Positions 1-64,000 of a stretch of DNA of 64,000 bases are shown here, in pieces. Both the position numbers and the translations under genes were made by a program. Every line of letters starts with the position of its first letter. Position 1 is the first letter of the stretch. This DNA is from an uncultured Verrucomicrobiota bacterium (lineage in GTDB: Bacteria; Verrucomicrobiota; Verrucomicrobiia; Opitutales; Opitutaceae). Location: NCBI GenBank assembly GCA_903876795.1, contig CAIRBK010000036.1:62001-126000 (forward strand), in the 5' to 3' direction. The notes below the pieces were generated by a model. The model saw only the letters and a program-made list of their open reading frames with translations. It had not been told where the DNA came from and searched no databases.

Positions 1-69
1 CGCCGGACGTTCACCGCGTATGCCGACGGCCGCCGCGACCAGATCAAGAGCGCGGCGAAGGCCGCCTGA
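1..69 (+). CDS. 3' end of an unidentified gene (partial)
   Basis: The reading frame open from the window edge ends at a TGA and encodes the basic, alanine-rich tail RRTFTAYADGRRDQIKSAAK. Only about 22 codons are visible, so no family can be assigned. It lies about 110 bp upstream of an ACR3 arsenite exporter on the same strand. It may therefore belong to an arsenic resistance cluster, but nothing in the peptide itself shows this. A short inverted repeat (ACACGG/CCGTGT) follows directly after the stop. Confidence 0.5.
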   Translation, partial: RRTFTAYADGRRDQIKSAAKAA

Positions 70-96
70 ACACGGGGTACCGTGTCGGCGCCCAAT

Positions 97-111
97 GTTC
101 GTATTACGAAC
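97..111. promoter_or_regulatory. 15-nt odd-centred palindrome upstream of the arsenite exporter
   Basis: GTTCGTA-T-TACGAAC is a perfect dyad of 7 bp arms around a single T. It sits in the 111-bp gap before the ACR3 gene. Its position and symmetry suit an operator for a dimeric repressor such as an ArsR-type protein. That is inference: the repressor is not in the window and the site is not a textbook ArsR box. Confidence 0.35.
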
Positions 112-180
112 TTTGGCTGGCTGACGCGCCACCGCCATCGCCCTTAAACGGGCTCCTGTTTTTATCAGACCGATTCAATC

Positions 181-1230
181 ATGGGCACTCTCACGCAAAA
201 ACTTTCGTTTCTCGACCGCTGGCTGACGGCGTGGATTTTCCTGGCGATGGCCGCGGGCGTCGCCCTCGGGCGTTTCGCGCCGGCGCTGGCCGAGACGCTC
301 ACGTCGTGGAGCGTGGGCACGACGTCCGTGCCGATCGCGATCGGGCTGGTGCTCATGATGTATCCCCCGCTGGCCAAGGTTCGCTACGAGGAGCTGCCCG
401 ACGTGTTCCGCGACAAGAAAGTGCTCGGGCTTTCGCTGGTGCAAAACTGGCTGGTCGGGCCGGTGCTGATGTTTGCGCTGGCGGCGGTTTTCCTGCGGGA
501 CCAGCCGGAGTATTTCGCCGGGCTGGTGCTGGTGGGCATCGCCCGCTGCATCGCGATGGTGATCGTGTGGAACGACCTGGCGGGAGGCAGCCGGGAGTAT
601 TGCGCGGGGTTGGTGGCGGCGAACGCGTTGTTCCAGGTGTTCGCATTCGCCCCGTTGGCGTGGATTTTTCTGAAGGTGCTGCCGCCGATGGTGGGCGTGG
701 ATCTGGGTGCCCTGGACCTGTCGGCCATCACCATCGGGAGCATCGCCGAGAGCGTGTTTGTTTACCTGGGCATCCCCTTTATCGCGGGCTGGCTCACGCG
801 GCTGACCTTGCGGCGCGGAGGCCGGACCCAGTGGTTTGACGAGAAACTCCTGCCGGCGATCAGCCCGGTCACGCTGGGGGCGTTGCTGTTCACGATTATG
901 GTGATGTTCAGCCTTCAGGGTAAGCAGGTGCTGGCGCGACCGCTGGATGTGCTGCACATCGCGGTGCCGCTGGTGGTGTATTTCGCGATCATGTTCACGG
1001 GGACGTTCTGGATGAGCGTGAAGGCGGGGGCGGACTACTCGAAGGCGACGACGCTCGGCTTCACGGCGGCGGGCAACAACTTCGAGTTGGCGATCGCGGT
1101 GGCGGTGGGGGTGTTCGGTCTGACCTCGGGCGCGGCCTTCGCGGCGGTGGTCGGGCCGTTGGTCGAGGTGCCGGCGTTGATCGCATTGGTCACCGTCGCG
1201 CTGCGCTGGAAGCGGCGGGTGGCGGTTTGA
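181..1230 (+). CDS. arsB: ACR3-family arsenite efflux permease
   Basis: This is a 349-residue polytopic membrane protein of the ACR3 (Bass superfamily) type, which exports arsenite, and sometimes antimonite, across the inner membrane by proton antiport. About ten hydrophobic segments fill the whole length, as expected for the family. The family's key cysteine is seen near residue 123 ([12 protein letters not shown]). The conserved acidic stretch [11 protein letters not shown] lies near residue 300. The ATG at 181 is the first start after the upstream gene and gives the typical N-terminus [16 protein letters not shown]. No Shine-Dalgarno sequence is visible. A palindrome in the leader may serve as an operator. 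Many databases label this gene arsB or acr3; the symbol is used here in that sense, not for the unrelated E. coli ArsB family. Confidence 0.9.
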
Positions 1231-1338
1231 GCAACACCCGGCGGGGCGCCCCGATTACAAAGCGCCGCTTTGCTTCGGGACGACTCCGGGGTTAGGTTCC
1301 GCGTGTCGGAAAATCCCAACCCCAACCCCGGAGGTCCC

Positions 1339-1608
1339 ATGTCCGCGATCAAGATTCGTCTCGAAATGGCCGAAATAGACGCCGTGCAACGCTACGCCGA
1401 TTCGTTGAATGTCAAGCTCGAGGACGTTGCCTACGCCGCCCTCAACCGGCTGATGCTCACCGCCCGTGATCCCGAGGTGCAGAATGACATCCGTGAAACC
1501 AGCAAGTGGCGGCACGACAATCTCCCGCTCTGGAGCGACTCCGCCGCGAGCGTCCACGCCTACGAGGGCAAACACGACGCCGAGCCGGAGCACAGCAAAT
1601 ACATCTGA
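1339..1608 (+). CDS. Small hypothetical protein, possible ribbon-helix-helix fold
   Basis: This is an 89-residue protein. The ORF track starts at 1270, but the ATG at 1339 is preceded at good spacing by GGAGG, one of the few clear Shine-Dalgarno sequences here, so it is preferred. The N-terminal pattern IKIRLEMAEIDAVQRYADSL, followed by two short helices (KLEDVAYAALNRLM), resembles a ribbon-helix-helix DNA-binding domain of the Arc/MetJ kind. The second half is charged and polar (SKWRHDN, EGKHDAEPEH). It converges on the RlmD-like gene with an 18-bp gap. No partner toxin is next to it. Function is unknown and the fold is only a suggestion. Confidence 0.6.
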   Translation: MSAIKIRLEMAEIDAVQRYADSLNVKLEDVAYAALNRLMLTARDPEVQNDIRETSKWRHDNLPLWSDSAASVHAYEGKHDAEPEHSKYI

Positions 1609-1626
1609 GCACGGCCGGGGCCGTCT

Positions 1627-2877
1627 TCACTGCTTCCGCAGCGTGATCACGCACTCGAGGTGGCGCGTCTGCGGGAAGAGGTCGAAGGGTTGCACGGCGG
1701 TGAGTTCGTAACCGGCGGCGAGGAAGGACTTGAGGTCGCGCATCTGCGTGGCCGGGTCGCACGACACGTAAACGACGGCGCGCGGTCCGTAGGCGAAGAG
1801 CTGCGCGAGGAACGACTCGTCGCAGCCTTTGCGCGGCGGGTCGATGAGCACCACCGTGTCGGCGGCGGGAAACGCCAGCCCTGAGAAAATCGCCGCCGCG
1901 TCGCCCGCCTGGAAGGTCACGTTTTTCAGGCCGTTGGCCGCGGCGTTTTGCCGGGCGAAGACGATGCTGCTTTCGCTGATCTCGATGCCGGCGACCTGCT
2001 CGAAGGCGGGCGCGGCGGTGAGCGCGAAGAGTCCGCTGCCGCAATACGCATCGACCATGAAACGCGCGCCGCTGGCGGCGGCCTGGTCGCGCGCGTAGCC
2101 GGTGAAGGCGGGCAGGATGAACGGGTTGTTTTGAAAGAAATCGCGGGCGAGGAATTTTAACTTCAGGTCGCCCACCGTCTCGGTGACGATGTCGTCGTAG
2201 TTCGTCGTGACCGTGCCGGACGCGTCGCGGAGGAGGAGGGTGCCGCCGCGCGCGTAGTCGCCGTTGGCGGCCTTTTGGCGGACGAGCGCGCGCGATTCGG
2301 CGAGGCGGGCGTTGATGGCGTCGGTGGCGATCTCGCAGCGCGGCGCGTCGATTATGTCGAAGCGCGTGCCCTGGCGGAGGAAGCCGATGGGCAGGGGTTT
2401 GCCATCGTCGCGGGGGGCGTTGAAGTGCGGGGTGATCTTGGAACGGTAGCCGTAGTCCTGGGGAGAGCCGATCACGGGCGACACGGGGAAGGTGACATCG
2501 GCCATGAAGCGAAGGAGTTCTTCGACCTGGCGGCGTTTCCAGGCGAGCTGCCCGGCGTAGGCGAGGTTTTGGTATTGGCAGCCGCCGCAGGCGCCAAAGA
2601 GCGGGCAGCGGGGGGCGACACGCGAGGGCGACGGGGAGAGGACGGCGACGAGGTCGGCCTCGGAGAAATTTTTGTGGTTGCGGAAGACGCGGGCACGGAC
2701 GCGTTCACCGGGCAGGGTGAAGAGCACCATCACGACCCATTTCGACTCCGGGTCGTCGGGAAGCGGCACGCGGCCGAGGCCCACGCCGAGGTTGGTGAGC
2801 GTGGCGATCTCCAGTTCGATCTCGTGGTGATAGGCGAAGGGACGGTCGTTGAATTTTTTCTTTGGTTTATGACCCAC
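1627..2877 (-). CDS. TrmA/RlmD-type RNA m5U methyltransferase
   Basis: This enzyme should transfer a methyl group from S-adenosylmethionine to C5 of a uridine in 23S rRNA or tRNA. The four-cysteine [4Fe-4S] region appears as CPLFGACGGCQYQ in the N-terminal third. The SAM-binding stretch VDAYCGSGLFAL, the IDPPRKG motif and the catalytic cysteine in YVSCDPAT follow in the usual order. An N-terminal TRAM-like segment precedes the cluster (EIELEIATLTNLGVGLGR). The ORF track extends to 3114, but that extra part translates an inverted repeat and overlaps the divergent gene. The GTG at 2877, inside the left repeat arm, gives about 416 residues, close to the family norm. The exact start remains uncertain. 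TrmA, RlmC and RlmD cannot be separated by eye. Confidence 0.85.
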   Translation of the reverse strand: MGHKPKKKFNDRPFAYHHEIELEIATLTNLGVGLGRVPLPDDPESKWVVMVLFTLPGERVRARVFRNHKNFSEADLVAVLSPSPSRVAPRCPLFGACGGCQYQNLAYAGQLAWKRRQVEELLRFMADVTFPVSPVIGSPQDYGYRSKITPHFNAPRDDGKPLPIGFLRQGTRFDIIDAPRCEIATDAINARLAESRALVRQKAANGDYARGGTLLLRDASGTVTTNYDDIVTETVGDLKLKFLARDFFQNNPFILPAFTGYARDQAAASGARFMVDAYCGSGLFALTAAPAFEQVAGIEISESSIVFARQNAAANGLKNVTFQAGDAAAIFSGLAFPAADTVVLIDPPRKGCDESFLAQLFAYGPRAVVYVSCDPATQMRDLKSFLAAGYELTAVQPFDLFPQTRHLECVITLRKQ

Positions 2878-2968
2878 GGAACACACGGAATACACGGAAA
2901 GGCCGGCGGCGAGGAAAAGGATTTTGTCTTTTTCGGAGATTTCCGCGTGCTCGGTGGGCTCCGTGGGC
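2872..2968. repeat. Long inverted repeat between divergent methyltransferase genes
   Basis: Two 29-bp arms (2872-2900 and 2940-2968) are inverted copies of each other with 22 of 29 positions matching. They are separated by 39 bp. The left arm is itself built of short repeats of the ACGGAA type (CACGGAACACACGGAATACA). Its translation, THGTHGIHG on one strand and SVYSVCSVG on the other, is a pattern I recall from a dispersed intergenic repeat in many bacterial genomes; that recollection has not been checked. The likely start codons of both flanking genes lie inside the arms. Confidence 0.7.
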
Positions 2969-3781
2969 ACCACTCCTGAAAAAATCTCCAGTCTCCAGAA
3001 TCCGCGCGTGAAGCAGCTGGTGAAGCTCCGCGACCGGCGTCCGCGCGACGAGGCGGGCGTGTTTCTGGTCGAGGGGTATCGCCAGATCCGTCGGGCGCTG
3101 GAGAGAAACGTCACGCTTACCGAACTCTATGTCTCGCCCGACTGGTATCTGGGTGAAAACGAGCCGGCGCTGATCGCCCGGGCGCAGGAGGCCGGGGCGC
3201 AGGTGTTTGAGTTGTCGAAGGAGGCGTTTGCCAAGGTCGCCTACCGCGAGCGGCCGGACGGGCTGCTGGCGGTCGCCCCCCAGTGGAAACGCGCGTTGGC
3301 GGACATCCCGGCGCCGGCGGCGGGCAGGGCCCCGTTTTTGCTCGTGGTCGAGGCGATCGAGAAGCCGGGTAACCTGGGGACGATCCTGCGCAGCGCCGAC
3401 GCGGCGGGGGTGGACGCGCTCATCGTGTGCGACCCGGTGACGGACCTGTTCAATCCCAACGTGGTGCGCGCCTCGACCGGCGTGCTGTTTTCCGTCCCGG
3501 TGGTCATCGCCGGCGGGGCGGAGGTGCGGGAGTGGCTGCGCGGACGCGGGATCAAGGCGGTGGCGACCACGCCCTCGGCGACGGACCTCTACACCGACAC
3601 CGATCTGCGCGGGCCGCTGGCCATCGTGATGGGCAGCGAGCAGTATGGGCTCAGCGATTACTGGTTGAAGGAGGCGGACCGCCGCGTGGTGATCCCGATG
3701 GCGGGTCAGGCGGACTCGCTCAACGTGGCGATGGCGACGATCATCACGCTGTTCGAGGCGGTGCGCCAGCGCGGGGCTTGA
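2963..3781 (+). CDS. SpoU/TrmH-family RNA 2'-O-methyltransferase
   Basis: This is a SPOUT-fold enzyme predicted to methylate a ribose 2'-OH in rRNA or tRNA using S-adenosylmethionine. The three family motifs are present in order: NLGTILRSADAAG, IVMGSEQYGLS and VIPMAGQADSLNVAMA. The N-terminal part (ISSLQNPRVKQLVKLRDRR, then FLVEGYRQIRRAL) is the SpoU substrate-binding domain found in RlmB and TrmH-like enzymes. The track's ATG at 2924 would add residues encoded by the inverted repeat. The GTG at 2963 gives about 272 residues and a family-like N-terminus, so it is preferred, with reservation. The gene diverges from the TrmA-like methyltransferase, so two RNA modification genes share this region. 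Confidence 0.85.
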   Translation: MGTTPEKISSLQNPRVKQLVKLRDRRPRDEAGVFLVEGYRQIRRALERNVTLTELYVSPDWYLGENEPALIARAQEAGAQVFELSKEAFAKVAYRERPDGLLAVAPQWKRALADIPAPAAGRAPFLLVVEAIEKPGNLGTILRSADAAGVDALIVCDPVTDLFNPNVVRASTGVLFSVPVVIAGGAEVREWLRGRGIKAVATTPSATDLYTDTDLRGPLAIVMGSEQYGLSDYWLKEADRRVVIPMAGQADSLNVAMATIITLFEAVRQRGA

Positions 3782-3793
3782 GGGAGGCGCGGT

Positions 3794-5953
3794 TTACGGT
3801 GCGTGGGCGGGCGCGGCGGGCTGCGGCTGCCAGAAGTAGCGGCCGCTCTGGTGGCGATCCCAGCGCACGTAGCCGGCGGCGAGGGCGAGGACGACGAGGA
3901 AGGCGGTGACGAGCTTGCGACGGCGGGCTGCGGCCTTGTCCTCGTAGGGATCGGTGAGGTCGCGTTTGGCCCCGGCCGGCAAGTGGGCGCGGGCGGTGAG
4001 CTTGGTGCCGAAGGGGATGTTGATCTTGACGCGGCCGTTGATGGCCCAGCCGTTGCCTTCGAGGATGGGGCCGAGGTTGCGCTGGCGGAGCTTGAGCCAG
4101 GCGATGAGCATCGAAGGGCCGGAGATGGCGAGGGTGATGCCGAGCACGCCCAGCGGCATCCACATGCCAAGGCCAAGGAAGCCGGAAATAAATCCGCCAA
4201 GCAGCGTGCCCAAGGCGCCGAGGGCCACGCCGAGGGCGGCCACCACGCCGACGTCGAACTTTTTGGGCTCGGCGGCGGGCTTGGCCTTTTTGTCGGCGTT
4301 GACCGTGGTGTCCGCGGCGACGGCAAGTTTGGAGTTGGCCTCGGCATCGGCGGCGGCGGCGCGCTTGGCGACCTGTTCCTCGATGAAGCGGATGAATTTC
4401 TTGTAGGGCGCGAAGAACGCCTGGCGGATGCTGATGGGGTTGTCGGCGATACTGGTGATGGTGGCGTCCCAGTCGCGTCCGCGGCGGTCGTAGAAGATGC
4501 CGTTGCGGCCGACGAAGAGGTAGTCGCTGTCGCCCTGGGTGAAGCAGGCGGCGATCTTGACGGGGGCTTCGCCGGCGCGTTTGCAGTCCACGTAAGCGAT
4601 GTAGGCCTTGCTCATGGCGGCGAGGGGATTGGGCGCGGCGACCTGCACGCAGAACTCGGTGCTGCGGCTGTCGAGGAAGAGCGTGCCGGCCTGGAAAATC
4701 GCGAGTTCGTCGGGCGAGTAGAAATCGAAGAAGTTAACGAAATTGTTGAGCAACGCGCGGAAATCCCGGGAGTAGCGCAGGAGCGTCTCGACGGAGGTGA
4801 TGGCGGTGAACTCGGGGTCGAGGGCCTTGTCCTGGGTGACGAGTGAGGTGAGGGCGTCTTTCTGGTTGGCGGCGAGGAGGGCTTTGATGCGGTCGAGCCC
4901 GAGTTTCTCGACGGCGGCGCCGGTTTTGCCGGCGGACCAGGACTCGGCGGCGGCGAATCTGGCCTTGAGGGCGAGCCATTCGGATTCGACGAGCGCAGTC
5001 TTGGAGGCGCCGAAGACGGGTGTGACCGCGGCGGCGTGCAGCGTGGCGAGGGCGGCGGCCCAGGCGGGGTTGACGGCGTCGAGCAGCGGGAGCGGCTGGT
5101 GGGCGGCGACGCGGGCGAGGGGGAAGCCGGCGATCTCGGGCGCGGTGAGCGCCAGGTCCTTGGCGGCGAGGGCGAGGTAATCGTTTTCTGAGCGGTTGAG
5201 GGCGGCGAGGGCGCGGCCGTCGAAGGCGGCGAGGCGGGTGCGGGCGAAGTAGTCGTCGATTTTGGCGCGCACGGCTTGGAGGGCCGCTAGGGCGGCGGGG
5301 GTGGCGTCGCCGAGGGGGCGGACATCGGGCGAGGCGCCACGTTCGCTCCAGGCGGAGAACGCCGAGAGGTCGGCGTAGAAGGAATCAATGCGGGCCTGAT
5401 CGATGCCGGCGGCACCGCTGCGATCGGGGGTGCCGCCGAGGGTCGCGAGGATGTCGGCGATGACGAGCTTGAGGGCGGGCTCGCCGGCGGAGTCCGGCGT
5501 GATGACACCGTCGCCGTTGAGATGGGTGGCGGCGAACAGGCGGGCGGTGTCGGCGGCGTCGGCGAGGGAAATCTCGGAGGCGTCGGCCTTGCCCAGGCTG
5601 GCGAGGATGCGTTTGGCGGAGGTGTGGGCGGCCTTGGCCTCGGGCGTGGAGGTTTTAAAGGCGGAGAGCGGCAGGGTGTCGCGACCTTTCAGGAGCAGGC
5701 CGACGTCGTCGAGATGGCGGGAGGCCCAGTCGATGGCGGCGAGCAACTCGGGCACGCGAATGCGGCCGTCCTTGTCGGTGTCGATGAGCGCGAGGGTTTT
5801 TTCGTCGAGTTCGAGGCCTTTGACGGGGCAGCTCAGGGCGACCCAGAGTTTTTGGTCGAGGTCCTTGAGGGCGAGGAGGTCGGCGCCGCTTTCGATGGCG
5901 ACCTGGTCGAGACCGCCGATGCGGAAGAATTTCCAAACGTGAGTGGTGGCCAT
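3794..5953 (-). CDS. Large EF-hand-containing membrane protein of unknown function
   Basis: This is a protein of about 719 residues starting at ATG 5953 (MATTHVWKFFRIGG); the track's longer start has no support. Two EF-hand-like calcium loops are visible: DTDKDGRIRV near residue 70 and HLNGDGVITPD near residue 150. A long, mostly alpha-helical alanine-rich region follows. Near residues 570-640 there are two strongly hydrophobic segments (VVAALGVALGALGTLLGGFI and MWMPLGVLGITLAIS), and a last one sits near the C-terminus (LVTAFLVVLALAAGYV). The soluble part is therefore probably cytoplasmic and membrane-anchored at its C-terminal third. I recognise no named family. It is followed downstream by the SpoU gene in the opposite direction. 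Confidence 0.75.
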   Translation of the reverse strand: MATTHVWKFFRIGGLDQVAIESGADLLALKDLDQKLWVALSCPVKGLELDEKTLALIDTDKDGRIRVPELLAAIDWASRHLDDVGLLLKGRDTLPLSAFKTSTPEAKAAHTSAKRILASLGKADASEISLADAADTARLFAATHLNGDGVITPDSAGEPALKLVIADILATLGGTPDRSGAAGIDQARIDSFYADLSAFSAWSERGASPDVRPLGDATPAALAALQAVRAKIDDYFARTRLAAFDGRALAALNRSENDYLALAAKDLALTAPEIAGFPLARVAAHQPLPLLDAVNPAWAAALATLHAAAVTPVFGASKTALVESEWLALKARFAAAESWSAGKTGAAVEKLGLDRIKALLAANQKDALTSLVTQDKALDPEFTAITSVETLLRYSRDFRALLNNFVNFFDFYSPDELAIFQAGTLFLDSRSTEFCVQVAAPNPLAAMSKAYIAYVDCKRAGEAPVKIAACFTQGDSDYLFVGRNGIFYDRRGRDWDATITSIADNPISIRQAFFAPYKKFIRFIEEQVAKRAAAADAEANSKLAVAADTTVNADKKAKPAAEPKKFDVGVVAALGVALGALGTLLGGFISGFLGLGMWMPLGVLGITLAISGPSMLIAWLKLRQRNLGPILEGNGWAINGRVKINIPFGTKLTARAHLPAGAKRDLTDPYEDKAAARRRKLVTAFLVVLALAAGYVRWDRHQSGRYFWQPQPAAPAHAP

Positions 5954-6054
5954 GGAGGGATAAGGGTGTGTGGAGTATCGGCGGGTGAAAAAGAGTGGCA
6001 ACCGGTTTGGCCGGGTGGCGGGTGCTTTATGAACTGAACGCTCGGTTAAGCCGG

Positions 6055-6079
6055 ACAACTAACCCATTGTGTTAGTTGT
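6055..6079 (+). repeat. Type A palindromic repeat, copy A1
   Basis: ACAACTAAC and GTTAGTTGT arms flank a CCATTGT centre. Read as 12+1+12 the dyad has one mismatch and a central T. The TAG stop of the BASS-family transporter (6059-6061 on the minus strand) lies inside the left arm. The same 25-mer recurs at 14531, 48811, 54547 (inverted) and 55031. Confidence 0.9.
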
Positions 6080-6955
6080 GCGGTGGGAGGTGCTGTGGAG
6101 TTGCCAGCTGTTCCAGAGGTTGTGCCAGAGGATGTAGCAGGTGGGGCCGAGGGCGACGAGGGGGCTGGCGTAGGTGAGCGCCAGGTAAAGGGTAAAACTG
6201 GTGTTCTTCTGGCCGAGCGACTGGCTGGCTTCGGGGCCGTAGGCGCGTCCGCCGATCCAGCGGCCGAGGGCGAAATTGGCCGCGCAGATCACGAGGGTGA
6301 CGGCCGCGATTTCCACCAGCACGGTGCGAGGGGCGCCGGCTTGCGTGCGCAGGAAATGGGAGGCGTTGGCCATGACGAGAAACAGGGTCAGCATCCATGC
6401 GCCGAACGAGACATCGCGCAGGCGTCCGGGCCAGGCGGCGGAGCGCGGGTGCAGCCTGCGCACCATGAGCGCAAGCACCAGCGGGGCGAAAATGAGCAAC
6501 GCAACGCTGCCGGTGACGCGGACGAAGAGCGTGGCGTCCACCATGCCGAGCACCCAGGGCAACAGCACCGGCAGGAGCGCGGCGACGGCGAGGTTGGTCA
6601 CGATGAAGGTCGCGGTCACATAGGCGACGTCGCGGCGCATGAAGCTGATGATCACGGGCGCGGCGGCGGCGGTCGGGGCCACGCCGGCGAAAAATCCCGC
6701 GAGCGCCACATCGCGTCCGCCGACTAGACCGCCCAGTGCGAGACCGGCGAAGGCCATCACGATATTGGCAACGAGGAGGAGCGCGTGGCTGCGTTGCAGG
6801 CTGCGGCGGCTCCAGGTCGTGCCCAGGAACGTGACGAACAACATGCCCATGATCAGCCACTGGATCGCGCCGGACCAGGCGTGGGCCTGCGGGATAAGCG
6901 CGCCGAGCAGGAAGGCGACGAGGATGGCGGCGGTGCGGGCGAGGCCGGTGAACAT
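6059..6955 (-). CDS. Bile acid:sodium symporter-like (BASS family) transporter
   Basis: This is a membrane protein of about 298 residues with nine to ten hydrophobic segments, consistent with the BASS/SBF superfamily of sodium-coupled organic anion transporters. Family-like features are the GFFAGVAPTAAAAPVIISFM stretch and a late polar helix with GQKNTSFTLYLAL. The ATG at 6955 (MFTGLARTAAILVAFLLGA) begins directly before the first membrane segment and is preferred over the TTG at 6985. The substrate cannot be deduced. The last residues TTNTMG and the stop codon are encoded by palindrome A1, so the natural C-terminus may have been replaced by the repeat, after the last membrane segment. Confidence 0.75.
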   Translation of the reverse strand: MFTGLARTAAILVAFLLGALIPQAHAWSGAIQWLIMGMLFVTFLGTTWSRRSLQRSHALLLVANIVMAFAGLALGGLVGGRDVALAGFFAGVAPTAAAAPVIISFMRRDVAYVTATFIVTNLAVAALLPVLLPWVLGMVDATLFVRVTGSVALLIFAPLVLALMVRRLHPRSAAWPGRLRDVSFGAWMLTLFLVMANASHFLRTQAGAPRTVLVEIAAVTLVICAANFALGRWIGGRAYGPEASQSLGQKNTSFTLYLALTYASPLVALGPTCYILWHNLWNSWQLHSTSHRTTNTMG

Positions 6956-7000
6956 GGCGCCGTCACGCAACGCGACCCCGTGCAACGTGGCAAGGATGCG

Positions 7001-8665
7001 TCAGGGGCCGCCCGCCTCGATGAGGCTGGCGCGGGTGTTGTTGGCGGGGACGGCGTCCGTCACGCCGGGAGGGTTGTCGAGGCGGGTGCGCAGGACGATG
7101 GGGCGGGCGCGGGCGGCTGCATCGAGCGTGAGTGTGACGGTGGTGCTGCGACCGGGGTCGAGCGCGGGGACGGCCTGGGTGGCGACCAAGCCGTTCAGAT
7201 CGACGGTCAACGCGAGCCCGCCGGCGGGGGCGCCGCCGCGATTTTGAACCAGGATGTCGAGCGTGCCGGTGCCGGGGCGGTAGACGTGGCTGGAGATGGC
7301 GTTGTCGACGCGGGTGCGGTCGTCGCGGGCGAGGGCCCAGCCGAGGTTGACGGTGCCTTGGCCGTAGCGGGGATCCGTGCCGGCGGCGCCGGCGTCGTTG
7401 GCGTGGGACTGGAGGATTTCCACGGCCTGGGCGGCGGTCAGCCCGGGCGTCTGCGACATGAGCGCGGCGAGGGCGCCGCTGACGACGGGTGCGCTGGCGG
7501 AGGTGCCGCTGAAGAGGGAGCGTGTCTGGTTGAGGTCGGCGGTGCGGATGCCGACGCCCGGGGCGGTCAGGCGGAGTTGCGCGCCGGAGTTGGAGAAATC
7601 GGCCAGGCGGCCGGTGGCGTCGGTCGCGCCGACGGAGACGACGCGGGGATCGGCGGCGGGCCAGACGAGGCGGTCGGCGCCGTCGTTGCCGGCGGCGGCC
7701 ACGATGACGGCCCCGCGCGATTGTGCGTAGGCGATGGCGCGCGACAACACCTCGGAGGTGCCGTAACCGCCGAGGCTGAGGTTGATGATCTGCGCCCCGG
7801 CGTCGACGGCGGCGACGATGCCCTGGGTCACGGTGAAGACGTCGCTTTGGCCGTCGGTGCCGATCACGCGGATACTCAGCACGGTGGCGGCGGGGGCGAC
7901 ACCGGAGGCATCGGCCGAGGAACCGGCGGCGAGTGCGGCGACGGCGGTGCCGTGGTGGCCGGCCTCGCCGGTGCCGGCGTAGCCCAGGCCGATGTCGAGG
8001 TAGCGCAGGCGCGCGCCGAGCGTGGGATCGGGGATGGCGCCGCCGTCGAGCACGGCGAGGGTGACGCCACGGCCCCAGGTGGACGTGTCGGCGCCCGCCG
8101 GCACGCCGAGGGTGTCGAGCAGGGTGTCGCCGACGGCGACGGAGCGGCCGGTGGCGGAGCGGCCGGTGGCGAGCTCATCGGGCGGCGGGGGCATGGAGAC
8201 AAAAGTGTTGGCGCCGATGCCGCCGTAGTCGCCGGCGCGGGCCACCAGGTCGGCGGCGAACGTATCGTAGGCACGCACGCGGACCCGCACGGCGTTGAGC
8301 GCATCGATCCGCGCGACGACGGTCACGCCGGATTGGGCGGCGCGCAGGAGAAAACGCCGGTAGCCGTCGGCGTCTTTAAAAATCAGGACGGCCTCGTGGG
8401 CGCGGTTGCCCGGGCGGTTGAGGTGGGCCGAAAGTTTTTCGGCGAGTTCGGCGCGGGAGGCGTCGAGCGCCAGCGTGTCGTCGGACATGGAGTTTACGAC
8501 GGCGGCGGCGGCCGGTTCCGGGCGGGAGTCCGGTTGCTTGGCTGGTGTGGTCGCGGGCTGGGTGGCGGTCGCGGGCCGGCGATGCGTGAGCAGGAACAGG
8601 CCGACCAACAACAGGAGCCCGCAGGCCAAGGCGAGGAGGAAGGGTGTGCGGCGCGGTTGGCTCAT
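7001..8665 (-). CDS. Membrane-anchored subtilisin-like serine protease (S8)
   Basis: This is a secreted or periplasm-facing S8 peptidase of about 554 residues. The start at ATG 8665 puts a single hydrophobic anchor (FLLALACGLLLLVGLFLL) at residues 9-26. The catalytic triad is complete: Asp207 in LAVLDGG, His238 in GHHGTAVAAL and Ser389 in FSGTSASAPVVSG. The oxyanion Asn is in AAAGNDG near residue 327. A propeptide-like region precedes the catalytic domain. The C-terminal 110 residues look like a CARDB/Ig-type beta domain (VNGLV, TVTLTLDA, VPANNT). It lies in a minus-strand run with UDG and the BASS transporter. Substrate unknown. Confidence 0.88.
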   Translation of the reverse strand: MSQPRRTPFLLALACGLLLLVGLFLLTHRRPATATQPATTPAKQPDSRPEPAAAAVVNSMSDDTLALDASRAELAEKLSAHLNRPGNRAHEAVLIFKDADGYRRFLLRAAQSGVTVVARIDALNAVRVRVRAYDTFAADLVARAGDYGGIGANTFVSMPPPPDELATGRSATGRSVAVGDTLLDTLGVPAGADTSTWGRGVTLAVLDGGAIPDPTLGARLRYLDIGLGYAGTGEAGHHGTAVAALAAGSSADASGVAPAATVLSIRVIGTDGQSDVFTVTQGIVAAVDAGAQIINLSLGGYGTSEVLSRAIAYAQSRGAVIVAAAGNDGADRLVWPAADPRVVSVGATDATGRLADFSNSGAQLRLTAPGVGIRTADLNQTRSLFSGTSASAPVVSGALAALMSQTPGLTAAQAVEILQSHANDAGAAGTDPRYGQGTVNLGWALARDDRTRVDNAISSHVYRPGTGTLDILVQNRGGAPAGGLALTVDLNGLVATQAVPALDPGRSTTVTLTLDAAARARPIVLRTRLDNPPGVTDAVPANNTRASLIEAGGP

Positions 8666-8701
8666 GTGAAGGAGGCGATGGGGCAAACGTACCACGCGGG
8701 C

Positions 8702-9391
8702 TCAAAGTTGCCAATCCACCGGGGTGCGGCCGCGGGAGGCGAGGAGGCGGTTGGCCTCGGCGAAGTGGCCGTTGGCGGCGAATTTCCGCTCGGGTGGAAG
8801 GCGGTTTTGCGCGAGGGGCGACGGGTGATGGTCGGCCAGAATCAGGTGGCGCGAGGTGTCGATGTGCGGACGGGCGGCGGACTCGGCCTTGCCGCCCCAG
8901 AGCATGAAGACGACGAAAGGCGACTCGGCCTGCACGAGACGCAGGGCGGCCTGGGTGAAGGCCTGCCAGCCGAGATTGGCGTGGCTCATCGGCTCGCCGG
9001 AGCGCACGGTGAGGATGGTGTTGAGGAGCAGCACGCCCTGGTGGGCCCACGGTTCGAGATGGCCGGAGGCGGGCGCGCGCCATTCGGGGAAACTGCGGGC
9101 GAGGGAGGCGTGGATGGCTTTGAGCGAGGCCGGCGTGCGCACGGCGGGCGGCACGGAGAAGGAAAGCCCGTGGGCGTTGCCGGGCGTGGGGTAGGGGTCC
9201 TGGCCGAGGATGACGACCTTCACGTCGGCGGGGGGCACGAGGGCGAGGGCGCGGAAAAGGTTTTCCTTGGCGGGAAAAACCTCGGACGTGGCGTAGGCCT
9301 CGTCCACGGCGGCGGACAGCGCGGCGAATTGCCCGCGGGTGTAGCCGTGGTCGAAGAGGGCGTTCCAGGCGGGAGGAAGCGGGATCGGCAT
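8702..9391 (-). CDS. ung: Uracil-DNA glycosylase
   Basis: This is a family 1 uracil-DNA glycosylase that removes uracil from DNA in base excision repair. At 229 residues it has the usual size. The water-activating motif GQDPYP carries Asp65. The uracil-binding pocket stretch LLLNTILTVR lies near residue 120, and the catalytic histidine motif HPSPLA (His189) is near the C-terminus. It begins at ATG 9391 and ends 36 bp before the subtilase start, so the two may be cotranscribed. Confidence 0.97.
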   Translation of the reverse strand: MPIPLPPAWNALFDHGYTRGQFAALSAAVDEAYATSEVFPAKENLFRALALVPPADVKVVILGQDPYPTPGNAHGLSFSVPPAVRTPASLKAIHASLARSFPEWRAPASGHLEPWAHQGVLLLNTILTVRSGEPMSHANLGWQAFTQAALRLVQAESPFVVFMLWGGKAESAARPHIDTSRHLILADHHPSPLAQNRLPPERKFAANGHFAEANRLLASRGRTPVDWQL

Positions 9392-9400
9392 GGTCGGGGC

Positions 9401-10390
9401 CTAGGGCAGTACGGTGACAGGCAGCCCGACCCAGGCCAGGGAGAGCAGGGTGCGGGCGTCCCAGTTGGCGAGGCGGAAGCAGCCGTGGGACTCGGTGCGG
9501 CCGACCTGCTCGGGTGTCGGGGTGCCGTGGATACCGTAGCCGGTGCGGTCGAGGCCGATCCAGGCGACGCCGACCGGGTTGTTGGGGCCGGGGGCGAGGA
9601 TGAGCTTGCGGCCCAAGGCCTGCGCCTCGGCGGACTCGGGGAAGGTCTCGGGGTTGAAGGTGTAGTTGGGATCGGCGATGACCGAGATGACGTGGAGCTC
9701 GCCCACGGGGCGCTTTTCGACGTCGCGGGCGATGCTCACGGGAAAGTGGGCAAGGAGACGACCTTGGGAGTCGCGGGCTTGGAGGACGTGCCCGGAGAGG
9801 CGGATTTCGAGGCGGGCGGCCTTGGCGGGGAACGGCGCGGGGGTGACGTCGGGCACCGACAACACGGTGCCGGGGGTGAGGGCGTTCCAGTTTACGGACG
9901 GGTTGAGGGCCGCGATGAAGCGGTGGCCGGAGTGGGTGAGTTCGGCGGCGAGTTCGAGGGCGTTTTCGTGGGCGAGGGTGGTTTGTTGGGATTTTTCGAG
10001 CCAGGTTTTGCCGAGGGGCTGGAGGTCGGCGAGGGCGTCGGCAGGGAGCACGAGCTGGGTGAGCGGCGGGGTGTCGAGCAAGAGCGCGGCGCGGGTGTCG
10101 TCGTCGAGACGGCCGGTGGCGGGGAGGTTTTGCGATTCCTGAAAGGCGCGCAGGGCGGTGGCGGATTGGACGCCGGCCACGCCGTCGATGGGACCGCAGG
10201 AAAAGCCGTGGCGCGCGAGGGCGATCTGAGCCTCGAGCCAGGATTCGGCGGGACGAGGGTAGGTGCGCGGGGCGACGGGTTTGAACTCGACCGCCGGCGC
10301 GGCGGTCTCGGGGGCGGTTTGGGCGGGGCAGTCTTGGCCCGCGAACAGCAGGCCGCAGAGGAGAAGTAAAATTGGAGGTCGGCGTGCCAC
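9401..10390 (-). CDS. L,D-transpeptidase (YkuD) with peptidoglycan-binding domain
   Basis: This is a secreted cell wall enzyme expected to form 3-3 peptidoglycan cross-links or attach proteins to the wall. From the GTG at 10390 a signal peptide is seen (RRPPILLLLCGLLFAGQDCPAQ). A PG_binding_1 domain follows (WLEAQIALARHGFSCGPIDG), then a LysM-like segment (FIAALNPSVNW, PGTVLSVPDV) and the YkuD domain. The catalytic signature is complete: GIHGT, then SHGCFRL. The track's ATG at 10501 would add a proline-rich leader before the signal peptide and overlap the divergent DTW gene, so it is less likely. The gene lies 9 bp upstream of ung. Confidence 0.9.
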   Translation of the reverse strand: MARRPPILLLLCGLLFAGQDCPAQTAPETAAPAVEFKPVAPRTYPRPAESWLEAQIALARHGFSCGPIDGVAGVQSATALRAFQESQNLPATGRLDDDTRAALLLDTPPLTQLVLPADALADLQPLGKTWLEKSQQTTLAHENALELAAELTHSGHRFIAALNPSVNWNALTPGTVLSVPDVTPAPFPAKAARLEIRLSGHVLQARDSQGRLLAHFPVSIARDVEKRPVGELHVISVIADPNYTFNPETFPESAEAQALGRKLILAPGPNNPVGVAWIGLDRTGYGIHGTPTPEQVGRTESHGCFRLANWDARTLLSLAWVGLPVTVLP

Positions 10391-10499
10391 GGTGATGGTG
10401 AGTTTTCCCGGCCGGGGGCGCGGCGTCGAGGGGATTTCTGGGGTGGGTGGAGGCGACGGGGTTTGTAATCCGGCCGCAGGTGTCGGATAAAAACAGGAC

Positions 10500-11231
10500 A
10501 TGGCCCGAAGTGTCGTTCATCATCCCACGCTGCGTTGCACGCGTTGCCAGCACATCCCGCGCTGGTGTGTGTGCGAGGGGTTGCGGGCCTTCGCGTGTCC
10601 GCTGGCGGTCGATGTGATGATGCATACGCGGGAGTTTTTCCGGCCGAGCAGCACGGGGCATCTGCTCCAGCGTGTCGTCGAAGGAACGCGCACGCATCTG
10701 TGGCGCCACGACGCGGTGCCGCCGCGGGAGCAGGTGATGCGCCCCGGCAAGGAGCTGTGGGTGCTGCATCCGCTCGGCGAGCCGATGCCGGCCGGCGCCG
10801 ATCCGGCGGGAGTGCAGGTGCTGCTGCTCGACGGGAGCTGGGGCGAGGCGGCGGACATGAAGAAGGATGTCGAAGGTTGGGGTCGCCGGGTGAGCCTGCC
10901 GATGACGGGCAGGAGCCGCTACTGGCTGCGCACGCAGCAGGGGCCGGGGCAGTTTTCCACGGCGGAGGCGTTGTTGTTTGTGCTGGCGGCGCTGGGGTTG
11001 CGGGCGGAGCACGACGCGCTGCGGGTGCAATTGGAGCTGCATGTTTACGCTGGGCTGCGCACGCGCGGGCAGGCGGTGATGGCGGCGGATTTTCTGGCGA
11101 CCTCGCCCTTGCGCGAGGCGATGCCCGGGGTGATCGCGCGGATGCATCCGCAGTCGCCGGAGGAGAAGGCGGCGTTCGGCGCGTTGTTGAAGGAGCGCAC
11201 GGCCAACGCCCGGGTGCATACGGGAGGATGA
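10500..11231 (+). CDS. DTW-domain tRNA-uridine aminocarboxypropyltransferase
   Basis: This protein belongs to the DTW/TapT/YfiP family, whose characterised members add a 3-amino-3-carboxypropyl group to a tRNA uridine (acp3U) using S-adenosylmethionine. The N-terminal zinc-knuckle pattern CTRCQHIPRWCVC is clear. The DTW signature appears as LLLDGSWGEA, followed by the conserved STAEALLFVLAAL helix. At 243 residues it has normal length. The ATG at 10500 immediately follows AAACAGGAC. It diverges from the L,D-transpeptidase. The target tRNA position is known for the E. coli enzyme and only inferred here. Confidence 0.88.
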   Translation: MARSVVHHPTLRCTRCQHIPRWCVCEGLRAFACPLAVDVMMHTREFFRPSSTGHLLQRVVEGTRTHLWRHDAVPPREQVMRPGKELWVLHPLGEPMPAGADPAGVQVLLLDGSWGEAADMKKDVEGWGRRVSLPMTGRSRYWLRTQQGPGQFSTAEALLFVLAALGLRAEHDALRVQLELHVYAGLRTRGQAVMAADFLATSPLREAMPGVIARMHPQSPEEKAAFGALLKERTANARVHTGG

Positions 11232-11350
11232 GCCCATGTCGGGCTTCGTGCGATCAGCGGGTGTGAAGGAGGTCGATAACCCGTTTGCCAGGAGGTGATG
11301 ACCTCTCAAAATGCGGTTGGCCGGAGGTGAGACCGGCGGTATTCTTAATC

Positions 11351-11812
11351 ATGAAAACGATACTCACTCCGGTAGATTTTTCGGCGGCCACGCAGGGGGT
11401 TTTGGAAGCGGCGGTGGAGCTGGCCCGGGATGCGGGCGGCCGGCTGGTTTTGTTTAACGCGGTGCAGTTGCCGCTGATCAGCACCGACTATGGACTGACG
11501 GTGGACATGATGCAGGAAACGCTGGCCGCCAATCGGGAGGCGGCGGCCCGGCAGCTTGCGCATCTGGAAAAACGGATCGCCGCTCGCGGCGTGGTGGTGA
11601 CGACGGCGCAGGCCGACGGGTTCCCGCCGGGCAGCATCGTGGATCAGGCCCGCAAGGTGCGCGCCGACTACATTGTGATGGGGTCGCACGGGCACACGGC
11701 GTTTTACGAGCTGATCGTGGGCAGCACGACGCATGCGGTGCTCAAGAACGCGCCCTGTCCGGTTTTGATCGTGCCGCCCGCCGGCAAGCCGCGCAAGAAG
11801 GCGGCGAAGTAG
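11351..11812 (+). CDS. Universal stress protein (UspA family)
   Basis: This is a 153-residue single-domain Usp protein starting at ATG 11351 (MKTILTPVDFS); the longer track start at 11285 has no family support. The nucleotide-binding signature is visible as VMGSHGHTAFYELIVGSTT, followed by VLKNAPCPVLIVP. ATP-binding Usps of this type act in the cytoplasm in stress survival; the specific role is unknown. The 119 bp upstream carry small hairpins (AGCCC/GGGCT just after the DTW stop, GAGGT/ACCTC further on). The gene converges on the pseudopilin operon with a 17-bp gap. Confidence 0.9.
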   Translation: MKTILTPVDFSAATQGVLEAAVELARDAGGRLVLFNAVQLPLISTDYGLTVDMMQETLAANREAAARQLAHLEKRIAARGVVVTTAQADGFPPGSIVDQARKVRADYIVMGSHGHTAFYELIVGSTTHAVLKNAPCPVLIVPPAGKPRKKAAK

Positions 11813-11829
11813 GCGGGGTGGCTGGCGGG

Positions 11830-13308
11830 CTAGAAGCTCATCATGCTCGCATAGGTGGCCCGATCGTCGGCGGAGACAAACTCGGACCACTGGCTGATGC
11901 CGAGGGGTTCGCCGGAGTCGAGGCCGGCCAGCGACTCGTCGTAGTGGAAACCCTCGTTGCCGGTCATGGCGACGGTGCGGCCGATGAAGGCGCCGTAGGT
12001 GCCGCCGCTGGTGCCGCCGCCCTTCATCTCCAGATCGGCGGACGGCGCGTAGACCACCGCGCTCAACTGGCCGTTGCCGGCGACCTTGATCGTCTGGGCG
12101 GAGGTGTTGGTGCCCCAGATCATGAGATTTTTCGGGCTGCCGATCGCGGTGGTGGAGCCCGAGGGGGAGGTGGTGGTGACGGTGTTGCCCGCTCCTTGGC
12201 CCGCGATATTGACGTTGCCGTTTACGTAGAGGTTGAGGCTGCTGGTCAGGGTCGCGCTGGTGACGGTATTTTTGGTGCTGTTGACCGTGATGGCTCCGGA
12301 GCCGCCGCCGACGCTGACGTTGCCGCTGACGGTGAGGACGACGTTGTAGCCCGGGGAGACGGTGATGGTCTTGTTGGTGAGCGAGACGCTGGTGGCGGTG
12401 TAGTAGTAGGTCACGGTGCCGTCCGCGGCGGTCGTCCTGGCGTCGCTGGCGGCGTTCTTGGGGAGGGTGACGCTGTTGTTGACCGTGCCCAGTGAGGTCG
12501 CGGTGTTGGTCGGCGCGGGGACGGGGTCGAAGTTGGCGGTGAAGTTGGTGGAGACGCGGGTGTAATCAACGGTGCCGCCGGGGGCGTTGAAGTCGCCGGT
12601 GACCTTGCCTTGGGCGCCCACATCGAGGCCGGTGTAGTCGTTGGTGCCCACGCTGGCGTAGCCGTAGATGTCGGCGTTCCCGACATTGAAGGAGTCGCGC
12701 GTGATGGACGCACTGCCGGCGCTGCCGCGGGCAAAGCGGTTGGTGGTGGCCTGGCTGGGGGTGTAGGCGCCGTAGGTGGAGTTGTAACTGTCCACGTAGG
12801 CGTTGTTGCCGGAGAAGCTGAGGCCGTCCTTGGCGACGAGGCCGTTGGAGAAGCGGGAGCGTTGCTGGAGGGAGATCTTGACCCATTTCTCGATGACGCC
12901 GCCGTTTACTGGGGTGACGGTGGCGCGGGCCACGGCATAGGGGTTGGAGCTGGTCAAGTTGCGGTCACTGACCAGAACCCGGACCGAGACCGAAGCGCCG
13001 CCGGAGACGCTCCCGAGGGCGAACGTGCGGCGGGCGGTGCTGCCGCTGGAAGTGTCCCAATCGGACCAGGCGGAGGAGGAGCCGGTCTTTTTTTTCTGGA
13101 TGGACCACATGGCCTGCTCGAGGCCGGATTCGGCGGCGTTCATGGCCACGCCGGCGTAGTGGCTGCGGTAGGCCATTTGGTTGGTGTTGGTGGCGAGCTT
13201 GAGAAACGAGGTAAGTGAGATGGCGATGATGGCCGCCAGGAGCAGGGCGACGATCAGGACGGAGCCGCGGGAGGAGCGCGGCAGATGCCGATCTGGGGTG
13301 GAGTTCAT
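11830..13308 (-). CDS. PilX-like pilus assembly or secreted structural protein
   Basis: This is a 492-residue protein. Its N-terminus RGSVLIVALLLAAIIAISLT is a single hydrophobic helix after a short basic leader, as in PilX-type minor pilins, which lack the strict GFTLxE cleavage motif. A short helical region (NAAESGLEQAMWSIQ) is typical of PilX N-domains. The rest is Ser/Thr/Asn/Gly-rich repetitive beta-type sequence (SVSLTNKTITVSPG, VYAPSADLEMKGGG) and looks surface-exposed. It is the last gene of a three-gene minus-strand operon, 5 bp after a PilW-like gene. It probably contributes to a pilus tip or a pseudopilus. Confidence 0.75.
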   Translation of the reverse strand: MNSTPDRHLPRSSRGSVLIVALLLAAIIAISLTSFLKLATNTNQMAYRSHYAGVAMNAAESGLEQAMWSIQKKKTGSSSAWSDWDTSSGSTARRTFALGSVSGGASVSVRVLVSDRNLTSSNPYAVARATVTPVNGGVIEKWVKISLQQRSRFSNGLVAKDGLSFSGNNAYVDSYNSTYGAYTPSQATTNRFARGSAGSASITRDSFNVGNADIYGYASVGTNDYTGLDVGAQGKVTGDFNAPGGTVDYTRVSTNFTANFDPVPAPTNTATSLGTVNNSVTLPKNAASDARTTAADGTVTYYYTATSVSLTNKTITVSPGYNVVLTVSGNVSVGGGSGAITVNSTKNTVTSATLTSSLNLYVNGNVNIAGQGAGNTVTTTSPSGSTTAIGSPKNLMIWGTNTSAQTIKVAGNGQLSAVVYAPSADLEMKGGGTSGGTYGAFIGRTVAMTGNEGFHYDESLAGLDSGEPLGISQWSEFVSADDRATYASMMSF

Positions 13309-13313
13309 GGGGA

Positions 13314-13904
13314 TCAGGCGGTGGCTCTTTTGTTGCGGAGAATGAAGCGGGCCGAGATGACGGCGTTGGTCGCGTCGGTCACGGTGCGGGTGCTGCGGAT
13401 GGTGCGCAGCGAAATCTGGATCTGCTTGGTGAGGGCGCTGGCGGCTGCCAGGGTGGAGCCGTCGGTCAGGTTGATGCTGGAGGTGTTGATCTTGTAGGCG
13501 GTGAAGACAAAGGACCCGGAGGCGATGCCGGTGATGAGCGAGGTGGTGGCTCCGTCGGCCGTGCGGTTGAAGGCGCCGGTCGACGCGTCGTAGGCGTAGG
13601 CATAGGTGGTGGTCGAGCCGGAGGTGGTCGGCACCGTGAGGGTGAGGGAGGTTGGGCTGTTCCAGGTGACTTCCTGGGCCATGCGCACATCCTCGGCGAA
13701 GCGTTCGATGGCGCGCCGCGCCTGGGCCTCCATTTCGATGTAATTCTGCATGTTGGCGCCGGTGCGTCCGATGAACAGGAAGCCGGTCATCACGGCGAGG
13801 AGCAGGAATCCGGCGATGCCCGCCGAGACCATGACCTCGACGAGGGTGAAACCGCGGCGGCCGCGGGCGCGATCAAGAGCCGGCGAGTGTGTAGTAGTAA
13901 TCAT
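13314..13904 (-). CDS. PilW-like type IV prepilin/pseudopilin
   Basis: This is a 196-residue protein with a classical class III signal: a basic leader of about 17 residues, then GFTLVEVMVSAGIAGFLLLAV, with cleavage by prepilin peptidase expected after the Gly. The C-terminal domain is beta-rich and of low complexity. It overlaps the upstream prepilin gene by 32 nt and ends 5 bp before the PilX-like gene, so the three are translationally coupled. No prepilin peptidase or assembly ATPase is in the window, so those functions must be supplied elsewhere. Confidence 0.85.
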   Translation of the reverse strand: MITTTHSPALDRARGRRGFTLVEVMVSAGIAGFLLLAVMTGFLFIGRTGANMQNYIEMEAQARRAIERFAEDVRMAQEVTWNSPTSLTLTVPTTSGSTTTYAYAYDASTGAFNRTADGATTSLITGIASGSFVFTAYKINTSSINLTDGSTLAAASALTKQIQISLRTIRSTRTVTDATNAVISARFILRNKRATA

Positions 13905-14343
13905 AGAGACCGTCCTTGCAGTAATAGCCCGTGGTGCTGCGGGTGTGGGTGAGGTTGTCGATCCCGCTCCAGGTGACCGTGATGGTGATGGACTTCATCT
14001 CTCCGGCCTTTCCGGAGACGTCGGCGCAGGCCCGTGCGGCTGTGAAGCGGGCGGTCATCGCCGTCGTGGTTGAGCTGGCGGGAAAAATCTGGGAGAGGTC
14101 GATGTCGGCGCTGGCGGGGAGCGCGTTGACCTCGCTCCAGTTAAGGAGGCGGATGCGCTCCATCTCGCTCTGGATGATTTGCGAGGCGAGGGTGGTGTTG
14201 CGCGCTCCGTCCACCGCTTTCAGCCCCGCCTGGAGGACGACGATGGATCCGGCTATGGCAAAGGCCATGACGGTGGCCGACAAAGCGACCTCTATCACCG
14301 TGAAGGCGCGCATGCCTTTGCGCATGAATGGGGTGATCTTCAT
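13873..14343 (-). CDS. PilV/GspI-like prepilin
   Basis: This is a 156-residue protein with a short basic leader (MKITPFMRKGMR) followed by AFTVIEVALSATVMAFAIAGS, a prepilin signal in which Ala replaces the usual Gly before the Phe. The mature domain has a central ASQIIQSEMERIRLLNW helix like that of minor pilins PilV and GspI. It is the first gene of the minus-strand pseudopilin operon. Two cysteines (ACAD, YYCKD) might form a disulphide outside the cell. The 204 bp before it separate it from the response regulator gene and should carry the operon promoter, which I could not pin down. Confidence 0.8.
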   Translation of the reverse strand: MKITPFMRKGMRAFTVIEVALSATVMAFAIAGSIVVLQAGLKAVDGARNTTLASQIIQSEMERIRLLNWSEVNALPASADIDLSQIFPASSTTTAMTARFTAARACADVSGKAGEMKSITITVTWSGIDNLTHTRSTTGYYCKDGLYDYYYTLAGS

Positions 14344-14530
14344 GGCAACCAGTCTACACCTTGCGGGGTGCTATGGTTAGGGGCCATCGGACCCCATTTC
14401 AGGACCTAAGTTGAATAGATATGGTCAGGCCTATCGCTAGGTATTTTCACCGATGGGGGTGGGTAGGGCGACGAACTTCATTTAGGGACATTCTCTGGAT
14501 CTGACCGCCTGAGGTTGCTTGCTGGCGGGA

Positions 14531-14555
14531 ACAACTAACCCATTATGTTAGTTGT
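14531..14555 (+). repeat. Type A palindromic repeat, copy A2
   Basis: It has the same arms as A1 (ACAACTAAC and GTTAGTTGT) with a slightly different centre (CCATTAT). Both arms extend by one more matching base (AAC...GTT). The TAA stop of the response regulator (14548-14550 on the minus strand) lies in the right arm. Confidence 0.9.
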
Positions 14556-15264
14556 TACGGGGCGCAAGGGGTGTGTCGCCAACGGGGTTGGGGGATTTGC
14601 CGGCGTTGGACTGCACATAGAGGGCGGCGGCCTGGGAGCGGCGCTTGACCCGGAGTTTTTCAAAAACGCTGACGAGGTAGTTCTTTACGGTGTTGTCGCT
14701 AAGGCCGAGTTCACGGCCGATTTCCTTGTTGGTCTTGCCATCGGCGACGAGCACCAGGACGCGTTTCTCCTGGGCCGACAGGCAAGACAGGCTGTGGTCA
14801 TCGTGAGGGTTGCCGCCCCGGACCATGCGCATGACGCCCGCCATGACGTCGGGGGCCAGAATGGACTTGCCGGCGGCGATGTCATGGATCGCCTGCACGA
14901 GCCCTTTGGGGTCGATCTCCTTCAAGAGATAGCCTTGGGCGCCCGCAGTGATGGCATCGTAGATGAAGTTGTCGTTGGTGAAAGAGGTGAGGATCAGCAC
15001 GCGCGTGTCGGGCAGTCGCTTGAGGATTTCGCGGCATGCGTCGAAGCCCGAGCCGTCCGGCAGGCGTATGTCGAGGAGCACTACGTCGGGTTTGAGCCGG
15101 AGGGCGGTGGACACGGCCTCGGCCACGCCCGGAGCTTCGCCGACAACCGTGATCGGAGGGCGGGGTGCCTCGGCGGCCAGGACAGCCTTGATGCCCTGGC
15201 GAACGAGCGCGCTGTCGTCCACCAGAACGACGCGGATGGAGGGAGCTTTGGCGTGGGCGGTCAT
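14548..15264 (-). CDS. NarL/FixJ-type response regulator
   Basis: This is a 238-residue two-component regulator. The receiver domain holds the acidic pair in VLVDDSALV and the phosphoacceptor Asp in VVLLDIRLPDGSGFD. The switch Thr/Ser and Lys are in ILTSFTND and YLLKEIDP. The C-terminal LuxR-type HTH is LSAQEKRVLVLVADGKTNKE followed by NTVKNYLVSVFEKLRV. The ATG at 15264 overlaps the stop of the histidine kinase gene (ATGA), showing tight coupling. The track's longer start is unsupported. The last codons (NN and stop) are encoded by palindrome A2, beyond the HTH, so the protein should be functional. Targets are unknown. Confidence 0.92.
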   Translation of the reverse strand: MTAHAKAPSIRVVLVDDSALVRQGIKAVLAAEAPRPPITVVGEAPGVAEAVSTALRLKPDVVLLDIRLPDGSGFDACREILKRLPDTRVLILTSFTNDNFIYDAITAGAQGYLLKEIDPKGLVQAIHDIAAGKSILAPDVMAGVMRMVRGGNPHDDHSLSCLSAQEKRVLVLVADGKTNKEIGRELGLSDNTVKNYLVSVFEKLRVKRRSQAAALYVQSNAGKSPNPVGDTPLAPRNN

Positions 15265-16844
15265 GTGACGGATTCGGTAACGGGAAAGATTACGGTGGTG
15301 CGAGTCCCTTTTCCGGGAAACGAGTTGATTTCGGCGGAGGCGCCCAATTGGCGGGCGCGTTCTATGATGTTGTCGAGGCCGTGGCCGCGTTTGACGGTGG
15401 CGGGGTCGAATCCGGCTCCGTCGTCGGCCACGATGAGCCGGACGGCGCGCGGCGAGGTGAGGGTTCGGAGGCTGACTTGCATATGATGAGCGTGGCCGTG
15501 GCGGAAGGCGTTGCTCGCGCATTCACGGATGATCTGAAGGGCGGCGGTGCGGGCGGAGAGGTGGAGTTGTGCGGCGGCGGATTCGTCGATGTCGAGTTCG
15601 CCGTCGGCCGGACCGGCGGTGCGGAGGAGTTTGAACACCCCGGAGACCGCGGAGGTGAAGCTGTGGCTTTGCAGGGCTTCGGGTTCGAGGCCGGTGATGA
15701 AGTTGCGCACGTCGCGGATGGTTTCGTTGAGGGCGTCCCGGACCTGATCGACGCTTTGGGCGGCCTCGACCGGGCGGGTGTACATCAACGTGCGGGCGGC
15801 GGCCAAGCCCATCCCTGCGGCGTAGATCGACTGGATCACGCCGTCGTGAAGGTCGCGGCCGAGCCGGGCGCGTTCACTCACTTCGCGGGAGAGTTCGTCC
15901 TGTTGGGCGAAGGAGATTTTCAGCTGGCGGGCGATGCGGCCGAGTTCCGTGTCTTGGTTGACGATGAGGCGCAGCGGGGCGGGGTCCTGCCGGGTGAGGC
16001 TGTCACCGATGGCGTTGAGCGGTTTAAAAACCCAGGCGTGGAGGCTCAGGCCGAGTGCGGCCATGACCAGCAGGCCGAAGGCCAGGAATATCCGCGCTTC
16101 GACAGCGTCGTTATGCAGGCGGATTGTTATCGTCGGCAGTTCACGGGTCACGCACAGCAGGCTTAATGTGCGGCCGCGCCAGTCGTTGAGCGCCCGGTTG
16201 ACGTTGATTTCGGCCTGGGGCGACGTGTCGGGCGGCGCGGGACTGTCCAGGCTGATGCGGCTTTCGGTGAGAGTGCCCAGGGATTTGAGAAACGTCTCGT
16301 CCCACAGCCGGGAAACGACCAGCCAGCCTTGGGGCGGGCTGGCGCGCCCGCTGTCGTTGGACGGCTGGATCGGCGCTGCACGCACCTCCAAGAGTTGACC
16401 TTTGTGCCGCAGAAAAAAATAGGGGAAGGGATTGCGGGCGGCCAATTGCCGCCATTCCTCCGCAGTTAAACCGAGGTTGACGGTTTGTTCGTCTTTATCC
16501 TATCCGGTCTGGTAAACCAGCTCGCCATCGGGGGAGAGCACCCAAAGCGCATGGGCTTTGAAGGTGTCGAGGCTTTGGCGCAGGTTGACCTCGGCCCAGG
16601 CTTGGTCTCGGGATTTCATGAATGCCACGGTGTCGTCCCAGCGGGAGTAGTCTTCGGAGAACTGGCGGAGGCTGGCCCCGTTGAGGTCGAGCCATCGTTC
16701 AAGCAGGCTGGCGGCCTCGCGACGGGAGGCGGCGAGCGTGTCGGCCAGTTGGGCCTGCTCAATGTGTCGAAGCAGGGCCAGGGAACCTGCAAATGTGAGC
16801 AAAAACAGCCCCAGCAGCAGGGCGAAACGCAGTTTGATGCTCAT
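15261..16844 (-). pseudogene. CHASE4 sensor histidine kinase interrupted by an in-frame amber codon
   Basis: Read through, this would be a 526-residue sensor kinase. It has membrane helix 1 at residues 6-24, an extracytoplasmic CHASE4 domain whose hallmark FSEDYSRWDD is seen, helix 2 near 252-273, a HAMP region, and a HisKA_3 box RLGRDLHDGVIQ with His about 333. A HATPase domain with VADDGAGFDP and GHGLDNIIERA follows. Codon 115 is TAG, directly after ELVYQTG. The frame continues without shift on the other side (DKDEQTVNLGLTAEEW), so the two track ORFs (16500-16907 and 15261-16445) are halves of one gene. It may be a nonsense mutation, readthrough or a sequencing error. The kinase half could restart at TTG 16445 but would lose helix 1 and half of the sensor. 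Confidence 0.85.
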
Positions 16845-16965
16845 GACAGGGGTCTTCGATGGGTAGTTTCCCGCCGAAGGGCTGCAATCCCAAAGACCGG
16901 AAATCACCCTTGACTCAGGCGTGCAGGTTTGGGTTTCTGTCCGGCTTACCCATTTTTAATCCGCC

Positions 16966-17226
16966 ATGGCCAACACGAAATCCGCTATCAAAGCCGCCCG
17001 TAAATCCGAGCGACTCACCACCCGCAACAAGGCCGTCAAAACCCGCCTGAAGACCCTCCACAAGAAGCTGGAGAAGGCTTCCGCCGGTTCCGACAAGGAG
17101 GCCGCCAAGGCCGCCGCCGCCGCCTACGTCTCCGCGATGGACAAGGCCACCAAGTCCGGCGTCGTCCACAAGAACGCCGCCTCCCGCGCCAAGGCCCAGA
17201 CCGCGAAGTTCGTCTTCGCCAAGTAA
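16966..17226 (+). CDS. rpsT: 30S ribosomal protein bS20
   Basis: This is an 86-residue, Lys/Ala-rich protein with the bS20 pattern: MANTKSAIKAARKSERLTTR at the N-terminus, and an Ala/Lys-rich helical hairpin ending AASRAKAQTAKFVFAK. It binds 16S rRNA early in small-subunit assembly. The gene diverges from the histidine kinase. A strong Rho-independent terminator follows. The leader (TTTTTAATCCGCC before ATG) has no Shine-Dalgarno sequence, which is notable for a highly expressed gene. Confidence 0.97.
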   Translation: MANTKSAIKAARKSERLTTRNKAVKTRLKTLHKKLEKASAGSDKEAAKAAAAAYVSAMDKATKSGVVHKNAASRAKAQTAKFVFAK

Positions 17227-17253
17227 GCCGGCCGCCCGTCCTGCTTTTTTTCG

Positions 17254-17287
17254 CCCTCCCTCGGCCCTGCGCCTCGGAGGGTTTTTT
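17254..17287 (+). terminator. Rho-independent terminator after rpsT
   Basis: CCCTCC pairs with GGAGGG, with an inner GGC/GCC stem, followed by six T. It starts 27 bp after the rpsT stop. Confidence 0.75.
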
Positions 17288-17368
17288 GTTGTCCGGGAAA
17301 AGCGAGTCTTCCCAATATCCGGCCTTGTGGGTTCGCGGTGGTCTCCGTGAAATTGGCGCCGTCTTCGG

Positions 17369-20188
17369 ATGCCTTCGCCCCGCCTCTACATCCTTCCCTG
17401 GAACCAGCCGCCGGTTTACGCCGTCACGGAACGGCTGGCGCGAGGCTGGACCGGCGAAGGTCCGCTCGACTTGTCCGATACGCTGGTGGTCGTGCCCACG
17501 GCCCAGGCCGGCCGCCGTTTGCGCGAGGCGCTGGCGGCGTATGCGGCGGGCAAGGGCCAGGCGGTGTTTCCTCCCCGCGTGCGGATGCCGGATCAATTGA
17601 CGTCGCCCGAAATCCCGGCGGCGTGGGCGCCACCCGCCGCCTCGCGTGCCGAATTGCTGCTGGCCTGGATCGAAACGCTGCGCTCCGCCGATCTTTCCAA
17701 AGTGAGGGAAGTTTTCCCGCTGGATCCGCCCGCGCGCGACTTTGCCTGGGCGCTGCGGCTGGCGCGAGAGTTTGCCCGCCTGCAGGCCGGGCTCGCCGAA
17801 AACGGCCTGCGCATGGCCGACGTGGCCGGACGCGCCGGGGAGGATTTTCCCGAGGCCGCCCGCTGGCGGCGGCTCGGCGAGCTCGAGGCCGCCTGCGACG
17901 CCGCGCTGGCCACCCGGGGGCTGCGCGATCCCCAGGCCGTGAAAATCGCCTTTGCCGCAGCCCCAACCCCACCTGCTGGCGTGCGGTGTATCGTCGTCGC
18001 GGGCACGCCCGACCCGCTGCCGCTGGCCGTGCGGGCGCTGTCCGCCCACGCGGAGTCCGGAGTGCCGGTCGAGGTGCTTGTCGCCGGACCCGCCGACGAG
18101 GCGGAGTCGCGGGCGCTTTTTGACGAGTGGGGCCGGCCGTCGCCGCCGGCCTGGGCCTCGCGGGCGTTTTCGCCGCCCGATTTCGAGCGGCGCGTGCGCC
18201 TGTGCGCCGATCCGGCCGCGCAGGCCGACGTCGTCGTGTCGTGCGCGGTCGGATACGGAAGGCCCGGCGGGCTCCTGGCGGCGGGCGTGGCCGACCCCGA
18301 CGTGCTGCCATCGTTGGAAAACGGACTGGCCCGCGCCGGCGTGCCGGCGTTCAACCCCGAGGGGCGGCCATTGCGCGGCGGGGCCCTGCACGCGCTTTTG
18401 TCCATGCTTGCCGAGCTGGCCGGCGGCGAACCGTCTTTCGCGTCGATCGCGGCCCTGTTGCGTTGCCCCGACGTGCTCGCGTGGCTCGGCGGCCCCTCCG
18501 ACACGATGCTGGCGGAGCTCGACGACCTGCACGCGAAGCACCTGCCGCCGACGCTGGCGGCCGCCCGCGCCCAGGTGAAGCACCCGGCTTTGTCCCGGGC
18601 ACTCGAAGAAGTCGTGAAATTGCGCGCACGGCTTCTTTCCGAAGTGTTTCCCGACAACGTCCGCGCCGTGCTCACGGAGATTTTCCATGATCGCCGCTTC
18701 GAACCGGCGAGGCCCGGGGACGCGCGCACCATCGAGGCGGCGAATGCTTGGGCGGCGGTGCTGGCGGAGATGGCGGCGGCGTTGAACCATTTCCCCGGGC
18801 TGGCCGCCGCCGACGTGTGGGAGCTGGCGCTGCGAGCCCTGGGCGACAGCCCGCGCTTTGACGAGAAACCCGACGGCGCGGTCGAGTTGCAAGGCTGGCT
18901 GGAGCTCCTCTGGGAGGACGCCCCGCACCTGGTCGTCGCCGGACTCAACGACGGACGCGTGCCCGACGCGGTGGTGGGCGACGCCTTTTTGCCCGAGGGC
19001 CTGCGTGAAAGGCTCGGCCTCAAGACCAACGCGGCCCGGTTCGCCCGCGACGCCTATCTGCTGCACGCGCTGGCCGCGTGTCGTGGCGCCGACCGCGGGC
19101 GGCTCGACCTGCTGGTCGGCAAAGTCTCGGCGGCGGGCGATCCCCTGCGACCCTCGCGGCTGCTGTTGCAATGCGCGGACGCCGACCTGCCGACGCGCGT
19201 GGCGTTTTTGTTCGGGCATGCCGAAGCCGAACGGCCCAACCCGGCGTGGCGGCGCGCGTGGAAACTCACGCCGCGAGCCGACGCGCCGATCGAGCGCATC
19301 TCCGTGACGGCGTTTCGCGATTATCTCAAGTGCCCGTTCCGTTTCTATTTGAAGCACGGGCTGCGGATGCAGGCGGTCGATCCTCACAAGACCGAGCTCG
19401 ACGCGATGGACTTCGGCACGCTTTGCCATGCGGCGCTGGAGGCGATGGGCCGGGCGGACTCGCCGGTGCGCGACTCCACGGACGCGGTGGTGCTGCGGGA
19501 TTTCCTGCTCGCGGAACTGGACCGGGCGGCCCGCCGGAGCCACGGCGAACATCCCTCGCTGCCGCTGGTCGTGCAGCTCGAATCCGCACGGCAACGCCTG
19601 GCCAAGCTCGCCGAGGTCCAGGCGCGGGAGCGCGCCGAAGGCTGGGTGATCGAGCACGTCGAGAAGACGATCAATTTCGACCTCGGAGGCCTGCCGGTGC
19701 GCGGGAAGATCGACCGCATCGACCGACATGAACGCACCGGCGCGGTCCGCGTGATCGACTACAAGACCTCCGACAAGCCGGTGAACCCCGCCGTCGCCCA
19801 TGTGCGCAAGCCGAGACGCGCGGAGGACCTCGGCGCGCTGCCGGAGTTTGCGCGCTTTGGGTGGGGCGGCGAGGAGGCGATTTGGGCCGACCTGCAACTG
19901 CCGCTCTACTTGGAGGCGTTGGCCGGGGAGTTCGGGCACGCCTTGGCGTGTGGTTATTTCAACCTGCCGAAGGCGGCGGGCGAGACCGGGGTGCAGCTGT
20001 GGGCGGATTACGACCCGGGTATGCAGGAGGCGGCGATGCGCTGCGCCCGCGGCGTGGCGGCGGCGGTGCGTGCGCGGCGGTTCTGGCCGCCGGCGGAGCT
20101 GCCCGCCGCGGATTCCGACGATTTCGCCGGCCTTTTCCATGCCGGCGCCGACGCCAGCGTGGAGTGGGCGGGGAAGGCCGACGCATGA
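17369..20188 (+). CDS. AddB-like PD-(D/E)XK nuclease/inactivated helicase subunit
   Basis: This is a 939-residue protein pairing with the AddA-like gene that follows. The N-terminal half resembles an SF1 helicase fold without a recognisable Walker A (VVVPTAQAGRRLREALAAYA), as in AddB-type subunits. The C-terminal RecB-family nuclease domain is clear: YLKCPFRFYLKHGL, then DFGTLCHAALEAMG, and the catalytic GKIDRIDRHE...RVIDYKTSDKP. The complex would resect double-strand DNA ends for recombination. The four-cysteine iron-sulphur arrangement of Bacillus AddB is not obvious. The ATG at 17369 lies 82 bp after the rpsT terminator. Its stop overlaps the next start (ATGA). Confidence 0.85.
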   Translation: MPSPRLYILPWNQPPVYAVTERLARGWTGEGPLDLSDTLVVVPTAQAGRRLREALAAYAAGKGQAVFPPRVRMPDQLTSPEIPAAWAPPAASRAELLLAWIETLRSADLSKVREVFPLDPPARDFAWALRLAREFARLQAGLAENGLRMADVAGRAGEDFPEAARWRRLGELEAACDAALATRGLRDPQAVKIAFAAAPTPPAGVRCIVVAGTPDPLPLAVRALSAHAESGVPVEVLVAGPADEAESRALFDEWGRPSPPAWASRAFSPPDFERRVRLCADPAAQADVVVSCAVGYGRPGGLLAAGVADPDVLPSLENGLARAGVPAFNPEGRPLRGGALHALLSMLAELAGGEPSFASIAALLRCPDVLAWLGGPSDTMLAELDDLHAKHLPPTLAAARAQVKHPALSRALEEVVKLRARLLSEVFPDNVRAVLTEIFHDRRFEPARPGDARTIEAANAWAAVLAEMAAALNHFPGLAAADVWELALRALGDSPRFDEKPDGAVELQGWLELLWEDAPHLVVAGLNDGRVPDAVVGDAFLPEGLRERLGLKTNAARFARDAYLLHALAACRGADRGRLDLLVGKVSAAGDPLRPSRLLLQCADADLPTRVAFLFGHAEAERPNPAWRRAWKLTPRADAPIERISVTAFRDYLKCPFRFYLKHGLRMQAVDPHKTELDAMDFGTLCHAALEAMGRADSPVRDSTDAVVLRDFLLAELDRAARRSHGEHPSLPLVVQLESARQRLAKLAEVQARERAEGWVIEHVEKTINFDLGGLPVRGKIDRIDRHERTGAVRVIDYKTSDKPVNPAVAHVRKPRRAEDLGALPEFARFGWGGEEAIWADLQLPLYLEALAGEFGHALACGYFNLPKAAGETGVQLWADYDPGMQEAAMRCARGVAAAVRARRFWPPAELPAADSDDFAGLFHAGADASVEWAGKADA

Positions 20189-23100
20189 AACCCGTCGGCC
20201 ACAAGATGATTCTCGCCTCGGCGGGCTCGGGCAAAACCTACGCGTTGACCAACCGCTTCGTGAGCCTGCTCGCGCACGGCGCCCCGCCGGAGCGCATCGT
20301 GGCGCTCACCTTCACCCGCAAGGCGGCGGGCGAGTTTTTCGACGAGATCCTCAACAAACTGGCGCGGGCGTCCCGCGATCCCGGCGCGGCGAGCCGGCTC
20401 GCCGAGGACATCGGCCGGCCCGGCCTCGGCCCGGAAGATTTTTTGGGGATGCTGCGGGCGACGGTCGGCGCGATGCACCGGCTGGCGCTCGGCACGCTGG
20501 ACAGCTTTTTCGCCAAGGTGGTGCGGGCGTTTCCGCTGGAGCTGGGACTGGGCGGCGACTTCGAGATTTTGCATGAGCACGGCGCGCAACGGGAGCGGCG
20601 ACGCGTGCTCGCGCGGCTGTTTGCGCGCGCCGGCTCGGGACTGGACGACGCGCAGCGGGAGTTCGTCGAGGCGTTCAAGCGGGCCACCTTCGGGTCAGAG
20701 GAAAAACGGCTGGCGGCGCGGCTCGACCGGTTCATCGACGAGCATCAGGACGTCTATCTCGACGCGCCCGCCGCCGAGGCTTGGGGCAATCCCCGCCGCA
20801 TCTGGACCGGGGGCTGCCCGTGGCTGGGCCAGAAAGGCGATTCGCGCCGCGCCGCGCAGGTGCTGCGCCGCTGGGCGGCGGAGACCGGGCTCGCCGACAA
20901 ACAGAGGAAACGCTGGGATGATTTTCTGGATACGCTGGAGACGTGGGCGCCGGGTGCGACGCTGCCCAAGCCGGTGGAATATCTCCTGCCCAAGGCGCTC
21001 GAGGCCTGGACGGGTCTCGGCCGGCAGGCGGTCGAGCTCGCGTTTGACCGGAAGAAACAGACCCTGCCCCTTGAAATCGGCGCGGCCCTGCGGGTGCTCG
21101 TTCACGACGTGTTTGCCGGCGAGCTCCTCAGGCGGCTGGAGACGACGCGCGGCATCCACACGGTGATCGCCGGCTACGAGGCCCTTTACGACGACCTCGT
21201 GCGCCGCGCGGGCAAGCTCACCTTCGCCGACGTGCAGCGGCTGCTCGTTCCCGGGTCGCGCACGCCGCGCTTGACGACCGGCGGCGGGGCGGAGGACGGC
21301 CGGTTGTTGGTCGATTGGCGCCTCGACGCGAAATACGACCACTGGCTGCTCGACGAATTTCAGGACACCAGCCACGCCCAGTGGAGCGTGTTGCGCAACC
21401 TGATCGACGAGGCGGTGCAGGACCCGGAAGGACGACGGAGTTTCTTCTACGTCGGCGACGTCAAGCAGGCGATCTATGCGTGGCGCGGCGGCGATCCCCG
21501 GCTGTTTCGCGAGATTTACGAGCGCTACAACGCGTTCGCCCCCGGCACCATCGAGGAGGGACGGCTCGACCAGTCGTGGCGGTCGGGCCCGGCCATCGTT
21601 GCGACGATCAACCGCGTGTTTGGCGACGCCGAGGCGTTGGCCCGGCTCGTGCCCGGGCCGACCGCCGGACGCTGGACAAGCGAGTGGCGCGATCATGAAA
21701 GCGCGAAACCGCAGCTCGGCGGGCATGTCGCATGGTTGCACGGCGAGGACAAGGAGGCCCGCGCGGCGATGACGCTGCGCTTGTTGTCCGAGATCGCGCC
21801 GCTGGAACGGGGCCTGTCGGTCGCCGTGCTGGTGCAGTCCAATGAAATGGCGACCTGGCTGGCGGATTACCTGCGGCGCGAGGGCGGCCTGCCCGCCGCG
21901 GCCGCCTCGGACCTGCACGTCTGCACGGATAATCCGCTCACGACGGCGGTGCTGGCATTGTTGCGGGTCGCGGCACATCCGGGCGACCGCTTCGCGCGGG
22001 AACAAGTGCGCATGACACCGCTGGCCGCAGCGGCCGACCGCCTGTGCGGGGACGAAGCGTCGGCGTGGACCCGCACGGTGTTGCGGCAAGTGCACGAGGA
22101 CGGTTTCGCGCCCACGGTGGAGGCCTGGCTGCGGCGTCTGGAACCGGTGTTGGCCGCGGACGACGATTTCAGCCGCGAGCGGGCGCGACAGTTGACGGAG
22201 GCCGCGCTGCGTTTTGACGAGACAGGCGGGCGGGACGTGGCGGAGTTCCTGGAATTCGCCGAACGGCACGCGGTGCGCGATACGGAGACGGCGGCGATGG
22301 TGCGCGTGATGACGATCCACAAATCGAAGGGCCTCGGGTTCGACGTGGTCGTGCTGCCGGACTTGGAGGGGAACTCCCTGGATACGCGGCGGAGCGACGG
22401 GTTGGGGGTGTCGCGCACGCCGGAGCGCGACATCGAGTGGGTGCTGGACCTGCCACCGAAGCTCTTCGCCGAAAACGACCCGGTCTTGTCCGCCCATGTA
22501 AACGCGGCCAAAGCCGACGCCGCCTACGAACAATTGTGCCTGTTCTACGTGGCCCTGACACGAGCCAAACGGGCGATGTATCTCCTCACCAAGCCCGCCG
22601 GTGATAAATCGCGCTCCGAAAACTTCCCGCGACTGCTTGCCGAGACGCTGGGCGCCGCCGGTTCCGCGAACCCCGTGAAGATCGGCGGATGGGATGGCGA
22701 GGCGCTTTTCTCCGAAGGCGAAGCGGCCTGGTTCGAAGAGGTCACGCTTCAGCCAGAAGGAGCCGCCGGGGCTTCGGGTCTGGCCGGTCTTTTGCCGATG
22801 GCCCCGGATATTGCGGCGGCAGCCCGACACCCGGCGCGCACGCCGTCCGGCACCAAGGGCGGGGTGATCACGGGTGAGGCGTTGTTTGGCGCGGCCGGCC
22901 CGGGGGCGGCGAATTTCGGCACCGCAGTGCATCGCGCCTTCGCGGCCGTGGAGTGGGGCGGAGTGACGCCGGAGCTGCTGGCCGTCTGGCGGGCGGAGGG
23001 CTTGGGCGAGCCGGTGATCGCCGAGGCGACCGCCTGCCTGGAGGCGCCTGGATTGGCCCGGGTGTTCGCGCATCGCCCCGACGCCGAAGCGTGGCGCGAG

Positions 23101-23394
23101 CGAGTATTCGAGATCGTCATCGACGGAGCGTGGATCACCGGAGTTTTCGATCGCGTGGTGTTGTTGCGTGACGAGGCGGGAAGCGTCGTCGAGGCGACCG
23201 TTTACGATTTCAAGACCGATCGCCACACTCCGCAGGGCATGGCCGACGTGGTGTCGCGCCATGCCGGGCAAATGGACATTTACCGTCGGGCGGCGGCACG
23301 CCTGACCGGGCTGGCCGAGGCTCGGGTGCGCTCCGAACTGGTGCTCACGGCGCAGCGAAGCGTGGTCACGCTGGCGGCGACCGGGGCAGATTGA
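20185..23394 (+). CDS. AddA-like UvrD-family helicase/nuclease
   Basis: This is a 1069-residue helicase-nuclease starting at ATG 20185, which overlaps the upstream stop; the track's longer frame is not needed. Walker A is ASAGSGKTYAL at residues 10-20. Motif Ia is VALTFTRKAAGEF, the Walker B region is LLDEFQDTSHAQW, motif III is YVGDVKQAIYAWRGGDP and motif V is VMTIHKSKGLGFDVVVLPDL. The C-terminal nuclease motifs GTAVHRAFAA and VYDFKTDRH are present. With the upstream gene it forms an AddAB/RecBC-type break resection machine. No RecD- or RecC-like gene is nearby, so the AddAB assignment is preferred. Confidence 0.9.
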   Translation: MKPVGHKMILASAGSGKTYALTNRFVSLLAHGAPPERIVALTFTRKAAGEFFDEILNKLARASRDPGAASRLAEDIGRPGLGPEDFLGMLRATVGAMHRLALGTLDSFFAKVVRAFPLELGLGGDFEILHEHGAQRERRRVLARLFARAGSGLDDAQREFVEAFKRATFGSEEKRLAARLDRFIDEHQDVYLDAPAAEAWGNPRRIWTGGCPWLGQKGDSRRAAQVLRRWAAETGLADKQRKRWDDFLDTLETWAPGATLPKPVEYLLPKALEAWTGLGRQAVELAFDRKKQTLPLEIGAALRVLVHDVFAGELLRRLETTRGIHTVIAGYEALYDDLVRRAGKLTFADVQRLLVPGSRTPRLTTGGGAEDGRLLVDWRLDAKYDHWLLDEFQDTSHAQWSVLRNLIDEAVQDPEGRRSFFYVGDVKQAIYAWRGGDPRLFREIYERYNAFAPGTIEEGRLDQSWRSGPAIVATINRVFGDAEALARLVPGPTAGRWTSEWRDHESAKPQLGGHVAWLHGEDKEARAAMTLRLLSEIAPLERGLSVAVLVQSNEMATWLADYLRREGGLPAAAASDLHVCTDNPLTTAVLALLRVAAHPGDRFAREQVRMTPLAAAADRLCGDEASAWTRTVLRQVHEDGFAPTVEAWLRRLEPVLAADDDFSRERARQLTEAALRFDETGGRDVAEFLEFAERHAVRDTETAAMVRVMTIHKSKGLGFDVVVLPDLEGNSLDTRRSDGLGVSRTPERDIEWVLDLPPKLFAENDPVLSAHVNAAKADAAYEQLCLFYVALTRAKRAMYLLTKPAGDKSRSENFPRLLAETLGAAGSANPVKIGGWDGEALFSEGEAAWFEEVTLQPEGAAGASGLAGLLPMAPDIAAAARHPARTPSGTKGGVITGEALFGAAGPGAANFGTAVHRAFAAVEWGGVTPELLAVWRAEGLGEPVIAEATACLEAPGLARVFAHRPDAEAWRERVFEIVIDGAWITGVFDRVVLLRDEAGSVVEATVYDFKTDRHTPQGMADVVSRHAGQMDIYRRAAARLTGLAEARVRSELVLTAQRSVVTLAATGAD

Positions 23395-23468
23395 GCTTTA
23401 CAGCACGGGGCGCAGGCTGTTTCACGGACGGTTTCTACAGAAACCTTTCACTTCAAACCTGACCACCC

Positions 23469-23570
23469 ATGGGCAACCTCAAAAAGAAACGCCGTCTCCA
23501 GATGAACAAGCACAAGCGCAAAAAGCGCTTGAAAGCCAATCGCCACAAGAAGCGCACTTGGCAGAAATAA
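23469..23570 (+). CDS. 33-residue COX24/AURKAIP1-domain ribosomal protein (bS22/mS38-like)
   Basis: This short gene is missed by the ORF track. It encodes 33 residues: [20 protein letters not shown], then [13 protein letters not shown]. The extreme Lys/Arg content and the pattern [17 protein letters not shown] match the small COX24/AURKAIP1 family. Members of that family are known as mitochondrial mS38 and as bS22 in mycobacteria, where they bind the small ribosomal subunit. It starts 74 bp after addA and is followed by a strong terminator. Its role as a ribosomal protein here is by family analogy. Confidence 0.8.
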
Positions 23571-23595
23571 GGCTCCCCGCCCGCGTTTCCTTTTC

Positions 23596-23623
23596 GCCCG
23601 CTCCACACCAGAGCGGGCTTTTT
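23596..23623 (+). terminator. Rho-independent terminator after the bS22-like gene
   Basis: A perfect 8-bp stem, GCCCGCTC and GAGCGGGC, has a 7-nt loop and is followed by five T. Confidence 0.9.
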
Positions 23624-23808
23624 CGTGATTCGTCGCCTTCGTCGGTCATGTTGAGATAGGGTAAATCTTTGACCTCTTGTCACTCGGGCGGGAAATAACC
23701 TTGAAGTGTGAAGAGGATACTAGATTTTCAGAGACCATCTCGTCTCACCCCTGTCTGTGCGTTTTGCCGATACGAGCGAAAATTCAAAACCAGTTGAGCT
23801 TCGATTGC

Positions 23809-24861
23809 ATGTTTCTCTCAACAAAGCCCAAAAATTTCTTTTTTGATTCGAGTGAGCACGCGATCCTGCTCGCCCGGACATCGCGGTTGAACGCTCCCTT
23901 GGTGATCGAGGAAATTGTGGAATGCGCTCCCGACGATGCGGCCGCCCTGGGTGCAGCGGTTGTCGCGCTGCAATCGGCAAAATCCTCAAGTGGGTACCTC
24001 CATTCCACGTGTGGCATCAATGTCGGCCGCAGGGTGGTCCGCAAGGTCACGCTGGAGCTGAAGCGTATAAAGGAAGCCAATTACCTGAACGAAGTTACGG
24101 CCCAGCAAGTAAGGATCGAGCCGGACCATTATTCGCTGGCGCTCGTCCACCCGCTCACCGGCGCGGAATATGATGTGAGCAAGGCGTCTCACAAGGAGGT
24201 GCTGATTTGTGGATTGCCGAGCGAAGACCTGGATCGCCAGCAGGACGGGTTGCTGGCCGCCGGTATTTATCCCGAGTCGATCGAGTTGAGCACGGTGGCG
24301 ACCCTGGGTGCTTTGGTGGACTATCTTAGCTTTGCGAAGATCAAAATTCCGGTGTTAGTTCTCGAGGTTGAGGCACACTCAACCAACTCCTACATTGTTA
24401 CCGCGGGCGGGGTGGATGCCTCGCGGCCCATCCCGCATGGATTGGATTCCATGATCCCGGTGGTACAAAAAGAGCTGGGGCTCAAGGACGAGGCCTCGGC
24501 TCGCAAGTTGTTTCTTTCCAATACTTTTGATTTCACCGGGATGGGCTCCCTCTTGATCAAGAAACTTGTAAAAGAGCTTCAATCGTCGATAGGATTCTTT
24601 GAGGTGCAAACCGGTCAATCCATCGGGCATGTCGCCTGTGTATTGTTGCCGGCCAAGTTGGCCTGGTTGGAAACGGCGATTGCCGCCGACTTGGGTGTTA
24701 CGGTTCTGAAAATGGATATTCCCGCTTGGTTGCAGTCTCACCAGATCAGTTTTGCCGACCATTTATCCGCGACCACGCAGGATATTCGCCGACTGGGTCT
24801 CTTTTCGTTGATGGTTCAATATAACCAAAGCCATGCTGCCTTTCCTGAAAAAGCCCAGTGA
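23809..24861 (+). CDS. PilM-like actin-fold protein
   Basis: This is a protein of about 350 residues starting at ATG 23809 (MFLSTKPKNFFFDSSEHAIL). It is the first gene of a five-gene operon whose order matches the pilM-pilN-pilO-pilP-pilQ cluster. Length and position fit PilM, the cytoplasmic actin-like protein that binds the PilN tail. Actin-fold ATPase motifs are weak (IPVLVLEVEAHSTNSYIV may be the phosphate 2 region), so the call rests largely on context. The gene is much less GC-rich than the preceding addA. It overlaps the next gene by 29 nt. Confidence 0.7.
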   Translation: MFLSTKPKNFFFDSSEHAILLARTSRLNAPLVIEEIVECAPDDAAALGAAVVALQSAKSSSGYLHSTCGINVGRRVVRKVTLELKRIKEANYLNEVTAQQVRIEPDHYSLALVHPLTGAEYDVSKASHKEVLICGLPSEDLDRQQDGLLAAGIYPESIELSTVATLGALVDYLSFAKIKIPVLVLEVEAHSTNSYIVTAGGVDASRPIPHGLDSMIPVVQKELGLKDEASARKLFLSNTFDFTGMGSLLIKKLVKELQSSIGFFEVQTGQSIGHVACVLLPAKLAWLETAIAADLGVTVLKMDIPAWLQSHQISFADHLSATTQDIRRLGLFSLMVQYNQSHAAFPEKAQ

Positions 24862-25477
24862 TAACTCACAAGAGCTACGGGTGCATGTCTGGCATCCTAA
24901 TTTCCGTAATTTTCAACGGCTGCCTGACACCAAGGCGGTTCGCACGACTTTTTTTGTCAACGGGTTGGCAGTTTTAGCGGCAACCGGCATGGCCTTGTAT
25001 GCGGGTTACCGTGAATACATTCTATATTCACTGCGCGCCGACACCGAAACTGCTCGTATTGTGGTGGAGAAAAACAAGCCCGAGAGCGACAAGGCCGTGC
25101 TTTTGTTTAAAAAATTTCAGGAAGAGGAACAGAATATAATCGGATTGCGAGATTTTCTGGCCTCCGGACGACTTACGCTCTCTGATTTTATCCTTAAATT
25201 GGGAGCAGGATTGCCCGATGGGTTCAGTCTGATGGGTATCGATTATACGGCCACCGCCGTGGTGTTGCGCGGGGGGGTGACCGGGGCGGCTGATGAGGCC
25301 AGTGGTCGGGCAGTTGCTTACACCGAGGGACTTAAGTCCGATGTCGAGATTTCAAAATTATTTGACCCAATATCATTGGCCAACATTGCGCGTGATCCCA
25401 CCAGCGGGCAGATTCAATTTGAGATCAATTTAAAGTTCAAGGCTGGCGACGCCAAGCCGGCGGGAGGTAAAAAATGA
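24833..25477 (+). CDS. PilN-like inner membrane assembly protein
   Basis: This is a 214-residue bitopic protein. It has a cytoplasmic N-terminal tail of about 38 residues, where PilN proteins carry the PilM-binding motif; only a weak equivalent, LRVHVWHPNFRNFQ, is visible. One membrane helix (TTFFVNGLAVLAATGMALYAG) follows, then a coiled region and a periplasmic ferredoxin-like domain (LPDGFSLMGIDYTATAVVLR). This is the PilN/GspL-C architecture. It overlaps PilM upstream and shares ATGA with PilO downstream, so translation is coupled. Confidence 0.7.
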   Translation: MLPFLKKPSDNSQELRVHVWHPNFRNFQRLPDTKAVRTTFFVNGLAVLAATGMALYAGYREYILYSLRADTETARIVVEKNKPESDKAVLLFKKFQEEEQNIIGLRDFLASGRLTLSDFILKLGAGLPDGFSLMGIDYTATAVVLRGGVTGAADEASGRAVAYTEGLKSDVEISKLFDPISLANIARDPTSGQIQFEINLKFKAGDAKPAGGKK

Positions 25478-26037
25478 GCGTCGACTCCAAGTCTTTGGTT
25501 GAAGCGACCAAGAAACGCCCACTCTTGGTTCTCTGTGGTCTGATTACGGTCGTTCTCGCTGCTTTTGTTTATCTGCGGTCCGATTTGCTGGATGAGCAGG
25601 AGGCGGTCTTGGAGAGATACGTCAAGGAAGGCGGCCGTTATCGGGCCAACGTGGCCAATTCCGCCCAACTTCAGCAACAGCTCGATTTTCTTATACAGGC
25701 CAACAAGGCCATCAAAGACAGATCTTTTAACACGGATGGTGTGGCTCTCAATCTCCAATTTTTTTATAAATTGGAGTCGGAAGTCGGTGTTAAATATATT
25801 GATCTACGTCCAGGAGCCCGACCTCCGGCGCCTGTTGCCGGCAAGCCGGTGGTCAAGACTCGTTATGTGCCCATCAACTATATGGTAACCGCCCAAGGTA
25901 GTTATCCCCAGATCATATCTTTTTTGAGACACTTGGAGCGGGGCGGCTATTTCATCCGCATCAACACGGCATCGGTGGTGAGTATGAATTCTGTGGTCAC
26001 CCTTAATCTTAGCTTGGATTTACTCGGGATCCCATGA
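25474..26037 (+). CDS. PilO-like inner membrane assembly protein
   Basis: This is a 187-residue protein with a short cytoplasmic start, one membrane helix (RPLLVLCGLITVVLAAFVYL) at residues 15-34, a coiled coil (LQQQLDFLIQANKAIKD) and a periplasmic alpha/beta domain (GSYPQIISFLRHLERGGYFI, then VSMNSVVTLNLSLDLLGIP). That layout is typical of PilO/GspM, which pairs with PilN in the alignment complex. Start and stop both overlap neighbours by ATGA. Confidence 0.72.
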   Translation: MSVDSKSLVEATKKRPLLVLCGLITVVLAAFVYLRSDLLDEQEAVLERYVKEGGRYRANVANSAQLQQQLDFLIQANKAIKDRSFNTDGVALNLQFFYKLESEVGVKYIDLRPGARPPAPVAGKPVVKTRYVPINYMVTAQGSYPQIISFLRHLERGGYFIRINTASVVSMNSVVTLNLSLDLLGIP

Positions 26038-26531
26038 GGCACATTTTTATCATACTGTTTTTGAGTGTTTTTGGGACGATCTTGCGGGCACAGGGCAAGT
26101 CCGATATTCCGCTGCCGCAGAAAAGAAACGAGACTTTGGATCTCGCGCGGACGCTGCTTACAACCAAGCCTATCGAGGATTCTCACGAGTTTTTGACGAG
26201 CGCCAATCCTTTCAATCCGGTTCGTAAGACCGATGATGTTTCTGAGGAGGGTAGGGCTAAGGCGAAGGCTCCCGTTCCGGCTGTGGATGCAAGCTTGTTA
26301 AAAAATATCATCTCTCAAGTTAATCCCTCGGGTATGATGCAGTTGGGAGGCGATCCAATTTTGCTTTTTGGTCAAAAAAAGCTCAAAATCGGCGACAAGC
26401 TGCCAATTGTCTTCCAAGGCGTGACTTATGAGCTACAGGTAACTTCCATTGAAAGAACCAGTTTCGGAATGCGCCTTAACGGCGAAGAAATCACCCGGCC
26501 AATTAAACCCTCAGCAGTCACCAAACCATGA
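26034..26531 (+). CDS. Small secreted protein in the PilP position
   Basis: This is a 165-residue protein with a signal peptide (MRHIFIILFLSVFGTILRAQ). A disordered stretch follows, then a compact C-terminal domain (ILLFGQKKLKIGDKLPIVFQ, then VTYELQVTSIERTSFGMRLN) that reads like a small beta-barrel, as in PilP or GspC homology-region domains that contact the secretin. There is no lipobox, unlike PilP lipoproteins. It lies between PilO and the secretin with ATGA overlaps on both sides. The PilP role is inferred from position and the C-terminal domain type. Confidence 0.6.
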   Translation: MRHIFIILFLSVFGTILRAQGKSDIPLPQKRNETLDLARTLLTTKPIEDSHEFLTSANPFNPVRKTDDVSEEGRAKAKAPVPAVDASLLKNIISQVNPSGMMQLGGDPILLFGQKKLKIGDKLPIVFQGVTYELQVTSIERTSFGMRLNGEEITRPIKPSAVTKP

Positions 26532-28204
26532 GAACCCGCTTAGCTCTTTTAGCCTCACTTTCAGCCTTTGCTCCGCTTTGGGCTCAGGATGCGACGATTC
26601 CCGCTGCGGTCGCTCCAACTGAGCCGGTGGCGGCTCCTGCTCAAGTTGTTTCTTCCGTCCAGGTTGATCACTCGACCAAACCCAAAGACACGCTTTCGGT
26701 TGATTTCCCCGACGAGGAGATTCGCACCATTTTGCGCAACGTTGCAGATCTTTTTGAACTGAATCTGGTGGTCCCCGACACCTTGCAGGGGCGCACCTCG
26801 CTCAAATTACGCGAGGTGACTTGGAGGCAGATATTCCAAGTGGTGCTCTCACCGATTGGTTATACGTTTATCGAGGATGGGAACATCATTAAAATTGTCA
26901 GCCAGGACAGCTTGGCGGCCGAGCCGGTATCAACTGAGATTTTTCTGATAAATTACGCCAGAGCGGATGAGATTCTCAAGGTTATCACAACCTTGGTCGA
27001 TTCGGCGGCTGGAGGAAAAATTATCATAGATGCGCGTAGCAACGCACTTGTAGTGACGGAGCGTCCCTCTCGTATGGGGCGTATCAGGCCGATTATTGAG
27101 AAACTGGACAAAGCGACGGCTCAGGTGATGATCGAGTCCAAATTTATTGATGTCACCGATGGCGACATTAAAAACATAGGTGTGAATTGGGGCGCGGCCC
27201 TAGGCGGGGAAAAAGGCATAACGGCAGGACCTTTTACTCGCACAAATAGCAAACAATCCGACCGGGGAAGCACGACCACCCTTACCGCAGGGAACACGCA
27301 GGTCGATTTCCTGCAGCAGCAGCAGGCTGCGGCCGGCCAAGTGGTCGGGTCCGGAGGTCCGCTCCGGCCGGCACCGACCAATCAGGCACAATTGGACACT
27401 GGTGTAGCGAAGACGCCCATTTATGATGGGTTTGGTGGCGCGAGCAAAGTCACCGATACGATTTCCGATACAATTTCGCGCACCTCTACTTCTGTTTTCA
27501 GTGCGGATCAATATAAGATTCTACTGAGCGCGATTAAAACGCAGACCAAAGCCAAGGTCGTGTCCAATCCCACCTTGGTCACATTGAATAATGTGGAAGC
27601 ATCCATCAATATCGGCGAGCAGTTTCCGGTCCCGCAGTATACTTACAACCAGCAGACCGGAGCTTATGCAGTTAGCGGATTTGATTATAAGCCTTTGGGC
27701 GTTCTGCTAAAGGTCACTCCCCAGGTTAATGACCAAGGCTTTATTAAATTGATCTTAAAGCCGGAGCTTAGTTCTCGCGGTCGGGACAATGTTTTCCAAG
27801 GGGCCAATATCCCCAGTATTGTAACCAAAAAAACCGAGACCCAGGTTTCTCTGAAGGATGGCTATACCATGGGAATTGGCGGTTTGATGGAGGATTCGAC
27901 CAACAAGGGAGAAACGAAGGTTCCCATTTTGGGTGACATCCCGCTGCTCGGGCGTTTGTTTAAGTCCAACACCTCGACCAAGACCACGAACAATTTGTTG
28001 ATCTTCATTACCGCCAGAACCATTGCGGCCGACGGTGCGCCGGTGGGTGATGTTTTCGATCCGCGCATGACCCGATCCATGGGACTGCGCAAAGATGAAC
28101 TGCCTGGCTTCAGGGATGGTTCCGATTCCTTTGTTCCTGATAACGTTCCGGATGAGAAAAGTAAGAAATCTTTTTTCAGGCTGAAGGGGGATGATAAAAA
28201 ATAA
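26528..28204 (+). CDS. Secretin (PilQ/GspD family)
   Basis: This is a 558-residue outer membrane secretin that would form the pore for a pilus or pseudopilus machine. A signal peptide (LALLASLSAFAPLWAQ) is followed by an STN-like domain (LSVDFPDEEIRTILRNVADL), an N-domain (SNALVVTERPSRMGRIRPII) and the secretin core (KAKVVSNPTLVTLNNVEASI). The hallmark C-terminal stretch VPILGDIPLLGRLF is present, followed by NNLLIFITARTI. It closes the operon and is followed by a terminator. No PilB/PilT ATPase or PilC is in the window. Confidence 0.93.
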   Translation: MRTRLALLASLSAFAPLWAQDATIPAAVAPTEPVAAPAQVVSSVQVDHSTKPKDTLSVDFPDEEIRTILRNVADLFELNLVVPDTLQGRTSLKLREVTWRQIFQVVLSPIGYTFIEDGNIIKIVSQDSLAAEPVSTEIFLINYARADEILKVITTLVDSAAGGKIIIDARSNALVVTERPSRMGRIRPIIEKLDKATAQVMIESKFIDVTDGDIKNIGVNWGAALGGEKGITAGPFTRTNSKQSDRGSTTTLTAGNTQVDFLQQQQAAAGQVVGSGGPLRPAPTNQAQLDTGVAKTPIYDGFGGASKVTDTISDTISRTSTSVFSADQYKILLSAIKTQTKAKVVSNPTLVTLNNVEASINIGEQFPVPQYTYNQQTGAYAVSGFDYKPLGVLLKVTPQVNDQGFIKLILKPELSSRGRDNVFQGANIPSIVTKKTETQVSLKDGYTMGIGGLMEDSTNKGETKVPILGDIPLLGRLFKSNTSTKTTNNLLIFITARTIAADGAPVGDVFDPRMTRSMGLRKDELPGFRDGSDSFVPDNVPDEKSKKSFFRLKGDDKK

Positions 28205-28221
28205 ACCCCGTTCTTAATCGC

Positions 28222-28251
28222 AAAGCCGCAGCCCATGGTTGCGGCTTTTTT
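28222..28251 (+). terminator. Rho-independent terminator after the secretin operon
   Basis: AAAGCCGCA and TGCGGCTTT form a 9-bp stem around CCCATGGT-like loop sequence, with a T run. Its position 18 bp after the secretin stop, and 6 bp before the 3' end of the convergent CPBP gene, lets it serve both directions. Confidence 0.9.
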
Positions 28252-28257
28252 GTGTCT

Positions 28258-28869
28258 TCAATACCATCCGGCCACGTGGCCTTGGGCGGCTTTGATGATC
28301 AGTACACCGAGGTTTTTTACCGCATGGGCGGTGATGCAGGGAAGCAGGGATCGATGTGGGTTGAAGGAGGCAAATCGCACCGTATAAAACCAGAGGGAGG
28401 CGATGAAGACCGTTGCGGTGCTAAACCAGCCTTTAAGTGTGAGGGTCCAGGCAAAGCCATCGTCACCCCAGTGCCATAAAAACGGATGCAGGATGGCAAA
28501 TAGCAGGGATGCGCCGAAGACGCCTGTCCATTGGATGAGTTTGCCTTTGCGTTCGATCACGAGGAAGCCCCGGAAGATCAGTTCTTCAGTGAAGGCCGCG
28601 ATCAACGTGTAGAGACCGAAGAGCAAGGTGATTTTGGACTGTTGATCGCTCAAGCCGAGTTGAATCTCGCCCCACGTTTCGGCGCCCAGGATAAGGAGAG
28701 CCCCTGCGGCAGCAATGACACACGCCTTAAGGCTTGCCGGGGTGGCGCCGGGCAGGCCGCGAGGATCGGGGGCATCGACACGACTGGCCCGGTAATCTTG
28801 TCGCCACAGGTGCATTGCATAAAGGCCGACGGCGGTCATCAGTATGAGCAGGGCGGGATCGTCGTTCAT
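28258..28869 (-). CDS. CPBP-family intramembrane metalloprotease
   Basis: This is a 203-residue membrane protein of the CAAX/Abi (CPBP) family. The diagnostic motif 1 FTEELIFRG carries Glu95, Glu96 and Arg100. Histidines of the later motifs are in LFAILHPFLWH (His128) and ITAHAVKN (His182). Four to six hydrophobic segments are visible. Family members cleave within the membrane, and some act in prenyl-protein processing or bacteriocin immunity. The substrate here is unknown. It is transcribed divergently from the polyprenyl synthase gene, which may be coincidence. Confidence 0.85.
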   Translation of the reverse strand: MNDDPALLILMTAVGLYAMHLWRQDYRASRVDAPDPRGLPGATPASLKACVIAAAGALLILGAETWGEIQLGLSDQQSKITLLFGLYTLIAAFTEELIFRGFLVIERKGKLIQWTGVFGASLLFAILHPFLWHWGDDGFAWTLTLKGWFSTATVFIASLWFYTVRFASFNPHRSLLPCITAHAVKNLGVLIIKAAQGHVAGWY

Positions 28870-28929
28870 CTGATGATTGAGTTATTGGTTAGCCTTTCGT
28901 CTGCCAAGCTCTAGCGTGTTTCTTAAAAA

Positions 28930-29955
28930 ATGTCTGTGACACCGATTTCCCAATCCAATTCGTCGGCACCCAGCGATTTTGCCACCGTGTTTGCCCGCTT
29001 GAAGCCGCAGATGGCGGCGCTGGATGTTTTTTTACGCGGTCAACTGGCCGCGTTTGAGCCGGAGATACGGGGGATGGCGGATTATTGTATTGATACATCG
29101 GGCAAGCGGATTCGGCCGGCGCTGGTTTTTTTGAGCGGCTGGAATGGTGGAGAAACGCCTTCGCCCGAGCTGGTGCGGGTGGCTGCGGTGGTCGAGCTGG
29201 TCCATTTGGCGACCTTGGTGCACGACGACATCATGGACGAGTCCGAGCTGCGGAGGGGGCGTCGCACGGCGTCGCGGCAGTATGGTCCCGAGGCGGCCGT
29301 GTTGTTGGGCGACGCGTTGTTTGCCCATGCGCTTCACCTGGCTTCGCAGTTTCCCACGACCGAGGTGTGTCACGCCGTTTCCGACTCCACTCGCAAGGTC
29401 TGCGCCGGAGAGATCGTGCAAACGCTGCGCCGCGGGACGACCGACATCACTCGCGCGGATTATTTCCGCGTGATCGATCTGAAGACGGCCGAGCTGTTCC
29501 GTATCTCGTGTTTTCTCGGAGGCAAGCTCGGGGGATTTCCCGATGCATTTGTCGAGGCGGCGAGCCGGTTCGGCCGGCACTTGGGGATCGCCTACCAGAT
29601 TTACGACGATCTGGCGGATTTCTTCGGGCAGGAGAAAAACATTGGGAAGACGCTCGGCACCGATCTGCAAAGCGGCAAGGTGACCTTGCCGTTGTTGGTG
29701 TTGATGGAGCTTTTGCCCGAGGACGAACGTGCGTTGCTCGTCGAAGAAATTCTTCATCGGAGGGAGGTCGATCTGCCCGGTCGTATCCGGCAGATGGGGG
29801 AGATGGGTGTTTTCAAGCGTGTCGCCGCCGAGGTGGAGGCCGAGTTGGCGCAGGCCGAGGCGGCTCTGGTGCCTCACGGCGAATTACCCCCCGCGTGGTT
29901 GCTCCGGCAGCTCTGCGACGTGTTGCGTGCGCAGGTCGGGGGCTTGCAGGCCTAG
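28930..29955 (+). CDS. Trans-isoprenyl diphosphate synthase (polyprenyl synthetase)
   Basis: This is a 341-residue enzyme that elongates allylic diphosphates with isopentenyl diphosphate, probably making the long-chain side chain of menaquinone or ubiquinone (octaprenyl or similar). The first Asp-rich motif is DDIMDE (residues 99-104), with the following RRGRRT. The second is DDLADF (226-231). GKRIRPALV near residue 58 binds diphosphate. Product length cannot be read with certainty, but small residues before the first motif (VHLATLVH) agree with long-chain products. The ATG follows TTTCTTAAAAA, with no Shine-Dalgarno sequence. Confidence 0.9.
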   Translation: MSVTPISQSNSSAPSDFATVFARLKPQMAALDVFLRGQLAAFEPEIRGMADYCIDTSGKRIRPALVFLSGWNGGETPSPELVRVAAVVELVHLATLVHDDIMDESELRRGRRTASRQYGPEAAVLLGDALFAHALHLASQFPTTEVCHAVSDSTRKVCAGEIVQTLRRGTTDITRADYFRVIDLKTAELFRISCFLGGKLGGFPDAFVEAASRFGRHLGIAYQIYDDLADFFGQEKNIGKTLGTDLQSGKVTLPLLVLMELLPEDERALLVEEILHRREVDLPGRIRQMGEMGVFKRVAAEVEAELAQAEAALVPHGELPPAWLLRQLCDVLRAQVGGLQA

Positions 29956-30073
29956 GGATTGTGGAGTCTCGGCCACCCGCTGATACTCGCGGCCAGAGTT
30001 TATTCAAAACGCTCCGAGGTGTCGGGGCAACAGGAGTGGCGCGTGTTGCCCAGCTCGCCGGCGCGAAACAGCG

Positions 30074-30117
30074 TCCTGAAGGGGCGACCTGGCGAATTGC
30101 ACCGATCGCCCCCTTGA
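30074..30117. terminator. Possible bidirectional hairpin between the prenyl synthase and hibernation factor genes
   Basis: AAGGGGCGA and TCGCCCCCTT pair with one bulge around a loop that contains GGCGAATTGC. It lies in the 178-bp gap between convergent genes. There is no T run, so a terminator role is uncertain. Confidence 0.4.
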
Positions 30118-30133
30118 ACAAGAGCCATTCGCC

Positions 30134-30517
30134 TCAGATTTCCTTGGGCAACGCACCGCCGACCTCGATGGTGTGCCGGTGGTGGCGCTTCTCCTTCAAC
30201 GCGCTGTGGCGCTTGCGGAGTAGGCCGTCGAGTTTGTTGATGAGAAGATCGACGGATTTGTAGGCGTCTTCGGAATCGACGGAGGCGATCAGGTCGGGGC
30301 CGCTGATCTCGATCTGGCCCTTGGCGACGAAGTGGGCCTTTGCGCCCTTGGTCTTGTCGTGATCCACGTCGATGCGGATGCGATCAATACGGGGCTCGTG
30401 GCGCAGCAAGCGGCCCACTTTTTCGTGGAAGATGGCCTTCATGGCGTCGGTCAGTTCGAGGTGGATTCCGCGAAGAATGAGCTTCGCGCCGATAACTTCA
30501 GGGGTGATGTTTGTCAT
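30134..30517 (-). CDS. hpf: Ribosome hibernation promoting factor (HPF/YfiA family)
   Basis: This is a 127-residue short-form HPF/YfiA protein that binds the decoding region of the 30S subunit and inactivates ribosomes in stationary phase. The beta-alpha-beta-beta-beta-alpha pattern is visible: LILRGIHLELTDAMKAIFHE, IDRIRIDVDHDK, FVAKGQIEISGPDLIASVDS, and the basic helix KLDGLLRKRHSALKEKRHHR. The long-form dimerisation domain is absent. The ATG at 30517 is clear. The 150 bp upstream, before palindrome B1, should hold its promoter, but no convincing boxes are seen. Confidence 0.92.
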   Translation of the reverse strand: MTNITPEVIGAKLILRGIHLELTDAMKAIFHEKVGRLLRHEPRIDRIRIDVDHDKTKGAKAHFVAKGQIEISGPDLIASVDSEDAYKSVDLLINKLDGLLRKRHSALKEKRHHRHTIEVGGALPKEI

Positions 30518-30670
30518 AACGGGGAAATGAGAAAAGAGATGCGCCGGATTGTGTCGTATAAAAACATCGGCCTTTTCCAGCCTCGGTTAACCGCAATCCG
30601 CCGTCCGCAGCTGGCGCATCCGCTTCTACGTGGCGGCCTCCGGTTCCCCGCTAGGTCCAACAACAAAGCC

Positions 30671-30693
30671 AGTGTCACCTGTTAGGTGACGCC
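30671..30693 (+). repeat. Type B palindromic repeat, copy B1
   Basis: GTCACCT and AGGTGAC arms surround a 3-nt centre. The outer bases on the right are diverged from the B2 consensus (GACGCC for GACACT). It lies at the 3' side of the small HTH gene, whose TAA stop (30682-30684, minus strand) is inside the palindrome. Confidence 0.85.
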
Positions 30694-31062
30694 GGCTTTC
30701 TGGTGTGTGGGCTTAGCGGGCGATTTTTTCTTACGGGCGTGGAGCCAGTGGAGCAGCGTGAGCGTGCGCTCGGCGTCGGGCAGGCGACGGCGGCCGATGA
30801 GAAAATCGTCGATACGCTGGCGCGGCAGGCCGAGTTCGCGGGCGAGGTTGGCTTTCTCACCGTATCTCCAGTCGAGGGTTCTCAGGGCGAGCGCGAGTTC
30901 GTTCCAGAGTGGGGTATCGGTTCCCGGTTTGAGTGCGGCGCCGCGGGGGCCTTGGGTAAGGGCGCGAGCTTTTTTCAAGGCACGCGCCGTTGTTTGGGCC
31001 GCATCGGCCAGGGCACCGGCGAGGGCTGCGGCCAGTTTCAGGCGAGGATGGATCGGTTTCAT
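30682..31062 (-). CDS. Small XRE-like HTH protein bracketed by type B palindromes
   Basis: This is a 126-residue protein from ATG 31062; a GTG at 31089 would give 135 residues. The N-terminal third is a basic alanine-rich helix (RLKLAAALAGALADA). The core DTPLWNELALAL, then ANLARELGLPRQRIDDFLIG and RRRLPDAERTLTLLHWL, reads as an XRE-type helix-turn-helix in which LPRQRIDDFLIGR would be the recognition region. Over 59 core residues it shares about 35 identities with the protein at 54.6 kb. Palindrome B2 lies 27 bp upstream of the ATG and B1 covers its stop. No toxin or transposase gene accompanies it. Autoregulation through B2 is a plausible inference. Confidence 0.8.
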   Translation of the reverse strand: MKPIHPRLKLAAALAGALADAAQTTARALKKARALTQGPRGAALKPGTDTPLWNELALALRTLDWRYGEKANLARELGLPRQRIDDFLIGRRRLPDAERTLTLLHWLHARKKKSPAKPTHQKAGVT

Positions 31063-31089
31063 GTCCACACCCGGGCAGATTTCAGCCAC

Positions 31090-31112
31090 AGTGTCACCTA
31101 TTAGGTGACACT
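31090..31112 (+). repeat. Type B palindromic repeat, copy B2 (perfect)
   Basis: AGTGTCACCTA and TAGGTGACACT form a perfect 11+1+11 dyad around a single T. It sits just upstream of the HTH gene at 30.7 kb, where a promoter or operator would be expected. Related copies are at 30671 and 43106. Confidence 0.92.
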
Positions 31113-31143
31113 ATGGTTGGGGGCGGTTCGGGAGAGGGGCGAT

Positions 31144-31172
31144 AAAAAGCCCGCCGGGGCGGGGCGGCGGGC
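31144..31172 (-). terminator. Rho-independent terminator downstream of the PhoX-like gene
   Basis: Read on the minus strand, GCCCGCC and GGCGGGC enclose a 10-nt GC-rich loop and are followed by five T. It lies about 110 bp beyond the PhoX-like stop and beyond the relic PEP-CTERM codons. Confidence 0.8.
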
Positions 31173-31209
31173 GGAGGGATGGGCGCGGAGGATTGGCAGG
31201 GGGGGGTAA

Positions 31210-31284
31210 TCAGGGTGATGGGCGGCGGCGGCAGGCGGCCAGATCGAGACCGAGCTCGCCGACGATGGTGGCGTAGCTGGAGGG
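31210..31284 (-). pseudogene. Relic PEP-CTERM tail beyond the PhoX-like stop codon
   Basis: In frame with the PhoX-like gene and directly after its TAA, the codons read PSSYATIVGELGLDLAACRR and end at a TGA at 31210-31212. Together with the preceding AIP this would be a PEP-CTERM sorting signal (IP-E-PSSYA, hydrophobic stretch, Arg cluster) if the TAA were GAA. Acidic residues inside the hydrophobic segment suggest drift after loss of function. Confidence 0.65.
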
Positions 31285-32745
31285 TTAGGGGATGGCGGGG
31301 GCACTGTAGGTCAGCAGGCTGAGCTGGCCACCCTTGACCAGCTCGCCGGAGATGTCGTAGTGGGCTTGGGTGTCGGCGAGAAAGACCTTGGTGCCGGCGA
31401 CATACCAGGAGGCACCGGTAAACAGGGCGGTCACGTCGATGATGCCGGAGTGCTCTTCGTCCTGTGAGAAGGGGGGTGTCGGGATGAGGAAGCGGGCGCG
31501 GTCAGACTCAAAAATCTGCACGGCGGCATTCGGATTGGCGAGATCGACCTGCCAGATCTTGGCGATGTAGGCGGCGTTGCCCGGGTCTTCCTGGATGTAG
31601 ACCATGCCGTCCAAGCCGACAGCGATGTTATCGAAGGAGCGGGCAGTTTGGCCATCCGTGCCGGTGAGGCTGGCGCTGTTGAGGACCATTGAGATGGTGC
31701 CTTGGCTGAAGGTGTTGTCGCTGAAATCGATTTTGTAGAGCTTGGCGCTGCCGCCGGCTGTGGTGCCAGTGGTGACGAAGACAAAGGTGTCGGCGTCAAC
31801 CCATGCGCCATCCTCGGGGCGGGCGAACTCGGTGACACCGGCCGTTGTGGCGGCGGTCTGTTGCGTGGCGCCGGAGACGGTGGTGTCGATGGCGACGGTG
31901 GTGAAGGCGCCGGAGACGCCCGCGGTGTTATGCGTGGCAGAGACCTCGAGCGGGGTGGAGGCGACTTTGATGCTGGAGAGGGTGCCGTTGGCGAGGCCGG
32001 CGCGTTCGGCGGCGTTGCCTGAGGCCAGCTTGGTGCCGACGTAGACGTAGACCTGGCCGGGGGTGCTGTCGTCGGTGCCGATGACCACGGTCTTGTCACC
32101 GGTCAGGGGATTGGCGACGGAGTTTTCCCAGGAGAACTTTCCTAGTTTAGGCAGTTCGTAGACCTTGCCCGCCTCGGAGCCGGTGGCGACGAAGGCAAAT
32201 GCGCGGCCTTCGGCACCGACTTCCTCGCCGTTCATGAAGATGCGGCCGTTGTAGCCGTTGTTCGAGTTGGTGTTGTAGAAGGCCGAGGCAGAGGGAAGAT
32301 CGGCGGAGCAGAGGCGGCCGATGGCAGTGGTGCCGGATACCCAACTGCTGGTGCCGGAGTTCCAAGTCAGCACATCGTTGGCACGTTGGACAAGATCGCT
32401 GCCGGAGGTGACCTGGAGCGTGTTTTTGTTGATGGTCCATTTTGAGACGAACGCACCCGCAGAGCCATGGGCGCGCGTAATGCCGGCAGTGGAGCCTAGC
32501 TCATGATTCATGAGCACAGTGACGGAGCCGTCACCGTTGTCGTAGGCACCGAGACCGTCGGGGATGCCGACCATCTTATAGCCGCCGATGCTGTCGCCGA
32601 CGCTGATCAAGGCGGTGGAGGACCAGCCTGCGGAGGTCGGCTTCAGGTAGGAGGAAGCCGTTGAGCTCGGACCGGTGTTTTGGGCGAACGTGGCCGTGGC
32701 GGAGGCCAGGGCGGCTGCGAAGACGAGGTGGGAGCGATGGTTCAT
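31285..32745 (-). CDS. PhoX/DUF839-like secreted protein, truncated PEP-CTERM form
   Basis: This is a 486-residue protein starting at ATG 32745 with a signal peptide (HLVFAAALASATATFAQ). The GGYKMVGIPDGLGAYDNGDG stretch, then VTVLMNHELG and later FARPEDGAWVDADTFVFVTT and FDNIAVGLDGMVYIQEDPGN, match DUF839/PhoX-like proteins, which include calcium-dependent phosphatases with a six-bladed propeller. Phosphatase activity is not shown. The C-terminus ends SAPAIP-stop exactly where a PEP-CTERM signal would begin, so membrane sorting is probably lost. Two GTGACAAA boxes 22 bp apart upstream suggest phosphate control. Confidence 0.82.
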   Translation of the reverse strand: MNHRSHLVFAAALASATATFAQNTGPSSTASSYLKPTSAGWSSTALISVGDSIGGYKMVGIPDGLGAYDNGDGSVTVLMNHELGSTAGITRAHGSAGAFVSKWTINKNTLQVTSGSDLVQRANDVLTWNSGTSSWVSGTTAIGRLCSADLPSASAFYNTNSNNGYNGRIFMNGEEVGAEGRAFAFVATGSEAGKVYELPKLGKFSWENSVANPLTGDKTVVIGTDDSTPGQVYVYVGTKLASGNAAERAGLANGTLSSIKVASTPLEVSATHNTAGVSGAFTTVAIDTTVSGATQQTAATTAGVTEFARPEDGAWVDADTFVFVTTGTTAGGSAKLYKIDFSDNTFSQGTISMVLNSASLTGTDGQTARSFDNIAVGLDGMVYIQEDPGNAAYIAKIWQVDLANPNAAVQIFESDRARFLIPTPPFSQDEEHSGIIDVTALFTGASWYVAGTKVFLADTQAHYDISGELVKGGQLSLLTYSAPAIP

Positions 32746-32785
32746 GATGTGATGCTGGAATAGCATCCCATGCTGCCCGCTGTAT

Positions 32786-32815
32786 GTGACAAAGTTTGGT
32801 CATGGCGGTGACAAA
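32786..32815 (-). promoter_or_regulatory. Possible Pho box upstream of the PhoX-like gene
   Basis: On the minus strand TTTGTCAC occurs twice with starts 22 bp apart, which is two 11-bp periods as in Pho boxes built from CTGTCAC-type repeats. The middle unit (ATGACCA) is weak. It ends about 40 bp before the start codon. No PhoB gene is in the window. Confidence 0.4.
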
Positions 32816-32969
32816 ACCGCCACCTTTGGGTTACGGCGCCCGGGCGGGGATTACCCTGGAGTATCTCAAATGCAGTTATGGCCGGTTTCTTTTTGTGGCC
32901 GCGAGCATGGGCGAGTGGTGGTTCGGCCATTCGCTTACGCTCGCAGCTACGGCTTCTATTGAAATGCCA

Positions 32970-35318
32970 CTAGCGTTTCTTGTTCAGCGCGGCGCTGAAC
33001 CAGTCGTTGGTGAGCGGCTGCTGCGGCCTCGGTGATGGCGCGGCCGCCGGCGCGGGGCGCGCTTGGCCGGGGCTCGTGCGAGGGGCGGACTGGCCGCTCT
33101 TCGCGCCGAGCTGCGGTGCGCTGCGCATCGAGAGCGCGATGCGGCCGCGGGTGAGATCCACCTCGGTCACGGTGACGCTGACTTTCTGGCCGGGCTTCAC
33201 CACGGCGGCGGGGTCTTTCACGAAGCTGTCGGCAAGCTGGGACACGTGCACGAGGCCGTCCTGGTGCACGCCGATGTCCACGAACGCTCCGAAGGCGGTC
33301 ACATTGGTGACGATGCCGGGGAGCCTCATGCCGGGCTTGAGGTCCTCGGGCTTGTTGACGCCCTCCTGAAAACTGAACGCTTCGAATTTTTCGCGCGGGT
33401 CGCGACCGGGCTTGGCCAACTCGGCCATGATGTCGGTGAGCGTGGGCAGGCCGACGTTGTCGGTGACGTAGGCCTGGAGGTTGATTTTTTTGCGGAGTTT
33501 TTCGTCGCGCAGGAGGTCGGCCACGGTGCAGCCGAGGTCCGCGGCCATTTTCTCGACGAGCGGATAACGCTCTGGGTGCACGGCGGAGGCGTCGAGGGGA
33601 TGGGCGGCGTCGCGGATGCGCAGGAAGCCGGCGGCCTGCTCAAACGCCTTGGGGCCGAGGCCGGTGACCTCGAGGAGATCGGCGCGGGTCTTGAACGGGC
33701 CCTTGTCGTTTCGGCGGGAGACGATGGCGGCGGCACTGCGGGAGTTGAGGCCCGAGACCTGGGCAAGGAGCTGTTTGGAGGCGGTGTTGAGCTCGACGCC
33801 GACGCCGTTCACGCAGGAGACGACGGTGTCGTCGAGGGAGCGTTTCAACGCGTTTTGATCGACGTCGTGCTGGTATTGGCCGACGCCGATGGACTTCGGG
33901 TCGAGTTTCACCAGCTCGGCGAGCGGGTCCATGAGACGGCGTCCGATGGAGACGGCGCCGCGCACGGTGAGGTCGTGGTCGGGGAACTCCTCGCGGGCGA
34001 CCTCGCTGGCGGAGTAGATGGAGGCGCCGGACTCGTTGACCATGACGACCGGGATGGACGCCGGGAGCTTGAGGCCGCGCACAAAGGCCTCGGTCTCGCG
34101 GCCGGCGGTGCCGTTGCCGATGGCGACGGCCTCGATTTTGAAGAACTCGACGAAACCCTTGATCTTCTCGGCGGCCTCGACCTCGTGGCGGTCGGGGTAG
34201 ACGACGTCGTTGTGGAGGAGTTTGCCCTGGCGGTCGAGAATGACGGTCTTGCAACCGGTGCGGAAACCCGGGTCGAGGGCGAGCACGGCGCGCTGGCCGA
34301 GCGGGGCGGCGAGGAGGAGCTCGCGGACGTTGTCGGCGAAGACCTTGATGGCGTCGGCGTCGGCCTTCTTTTTGGATTCGAGGCGGAACTCGGTCTCCAT
34401 CGCGGGCGCGAGGAGGCGCTTCAGGGCGTCTGCCAGCATCGGGCGGAGTTGCGCGGTCGCGGCGGGCGCGGTGTTTTTGATGACATGGCGCTCGAGTTCG
34501 GCGAGGGCGAGGACCTCGTCCACGGTGATGCGCATCATCAGGAAGAGTTCCTTTTCGCCTCGGCGCATGGCCAGGAGGCGGTGCGAAGGGCACTTGGCGA
34601 GGGGCTCGGACCACTCGAAGTAGTCCTTGAATTTGGCCCCCTCGGTTTCTTTGCCGGAGATGACCTTCGACGAGATGGCGGCGGAGGATTTGTAGAGGGC
34701 GCGGAGTTTTTCGCGGGAGGAGGCGTCGTCGGAGACGCGTTCGGCGAGGATGTCGCGGGCGCCGGCAAGGGCCTCGTCGGCGGAGGCGATCTTGGAGACG
34801 ACGTTTTTGCCGTCGTCGGCGGTGTATTCTCGGCCGACATACGCCTGGGCGGCGGCTGCGAGATCGATGGCCGGGTCCTGGGCCCAGATCTGTTCGGCGA
34901 GGGGTTCGAGACCCTTCTCCTTGGCGATGGTGGCGCGGGTGCGCTTCTTGGGGCGGAACGGCAGGTAGATGTCCTCCAGACGCGTGAGGGTGTCGGCGTT
35001 GGCGATCTGGTTGGCGAGGGCGTCGGTGAGGAGGTTGCGCTCCTTGAGGGAGGCGAGGATGGAGGCGCGGCGTTCGTCGAGCTGGGCAAGCTGCTCGAGA
35101 CGGTCGCGGATGGTGGTGATCTGGACCTCGTCGAGTTCGCCGGTCATTTCCTTGCGGTAGCGGGCGATGAAGGGGACGGTGGCGCCGTCCTTGAGGAGCT
35201 GGGCGGTGGTGGCGATCTGGTGAACCTTGACCGAGCCGCCGAGTTCTTGGGCGATGCGGAGGACGTGATCGGCGTTGGGAAGGGCGCTGGGCGTGGTCGG
35301 GGTGGCGGGGATGGACAT
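32970..35318 (-). CDS. tex: Tex-family S1 RNA-binding protein
   Basis: This is a 782-residue protein starting at ATG 35318 (MSIPATPTTPS); the track's longer start is unsupported. The N-terminal Tex core (TVPFIARYRKEMTGELDEVQ), the YqgF/RNase H-like region (VLALDPGFRTGCKTVILDRQ), HhH motifs (LNSRSAAAIVSRRNDKGPFK) and a C-terminal S1 domain (IVTNVTAFGAFVDIGVHQDG) are in the usual order. The family is linked to transcription and RNA metabolism in several bacteria. The short tail after S1 is Ala/Pro/Gln-rich and basic. It is divergent from the TPR operon. Confidence 0.95.
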   Translation of the reverse strand: MSIPATPTTPSALPNADHVLRIAQELGGSVKVHQIATTAQLLKDGATVPFIARYRKEMTGELDEVQITTIRDRLEQLAQLDERRASILASLKERNLLTDALANQIANADTLTRLEDIYLPFRPKKRTRATIAKEKGLEPLAEQIWAQDPAIDLAAAAQAYVGREYTADDGKNVVSKIASADEALAGARDILAERVSDDASSREKLRALYKSSAAISSKVISGKETEGAKFKDYFEWSEPLAKCPSHRLLAMRRGEKELFLMMRITVDEVLALAELERHVIKNTAPAATAQLRPMLADALKRLLAPAMETEFRLESKKKADADAIKVFADNVRELLLAAPLGQRAVLALDPGFRTGCKTVILDRQGKLLHNDVVYPDRHEVEAAEKIKGFVEFFKIEAVAIGNGTAGRETEAFVRGLKLPASIPVVMVNESGASIYSASEVAREEFPDHDLTVRGAVSIGRRLMDPLAELVKLDPKSIGVGQYQHDVDQNALKRSLDDTVVSCVNGVGVELNTASKQLLAQVSGLNSRSAAAIVSRRNDKGPFKTRADLLEVTGLGPKAFEQAAGFLRIRDAAHPLDASAVHPERYPLVEKMAADLGCTVADLLRDEKLRKKINLQAYVTDNVGLPTLTDIMAELAKPGRDPREKFEAFSFQEGVNKPEDLKPGMRLPGIVTNVTAFGAFVDIGVHQDGLVHVSQLADSFVKDPAAVVKPGQKVSVTVTEVDLTRGRIALSMRSAPQLGAKSGQSAPRTSPGQARPAPAAAPSPRPQQPLTNDWFSAALNKKR

Positions 35319-35663
35319 GCGTCGTGAAAAGCGGATCAGTCCAACGCCCGCAGTCTGCGGCGCAAGCGAAGACTCGGATGGCCGCAGATGTAAGGTGTTG
35401 CGGGATGCCGAAGGGTGCTTTGCGAATGAGGCCGGACGGGGCGCCTCTGTGGACATTCTGCATCTCATGCCGGAGTCGCGTAGACTCTCGCGGATCGGCC
35501 GTTGGTCGTTTACGTCCTGTCTTTCGGAGCCACCCAATTGAACCACGGCCTGGGTAGCCAGCAGAGGCAATCACGAGGCTCGGTCGATAAATAATTTAAA
35601 AAAACGTCAATGAATGCATTGACGCAGTTTGGGGATGTGTATCGTTTGGCCCCGTATTTCCCT
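35319..35663. other. Intergenic region between tex and the TPR operon
   Basis: About 345 bp lie between the divergent genes. Short ORFs here have no recognisable content. The right end is AT-rich (AATAATTTAAAAAAACG) and carries the palindromic promoter described separately. Nothing else is seen. Confidence 0.6.
35605..35645 (+). promoter_or_regulatory. Palindrome overlapping a candidate -35 box of the TPR operon
   Basis: CGTCAATG-AATG-CATTGACG is a perfect 8-bp dyad (35605-35624). Its right arm ends in TTGACG, a good -35. TATCGT follows after 15 bp as a possible -10. An operator covering the -35 box would suit repression. The short spacer makes the promoter call uncertain. The chosen start codon (35664) is about 20 bp downstream. 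Confidence 0.45.
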
Positions 35664-38570
35664 ATGCGTTCACCCCTGCGCCGGATTTCGTCTTCGCTTG
35701 CTCCCGCCCGTTTTGCCTGCGGTCTTGGCGTGGCTGTTGTGGCGGTTGTCGAGACTCAAGCCCAAGTTCAGGTTCCCTTGCCTCAGGTTTTGGGAGAGGC
35801 CGACATGCAGATCAAGGCGCGCAAGCTCGGCGACGCCGCTGTTCTTCTGGACACGGCTCTGGCCCGCATAGAAAAGGGCGAGCCGCTTCCTTCCGGTGTG
35901 TCGCTGGACACGGTCCAGCTGCTTGCCGCCAATACGAATTTCCAGACTCTCAATTACGCCCGCGTAGAGGAGATCGCGACCAAGCTGCTCAAGCGCACGT
36001 CAACCGGTCAGTCCGCCGTCGAGGCGCGGTTGATCCTCGGCCTTTCACTGGCACTTCAGAACAAGTTTGCCGAAGCGATTCCGGTTTTTGCCGCGCTGGA
36101 AGAGTCGCCTACCTACCGCGATCAGGCGCTGATGTATCGCTCGATGGCCGCCCAGCAGGCGAAACAGCCCGAGGTGGCCATCGACGCACTCAACCGCCTC
36201 CTGGCGGTAGCCCCACGCGACGCCGACTGGGCGGATTCCGCGCTCACGCTGATCGCGCTCCAGCTGCAGCAGAAAAACCTGGACGCGGCCCGCCGCGGAC
36301 TCGAGCTGTTGCGCGGCAGCCTCAACACGGTGGACAACATGGCGGGCCTGAACGTGCTCAGCCTGCAGCTCGGCGACGCTCTCCTCGCGGCCAATGATCT
36401 TCAGGGAGCCCTGACCGCTTACCGCACCGTCCTTCCCCGCAAGGAGCTGCTGCGCGTCCAAAAAAACCGCACCGCTCGCATGGAGGCCCAGCTCGCCCGG
36501 CAAAGGCAGCTAGGTCGCACCTCAGTCAGAGATCTCGACGATATCCGTCGTGTCGAGGCCCGTATCAAGGCCACCAAGGCCGCGCTCGACGAGATCGGCA
36601 AGCGAGGCGATTATGACGCCACCCTCTTTTTTCGCTTGGGGCACACGTTCCTGTTGCGTGGCGGCGCTTGGGAGGCCGCTCTGGTTTTCGAGCGCCTTAT
36701 CAAGGAGTTCCCCGAAGCCCAGGAGCGCGAGCTGGCCTATTCGGAGCTTGTTCGGGCTTATGCTGACTCCGGTCGCGTGGATAAGATGCGTGTCGCGTTG
36801 GACGACTTCATGAAGGCCCTTCCGGGCAGCAAGCTGCTGCCGCAGGCTCTCTATCTGGCCGCGCAGACCGCCGGTGAACGCGGCCGGGCGGATATGCAGC
36901 TCGAATTCCTCGATGTGGGCGTGAATCAGTTTCCCGAAGCCGAACTCACCGAGTTCATGCTTCTGATGCAGACCAACGCCCACTTTTCCGGCGGGCGTTT
37001 CGAGGAGGCCCGTGCCGCATCTGAGAAATACATCGCGAAATATCCCCAGGGCCGGTTTGCGGAGGACGCCACGTATCTTCACGCGATGGCCACCTTGGTT
37101 CTCGGCAAGGCCGAGGCCGCGATCAAGGAGATCAACGCCTACATCGCCAAGTTTCCCGAGGGGCGTTTTGTGGCGGACGGCCGCTATCGCATCGGCGCGG
37201 CCCAATACGCGATGCAGGACTACGCCGCTTCCGAGAAACAGCTCGAGTCGTGGCTGGCCGACTACCCGCTCGATCACCCGCAACGCGGGGAGGCCCTGTC
37301 CACCCAGGGTGATGTGTTCGTCGGCCAAGGCCGGACCGACGATGCCATCGCCAGTTACCGCTCGGCGCTCTCTACGACGCTGTCCGACGATCTTTTGGGT
37401 TACGTGCTCGACGAACTGACCAAGCAGTATCAATCGAAGCGCGATTTCGGCGCCGCCGCCCAGATGTGGGAAGAGTTTGCGCGGGAGCGGCCCGACCATC
37501 CCTTCGTCATCAATGCGGCCTACTGGATCGGTCGTTTGCGGGGACGCGAGGGCAAGATGGATGTGGCCGTCACGCAGATGTCGGAAATCGCCCGCCGCTA
37601 CATCGCCGATCCCAATCGTGACGCCGTTGAGCGCCTGCTTTCCCAGCTCGCCGCGATCCTGGCCCGCAATCCCAAAGCCGGACCCGACGGCGTGAAACCG
37701 CCCCGGCCGACACCCGCCGAGGTATCCGCCCGCATCCGCCGCGAACTCGCTTCGGACGGCTCCGCCGACAATCCGACGGTGCGCGCCCGCCTTTTATTCA
37801 CCGAGTCGGAGGTCGCCTCCCTGCGCAAGGACGCCGAACTTCGCGACCGGCTGATCGCCCGCATAGGCGACGAAATCTCTCCCGACGCTCTGCCCCCCGG
37901 AATCCTCGGACGTGTTGGCGACCAGTTGTTGCAGCGGGGCAAACTTGAGCGAGCCCGGGCCTTTTACGATCAGCTGGTGCTGAAATATCCGCGTTCGATT
38001 TATGCCGATTACGGTTATGTAGGACTGGGCGAGCTGGCTTATTTGGCGGGCGATTACGACACCGCCCTGGCCCAGTTCGGCAACGCGATCGACCGGGCGG
38101 GAGCCCGCTTTAAGCTGCTTGAGGCCACGCTCGGGCGCGCCAAGACCCTGCTTGCGAGCGGCCGGCTTGACTCGTCCAAGGAGCTTTTCGAGCAGATCGC
38201 CAGCAACCGCTCTTGGCGGGGAGAATCCACCGCCCAAAGCATTTACTCGCTCGGGGAAATCCTCCTCAAGCGGGGCAGTCCCGCCGATCTCGCCCAGGCC
38301 CAGGCTCATTTCCAGCGAGTTTATATTTCCTACAAAAAGTTCACCCCGTGGGTGGCTCGCGCTTACCTGAGCAGCGGACAAACCTTCGAGAAACTCGGCC
38401 AGCCCAGGGAAGCCTTGGCCACTTATAAAGAGATGATCCGCAGTCGTGATCGTTTTGAATCCTACCCTGAATTGAAACGCGCCGAGGAACGCGCGGCCGT
38501 GCTTGAGGCCCAGCTCCCGCCGGCGACACCCGCCGCCACCGCACCGGCGGTCACAGGAGGTGCCTCATGA
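35664..38570 (+). CDS. Large periplasmic TPR protein of an ExbBD-type operon
   Basis: This is a protein of about 968 residues from ATG 35664, which places a signal-like segment (ARFACGLGVAVVAVVETQAQ) near the N-terminus. The body is almost entirely tetratricopeptide-like helix pairs, for example FFRLGHTFLLRGGAWEAALV, YAELVRAYADSG-type units, and YADYGYVGLGELAYLAGDYD. A YbgF/BamD-like arrangement of TPRs in the periplasm is likely. It heads an operon with a second TPR protein, ExbB, two ExbD and a VWA protein, so it probably forms the outer part of a proton-motive-force-driven envelope complex. Substrate unknown. The stop overlaps the next start by ATGA. Confidence 0.8.
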   Translation: MRSPLRRISSSLAPARFACGLGVAVVAVVETQAQVQVPLPQVLGEADMQIKARKLGDAAVLLDTALARIEKGEPLPSGVSLDTVQLLAANTNFQTLNYARVEEIATKLLKRTSTGQSAVEARLILGLSLALQNKFAEAIPVFAALEESPTYRDQALMYRSMAAQQAKQPEVAIDALNRLLAVAPRDADWADSALTLIALQLQQKNLDAARRGLELLRGSLNTVDNMAGLNVLSLQLGDALLAANDLQGALTAYRTVLPRKELLRVQKNRTARMEAQLARQRQLGRTSVRDLDDIRRVEARIKATKAALDEIGKRGDYDATLFFRLGHTFLLRGGAWEAALVFERLIKEFPEAQERELAYSELVRAYADSGRVDKMRVALDDFMKALPGSKLLPQALYLAAQTAGERGRADMQLEFLDVGVNQFPEAELTEFMLLMQTNAHFSGGRFEEARAASEKYIAKYPQGRFAEDATYLHAMATLVLGKAEAAIKEINAYIAKFPEGRFVADGRYRIGAAQYAMQDYAASEKQLESWLADYPLDHPQRGEALSTQGDVFVGQGRTDDAIASYRSALSTTLSDDLLGYVLDELTKQYQSKRDFGAAAQMWEEFARERPDHPFVINAAYWIGRLRGREGKMDVAVTQMSEIARRYIADPNRDAVERLLSQLAAILARNPKAGPDGVKPPRPTPAEVSARIRRELASDGSADNPTVRARLLFTESEVASLRKDAELRDRLIARIGDEISPDALPPGILGRVGDQLLQRGKLERARAFYDQLVLKYPRSIYADYGYVGLGELAYLAGDYDTALAQFGNAIDRAGARFKLLEATLGRAKTLLASGRLDSSKELFEQIASNRSWRGESTAQSIYSLGEILLKRGSPADLAQAQAHFQRVYISYKKFTPWVARAYLSSGQTFEKLGQPREALATYKEMIRSRDRFESYPELKRAEERAAVLEAQLPPATPAATAPAVTGGAS

Positions 38571-39370
38571 AGAAGCTGCTCTCACTGCTGGTCTGCGTGA
38601 TGGCCGTATCGCCGCTCTGCGCCCAGCGTTACATCCTCAGGGATGGCAAGGTGGTCAACCAGGCCGATGTCACCTTGAAGGGATCCAACCTTGTCCAGCA
38701 GATTGCCGGCGGCTCGGCTGAAATTTCCTATCCGATTTCGCAGGTTGTCCGCCTGGAGTGGCCTGAGCCCAAGGAGATCAATCAAGCCCGTGAGTTGCTT
38801 GCCGCAGGCAAAGGAGCCGAGGCCGAGGAGAAGATCACGCCGATTTACCGCCAATTCGCGCCTTTCCCCAAGTTGCCAGGCTCATGGTGGAGCGAAGCCG
38901 CGCTGGTCCGCGCCCGCGCCTTGGTGGCGGCCGGTAAATCCGCAGAGGCCGAACGCGCGGCCCGCGAACTTATCTCGACCGCCCCCGATCCGGACGACGT
39001 GTCGGCGGCTCAATTGATCATCGCGCGGCTGCAAATCATCCAAGGCAAGGCCGACATCGCCGATGCCATGCTGGATGAAATCATGCACAAAGATGCCTCC
39101 TCGTACGTGTCGGCCCGAGCCGCCGTCTTGCGCGGGGACATTGCTTTTGAGCGCAAGGAGTTCGAGAAGGCTTTGGAGTTCTATCTTCATGTCCCCGCTT
39201 TCTACGGTGATGAGGAGGAGGTCTTGCCGGCGGCTCTTCTGGGCAGTGCCCGTTCCTATCGCGGCTACGGAGACACCGCCCGGGCCGAGCGCGCCTACCT
39301 CGATGTCACCGTCGCCTATCCCAATAGTTCCGAAGCGGCCGTCGCCAAGCGTGAGATGGCCAAGCTCTGA
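38567..39370 (+). CDS. Second secreted TPR protein of the ExbBD operon
   Basis: This is a 267-residue protein with a signal peptide (MKKLLSLLVCVMAVSPLCAQ). A short beta domain follows (YILRDGKVVNQADVTLKGSN), then TPR-like helices (SEAALVRARALVAAGKSAEA, SARAAVLRGDIAFERKEFEK and SYRGYGDTARAERAYLDVTV). It overlaps the large TPR gene by ATGA and precedes exbB by 47 bp. A periplasmic adaptor role is likely from signal, repeats and context. No specific family is recognised. Confidence 0.78.
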   Translation: MKKLLSLLVCVMAVSPLCAQRYILRDGKVVNQADVTLKGSNLVQQIAGGSAEISYPISQVVRLEWPEPKEINQARELLAAGKGAEAEEKITPIYRQFAPFPKLPGSWWSEAALVRARALVAAGKSAEAERAARELISTAPDPDDVSAAQLIIARLQIIQGKADIADAMLDEIMHKDASSYVSARAAVLRGDIAFERKEFEKALEFYLHVPAFYGDEEEVLPAALLGSARSYRGYGDTARAERAYLDVTVAYPNSSEAAVAKREMAKL

Positions 39371-39417
39371 GTGTTTTTCTCCCCATAATCATCTAGCTTT
39401 AGTTTTTTTTGCGAATC

Positions 39418-40221
39418 ATGAAATCCACCCTCCGTCGTTTCACGGGCTTCGTCGCCCTTCTCTCCGCCAGTCCGATCGCCCTCTTGGCGGCCGACACCGC
39501 TCCCGCTGTTGTTAGAAAATCACTTCTCGAGGAGCTTAGCGCCCCCGCGATTCTGCCGCTCTGGTTCTGTTCTGCTTTGATCGTTTATCTGGTCATCGAT
39601 CTTTATATGAAGACGACGTCCAAGCAGTTTGTGTCCCCGGCCGCCGTGGAGGCGCTGCGAGCGTTTTTCCGCGCGGGTGATTATCACGGGGCCTATGCAT
39701 GGACCCGCGCGAATCCGGGCATTCTGGCCAACGTCGTTCACGCCGGCCTCAAGCACGCCCCCAGCGGCAAGCAGGCGGCCGAGGACGCCATGGGCTCGGC
39801 CATCATCGGTGAAAACTCCCGCTACCAGAGCAAGATCGCTTATCTTTCGGTCATCGGCGTCATCGCGCCCATGATCGGTCTCACCGGCACGGTCGTGGGC
39901 ATGATCCAAGCCTTCGCGGCCATGGGCCAGGCTGGTGCCGCCGACCCGTCCAAGCTCTCCGGTGCGATCGGTCACGTGCTTCATGCGACCGCTGCCGGTC
40001 TGGCCGTCGCCATCCCGGCTTTCGTGTTCTATTACCTCATTCGTAATCGCGTGGGGCATTCCATCCACGCGCTCTCCGATGCGGCCAATGACCTTTTCCG
40101 CAAGTTCCCCTACGACCACATCGCGGCCGTTGAGTTTGAGGGGGGCGAGAGCTTTGCCGCGACGCCCAACTGGGTCGAAGGCGGTCCCACCTACGTCCAG
40201 CCCGGCCACGGGCAGGCCTGA
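39418..40221 (+). CDS. ExbB/TolQ/MotA-family proton channel subunit
   Basis: This is a protein of about 267 residues from ATG 39418. A signal-like first segment is followed by three membrane helices: PAILPLWFCSALIVYLVIDL, SVIGVIAPMIGLTGTVVGMI and LHATAAGLAVAIPAFVFYYL. The conserved TolQ/ExbB cytoplasmic-to-helix-2 region with IGLTGTVVGMIQAF is clear. With ExbD it would form the pentamer-dimer motor that turns proton flow into movement of an envelope partner. The extra N-terminal signal-like segment (STLRRFTGFVALLSASPIAL) is seen in some ExbB variants. Confidence 0.9.
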   Translation: MKSTLRRFTGFVALLSASPIALLAADTAPAVVRKSLLEELSAPAILPLWFCSALIVYLVIDLYMKTTSKQFVSPAAVEALRAFFRAGDYHGAYAWTRANPGILANVVHAGLKHAPSGKQAAEDAMGSAIIGENSRYQSKIAYLSVIGVIAPMIGLTGTVVGMIQAFAAMGQAGAADPSKLSGAIGHVLHATAAGLAVAIPAFVFYYLIRNRVGHSIHALSDAANDLFRKFPYDHIAAVEFEGGESFAATPNWVEGGPTYVQPGHGQA

Positions 40222-40230
40222 TACTTCCCA

Positions 40231-40253
40231 GGTTGCCGGGTTTTTTCCCGGCG
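40231..40253 (+). other. Hairpin in the exbB-exbD gap
   Basis: GCCGGG and CCCGGC form a 6-bp stem around a TTTTTT loop, 14 bp after the exbB stop and 35 bp before exbD. It may stabilise or partly terminate the transcript and so set exbB:exbD stoichiometry. This is a suggestion only. Confidence 0.4.
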
Positions 40254-40286
40254 TCCCTTCTTTTTAACCCTTAATCCCTAAAAAAC

Positions 40287-40712
40287 ATGGCAGGCGGAGG
40301 TGGCGGCGGCGAAGGCGAGCCGGAATTCCAAATCGCACCGATGATCGATGTGCTGCTCGTGTTGCTCATTTTCTTCATGAGCATCGCGACGACTGCGGTC
40401 ACGCGGTATGATCCCACGATCGAACTTCCGGTGGCTCCCGATGCCAACAAAAAGGAGGATTCCGAGAGTGAACTTGTCTTCAATGTCGCTTGGAAGCCGC
40501 AGACACAGACGGTGGTGACCACGTTTGAGGAGCAGGCGGTTAATCCTGAAGACGTGATTCCGCGCATGATTGCCCACAAGAACGCCGACCCGAAGGTTCG
40601 CGTCTTGGTTCGGAGTGATGCACTCACCCCGGTTCGTTACATCTCCGCCGTGGTCGAAGCCGCCGCCAAGGCGGGCATATCCGACGTCACGTTCGCCACC
40701 CTGAGCCGCTGA
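40287..40712 (+). CDS. ExbD/TolR-family protein, first copy
   Basis: This is a 141-residue protein with a Gly-rich cytoplasmic start (MAGGGGGGEGEPEFQIAPMI), then a single membrane helix containing the essential Asp (APMIDVLLVLLIFFM, Asp at about residue 21) and a periplasmic ExbD domain (VRVLVRSDALTPVRYISAVV). It transmits proton flow through ExbB. It lies 65 bp after exbB and 9 bp before a second ExbD gene. Two ExbD genes per operon point to a heterodimer. Confidence 0.9.
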   Translation: MAGGGGGGEGEPEFQIAPMIDVLLVLLIFFMSIATTAVTRYDPTIELPVAPDANKKEDSESELVFNVAWKPQTQTVVTTFEEQAVNPEDVIPRMIAHKNADPKVRVLVRSDALTPVRYISAVVEAAAKAGISDVTFATLSR

Positions 40713-40721
40713 TACCCAACC

Positions 40722-41165
40722 ATGAAAATGCCCATCCAGCAGGCGAACCCCGACGTGGGCTTTCAGATCGCGCCCATGATCGACGTGGTGTTCGTCATCC
40801 TCGTTTTCTTCATGGCGCTCGCCGCACAGATCAAGATCGAGCAAATCCTGCAGACCAAGTTGCCCGGCGTGGCCGTTGCCTCGACCAGTACGGAGTTTGT
40901 CGATGAGCAGATCCTGCAGATCAGCGACGACGGCGAGGTTTCCTTGAACGAGGAGTCTTACGATTCCACCCAGAGCCGCGAACTACCGCAGCTGACCGGT
41001 ACCCTGATAAGGCTCAAAACCTCCAGCGATGCCGCCAAAAGCAAGCTGGTGGTCACGCTGATAAGTCATCCCGATTCGCCTTACTATCGCACCATCGATG
41101 TGCTCAACGCGTTGGCGGTGGCCGGCATTTCCAACGTTACCTTCACCTCCGATACGGAGCAATAA
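40722..41165 (+). CDS. ExbD/TolR-family protein, second copy
   Basis: This is a 147-residue protein whose helix FQIAPMIDVVFVILVFFMAL again carries the motor Asp (about residue 19). The periplasmic part differs strongly from the first copy (LQTKLPGVAVASTSTEFVDE, then ILQISDDGEVSLNEESYDST) but keeps the end pattern of the family (IDVLNALAVAGISNVTF). Divergence of the two copies suggests distinct partners or an ExbD heterodimer in one ExbB ring. It ends 3 bp before the VWA gene. Confidence 0.9.
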   Translation: MKMPIQQANPDVGFQIAPMIDVVFVILVFFMALAAQIKIEQILQTKLPGVAVASTSTEFVDEQILQISDDGEVSLNEESYDSTQSRELPQLTGTLIRLKTSSDAAKSKLVVTLISHPDSPYYRTIDVLNALAVAGISNVTFTSDTEQ

Positions 41166-41168
41166 CCC

Positions 41169-42662
41169 ATGTCAGAGGCTCCAAACCAACCCCGCCCCAA
41201 TTTTTACCGTCGCATCACCGCCAGCGTTCCGCTGTTGGTCACGGTCATCGTGCATGTCGTGCTGGTGGCCATCGCCGGCTATTTTGTCGTCAGCGAGCAG
41301 ATCATTGGTAAGAAGAAAACCTTTGAGGCGCCACCGCCTTCGGACAACTCGGTCGCTCAAAAACAAGTGCAGCACCGCCTCCAGGTTGCCCGAAAAGGCG
41401 GCGGCTCAGTCAGTTCATCGCCGGTTTCCGCTTCCCGCATCTTTTCGACAGCCGAGAACGCGCTCCAGATGCCGGAACTTCCTGATCTGCCCAATGTGGG
41501 TACGAGTTCCCTTGGCGGCATGGGCTTCGGGGCGGGTATGGGTGACGCGGGAATGGGTAGCGGCCTGACGACAGGCCTGAATTCCGGCAAGTCTTTGGGT
41601 TCTGGTTTTATGAGTCTTAGCTTTCTCGGTGTCACCACCCAGAAGGCCCAGAAAATCGTGTTCGTTCTGGACATCTCCAAGGCCATGATGGATGTGCGCA
41701 AGGACGGTTTCGAATCGTTCGAGATCGTGCGCTCCCGCATGATGGCGCTGGTCAGTCGCCTGCCTCCGTCCACCGATTTCGGGGTGGTCGTTTTTAACCG
41801 CACGGATTTCTACGATGAGCAGACCCGGCTCGTGCGGCTCTTCAGACCCGAGCTCGTTCCGGCCACTTTGGCCAATAAAAACGCGTTTTTGGAGTGGATG
41901 AAGCCAATCAACTCCGATCCCACCTTGAAGAAGCTGGCGTTCGCTTCGCTGCCCAGTTCCACCGAATGGAAATTCACCCCCGCGCCCTCTCTGGGGTTGG
42001 ACCCCGATTATCGTCCGACCCCTTGGGTGAATGCCTTGCACGCAGCCTTCGAATTCAAGCCGGACACCGTCTACGTTATCACCGCAGCCACCAGTGTGGG
42101 AACAGTTGATGCGTCGGCTGCCACCCTCGCGGCCCGCCAGCGCGAACGCAAGGAACTGGTGGATGAATTGAAGTCCGAGGGCATCGATTTGGCGGAGGCT
42201 GAAAAAGCTCGCGAGGCTGCACTCCGAAAAGCCCGCGCCGAGCTTGACGTCATCAATCAACGGCAGGTCGCTCAAGGAAGGCCGCCTTTTGTGATCGAAA
42301 ACACCTTTCGACTTTTTGCGCCTGATTTCCAGGCGGCCATTCGCAAGGCGGGTTATACCTTGAATGTCGACGGCGAAGGTTGGACGCGTAGAAATGGCCA
42401 GCGTATCATTGGGTCAACCGGCCACATGGCGCGGAATTGGGATACGGCCAGGTTCGAGGATATGCGTGGTCACATCGCTAAACTCCAGGCGGGATTGCTC
42501 CGTGAACGAGCGGTGCTAAACATTTTTTATTTCGTGGGTTCCAATCAAAACACCAAGCGGGAAGAAGAGGATCTCGGTAAAATCGCCCGGGCCAATGGCG
42601 GGAAACTTGAGCTGATCAACGCCGCCAAGCTTCGCGCGCTCAAATCCGCAGGCTCACCGTGA
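41169..42662 (+). CDS. Membrane-anchored VWA-like protein with a degenerate MIDAS
   Basis: This is a 497-residue protein in the place where TonB or TolA would be. A cytoplasmic start is followed by one membrane helix (VPLLVTVIVHVVLVAIAGYF), a Gly/Met-rich linker (GGMGFGAGMGDAGMGSGLTT) and a VWA-type domain (KIVFVLDISKAMMDVRKDGF). The metal site reads DISKA instead of DxSxS, so metal binding is doubtful. A charged coiled coil (AEKAREAALRKARAELDVIN) and a C-terminal domain (ERAVLNIFYFVGSNQNTKRE) follow. It probably couples the ExbBD motor to the periplasmic TPR proteins. That role is inferred from the operon. Confidence 0.75.
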   Translation: MSEAPNQPRPNFYRRITASVPLLVTVIVHVVLVAIAGYFVVSEQIIGKKKTFEAPPPSDNSVAQKQVQHRLQVARKGGGSVSSSPVSASRIFSTAENALQMPELPDLPNVGTSSLGGMGFGAGMGDAGMGSGLTTGLNSGKSLGSGFMSLSFLGVTTQKAQKIVFVLDISKAMMDVRKDGFESFEIVRSRMMALVSRLPPSTDFGVVVFNRTDFYDEQTRLVRLFRPELVPATLANKNAFLEWMKPINSDPTLKKLAFASLPSSTEWKFTPAPSLGLDPDYRPTPWVNALHAAFEFKPDTVYVITAATSVGTVDASAATLAARQRERKELVDELKSEGIDLAEAEKAREAALRKARAELDVINQRQVAQGRPPFVIENTFRLFAPDFQAAIRKAGYTLNVDGEGWTRRNGQRIIGSTGHMARNWDTARFEDMRGHIAKLQAGLLRERAVLNIFYFVGSNQNTKREEEDLGKIARANGGKLELINAAKLRALKSAGSP

Positions 42663-42696
42663 TCTGAGTGTTCTCCAAAGGCCGCCTTATCACCCC

Positions 42697-43086
42697 ATGC
42701 CTGTCAAAAAACTGCTGCATACGCGTTATCGGGTGAACGACGTCGAGCGCTCGGCCAGATTCTACCAAGACGCCCTCGGTCTTGCCATCTCGCGCCGGCA
42801 TACCTCGCCGCGTGGAGCCCAACTCGTGTTCCTGGCGACGCCCAACAGTGACGAGGAGATTGAGCTTTGCCAGATGCCGCCAGGGGCCATCCCCGTGCAA
42901 GTGCAGTCCGATCTCACCCATCTCGCCTTCGAGGTTGAGAATTTGGAGGCGTTTACCGCCGAGTTGAAATCCAAGGGGTACGAGTTGAGCGACGGACCTA
43001 CCAAGACGGGCAGCGGCTCTTGGATCGCCTTCATCGACGCGCCCGAGGGCTACGAGGTGGAGCTTATCCAGCGCTCACCACAATAA
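42697..43086 (+). CDS. gloA: Glyoxalase I-like VOC protein
   Basis: This is a 129-residue vicinal oxygen chelate protein resembling lactoylglutathione lyase, which converts the methylglyoxal-glutathione adduct to lactoylglutathione. The four metal ligands of the family can be placed: His8 (LLHTRYRV), Glu56 (DEEIELCQ), His75 (DLTHLAFE) and Glu122 (GYEVELIQ). The start MPVKKLLHTRYRVNDVERSA is family-like. Which thiol it uses is unknown. It lies 34 bp after the VWA gene, with palindrome B3 beyond its stop. Confidence 0.82.
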   Translation: MPVKKLLHTRYRVNDVERSARFYQDALGLAISRRHTSPRGAQLVFLATPNSDEEIELCQMPPGAIPVQVQSDLTHLAFEVENLEAFTAELKSKGYELSDGPTKTGSGSWIAFIDAPEGYEVELIQRSPQ

Positions 43087-43105
43087 CCCGGCCTTGCGGA
43101 ATGAA

Positions 43106-43128
43106 ACTGTCACCCAATAGGTGACACT
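43106..43128 (-). repeat. Type B palindromic repeat, copy B3 (inverted orientation)
   Basis: It matches the B2 sequence in the opposite orientation with two mismatches (CTGTCACCCA for the outer left arm; TAGGTGACACT intact). It lies between the convergent gloA-like and OGG-like genes. The TGA stop of the OGG-like gene (43110-43112, minus strand) is inside it. Confidence 0.88.
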
Positions 43129-44012
43129 TTGCCGGGTCCGCGTTCGTAGGCGAAGAGGTATTGTTGAGCCAAGCCGGCGTAAGGGCCGAAGTGGGTTCGC
43201 CCAAAATGGGCGATTTGCGCGGGTGTCCAGCCGTCCAGCCCGTAGCGGCGGTCCATGACCTTGATGATCCAGGTGTCCACAGGAAAGGCCTCCAGTCGGC
43301 CGGCGCCAAAGAGCAGCACGCAGTCGGCGACTTTCTCACCCACGCCCGGCAGGGACATCAGCCTGGCCTTGGCTTCAGGGTAGGGGGCCGCTTCCGTGGT
43401 TTCCAACCACCCGGGATTCCCGGCCAGAAATCGGGCGGTCTGGTGGATGTAGCGCGCGCGGAAACCCAACAGACATGCCCGCAGGTCGGCCTCCGAGGCC
43501 TTCGCCAATTCTTCCCATGTGGGCAATCGTCGGGGAGTGTCCGTGCCGGTCAGGGGCAAGGCCGCGCCGTGACGTTCGGCCAGCAGGGCCACCATTTGTT
43601 TGATCTGAACGATTTGCTTGGTGGCGCTGCAAAGGAAGCCGAGGAGGGTTTCTCCGAAGGGTTGACGCAGCAGGGTGAGTCCGGGAAAGGCTGCCAGGCA
43701 GCGGGCCAAGTGGGGATCGCTACGCCAGGGCAGGGTGTCGAGCACCGACGCCGTGTCGTGTGCCAGCAGATAAGCGTTCAGCTCCGCTTCCGTCTGCGCG
43801 GTCCTGCTTGTGGGCGCGGCCCATTCGAGGATGCCGGAGTCTGGGCGGAGCCGTAAGCGGACGATGTGGTCGGCCCATTGGCCGATCCAGATGTCCTCCG
43901 GTTCCCGAAGCCAGCGGAACGCCTGGCCTCCGTCCAGCAGCTCGGCTAGGATGGCTGGGGAAAAACGCGGCGCGCCCTTTAGGGGGCTCCATTCGCTCCA
44001 TGGCGACGGCAT
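43110..44012 (-). CDS. OGG1-type 8-oxoguanine DNA glycosylase/AP lyase
   Basis: This is a 300-residue HhH-GPD DNA repair enzyme predicted to excise 8-oxoguanine. The hairpin-helix-hairpin and catalytic Lys are in LMSLPGVGEKVADCVLLFGA (Lys227), and the catalytic Asp is in EAFPVDTWII (Asp246). The N-terminal OGG_N domain (GGQAFRWLREPEDIWIGQWA) is the type found in eukaryotic OGG1 and some bacteria. It is the last gene of a minus-strand run, 8 bp after the alpha-E gene. The terminal KVSPIG and the stop are encoded by palindrome B3. Confidence 0.88.
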   Translation of the reverse strand: MPSPWSEWSPLKGAPRFSPAILAELLDGGQAFRWLREPEDIWIGQWADHIVRLRLRPDSGILEWAAPTSRTAQTEAELNAYLLAHDTASVLDTLPWRSDPHLARCLAAFPGLTLLRQPFGETLLGFLCSATKQIVQIKQMVALLAERHGAALPLTGTDTPRRLPTWEELAKASEADLRACLLGFRARYIHQTARFLAGNPGWLETTEAAPYPEAKARLMSLPGVGEKVADCVLLFGAGRLEAFPVDTWIIKVMDRRYGLDGWTPAQIAHFGRTHFGPYAGLAQQYLFAYERGPGKVSPIG

Positions 44013-44020
44013 GAACGGGA

Positions 44021-45007
44021 TCAGGCCAGGACCTTGGCGCTGGCGGTGTCGTAATCGACGAAGGTGGCCTGGATGGCGGCGTGAATGTCGGACAGCTTGA
44101 TCTGGATGTCGTCAAGGAACTCGTGGAGGCCGTCGGCGATGACGGAGGGCACGTCGATCATTTCCAGTTCCGCCCGCAGGCTGCGGAGGAGCCGGGCGGG
44201 TTCCGTTTCTTCGAGGTGGTCGGCCCCTGCGGTGATGTGGGCGAGGGCCTGTTCGCCTTCGGAGACGGAGAAGAGGATGCTGCGGGGGAAAACGTCGTCT
44301 CGCACGAGATAATCGACCACGCGTTCGAGGTTGAGTTGGCCGCGGCGGGAGCGGCGGAATGCCTCGAAGGCGGAGCAGGAGCGCAGTACCGATGCCCACT
44401 GGACCATGTCCAGGGCGGACCCGACGGCGTGGAGGTCGGGCAGGAGCATGTAGTATTTCACGTCGAGGATGCGGGAGGTGTTGTCAGCGCGTTCGAGGTG
44501 GCGGCCGAGTTGGAAAAACCACCAGAGGTCGGTGCGCGGGATCATCGACTCGGCCACGCCGAAGAGGAGCTGGATCTGGGTTTTGACGCGGCTGAGGTAG
44601 TCGGCGGACCCGAGTTGGGCGTAGCGGCTGAAGTCGTCGCTTTTGAGTTTCAGGTAAAAGGTGTTCAGCGTTTCCCAGACCTCGCTGGAGAGCTGGTCGC
44701 GGATGCAGCGGGCGTTTTCGCGGGCGAAGGCGATGCAGGAGATGAGCGAGCTCGGGTTGCGCTTGTCGAAGAGCATGAACTCGATGACGGCGCGTTCGGT
44801 GACGGTTTTGCCGTAGAGCTCGAAGAACTTCTCTTCGTCGCCCGTGACGTAGACGAGGGGTTCCCAGGACTTGGGGTCGTCGGCGGCTTGGCGCGACTGG
44901 AGGTCGAGCACCAGTTGGGCGTTCACATCGACGATGCGGGCGGTGTTTTCGGCGCGCTCGAGATAGCGGGCCATCCAGTAGACGAGGTTAGCGACGCGGG
45001 AGAGCAT
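44021..45007 (-). CDS. Alpha-E domain protein (DUF403)
   Basis: This is a 328-residue, largely helical protein with the typical DUF403 start MLSRVANLVYWMARYLERAE and the conserved PRTDLWWFFQLGRHLERADN stretch. In many genomes this domain is encoded next to a circularly permuted ATP-grasp protein. That is also so here, with 4 bp between the two genes. The pair is thought to make or modify a small peptide or amide, but the product is not established. Cytoplasmic. Confidence 0.88.
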   Translation of the reverse strand: MLSRVANLVYWMARYLERAENTARIVDVNAQLVLDLQSRQAADDPKSWEPLVYVTGDEEKFFELYGKTVTERAVIEFMLFDKRNPSSLISCIAFARENARCIRDQLSSEVWETLNTFYLKLKSDDFSRYAQLGSADYLSRVKTQIQLLFGVAESMIPRTDLWWFFQLGRHLERADNTSRILDVKYYMLLPDLHAVGSALDMVQWASVLRSCSAFEAFRRSRRGQLNLERVVDYLVRDDVFPRSILFSVSEGEQALAHITAGADHLEETEPARLLRSLRAELEMIDVPSVIADGLHEFLDDIQIKLSDIHAAIQATFVDYDTASAKVLA

Positions 45008-45011
45008 GGGA

Positions 45012-46502
45012 TTAGACGATGATTTTTTCGGGCACCGGCACGGGCGGGTTGGTGATGTCGTCGTTGAGGACCCAGGTGTCCTTCGAGCCGCCGCCCTGGG
45101 AGGAGTTTACGACGAGGCTGCCTTTGCGGAGGGCGACGCGGGTGAGGCCGCCCGGCATGATCTTGATGGTCTCGCCGTTGAGGATGTAAGGGCGGAAGTC
45201 GATGTGGCGGCCCTCGATGGTGCCGCCTTCGATCACGCTGGGGCAGCGGGAGAGGCCGATGGTGGGCTGGGCGATGAAGTTGCGCGGGTGGGCGATGATC
45301 TTGGCGCGGAATTCCTCGATCTGCGTCTGCGTGCTATGGGGGCCCACCAACATGCCGTAGCCGCCGGCTTCGTTGACGCTTTTGACGACCAGTTTGGGGA
45401 GGTTGGCCAGGATGTAGTCCAGTTCGCCGTCGTTGCCCGAGAGATAGGTTTCCACGTTGGGCAGGATGGGGTCCTGGCCGAGGTAGAATTTGATCATCTT
45501 GGGCACGTAGTAATACATCGCCTTGTCGTCGGCAACGCCGGTGCCGATGGGGTTGCAGAGGGCGACGTTGCCCTTGCGGTAGGCCTCGAAGAGACCCGGC
45601 ACGCCCAGGAGCGAGTCTTTGCGGAAGACGGTGGGGTCGAGGAAGTCGTCGTCGATGCGGCGATAGATGACGTGAACGGGCGCGAGGCCGTCGGTGCGGC
45701 GCATGTAGACCTTGTCATTTTCGACCACGAGGTCGCCGCCCTCGACGATCTCGATGCCCATCTGGCGGGCGAGGAAACTGTGCTCGAAGTAGGCGGAGTT
45801 GAAGACACCCGGCGTGAGCAGCACCACGATGGGTTCGGGCACATGGGCGGGCGCGAGGTGGATGAGCAGGTTGAGCAGGTCGTTGGTGTAGTTCTCCACC
45901 GGACGCACGCGGTAGTCGCGGAGCATGTTGGGGAATACACGCTTCATGACCTGGCGGTTTTCGAGCACGTAGCTGACGCCGGAGGGCGTGCGGAGGTTGT
46001 CCTCAAGGACCGAATAGACGCCGGACTCGTCGCGGATCATGTCGGAGCCGTTGATGTGGACGTAGAGGTCCCTGGCGATCTTGCAACCCACGAGTTCCTT
46101 GCGGAAGTTTTTCGACGTTTCGACCATTTCCAGGGGCACGATGCCCTCGGTGATGATGCGCTGGGGTCCGTAGATGTCGGCCAGGAACAGGTTGAGCGCC
46201 TGCATGCGCTGGATGAGGCCGCGCTCAAGGTGCGCCCATTCGTGGGAGGGGATGATGCGGGGCAGCAGATCGAAGGGGAAAATCTTCTCGGTGCCGGCGT
46301 TGTCGGAATAGACCGTGAAGGTGACGCCGCGGTTGATGAAGGTCTGGTCGGCGGTTCGCTGGCGGTCCATGAGCTCCGCCATGCTCTCCATCAAGCTGAA
46401 GCGTTCGTAGAGACGCCGGTAGTGGGGCCGGGCTTTGCCGGGGGCGGCAAACATCTCGTCGTAAAATTTACCGTGCTCGTAGTTCGCGAAAAGGTCTGCC
46501 AT
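45012..46502 (-). CDS. Circularly permuted ATP-grasp protein (type 2)
   Basis: This is a protein of about 496 residues from ATG 46502 ([20 protein letters not shown]); the longer track start is unsupported. Family stretches are [11 protein letters not shown]-type segments, [52 protein letters not shown]-like text ([20 protein letters not shown]) and [20 protein letters not shown]. The fold should catalyse ATP-dependent amide bond formation. It is followed by the alpha-E gene in an evident operon and preceded by a small secreted protein gene 22 bp upstream. The acceptor is unknown. Confidence 0.9.
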
Positions 46503-46524
46503 GGGGAGCTTGGAAAGAAATGGA

Positions 46525-47013
46525 TCAGTTGGTTTTGGCGGCGATGGGCGCGTCGGGTTTGGCCCAAAGGTAGCTTTGCTCGCTTGCAAGTTCCGCGCCG
46601 TCCGCCCCGATAAGGCGTAGTTTCCACGCAACCGGCCGGGCTTTGGGGCCCGGCCAGTCTTTGCCGGTCACCCCGAAGCGGATGAGATGGCTCCCCTTGG
46701 GCAGGGAAACCGCGAAGCTCTCGGTGCGGACCTCGGGAGCCGCCGGTGTGATGATTTGCAACTCCACCCAGGCCACATCGATGGCGGATTCGCACCGGGT
46801 GCGGAGGTTGAAATAAAAGCCGTCCCGCGACGAGGACTGGGTGCGGAGGACGGTGGCGCCCCGGGTGTTTTCTTTGCCGTCGAAGAATTCGGAGACCCGG
46901 GCAAACGAGCTGGCGGGCATGTATTCGGGCAGCATACGCTCGATTTTGACGCCTGCGGCCGAGGCCGTGGCGCAGCCAAAAGCGAGGGTGATCAGAAGTG
47001 CGGAAAAACGCAT
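46525..47013 (-). CDS. Small secreted protein upstream of the ATP-grasp gene
   Basis: This is a 162-residue protein with a signal peptide ([20 protein letters not shown]). The mature part has alternating strands ([20 protein letters not shown] and [20 protein letters not shown]), suggesting a compact beta-sandwich. No family is recognised. It lies 22 bp upstream of the ATP-grasp gene in the same direction, so it may be cotranscribed and could be the leader gene of that operon. A functional link to the ATP-grasp/alpha-E pair is not evident from its sequence. Confidence 0.65.
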
Positions 47014-47110
47014 GGGGAGGTCTTTACGCGACGAGAAGGCTCAGCACAAGGACTGTCGCAGTTCGCATGCCTGAGAATGAAAAGTTTTCATTTAGTGCGC
47101 GCTCCGGTTT

Positions 47111-48736
47111 TCAGGGTGCCTGGATGTCGAGGGTGTGGTAGCGGTGAATGCCGAGCAGGGACGGGACCCAGCCTTTGATATCCGGGTGGATCAGGTAGGT
47201 GCGCGCGCCGAAAAAGACCGGGACGGCGGGGGCCTCGGCCACAAGGATGGCCTCGGCTTGCCGGAGCAGGTCGAAGCGGCGGGAGATGTCGAGTTCGCCG
47301 GCCGCCATCTCGATCAGGCGGTCGTAGGCGGGATTTTTCCAGCCGGTGTTGTTGTTGCCGCTGTTGGATGTGAAAAGGTCGGTGAATGTGGCCGGGTCGT
47401 TGAAATCTCCTACCCAGCGGGAGCGCAGCACGTCGAAGTCGAGGGTCTGCATCGCGTCGATGTAGACGCGGAAGTCCATCGACGAGAGGACGCTTTCGAC
47501 GCCGAGTTCGCGGCGCCACATCTGTTGGACCGCCTCGAAGACCTTGGTGTTGACCGGGTCGGCGTTCATTTTGACTTCGATTTTGGGGAAGCCTTTGCCG
47601 CCGGGGTAGCCGGCCTCGGCGAGCAGGAGCCGGGCGGCCTCGAAATCGGTGGGCATCGATGCGGTCGAGGTGTAGCCCGCAGTGTTTGGTGGAATGAAGG
47701 CGTGGGCCGGCGTGCGGCTGCCGCGCATCACGGGCCCCGCGATGGCTTCGCGGTCGATGGCCATCCCGAGGGCGCGGCGCACACGCAAGTCGTCAAACGG
47801 GGGTTTGGTGGTGTTGAAACGCACGTAGAATGTTTCCAGGAACGGATCGACGCGCAGTTTGTCGGGTGCGTCGCGGCGCCAGGCATCGAGACGGTCAGGC
47901 AGCACGTCGTAGGTGACGTGGAGTTGTCCGGCGCGAAATGCGCGTTCTTCCACTCCGGGGTCGGCCACGGGGAAAAACTTCACTCCCGCGATCCGGCTTT
48001 GGGCGGCGCCGTGGTAGCGCGGGTTTTTTTTAACGAGGATGTGCTGGTCCGGTATCCACTCGGAGAGGGTGAAAGCGCCGTTGCCCACGAGAGCGCCGGG
48101 CCGGGTCCAGCCGGTGCCTCGAGCGTGGGCTTCGCCTTGTTTCAGGATCGATGGAGGGTGCACGGGAAACCATGCCTGATGCGCGGTGAGCGAGAGCAGG
48201 TAGGGCGTGGGGTGGTCGAGCGTGAGTTGCAGGGTGCGTGCGTCGAGGGCCTTGGCGCCCACTTGGGAGAAATCGGCGAGCTTGCCCGCGGTGTAGTCGG
48301 CCGCGCCCTTCAAAGGCGCGAGCATGTAGGCGTATTCGGAACCGAGTTTGGGCGAGAGGATGCGTTCGATGGAGAAGACGAAGTCCTGGGCGGTGACCGG
48401 GTCGCCGTTGGACCAGAGGCCGTCGGGGCGGAGGTGGAAAGTGTAAACGAGACCGTCGGCCGAGACATCCCACCTCGCGGCCGCGCCGGGCAGGGGCTTG
48501 GACGTGGCCTCGTCGATCACGGTGAGGCCTTCGAAGAGGGCTATGAGGATGTTGTAATCCGTGAATGCGACGGCGATGTGGGGGTCCAGATCGGCCGGCT
48601 CCGCGCCGTTGCCGATGAGAAGGATCTTGGTTTGGCGGGCCGCCTCGGCGGGAGTGTCTTTTTTCAGGCATCCCGTGAAGACCGAAAAGCCCACCGTTAG
48701 GGTGAGGAGAAAACGCAGGGAACGTTGGAGCGACAT
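47111..48736 (-). CDS. Peptide ABC transporter substrate-binding lipoprotein (SBP_bac_5)
   Basis: This is a 541-residue OppA/DppA-type solute receptor. The signal peptide ends in a lipobox (LTVGFSVFTGC, lipidated Cys23). Family stretches are EPADLDPHIAVAFTDYNILI, GLVYTFHLRPDGLWSNGDPV, AQDFVFSIERIL and DLRVRRALGMAIDREAIAG. It should bind peptides in the periplasm. No permease or ATPase genes are adjacent, so it is an orphan receptor here. The start codon lies 74 bp from palindrome A3 in a divergent promoter region. Confidence 0.92.
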   Translation of the reverse strand: MSLQRSLRFLLTLTVGFSVFTGCLKKDTPAEAARQTKILLIGNGAEPADLDPHIAVAFTDYNILIALFEGLTVIDEATSKPLPGAAARWDVSADGLVYTFHLRPDGLWSNGDPVTAQDFVFSIERILSPKLGSEYAYMLAPLKGAADYTAGKLADFSQVGAKALDARTLQLTLDHPTPYLLSLTAHQAWFPVHPPSILKQGEAHARGTGWTRPGALVGNGAFTLSEWIPDQHILVKKNPRYHGAAQSRIAGVKFFPVADPGVEERAFRAGQLHVTYDVLPDRLDAWRRDAPDKLRVDPFLETFYVRFNTTKPPFDDLRVRRALGMAIDREAIAGPVMRGSRTPAHAFIPPNTAGYTSTASMPTDFEAARLLLAEAGYPGGKGFPKIEVKMNADPVNTKVFEAVQQMWRRELGVESVLSSMDFRVYIDAMQTLDFDVLRSRWVGDFNDPATFTDLFTSNSGNNNTGWKNPAYDRLIEMAAGELDISRRFDLLRQAEAILVAEAPAVPVFFGARTYLIHPDIKGWVPSLLGIHRYHTLDIQAP

Positions 48737-48810
48737 GGTTGATCACTCAACCCGCTCAGACCCCGCGTGGCAACGTGCTAACCCCGCATTTGGGGCCCGC
48801 TTGAACGGTA

Positions 48811-48835
48811 ACAACTAACCCATTGTGTTAGTTGT
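48811..48835 (+). repeat. Type A palindromic repeat, copy A3
   Basis: It is identical to A1 over 25 bp, with one extra matching base on each side (AAC...GTT). Unlike most copies it lies in a divergent intergenic region, between the peptide-binding lipoprotein gene and the RDD gene. It therefore cannot be a 3'-end terminator. Confidence 0.92.
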
Positions 48836-48907
48836 TCCGTGTGGGCATGAAGAAATCGGCGGGCAATTTCGTTGCCAGTGGGGCGGGGCGGGGGTTTGCA
48901 GGTGGGG

Positions 48908-49726
48908 ATGCAATGGTATTATGCGATCGACGGGCAGCGGTGCGGCCCGGTCACACACCTCGAATTGGAGCGTCTGGTCAGGGCCGGCACGATTGTCGGC
49001 GATACGCTCCTTTGGCGGCAGGGCATGAACGAGTGGCAGACGCTGGCCGCGGTGCGCGCGGTCAACCCGGCTTGGATCGCCGAGCCACCCGGGACCCGAG
49101 AAAAGGGGTCCGCAGGCGAGGTCGCGGCCGCCGCCGAGGCTCCTGTCGCGGGCGGCGAGCCCGCGGCTGCGCCGGCCGGTGACGCAGGCGTGGGCGGCTC
49201 TGCATCGGCGACCGCCGAGGAGGTCGTCTTGAACTACGCCGGGTTCGGGCGACGTGCCGGCGCGCATCTGGTGGATTTCTTCCTGTGGTGGTTGATCTGG
49301 CAGGTGCTGGTCGAGCTGGTTGGTCGAAAGTATTTCCCCGAGGCCATGGTCATTGCCCAGCAAGGGCCGGGTTATCAGCCCAAGCCGGATGAGCTGATGA
49401 TGCTGCTGCGTTTTCTGGGTGTGTCGTTTTTCATCGGTATGGTGTGGGCCGTTATTTATGACGCGCTCTTTGTGCTGCGTTTTGGGGCCACTCCGGGCAA
49501 GCTGATGCTTGGTCTGCGCGTCGTGGGTGCCGACGGCCGTCCCCTTGGGCTGATGCGCATCACGGCCCGTTGCCTCGCGAAGGGGTTGGTCGGCTTTACG
49601 CTCGGGATCGGCTATTTGATCGTGGCCATCGACGATCAGAAGCGCGGTCTGCATGATTTTTTTTGCAAAACCCGCGTCGTGCAAACACGCCCTGGGCGCA
49701 GATCCCGCCTCAATCCGCCAACGTGA
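48908..49726 (+). CDS. GYF_2 and RDD domain membrane protein
   Basis: This is a 272-residue protein from ATG 48908, which gives the GYF_2-type start MQWYYAIDGQRCGPVTHLEL (residues 1-50). The domain is followed by an Ala/Gly-rich linker and an RDD domain with three or four membrane helices (GRRAGAHLVDFFLWWLIWQV, FIGMVWAVIYDALFVLRFGA, ATPGKLMLGLRVVGADGRPL). The RDD pattern ends in DDQKRGLHDFFCKTRVV. Function is unknown; some RDD proteins are ion antiporters. Its 3' end overlaps the convergent metallophosphoesterase gene by 17 bp. Confidence 0.85.
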   Translation: MQWYYAIDGQRCGPVTHLELERLVRAGTIVGDTLLWRQGMNEWQTLAAVRAVNPAWIAEPPGTREKGSAGEVAAAAEAPVAGGEPAAAPAGDAGVGGSASATAEEVVLNYAGFGRRAGAHLVDFFLWWLIWQVLVELVGRKYFPEAMVIAQQGPGYQPKPDELMMLLRFLGVSFFIGMVWAVIYDALFVLRFGATPGKLMLGLRVVGADGRPLGLMRITARCLAKGLVGFTLGIGYLIVAIDDQKRGLHDFFCKTRVVQTRPGRRSRLNPPT

Positions 49727-50528
49727 TGTCGGCCACGATGCCGCTCGCGCGAAACTCCCCGCCTTTTCGCGTGACGCGGACCACTCGGATCGACGATCCC
49801 TCCACGTCCACCGCGAGGCCGCCGAAAGGCCGCGAGAAGGACCCCGTGTTGATCACCGTGATGTCCGGCCTGCCCGGCACGCGCCAGACTCCGGGGTAGT
49901 GGGTGTGGCCGAGCACGACGACGCGGGCGCGCGGGCGTTGCGCGCGGGCGAGCGCCGCCACGATGCGGGGTGTGTTTCGCCAGGTGTGCAGCATCGACAG
50001 GATGCGTGTCGGCGGGATGAGCGTATGGGCAAGCCGCCGCGACTGCGCAAGGATGCCGGGGTGGAAAAATTCCTCGGGGTCCCGAAGGTCGAGGCAGGCG
50101 ACGCGATTGAGGTGAAGGCGTGTTTCCACGCTCGCCAGGGTGGAGGCGTCCCGGCCCTCGCGCAGTACCGCGAGCCGTCGGTCGATTTCGATTCGTTGAC
50201 GACTCCAAGGCGCGATCGAGTCGAAGAAAACGTCGCCGTGGGTGATCCATACGCGGTCGTCCGCGAGACTCAGCTCGGCCACCTCGGAGATGTCGGGGTC
50301 GTGGTTTCCGCTGATGAAGGTCGTCTCCGCGCAGGTGTTTTTGAAGTGGTTGCGCAACTCGTCCCAGTGTTGGCGCAGCGAAGGGACCACGGTGTCGAGA
50401 GTGTCCCCGTTGAGCACCAGGCGTTCGGTCTCGCGCAGCAGCGGGTTAAGCGCCGCCGGGGACTGCGCCGTGCTGCCCGGGTCGCGATAATGAAGGTCGG
50501 ATAAAATGCGTGTGCGCGGGGCGTGCAT
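49710..50528 (-). CDS. Calcineurin-type metallophosphoesterase
   Basis: This is a 272-residue phosphoesterase with all metal-binding motifs in order: ILSDLHY, LVLNGDTLD, FISGNHDPD, VWITHGD and VVLGHTHYPG. It would hydrolyse a phosphomonoester or diester with two metal ions in the cytoplasm. The substrate is unknown, and UDP-diacylglucosamine hydrolase (LpxH-like) activity cannot be ruled in or out by eye. The last residues overlap the convergent RDD gene. Confidence 0.88.
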   Translation of the reverse strand: MHAPRTRILSDLHYRDPGSTAQSPAALNPLLRETERLVLNGDTLDTVVPSLRQHWDELRNHFKNTCAETTFISGNHDPDISEVAELSLADDRVWITHGDVFFDSIAPWSRQRIEIDRRLAVLREGRDASTLASVETRLHLNRVACLDLRDPEEFFHPGILAQSRRLAHTLIPPTRILSMLHTWRNTPRIVAALARAQRPRARVVVLGHTHYPGVWRVPGRPDITVINTGSFSRPFGGLAVDVEGSSIRVVRVTRKGGEFRASGIVADITLAD

Positions 50529-50852
50529 GATGCGGAATGCGTTGGGCGCGAGATGGAGGGATGGTCTGGGACGACTGCGGCGACGGCCCGGAGGCAGCCA
50601 AGACGAATCGGCCTTGAGCGGGAAGCCCCATGTCGCTCGCCAGATGGCTTTCGTCCATTCTCCATCGGGTTGATAACCGCCTCGACTCTCCGACTTATCT
50701 CTGCACGTTGGCTGTCTCCTGTCTCTGGACTGTTTGTAATCTAGGTCCGGATTATGCCAGACAAACCCTAGTTTACATCCTTGGGCGCGCGGGTCGCGCG
50801 TCCTCGGCCCGCCTTTGCTGCGCGGGCATTTGGTTCGGCCCGTTTCGCATCC
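50529..50852. other. Intergenic region before the RNA helicase gene
   Basis: About 324 bp contain no convincing gene. An imperfect inverted repeat (TGTAATCTAGG at 50735-50745 and CCTAGTTTACA at 50767-50777, 10 of 11 paired) lies about 75 bp upstream of the helicase start. It could be a leader hairpin or an operator. Confidence 0.5.
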
Positions 50853-52133
50853 ATGTCATTCAAAGATCTCAATCTCGCCGCCGACATCCTCCGCGGCGTC
50901 ATTTCGGCCGGCTACACCGACCCGACTCCCATCCAACTGCGCGCCATCCCGGTGGTGCTTTCCGGTCGCGACCTGATCGCCTCCGCGCAGACCGGCACCG
51001 GCAAGACCGCCGCGTTTGCCCTGCCCATTCTTTCAAAGCTCGGCGCGCATGGCCGTGCGCCGCGCGTGCTCGTCCTCGAACCGACGCGCGAGCTCGCCGC
51101 CCAGGTCGAGACCGCGTTCCGTGATTTCGCGAGACACACCGACATCCGCACGGTCGCCCTCTTCGGCGGCGTCGGCTACGGACATCAGCGCAACGAGCTT
51201 AAGCGCGGCGTCGACGTGATCGCCGCCACGCCCGGCCGCCTGGTCGATTTCATCAAGGGCGGCGAACTCTCGCTCAACACCATCGAGATTCTCGTCCTGG
51301 ACGAAGTCGATCGCATGCTCGACATGGGATTCCTGCCCGTCGTCAAAGACATCATCGCGCGCTGCCCCAAGGGTCGCCAGACGCTGTTTTTCTCCGCCAC
51401 CGTTCCTCCCGAGATCGCCGCCGTCGCGTCGTTTGCGCTGCGCAATCCCGAACGCGTCGAATGCGGCGTGAACCGCTCCGTCAACCAGTCGGTCAACCAC
51501 GCGCTTTATCCGGTCGCGTGGGCCCAGAAGTTCGACCTGCTCGTGGCGCTGCTCGAGAAAACCGATTATCAAAGCGTGCTGATCTTCAGCCGCACCAAGC
51601 ACGGTGCCGACAAGATCGCCGCTCGGCTCAAGGCCGCCAAGCATACCGTCGCCATCCTGCACGCCAACCGCTCGCAGAACCAGCGCATCGAGGCCCTCGC
51701 CGGCTTCAAGAGCGGCAAGTACGAGATCATGGTCGCCACCGACATCGCCGCGCGCGGCATCGACGTCGCCGGCGTGACCCACGTCATCAACTACGACGTG
51801 CCCGAGAATCCCGAAGACTACGTTCACCGTATCGGCCGCACCGGCCGCGCGATGGCCGTGGGCGACGCGTTCACGCTGGTCTCGCCGGAAAACGCCGACG
51901 ACATCCGCGACATCCAGCGTTTCATCGGGGCCAAGATCCCGGAGCTGCGTCTGGAAGGTTTCCCTTACCAGCCCTTCGTCATGAATCCCTCCTATCCGAA
52001 GAAGGGGCAGCAGCAGCGTCGCGGCGGCGGCAATGGCGGAGGCGGCCAACGGCCCCAACGCGGCCCGTCCACCGGTGGAGGTCGCCCAAGCGGCGGCGGC
52101 CGATCCGGCGGTGGCAACCGAGGCCGTCGGTGA
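50853..52133 (+). CDS. DEAD-box RNA helicase (RhlE-like)
   Basis: This is a 426-residue ATP-dependent RNA helicase from ATG 50853 (MSFKDLNLAADILRGVISAG). The Q motif (GYTDPTPIQLRAIP), Walker A (AQTGTGKT), PTRELAAQ, a Walker B that reads DEVD rather than DEAD (LVLDEVDRMLDMGF), SAT (LFFSATVPPE) and HRIGRTGRA are all present. The C-terminal tail is rich in Gly, Arg and Gln (RRGGGNGGGGQRPQRG), as in RhlE proteins that bind RNA through RGG-like tails. Likely roles are ribosome assembly or cold adaptation. Confidence 0.93.
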   Translation: MSFKDLNLAADILRGVISAGYTDPTPIQLRAIPVVLSGRDLIASAQTGTGKTAAFALPILSKLGAHGRAPRVLVLEPTRELAAQVETAFRDFARHTDIRTVALFGGVGYGHQRNELKRGVDVIAATPGRLVDFIKGGELSLNTIEILVLDEVDRMLDMGFLPVVKDIIARCPKGRQTLFFSATVPPEIAAVASFALRNPERVECGVNRSVNQSVNHALYPVAWAQKFDLLVALLEKTDYQSVLIFSRTKHGADKIAARLKAAKHTVAILHANRSQNQRIEALAGFKSGKYEIMVATDIAARGIDVAGVTHVINYDVPENPEDYVHRIGRTGRAMAVGDAFTLVSPENADDIRDIQRFIGAKIPELRLEGFPYQPFVMNPSYPKKGQQQRRGGGNGGGGQRPQRGPSTGGGRPSGGGRSGGGNRGRR

Positions 52134-52253
52134 GGGTGTGTTTCCGCCGTGCCTCCTGACACGTTCAGGAGGCGTGAACGGCGGCGGCAGTTTCAGCGGC
52201 AACGCCCATAATTGTTTTCCTTCCGGTGAGGGACGACTTATCTTGTGGCCAAG

Positions 52254-53315
52254 ATGAGCGAAGAACCCCCGCCGCCCCAACTGCGTCTGCGTCCCCGCAA
52301 GCGCGAGGAAGACCCCGTCCCGCCTGCGCCCGCTCCCGAGCAGGTCGTTGCGCCCGTCTCACCGTCGGTTGACGTCAACCCACCGCCCGTTGCGCCGACG
52401 GATGCGTCTTCGCGTTTCCGTCTCAAGCCCAAGCTGGCGGTTGAGCCTGCCGGTGACACGTCCGTCGCGGCATCGGTCCCGGAGTCCCCGACGCCTGGCA
52501 TTGTCCCGCCACCCGGGGCGGTCGGAGCCGGGCCTCGACCGGAGCCGGAAAAGCCGGAGTCCACCGCCTCGGTGCCGGGGCAAGCGGTCTCCATCACTCC
52601 CGCTCCCGAGACGCCGATCCGGGCCGGACCAGTTCCCGAGGCTCAACGGGCGCTCCCTCGTGAGCCTGCATCCGTCTTGCCACCGATGGCCATGAATCCG
52701 TTGGCGGTCCCTCTGCCGCCCGCGCCATCAAGCGCGCCGGTCGGAGCGGTCGCCCGTCGGCCGGTGGTGCCGGCGCCCGTGGTGAAGCGTGCCCCCGGCA
52801 AGGCGGGGTTGCTGCTCGGTTTGCTGGGTGCCGTCGTGGTGCTGGGCGGCGGAACGCTGTCTTTCCTTTTTATGCGCCCGGAGTCGGCTGAACCGGTTGC
52901 GCCGATCAGGCCCGCCGCAGTTCCAGCGGCAGTGCCCGCCGTCCCCGTTACCGCCCCCGTCCCCGAGACGCCCAAGCCGCCGCCGGCACCGACTCCTGCT
53001 CGGCTCGAAATCGCTCCGCTCCCCTCGTCACCCGAAATGGTTCAGGCGGCTGCGACCGATCAGGCCAAGAGCGCCAAGGCGGCGGTCAATGCCGCCCCGG
53101 TGGTTTCACCCGAGTTCCGGCTGTGGACCGACGGCGTGCGCATCAGCGGCGTGGCCTCGGGCAGTTCACCGCGCGCCATCATCAACGGCCGGCTGGTGCG
53201 TCCCGGCGATCTCATCGACACGGGCGAGGGCATCGTCTTCGAGGGTATTGATGTGGAAAAGAAGCAGGTGATGTTCCGCAACCGTGCGGGCGCGGTCGCC
53301 GGCAAGGCGTATTGA
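52254..53315 (+). CDS. Proline-rich bitopic protein with GspB/PulB-like C-terminus
   Basis: This is a 353-residue protein from ATG 52254. A long Pro/Ala/Glu-rich cytoplasmic part (about 185 residues) starts with LRLRPRKREEDPVPPAPAPE. One membrane helix follows (GLLLGLLGAVVVLGGGTLSF), then a second Pro-rich linker. A compact end domain reads FRLWTDGVRISGVASGSSPR, INGRLVRPGDLIDTGEG and IVFEGIDVEKKQVMFRNRAG. That end domain resembles the periplasmic C-terminus of GspB/PulB-type secretion accessory proteins. This fits the secretin and pseudopilin operons elsewhere in the window, but the link is inferred. Confidence 0.7.
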   Translation: MSEEPPPPQLRLRPRKREEDPVPPAPAPEQVVAPVSPSVDVNPPPVAPTDASSRFRLKPKLAVEPAGDTSVAASVPESPTPGIVPPPGAVGAGPRPEPEKPESTASVPGQAVSITPAPETPIRAGPVPEAQRALPREPASVLPPMAMNPLAVPLPPAPSSAPVGAVARRPVVPAPVVKRAPGKAGLLLGLLGAVVVLGGGTLSFLFMRPESAEPVAPIRPAAVPAAVPAVPVTAPVPETPKPPPAPTPARLEIAPLPSSPEMVQAAATDQAKSAKAAVNAAPVVSPEFRLWTDGVRISGVASGSSPRAIINGRLVRPGDLIDTGEGIVFEGIDVEKKQVMFRNRAGAVAGKAY

Positions 53316-53337
53316 TGGATTTGTTACGAGTGGATTC

Positions 53338-54447
53338 TCACCACGTGTCGACCGGGCCCTTGGGCACCGGGATCGACTCGCGGGCGAAGACGGGATCGTC
53401 GGGATCGCGCATGAACGAGGCGACCATGCGCTCGGGGGCGAACTTGGCCTTGAGCGCGCCGGATTCGTCGCAGAACTGCCGCCGCCAAACCAGAAACTCC
53501 GCGACCGCGGCGTCGAAGTCGGCGCGGGATTGGATGGTGATGATCCGCGCCTTGAACGGCTTGGCCGGACCGAACCTTTTCGCATACCAAGGGGCGACCT
53601 TGCGGAAGAGCTTCGCGCCGTGCTCCTCGCCGTAAAATTCGCAATACCGCTCGAAGTGCCGGCGCAGGACGCGCAGGCGCTCCTCAAACGCCGGTTCGGG
53701 CAGCAACTCTCCGGTGCGCAAGTAGTGGTCGGTGCGTTTGAAAATCCACGGATCGTAAAACGCCCCGCGGCCGACCGACACTCCGGCGCAGCCAGTCTGC
53801 TCGATCATGTGCCTGGCGGCCTCCGGTGTGGTCACGTCGCCGTTGCCGATCACCGGAATGTTCTTCACCGCCTGCACCACGGAACGGATGCCCACGAGGT
53901 TGACCTGGCCGGAAAAGCCCTGCGCGCGGGTGCGCCCGTGGACGAAGATCGCGGCGACCCCGGTGTCTTCCAGCACGCGGGCCAGGTCGGGCGCGGTGAG
54001 GTTGTCGTCGTCCCAGCCCAGGCGCATCTTGGCGGTCACGGGGATTTTCACCGCGTCGATCATGCAGCGCACCAACGCGGCCGTCTTGTCGAGCTCGGTC
54101 ATCATGGCGGACCCGCCGCCTATCTTGACGACCTTTTTCACGGGACAGCCCATGTTGATGTCCACCGATTGGGCGCCCATCTCCTGGCAGATGACGGCGG
54201 CGTCGCGCATCTCCCCGGCCACGGAGCCGAAGAGCTGGATGGCGAGCGGGCGGTCCTCGGCGCACGATTCGACGAGCTTGAGGGCGACTCGATTGCGCTC
54301 GATGAGGGAGCGGGCGTTGACGAGATCGGTGGTGGCCCAGCCGAGACCGCCGAGTTCGCGCACCGTCAGCCGCATGGGCAAGTTGGTGTAGCCGGCCAGC
54401 GGAGACAGGAAGAGATTCGAGGAAAGGGAGTGCGGACCGATGCGCAT
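53338..54447 (-). CDS. dusB: tRNA-dihydrouridine synthase (Dus family)
   Basis: This is a 369-residue FMN-dependent enzyme reducing uridine to dihydrouridine in tRNA. The start at ATG 54447 (MRIGPHSLSSNLFLSPLAGY) gives a DusB-like N-terminus; the track's longer start is not needed. FMN and tRNA motifs are SPLAGYTNLPMR, DINMGCPVKKV (with the catalytic Cys), KMRLGWDDDN, VHGRTRAQGFSG, IPVIGNGDVTTPEAA and VSVGRGAFYDPWIF. The C-terminal helical domain is present. DusB rather than DusA or DusC is a best guess. It converges on the GspB-like gene. Confidence 0.88.
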   Translation of the reverse strand: MRIGPHSLSSNLFLSPLAGYTNLPMRLTVRELGGLGWATTDLVNARSLIERNRVALKLVESCAEDRPLAIQLFGSVAGEMRDAAVICQEMGAQSVDINMGCPVKKVVKIGGGSAMMTELDKTAALVRCMIDAVKIPVTAKMRLGWDDDNLTAPDLARVLEDTGVAAIFVHGRTRAQGFSGQVNLVGIRSVVQAVKNIPVIGNGDVTTPEAARHMIEQTGCAGVSVGRGAFYDPWIFKRTDHYLRTGELLPEPAFEERLRVLRRHFERYCEFYGEEHGAKLFRKVAPWYAKRFGPAKPFKARIITIQSRADFDAAVAEFLVWRRQFCDESGALKAKFAPERMVASFMRDPDDPVFARESIPVPKGPVDTW

Positions 54448-54546
54448 GGTGGTGCTGACGCCGAGCACCTTGCCCTTCCATTCCGACGCTACAAACGCAA
54501 AAACCACCACCGCCGCCTCCGCCGTCCCGACTCTAGCCGCCGCAGA

Positions 54547-54571
54547 ACAACTAACACAATGGGTTGGTTTT
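54547..54571 (-). repeat. Type A palindromic repeat, copy A4 (inverted, one arm diverged)
   Basis: The left arm ACAACTAAC is intact and the right arm has diverged (GGTTGGTTTT). The asymmetric centre (ACAATGG) shows it is in the opposite orientation to A1-A3 and A5. It lies downstream of the HTH gene at 54.6 kb and upstream of dusB. Confidence 0.82.
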
Positions 54572-54602
54572 CCGGTGCGAGTGCCGGGTGCGGGCAGGGA
54601 AA

Positions 54603-55016
54603 TCAGGGGTTCTCGGAGTCTTTGCGCGGGCGGATGGGTTTGGGGGTGGCGTAGGTCAGCGACGGATCGCGGCCTTCGGCCATTTCGCATAGCCAGTGGG
54701 CGAGGCGCAGGGTGATTTCCGCGTCGGGGAGTCTGGAGCGACCGGAAATATAGTCCGATAGCCGTTGCGGCGGGATGCCCAGGTGGCGCGCCAGCCGGAC
54801 CTTGCTGCCGTAGGGTTTGAGGCGGGCCTGGAGTTGGGTGGCGAGCACGTTCCAGAGCGGCGTGTCGTGTCCCGGTTGCCGCACCAGGCCGCCTGCGTTT
54901 TGGCGTTTAGGGCGCAGGGCTTCGGCGGCGCGGCGGGCCCCGGCTTCCGCAGCCATGGCGGCCGCGACGCCCAGCTCGCCCCACAATTTCAGCGCATAAG
55001 GAAGAGGAGTGTGCAT
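54603..55016 (-). CDS. Small XRE-like HTH protein bracketed by type A palindromes
   Basis: This is a 137-residue protein, homologous over its length to the one at 30.7 kb. It has an N-terminal Ala/Arg helix (LGVAAAMAAEAGARRAAEAL), then HDTPLWNVLATQL, then the HTH RLARHLGIPPQRLSDYISGR and RSRLPDAEITLRLAHWL. About 35 of 59 core residues are identical between the two. Differences cluster at the presumed recognition helix (PPQRLSDYISGRS against PRQRIDDFLIGRR), in keeping with different target palindromes. A5 lies 14 bp upstream of its ATG and A4 lies 31 bp beyond its stop, in inverted orientation. No toxin, nuclease or transposase partner is adjacent. Confidence 0.82.
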   Translation of the reverse strand: MHTPLPYALKLWGELGVAAAMAAEAGARRAAEALRPKRQNAGGLVRQPGHDTPLWNVLATQLQARLKPYGSKVRLARHLGIPPQRLSDYISGRSRLPDAEITLRLAHWLCEMAEGRDPSLTYATPKPIRPRKDSENP

Positions 55017-55030
55017 GGAGTTTTTAAGAC

Positions 55031-55055
55031 ACAGCTAACCCATTGTGTTAGTTGT
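55031..55055 (+). repeat. Type A palindromic repeat, copy A5
   Basis: It has one mismatch in the left arm (ACAGCTAAC) and an intact right arm (GTTAGTTGT) with the CCATTGT centre. It lies in the divergent promoter region between the HTH gene and the DCC gene, a natural operator position. Confidence 0.9.
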
Positions 55056-55132
55056 TCAAGGGCGCGAGCGGGGAAATTTGGAGGTGAAAATGGGCGTTGG
55101 CGGCCGGGGTGGGGAACGGACAGGATCGGGAT

Positions 55133-55561
55133 ATGGAGGGAAAATCACCTGGGCCCGTGCTGCTTTACGACGGGGATTGCGGCTTGTGCAACGCGGTCGT
55201 GCGCCGCCTGCTCCGCCACGACCGGCGCGGTGTGCTCATGTTTGCCCCGCTCCAGGGGCGCACCGCCCAGGAGTTTTTGCGCGGCCGCGGGCTGAACACG
55301 GGGGATTTTGACAGCCTGGTGTTCGTCGCCGACCTGTCTCGCGAGGATTCGCCTTATTGGCTGAGGTCCGCCGGCGCGCTGTCCGCCTGCATGGAAATTG
55401 GCGGTTTCCACAGGCGTATCGCCCGCGTCCTGCGGCTCCTGCCGTCGTCGTGGCTCGACGTGGTTTACCGGCTGGTCGCGAGGTCACGCTACCGGCTCTT
55501 CGGGCGTTACCGTCCGACGCCGTTGCCCAGGCCGGAGTGGGCGCGGCGGATACTCGACTAG
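55133..55561 (+). CDS. DCC1-like thiol-disulfide oxidoreductase (DUF393)
   Basis: This is a 142-residue thioredoxin-fold protein of the DUF393 family. The DxxCxxC signature is seen as LLYDGDCGLCNAVV near the N-terminus. The conserved LVFVADLSRED and the C-terminal LARSRYRLFGR-type pattern (VARSRYRLFGRYR) follow. The ATG at 55133 directly precedes EGKSPGPVLLYDGDC. Its role is probably disulphide exchange; the partner is unknown. It shares a large bidirectional terminator with the convergent kinase gene. Confidence 0.88.
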   Translation: MEGKSPGPVLLYDGDCGLCNAVVRRLLRHDRRGVLMFAPLQGRTAQEFLRGRGLNTGDFDSLVFVADLSREDSPYWLRSAGALSACMEIGGFHRRIARVLRLLPSSWLDVVYRLVARSRYRLFGRYRPTPLPRPEWARRILD

Positions 55562-55564
55562 GGA

Positions 55565-55633
55565 GTGTTTCGAAGAAACCGGGTGAAAGGTATCAATAAA
55601 AAAGATACTTTCCCCGGGTTTATTGCGAAACAC
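55565..55633. terminator. Large bidirectional stem-loop between convergent genes
   Basis: The arms run from GTGTTTCG to GGTATC on the left and from GATACTTT to CGAAACAC on the right. About 30 bp pair with a few mismatches around an AATAAAAAA loop. It lies 4 bp after the DCC stop and 15 bp before the kinase 3' end, as expected for a terminator serving both strands. Confidence 0.8.
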
Positions 55634-55647
55634 GGCCCAGGGCTGGA

Positions 55648-56871
55648 TCAGCCGCGGCGGATTTCGGAGCCGCGGAAACGGATCTGGATGCGGTAGACCT
55701 TTTTGGTGCGGCACTTGATTTGGCCGGTTTTAAGATCGAAACACTCGGGCACCTCGATGCGGTGCAGGTCCACGGTGGCGTGGAAGCCGCGCTCCGAGAA
55801 GATGTCGATGAGCATCGCCAGTGAAATCGGATCGTCCAGCAGGGTTTCCTCGGTGTTGACCAGCGCCGTGCCGGAAATGGCGTGGCGGATGACGATCGGG
55901 ACGACCTTTTTGTCGATGAAGCCGACCACCCGGGCAAACAGTTCGCTGTGTTCCAGCGCGTAGGTGTCGAGACGCTTCACCAGTTCCTGGCGGGCGTGGA
56001 CGATGATCTCGCTGGCCACGGGGATCACGCGGAGGATGTCGTGCGTGCGGGAGTCGAGCTCGAGGGTGCTCTGATACTGGAGCTCCACGAGGATGTTCTG
56101 CTCGACCTCGGAGATGTCGCCTTGCGCGTTGATGAAGTGATAGTGGAAAATCTCCTTCAGCGATTGGAGCGCCTCCCATGTCTGCTCCTTGAAAACGCGA
56201 TAGCGGCGCTGGGCGAGGGCGGTGTCGTAGTCGGTGGGGCGCTCCTCGAGCAGTTCGCCGACGCCGGTGCGGCGCACCTCGGCGTTGTGGGCGAGGATTT
56301 CACGGCCGCGCTTGAGCTGGCGCTCGACGGAAGTCTTTTCATCCACGAAAAGCAGCATGATGTGGATGGTGGTTTGGCGGAAATGGATGCCGAGCGGGGT
56401 GTTGTAGAACTCGCTGCGGAGGGCCTGGATGTGCTCGACGAGGAGTTTGAGGCATTCGACCTGGACCTTGGTGCGCGGGAAGCCGTCGAGGATGACGCCG
56501 TCGCGGAATTGCGGCTCGAGCAGCCGGCCTAGCAGGAGTCCGATGACCTCGCGGTCGCCGACCATGCCGCCGGCGTCCTTGATGCGCTTGGCCTCGGGGC
56601 TGTCGAGCAGGGCGCTGACCACGATGGGCTGGCAGGTGAGACCGCGGGTCTTCAGGATGAAGTCCGTGTGGGTGCCTTTGCCCGAGCCGGGCGCGCCGCC
56701 CAGCAGAATGATTTCCTTGGGGAAGCGCATTTTTTCCCGGCCCACGCTGGCGATCAGCGTCTGCCAGGCCGAAGTGAAGATGATCTGGGCGTCCTTTATC
56801 TCCAGATCTTGGGCTGAGGTTTTGGGCGAGACGGTTTCGACTGAGTCGGGGTCGGGGGAGGGGAGGGACAT
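55648..56871 (-). CDS. Adenylate kinase-like nucleotide kinase with a long C-terminal extension
   Basis: This is a 407-residue protein about twice the length of a normal adenylate kinase. After a 50-residue leader, the kinase core shows the P-loop GGAPGSGKGTHTD (residues 58-70), the NMP-binding region VSALLDSPEAKRIKDAGGMV and the DGFPRT motif (129-134). Arg-rich lid-type text follows (ERQLKRGREIL). From about residue 260 to the end is an additional domain (VELQYQSTLELDSRTHDILR, IVIRHAISGTALVNTEETLL, GFHATVDLHRIEVPECFDLK) that I do not recognise. NMP kinase activity is likely, but the nucleotide preference and the role of the extension are unknown. Confidence 0.82.
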   Translation of the reverse strand: MSLPSPDPDSVETVSPKTSAQDLEIKDAQIIFTSAWQTLIASVGREKMRFPKEIILLGGAPGSGKGTHTDFILKTRGLTCQPIVVSALLDSPEAKRIKDAGGMVGDREVIGLLLGRLLEPQFRDGVILDGFPRTKVQVECLKLLVEHIQALRSEFYNTPLGIHFRQTTIHIMLLFVDEKTSVERQLKRGREILAHNAEVRRTGVGELLEERPTDYDTALAQRRYRVFKEQTWEALQSLKEIFHYHFINAQGDISEVEQNILVELQYQSTLELDSRTHDILRVIPVASEIIVHARQELVKRLDTYALEHSELFARVVGFIDKKVVPIVIRHAISGTALVNTEETLLDDPISLAMLIDIFSERGFHATVDLHRIEVPECFDLKTGQIKCRTKKVYRIQIRFRGSEIRRG

Positions 56872-57244
56872 GGAATTGGGAATGTTCGGTTTAGAGGGAT
56901 TCGGGGGTGGAGTTCGATACTAGAAATACGCTTGGCGAAGAATTACGTCCGTTCCGTCCGCGAGATCGATGGATGACATCGGTCAAATTTTGGAACGTTT
57001 GGACGGGAACCCGGGCGCGTGAGTTGTGTCATTCAAGACGGACGATGGTTGAAGGTTTTCCCTGATGCGGCCGAGGTTTCCTCGAAGGCATCGGTGGTGT
57101 GGCCGACAACGGTCTTCCGTGTTCCCCGTGTGATGTGTCAAAAGATATGGATTCCCGGATGTGCGAAGTCCGGGGTTGTTAGTTGAAGCTGGACCTGGCG
57201 GGGTCGCCCTCAAAGGCGGCCCCGCCTTGGCTTGCGAGGCCCGG
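56872..57244. other. Intergenic region upstream of the long kinase
   Basis: About 373 bp carry no convincing gene; the small minus-strand ORF at 56983-57213 has no family features. The stretch TCTTCCGTGTTCCCCGTGTG near 57112 resembles one arm of the inverted repeat at 2.9 kb but lacks a clear partner arm. The right end holds a hairpin listed separately. Confidence 0.5.
57197..57226 (-). terminator. Strong GC hairpin after the U32 peptidase gene
   Basis: GGCGGGG with CGCC pairs with GGCG and CCCCGCC around CTCAAA, one mismatch inside. It lies about 20 bp beyond the U32 stop on the minus strand. There is no clear T run, so termination may be inefficient or Rho-assisted. Confidence 0.55.
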
Positions 57245-59821
<2,577 letters not shown>

Positions 59822-60294
59822 GGATGTGCGGCGAACGATGCGCGCAGGCCGATGGGGGGCAAGCTCAGCCATTGATCGCCCCGGGTGCATTCCGGCGGGT
59901 GGGGCATGCCCCGCAGGCTGAGGAGCAAGAGCCCGCAGGGCTGCGTGGTCTTAGCCGCTAGAATCATCGAGGACTAAGCACAGCCCCAACTCTCGTGTAT
60001 CTATGTAACGATCTTACCCCTTTGGCTCGACCGCCCCCTTGGACCCGCCCCCGCAAATTTTGTCGTCGGCACCCCTTGACAGGATAAGCCGTATGGCGGC
60101 GGTGCCGATCCCGCGTTGGATGGGTGGCAGCCTGCGGTACGATCACTTCACACGGAATTGTCGACTGAACTGTTACATTTTAGTCACTTAATATATTTGA
60201 ATATTTTTAATCAAACACGCGGCTTGGGGGTCTTGCAACTGTTCCCGATAAAATTCATTTTCCAGTAAAGAATTTTCGCAATAAACGCGGACGC
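59822..60294. other. Divergent intergenic region before the LamG gene
   Basis: About 470 bp hold no convincing gene. An 8-bp inverted repeat (TCGGCACC at 60066-60073 and GGTGCCGA at 60101-60108) lies in the middle. The last 120 bp are AT-rich (CACTTAATATATTTGAATAT) and probably contain the LamG promoter, though no clear -35/-10 pair stands out. Confidence 0.5.
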
Positions 60295-62157
60295 ATGAAA
60301 AAAATAAAACGTCTCGTTCTGCTTTCTGGAGTTATTTCAACGCTCCCCGTAGTTTCCTCCTTCGCTCAAAGTTCTGATGCGGATATCACAGTCGCCAAGG
60401 TGCTTACAGTACCTGGATTGGTTTCGTTTTGGGATTTTTCTGAAGCCGGTGGACAACCTCGTGTGGGCTTAGATGAAAATGCATATAGACTAGTCGAAGT
60501 CGGGGGTAAAATTTCTCGTATTGTAGATAAAAACTCTCCCTTTGGTCATGCGGCGGTTTTAAACGGAAGCCAGTTCTTCAAGGCTATCGACCTTGCATCG
60601 ACGCCCAAACTTAACATTAACGGCCCCGGCGCTGCGTCCTCGCTCACGGTAGTCGGTTGGGTTAAGTGGACCGACCGGCTTTCATTTCCCGGGGCGTTTA
60701 TAGCCGGCCGTTGGAATGAGAGCGGAACACGCCAATATGCACTGTTTATTGATTTGCCCTACTACGCAGGCAAAAACCGCGTGGTAGGCCACGTTTCCCT
60801 TACTGGCGGCGACAGCACTCACGCATCCTATCCAGAACTTGTGCTCGAAGGTTACGATGAACCTTTTTCTTGGGATTACTCCGCCAGCGCCAGTGTGGTT
60901 CCCGAGAACAAGTGGGTAATGGTCGCCTTCACTTATGACGGCAGCTATGTGAAGTCCTACCTCAATGGAGTTTTTGAGTATTATGGTCCCCAGAACTACA
61001 ATTATAAAGTTAACGCCAAAGATGCGACCAGTGTTGTGCGCCAAACGGCCGTAAAAAATCCGTATTACTTCCCCTATGGACTTGGTGATATAGAAGAACT
61101 TTTTTGTGTTGGAGGCCATTATGCGAACGTGACCAGATCAGGTGGTGGTGCGCACAACTTGATCGGGAGATTAGGTGGCGTAGCTGTTTTTAATCGCGCA
61201 CTCGCGGCTCAGGAGTTGGCGGATTTGGCCGCCTTGATCCCCACCCCGATAATCGAGACTCCTTCAGCGGTATCGCTTTCTAAGTCATCCCCCTCCTATA
61301 CTCAGGACTTTGACACGCTTGCCGAAGTTGATTCAGGAGAATGGTTTAACGGTGCATCCTACAAGGGATGGTATGCGAGTTTCAACGGTCAGTCCGTCAA
61401 TGATTATACTGCAGCCAACGGCTCTAACTCGCGGCAGAACGCGCTATTGAGTTTAGGCGCAAGCAATAGCCTGGAACGGGCCTTGGGTGCACAAACCAAT
61501 AACAGCCTGCAGCCTGTGCGTTTGGGACTCGCCTTGAAAAACGACACCGGCGTTGTTCAGAACTCGCTGAGCTTGTCTTATGACTTTGAAGTTTGGCGCT
61601 CGGTTGAGTCAGGCGATGGATACGAGGTAGAATATCAAATATTTACGCCTGGTTCGGGTTCGCTTGATAAAGCAACTGGGTGGACAAGCATATCTAAATT
61701 AAAGATTTCGTCTTTACGCACCGGCGGAGCGCTTGATGGGAATGCTGCTGCTAATTCGTCCCGCAATATTGCGGCCTCAATCGATAATCTTAGCTGGGCC
61801 AACGGAGATGAGATTTGGATACGTTGGTCGGATAACAACTCCAAGAGGCAGATGATTGGAATTGATAATGTTAAAGTTGGTTTACTGCTGCCGCCTGTTC
61901 CGAACTCTCTTGAGGTTGTAGAGTGCGCAGATGGATCGCGAGCCTTGCAGTGGTCGACAGAGCAGGGTGATACGACCGGTTTCTTGATTGAGTCTAAAGT
62001 TGGCGGAATTTGGAGTGAAGTCGCCACCTTGTCCGCATATAACCGGAGATATGTTCTCTCATCCCTTAGCAAAGGTATTCAGTATGAATACCGACTGAGT
62101 GCGAGTAACAGCAAGGGAAGCTCTGAATACAATACGATTACTTTTTCTATTCAGTGA
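60295..62157 (+). CDS. Secreted LamG-type (concanavalin-like) protein
   Basis: This is a 620-residue exported protein. The signal peptide is KRLVLLSGVISTLPVVSSFA. A LamG/concanavalin-like jelly-roll domain spans about residues 40-300 (VPGLVSFWDFSEAGGQPRVG, LTVVGWVKWTDRLSFPGAFI, WVMVAFTYDGSYVKSYLNGV, LIGRLGGVAVFNRALAAQEL). A second beta domain follows near 320-540 (YTQDFDTLAEVDSGEWFNGA), then a fibronectin type III-like end (ALQWSTEQGDTTGFLIESKV). It likely binds carbohydrate at the cell surface. No PEP-CTERM or other anchor is at its end. Base composition is clearly AT-richer than neighbouring genes, suggesting recent acquisition. Confidence 0.82.
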   Translation: MKKIKRLVLLSGVISTLPVVSSFAQSSDADITVAKVLTVPGLVSFWDFSEAGGQPRVGLDENAYRLVEVGGKISRIVDKNSPFGHAAVLNGSQFFKAIDLASTPKLNINGPGAASSLTVVGWVKWTDRLSFPGAFIAGRWNESGTRQYALFIDLPYYAGKNRVVGHVSLTGGDSTHASYPELVLEGYDEPFSWDYSASASVVPENKWVMVAFTYDGSYVKSYLNGVFEYYGPQNYNYKVNAKDATSVVRQTAVKNPYYFPYGLGDIEELFCVGGHYANVTRSGGGAHNLIGRLGGVAVFNRALAAQELADLAALIPTPIIETPSAVSLSKSSPSYTQDFDTLAEVDSGEWFNGASYKGWYASFNGQSVNDYTAANGSNSRQNALLSLGASNSLERALGAQTNNSLQPVRLGLALKNDTGVVQNSLSLSYDFEVWRSVESGDGYEVEYQIFTPGSGSLDKATGWTSISKLKISSLRTGGALDGNAAANSSRNIAASIDNLSWANGDEIWIRWSDNNSKRQMIGIDNVKVGLLLPPVPNSLEVVECADGSRALQWSTEQGDTTGFLIESKVGGIWSEVATLSAYNRRYVLSSLSKGIQYEYRLSASNSKGSSEYNTITFSIQ

Positions 62158-62997
62158 TCGATTTAGGTGAAGCTGAACCCGTTGGTTAGGGGCATCCTGT
62201 CGAGCTAAGTGCAACAGGTGGCCTAAAGGCATGAAGACCGCGTCAGTTGCTTGCGGGCAGAAAAAAATGACATGGGGTGTTCCGGAGAGCGAAGAGCGCA
62301 AGACCTGACCACCCCATGTCATCTTGGGCCAACGGATCGGAAAGCTGGTTGGGTTGTTTTCAATAAAAACAGCCGTGCGGATTGAAACAGGGGTCGGGTT
62401 GTTGCATGGATACATTTCCCCCTTGGAAAGGGCCGCAAGCCTGATGCGCAGACAGCCGTAAGTAGACTACCATGTTCCGCCGATGCAGATACCGAAGAAT
62501 TCTTCAGCTTCCCCAAGAACCGTCTTGTTTCGACCATTGCGCGCATCGCGCTGCGAAAGCTCTTTCAGCGTATACCAATGTCTGGATGCTTTTAGACAAA
62601 ACGATCTCAAAACCGAAATCGCTCCGCGACTCCACTACAGAGGGAATCCGTAGCGGAACTGCGGAGCCGTTTCCTCCGGACAGACTAAATCACGCAATCC
62701 TTGGTGTTCATCGTGCTGGCCAGTCGGCCGAGTTCCGGCACGGCATCCAGTTCCACTGTGAATTCCGCGCCTGGCTGAGGAGCCAAAGAGCTGACGACCA
62801 AAAGGCGTCCTGCCCGCGCGATCACTCACGCCGCCTGATCGACTGTCTTCGGCCCGGGTCGGAATCTTCCCTTGGCCGTCGGAGGGAAAGGGTTAAAAAA
62901 TGCGGACGCCCCGTGAAGTATCTGGGAGTAGACGCTGCGCTTGAAATAAACTCCCTTGCTTCCACTCCATCCTTGCCGATGGGTTGGAGATCTTTTC
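62158..62997. other. 840-bp stretch without a convincing gene
   Basis: No ORF here resembles a known family. A perfect 13-bp inverted repeat (ATGACATGGGGTG at 62267-62279 and CACCCCATGTCAT at 62310-62322) forms a hairpin with a 30-nt loop. On the minus strand 62685-62825 encodes 46 residues with protein-like composition (GRLLVVSSLAPQPGAEFTVE, then LDAVPELGRLASTMNT) and may be the remnant of a lost gene. The start of the longer plus-strand ORF at 62472 is not supported. Confidence 0.5.
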
Positions 62998-63882
62998 ATG
63001 CATTTTCCGGCGCATTTGTTTTTTCCGTTGGCGAGCAGCGTGGGCTATGTGTTCGCGGTGTTGTTGCTCAAGCGCACGGCGCATTGGGGCGTGGGTGTGT
63101 GGCGGACGACGTTCGTGTCCAACCTCGCGATGGGGTTGGTGTTCGCGACGCTTTGGCCTCTGGGAGGCCCGGGGCAGCCGGCGGCGATGTTGTGGCAACC
63201 GGTGGTTGGCGGGCTGCTGTTTGTGATCGGTCAGGTGTTCACATTTCTGGCGCTCAACTACGGTGATGTCTCGGTCGCGACCCCGGTGCTCGGGTTGAAG
63301 ATCGTGCTGGTGGCGCTGTCGAGCGTGCTGCTGCTGCCGCAGCCGGTGCCGGTGTTGTGGTGGATTGCGGCGGGATTGAGTTCGCTGGCGGTGCTGCTGC
63401 TGAGCCGCGGGGAATCGCGCCCGCGTCATGCGATCGGGCGCACGGTGGTGTCGGCGGGGTTGGCGGCGGGGAGTTTCGCGATGGCCGATGTGCTGGTGCA
63501 GAAATGGGCGCCGGCGTGGGGAGTGGGACGATTTTTGCCGCTGATGTTCGGGTCGGTGGCGTTGCTGTCGTTTGCGTTGATCCCGTTTTTCAGCGCTTCG
63601 TTGACGGCGGTGCCGAAGGCGGCGTGGGGCTGGCTGGCGGCCGGGAGCGTGCTGCTCGCGATGCAGGCGGCGGGAATGGCGTATGCGCTGGGCGTGTTTG
63701 GCGACGCGACGGCCGTCAACATCGTGTATTCGGCGCGCGGGTTGTGGAGCGTGGCGGCAGTGTGGCTGATCGGGCATTGGTTTGCCAACGAGGAGCAACG
63801 GCTGGGGCCGGCGGTGCTGCGCAGCCGATTGGCGGGCGCGGGGTTGATGCTTGCGGCGATAGCGCTGGTGGTGTTCGGCTGA
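62998..63882 (+). CDS. EamA/DMT-type transporter
   Basis: This is a 294-residue membrane protein with about ten hydrophobic helices in two halves, as in drug/metabolite transporters (DMT superfamily). The first half reads LFFPLASSVGYVFAVLLLKR and VFTFLALNYGDVSVATPVLG (a typical EamA helix with GDVSVATP). The second half reads TVVSAGLAAGSFAMADVLVQ and YALGVFGDATAVNIVYSARG. The ATG at 62998 is preferred to the track start at 62956 because membrane sequence begins at once. The substrate is unknown. Confidence 0.82.
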   Translation: MHFPAHLFFPLASSVGYVFAVLLLKRTAHWGVGVWRTTFVSNLAMGLVFATLWPLGGPGQPAAMLWQPVVGGLLFVIGQVFTFLALNYGDVSVATPVLGLKIVLVALSSVLLLPQPVPVLWWIAAGLSSLAVLLLSRGESRPRHAIGRTVVSAGLAAGSFAMADVLVQKWAPAWGVGRFLPLMFGSVALLSFALIPFFSASLTAVPKAAWGWLAAGSVLLAMQAAGMAYALGVFGDATAVNIVYSARGLWSVAAVWLIGHWFANEEQRLGPAVLRSRLAGAGLMLAAIALVVFG

Positions 63883-63966
63883 AGCGGGCCAGCCAGCAGC
63901 GACGGGCGCGTCACGCTTGTCGCGCGTTCCGGCAGGATTTTTGTGCATCCCGCGAGGCGAGGAAAA

Positions 63967-64000
63967 TGGTGGAGGTGCCGGGATTTGAACCCGGGTCTCC
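63967..64000 (-). tRNA. 3' part of a tRNA gene (cut by the window edge)
   Basis: On the minus strand the sequence contains a T-arm (CCGGGTTCAAATCCCGG), the acceptor strand CACCTCC, discriminator A and an encoded CCA. The anticodon lies outside the window, so identity is unknown. The GGAGAC just before the T-stem could be part of a long variable arm, which would fit a class II tRNA. Confidence 0.9.

Follow-up and report, generated by a model that had tools for sequence, protein, structure and literature searches.

The stretch of Opitutaceae DNA analyzed here, the window, is 64,000 nucleotides long and contains two short palindromes in several copies. Palindrome A, ACAACTAACCCATTGTGTTAGTTGT, occurs five times and palindrome B, AGTGTCACCTATTAGGTGACACT, three times, each with a chance expectation of 0.00. 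Two of the A copies coincide with gene ends: A1 (6055-6079, +) holds the stop codon of a membrane-protein gene (6059-6985, -), whose C-terminus, TTNTMG*, lies inside the palindrome, and A2 (14531-14555, +) holds that of a response-regulator gene (14548-15264, -), which ends in NN*. A3 (48811-48835, +) is located between the divergent genes 47111-48736 (-) and 48908-49726 (+); a reverse open reading frame across it likewise ends in TTNTMG*, and this frame was rejected by the gene caller. The two remaining A copies flank HTH-A (54603-55016, -), a gene for a 137-residue XRE/Cro-like protein, with A4 (54547-54571, -; two mismatches) downstream and A5 (55031-55055, +) upstream, 14 nt 5' of the start codon. 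Similarly, HTH-B (30682-31062, -), encoding a 126-residue XRE/Cro-like protein, is flanked downstream by B1 (30671-30693, +), which holds its stop codon (C-terminus KAGVT*), and upstream by B2 (31090-31112, +). The third B copy, B3 (43106-43128, -), fills the gap between the convergent genes 42697-43086 (+) and 43110-44012 (-); the latter is an OGG-like gene (OGG_N/HhH-GPD) whose stop codon and C-terminus, KVSPIG*, fall inside the palindrome. HTH-A and HTH-B are paralogues, about 40% identical, and are proposed as the partners of palindromes A and B, respectively.

All eight copies and the four stop codons within A1, A2, B1 and B3 were confirmed, in agreement with an earlier note on this DNA. 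That note also proposed that the C-terminal tails are encoded by the palindromes and that the repeats may be insertions, and both parts of its interpretation stand. None of 13 BASS-like orthologues carries TTNTMG and none of nine OGG orthologues carries KVSPIG, the closest orthologues of the response regulator end otherwise and lack the palindrome, and empty orthologous sites exist. In addition, the BASS-like gene in genomes G004 and G010 and the OGG-like gene in G010 end in another palindrome type (TTTGTCACTTAATAAGTGACAAA or AGAGTAACCCAATAGGTTACTCT) with a different tail. The name BASS transporter, given earlier to the product of 6059-6985 (-), is unverified because this frame matches no Pfam family even at E<=1. 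The earlier account did not include the HTH genes with their flanking palindromes or the in-frame copies inside genes described below.

The proposed preference for gene 3' ends and the proposed terminator role do not survive a genome-wide count. In the 3.57-Mb draft genome of the window (G000, 98% complete), a pattern search locates about 42 A-like and 20 B-like copies; their gene context comes from a purpose-written codon-usage gene caller, whose calls are heuristic. Among the 42 A copies, 18 lie in divergent gaps, 17 in tandem gaps and two in convergent gaps, one is intragenic, and four, at contig or locus ends, are unclassified. The B copies comprise 12 intragenic ones, six in tandem gaps and two in convergent gaps. 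Four A and three B copies contain a stop codon, that is, seven of the 49 non-intragenic copies (14%) compared with 15% of random 25-mers outside genes. Because the genome-wide rate equals chance, the four of eight in the window (p=0.02 against the expected 15%, for a set chosen after looking) are a local excess and no general property of the repeats. Such stops are an incidental side effect of tight gene packing, arising because the site happens to sit at a gene's 3' edge. The idea that the repeats favor gene 3' ends as terminators, 3'-UTR stabilizers or suppliers of stop codons, drawn from these four stops and compatible with the strong hairpins, is thus rejected as a general account by the stop count, and it is also opposed by the intragenic position of 12 of the 20 B copies and of 13 of the 27 copies of a further type, D, whose gene context was examined. 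The stems are followed by no T-tract on their 3' side, so they do not have the GC-rich stem plus T-run of a terminator; Rfam models find no match in the window, and numerous copies are intragenic or upstream of a gene. This explanation is therefore highly improbable. A promoter or operator preference of type A was also rejected: many copies occupy divergent gaps, yet their spread over divergent, tandem and convergent gaps is proportional to the available space (p=0.39).

The pairing of a palindrome type with an HTH gene recurs beyond HTH-A and HTH-B. A third paralogue, outside the window at C36:21265-21609 (locus L235, G000:C36:19700-23800), has a third palindrome type, TGTTCGTATTACGAACA, on its flanks. 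In relatives, palindromes adjoin all 19 HTH homologues inspected, nearly always on both sides, and their type follows the HTH subtype; the scan was one-sided only at L231 and L241, and the other side of L241 is A4. A wider search gave 80 HTH loci, nearly all from Opitutaceae, Opitutia/Opitutae or Verrucomicrobia, and 54 of the 80 have matching palindromes on both sides, as against 0 of 400 shuffled flanks and 0 of 132 shifted positions; some of the others are at contig ends or have diverged hairpins. Matches of the HTH protein to Pfam HTH_3 and YdaS are weak and below cut-off. Its AF2 model (pLDDT 82) has five helices, with a predicted recognition helix at residues 81-90, and the best PDB matches of the model are mostly of lambda-repressor-like fold, none being significant (lowest E 0.19). 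No catalytic domain is recognizable in the Pfam matches or the AF2 model, and searches for the HTH on phages or plasmids gave no match. HTH genes of one type usually occupy a conserved locus across species. Each HTH type usually keeps the same neighbors, so the palindrome-HTH-palindrome unit rarely moves, and a mobile unit of this composition was rejected.

HTH proteins and palindromes vary together. Their distances are correlated (Mantel r=0.45, with 0 of 2000 permutations as high, shared ancestry not removed), and the strongest residue-base associations by mutual information, in which shared ancestry is likewise retained, involve, among others, R81, I84, P80 and R83, which belong to or adjoin the recognition helix, and R93, which lies past it. 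For example, the recognition helix of the D-type HTH of G011 carries Gln at a position that is His or Ser in the other five, and the D palindromes of this genome read TGTAAC instead of TGTCAC in both arms (36 copies) or one arm (12 copies), with a single copy unchanged. A thus replaces C in at least one arm of 48 of 49 sites, and the mixture of double, half and unchanged sites hints at stepwise change. Copy number also follows the partner gene. Genomes with a D-HTH (six) hold 22-60 D copies, whereas the seven without hold 0-4 (p=6e-4), and B copies likewise track the presence of HTH-B (p=0.005). Neither G003 nor G006 has an HTH, and intact A, B or D copies are absent or nearly absent from both. 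Most compared genomes are draft MAGs, among them two counter-examples: G012 has palindromes but the HTH was not found, and G010 has AGTAAC-type sites without the corresponding HTH.

Eleven of the 12 intragenic B copies use the sole stop-free frame, giving (K/Q)(C/R)H(L/P)(I/L/M)GDT; the twelfth (L055, in an RND-type transporter gene) has two mismatches and a different frame and may be a chance match. The intragenic share of both B and D copies is about half, in a stop-free frame (KCHLIGDT, VCHLISDK). The tail of the response regulator (window 14548-14600) encodes NPVGDT just before A2 in the reading direction of the gene, which resembles a decayed B-type peptide, KCHPIGDT. The genes that hold B copies are unrelated, encoding carboxypeptidase Taq (M32), TatD, O6-methylguanine methyltransferase (Ogt), SRAP (YedK), a class-V aminotransferase, an epimerase, an HPPK/chorismate-binding protein and a methyltransferase, and site-holding genes have no obvious common function. 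Orthologous sites are empty in some M32, TatD and YedK genes, and filled ones carry other types (VCHLLSDK, VCNLLSYK, KSNTMGYT, TNTTGYM, KSNPIGYS). The type at an orthologous codon position differs among species, usually matching the HTH of the genome concerned; differing types occur in M32, TatD, Ogt, YedK, the methyltransferase and an allophanate-hydrolase-like amidase, the last carrying type A in G000 and type D in G005 at the same place. In an M32 tree made with the insert removed, filled sites fall in one group of nine with one empty member, and B stands beside D (G000/G010) and near A (G002/G012), all with modest support; this topology fits a single insertion followed by several type changes. 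The Ogt site is equally long with and without the palindrome in G005/G007, and therefore over-writing of an existing loop and decay are not separable there; in G003, a half-decayed palindrome occupies the Ogt site. Type A seldom lies inside genes (1/42 versus 12/20 for B, p=6e-7) because its consensus places TAG in the frame that other types use. In-place re-writing of sites fits this rarity better than random fresh insertion, since fresh insertions of A would likewise have an open frame available.

Empty orthologous sites, several families per genome with many copies each, in-frame intragenic copies resembling Rickettsia palindromic elements, and persistence of copies mainly where the HTH is present would all be expected of selfish mobile palindromes of the REP or RPE kind, with the HTH as part or recruiter of the copying machinery and the sites lacking a host function. 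However, the HTH has no recognizable catalytic domain, HTH genes of one type usually stay at a conserved locus, and a homologous mobile unit was not found, the spacers of palindrome doublets being unrelated. Selfish elements are a possible explanation, though a rather doubtful one.

The arrangement of neighboring palindromes is itself regular. Most are spaced 44-46, 53-57, 66, 78 or 87-90 nt apart (20 pairs, some from one genome), near whole helical turns (Rayleigh p=1e-4 at 10.5 bp); the fit is poorer for two pairs, at 69 and 74 nt. This near-helical spacing suggests cooperating dimers. The doublet was rejected as a mobile unit, since the DNA between paired palindromes is unrelated and the spacing alone recurs. 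At L431 (G002:C2:108100-108650), four B palindromes follow an exact 90-nt period with spacers that are similar, not identical. Perfect pairing, specific to each locus, often carries the stems well past what a protein would cover. A footprint by itself does not account for this outer pairing, which speaks for a hairpin or palindrome-correcting process more than for a plain operator; template-switching repair of imperfect palindromes is one possible cause. Separately, an A-type variant, CTACCCCATTGTGTTAG, lies about 65 nt from the contig end with identical flanks at L037 and L038 (G000 contigs C30 and C32), where it is probably part of a longer repeat that breaks the assembly.

Near-helical spacing, conserved HTH loci and the change of nearly all dispersed G011 sites along with the recognition helix agree with a host regulon or a set of chromosome-organizing sites, in which the HTH would be a regulator or nucleoid protein passed on vertically, with the sites under selection for binding. 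This possibility deserves serious weight, if somewhat less than an even chance; the sites originated by insertion into genes that are unrelated, the positions of type A track intergenic space and not promoters, and the neighboring genes share no common function.

REP elements mobilized by a RAYT transposase of this genome are a far poorer candidate. The genome does contain two Y1_Tnp genes, but the hairpins around Y1_Tnp genes, here and in relatives, have other, GC-rich sequences. Y1_Tnp genes were searched in 37 genomes, and RAYT/REP was rejected because the hairpins of the 16 surrounding stretches are other sequences. No invariant GTAG/CGTC tag lies beside the stems of A and B, and across 30 A and 19 B copies the 12 positions flanking the palindrome show no invariant tetranucleotide. 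A transposase of the palindromes' own was not found either, and RAYT mobilization can be almost wholly discounted. At L147 (G000:C24:124000-129500), L150 and L154, separate REP-type hairpins (GACGGACC..GGTCCGTC; AACGGACA..TGTCCGTT; CCGGGGTCG..GACCCCGG with GTAG) flank the Y1_Tnp (RAYT-like) genes found in this genome and its relatives, an independent REP/RAYT system within the same genomes.

Palindromes A and B are members of a radiation of palindromes, 19-25 nt long, that spans the Opitutaceae. They are probably, judging from sequence comparisons, one part of a co-evolving network of dispersed putative binding sites and a cognate XRE/Cro-type HTH protein, related in kind to REP and RPE elements and lacking a transposase. 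At the sequence level, this network is supported by the flanking of HTH genes, co-variation, the match of presence and absence, in-frame copies, empty sites, type differences and near-helical spacing. In the proposed mechanism, the HTH would most likely bind its palindrome as a dimer, and adjacent dimers would cooperate. Each palindrome family flanks its own HTH gene, with the palindrome and the DNA-reading residues changing together during Opitutaceae evolution. Sites would have entered as short insertions between genes, or inside genes in the one stop-free frame; once placed, they would be long-lived, and their sequence would be re-written toward the type of the resident HTH, presumably by selection or a conversion process. 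Whether they form an undescribed class of element, in which dozens of sites, some of them coding, are re-written to follow the specificity of a non-catalytic HTH partner, is an evenly balanced question. No description of HTH-linked palindromes in Opitutaceae was found in the open-licence literature.

If the network is real, dispersed bacterial palindromes gain a partner other than a transposase, and coding sequences are reshaped to preserve a DNA site. The several HTH/palindrome types in one genus and the type-switching orthologous sites would then provide a natural, repeatable record of how protein-DNA specificity evolves, and what keeps short dispersed repeats uniform in a genome would become a testable question.

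Among known systems, REP/REPIN-RAYT comprises several short dispersed palindrome families per genome, each flanking and matching a partner gene (PMC3116915, PMC2817692). The dispersed palindromes described here are matched to a flanked partner gene in the same way. However, this partner is a small XRE-like HTH protein and not an HUH tyrosine transposase, the GTAG/CGTC tag is absent, and about half of the B and D copies lie inside genes, in contrast to the mostly extragenic REPs. Rickettsia palindromic elements lie in frame inside unrelated protein genes (PMC10969869), as do the intragenic copies here, which are likewise missing from some orthologues (M32, TatD, YedK). Whereas RPEs measure about 150 bp and have a longer conserved peptide, the core here is 19-25 nt, or about eight codons, the type switches in place between species, and a probable cognate DNA-binding protein is identified. 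In a verrucomicrobial relative, Opitutus terrae, intragenic REPs also place palindromes inside genes, and the repeat ends often supply the stop codon; a GTAG tag defines them and they are associated with tyrosine transposases, neither of which accompanies the repeats described here, and the main text on them does not mention a helix-turn-helix (PMC3733652). XRE/Cro regulators (HipB, SinR, C-proteins, Aca) share with the present system a palindromic site that lies beside their own gene and covaries with the recognition helix, a covariation from which shared ancestry is not removed here; a lambda-repressor-like HTH fold is tentatively predicted for the partner protein. They differ in that the present system has 20-60 dispersed sites, many of them intragenic, stems far longer than a normal operator, and no known regulon. 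By analogy, the system appears to work like a REP system in its architecture and like an XRE operator in its recognition.
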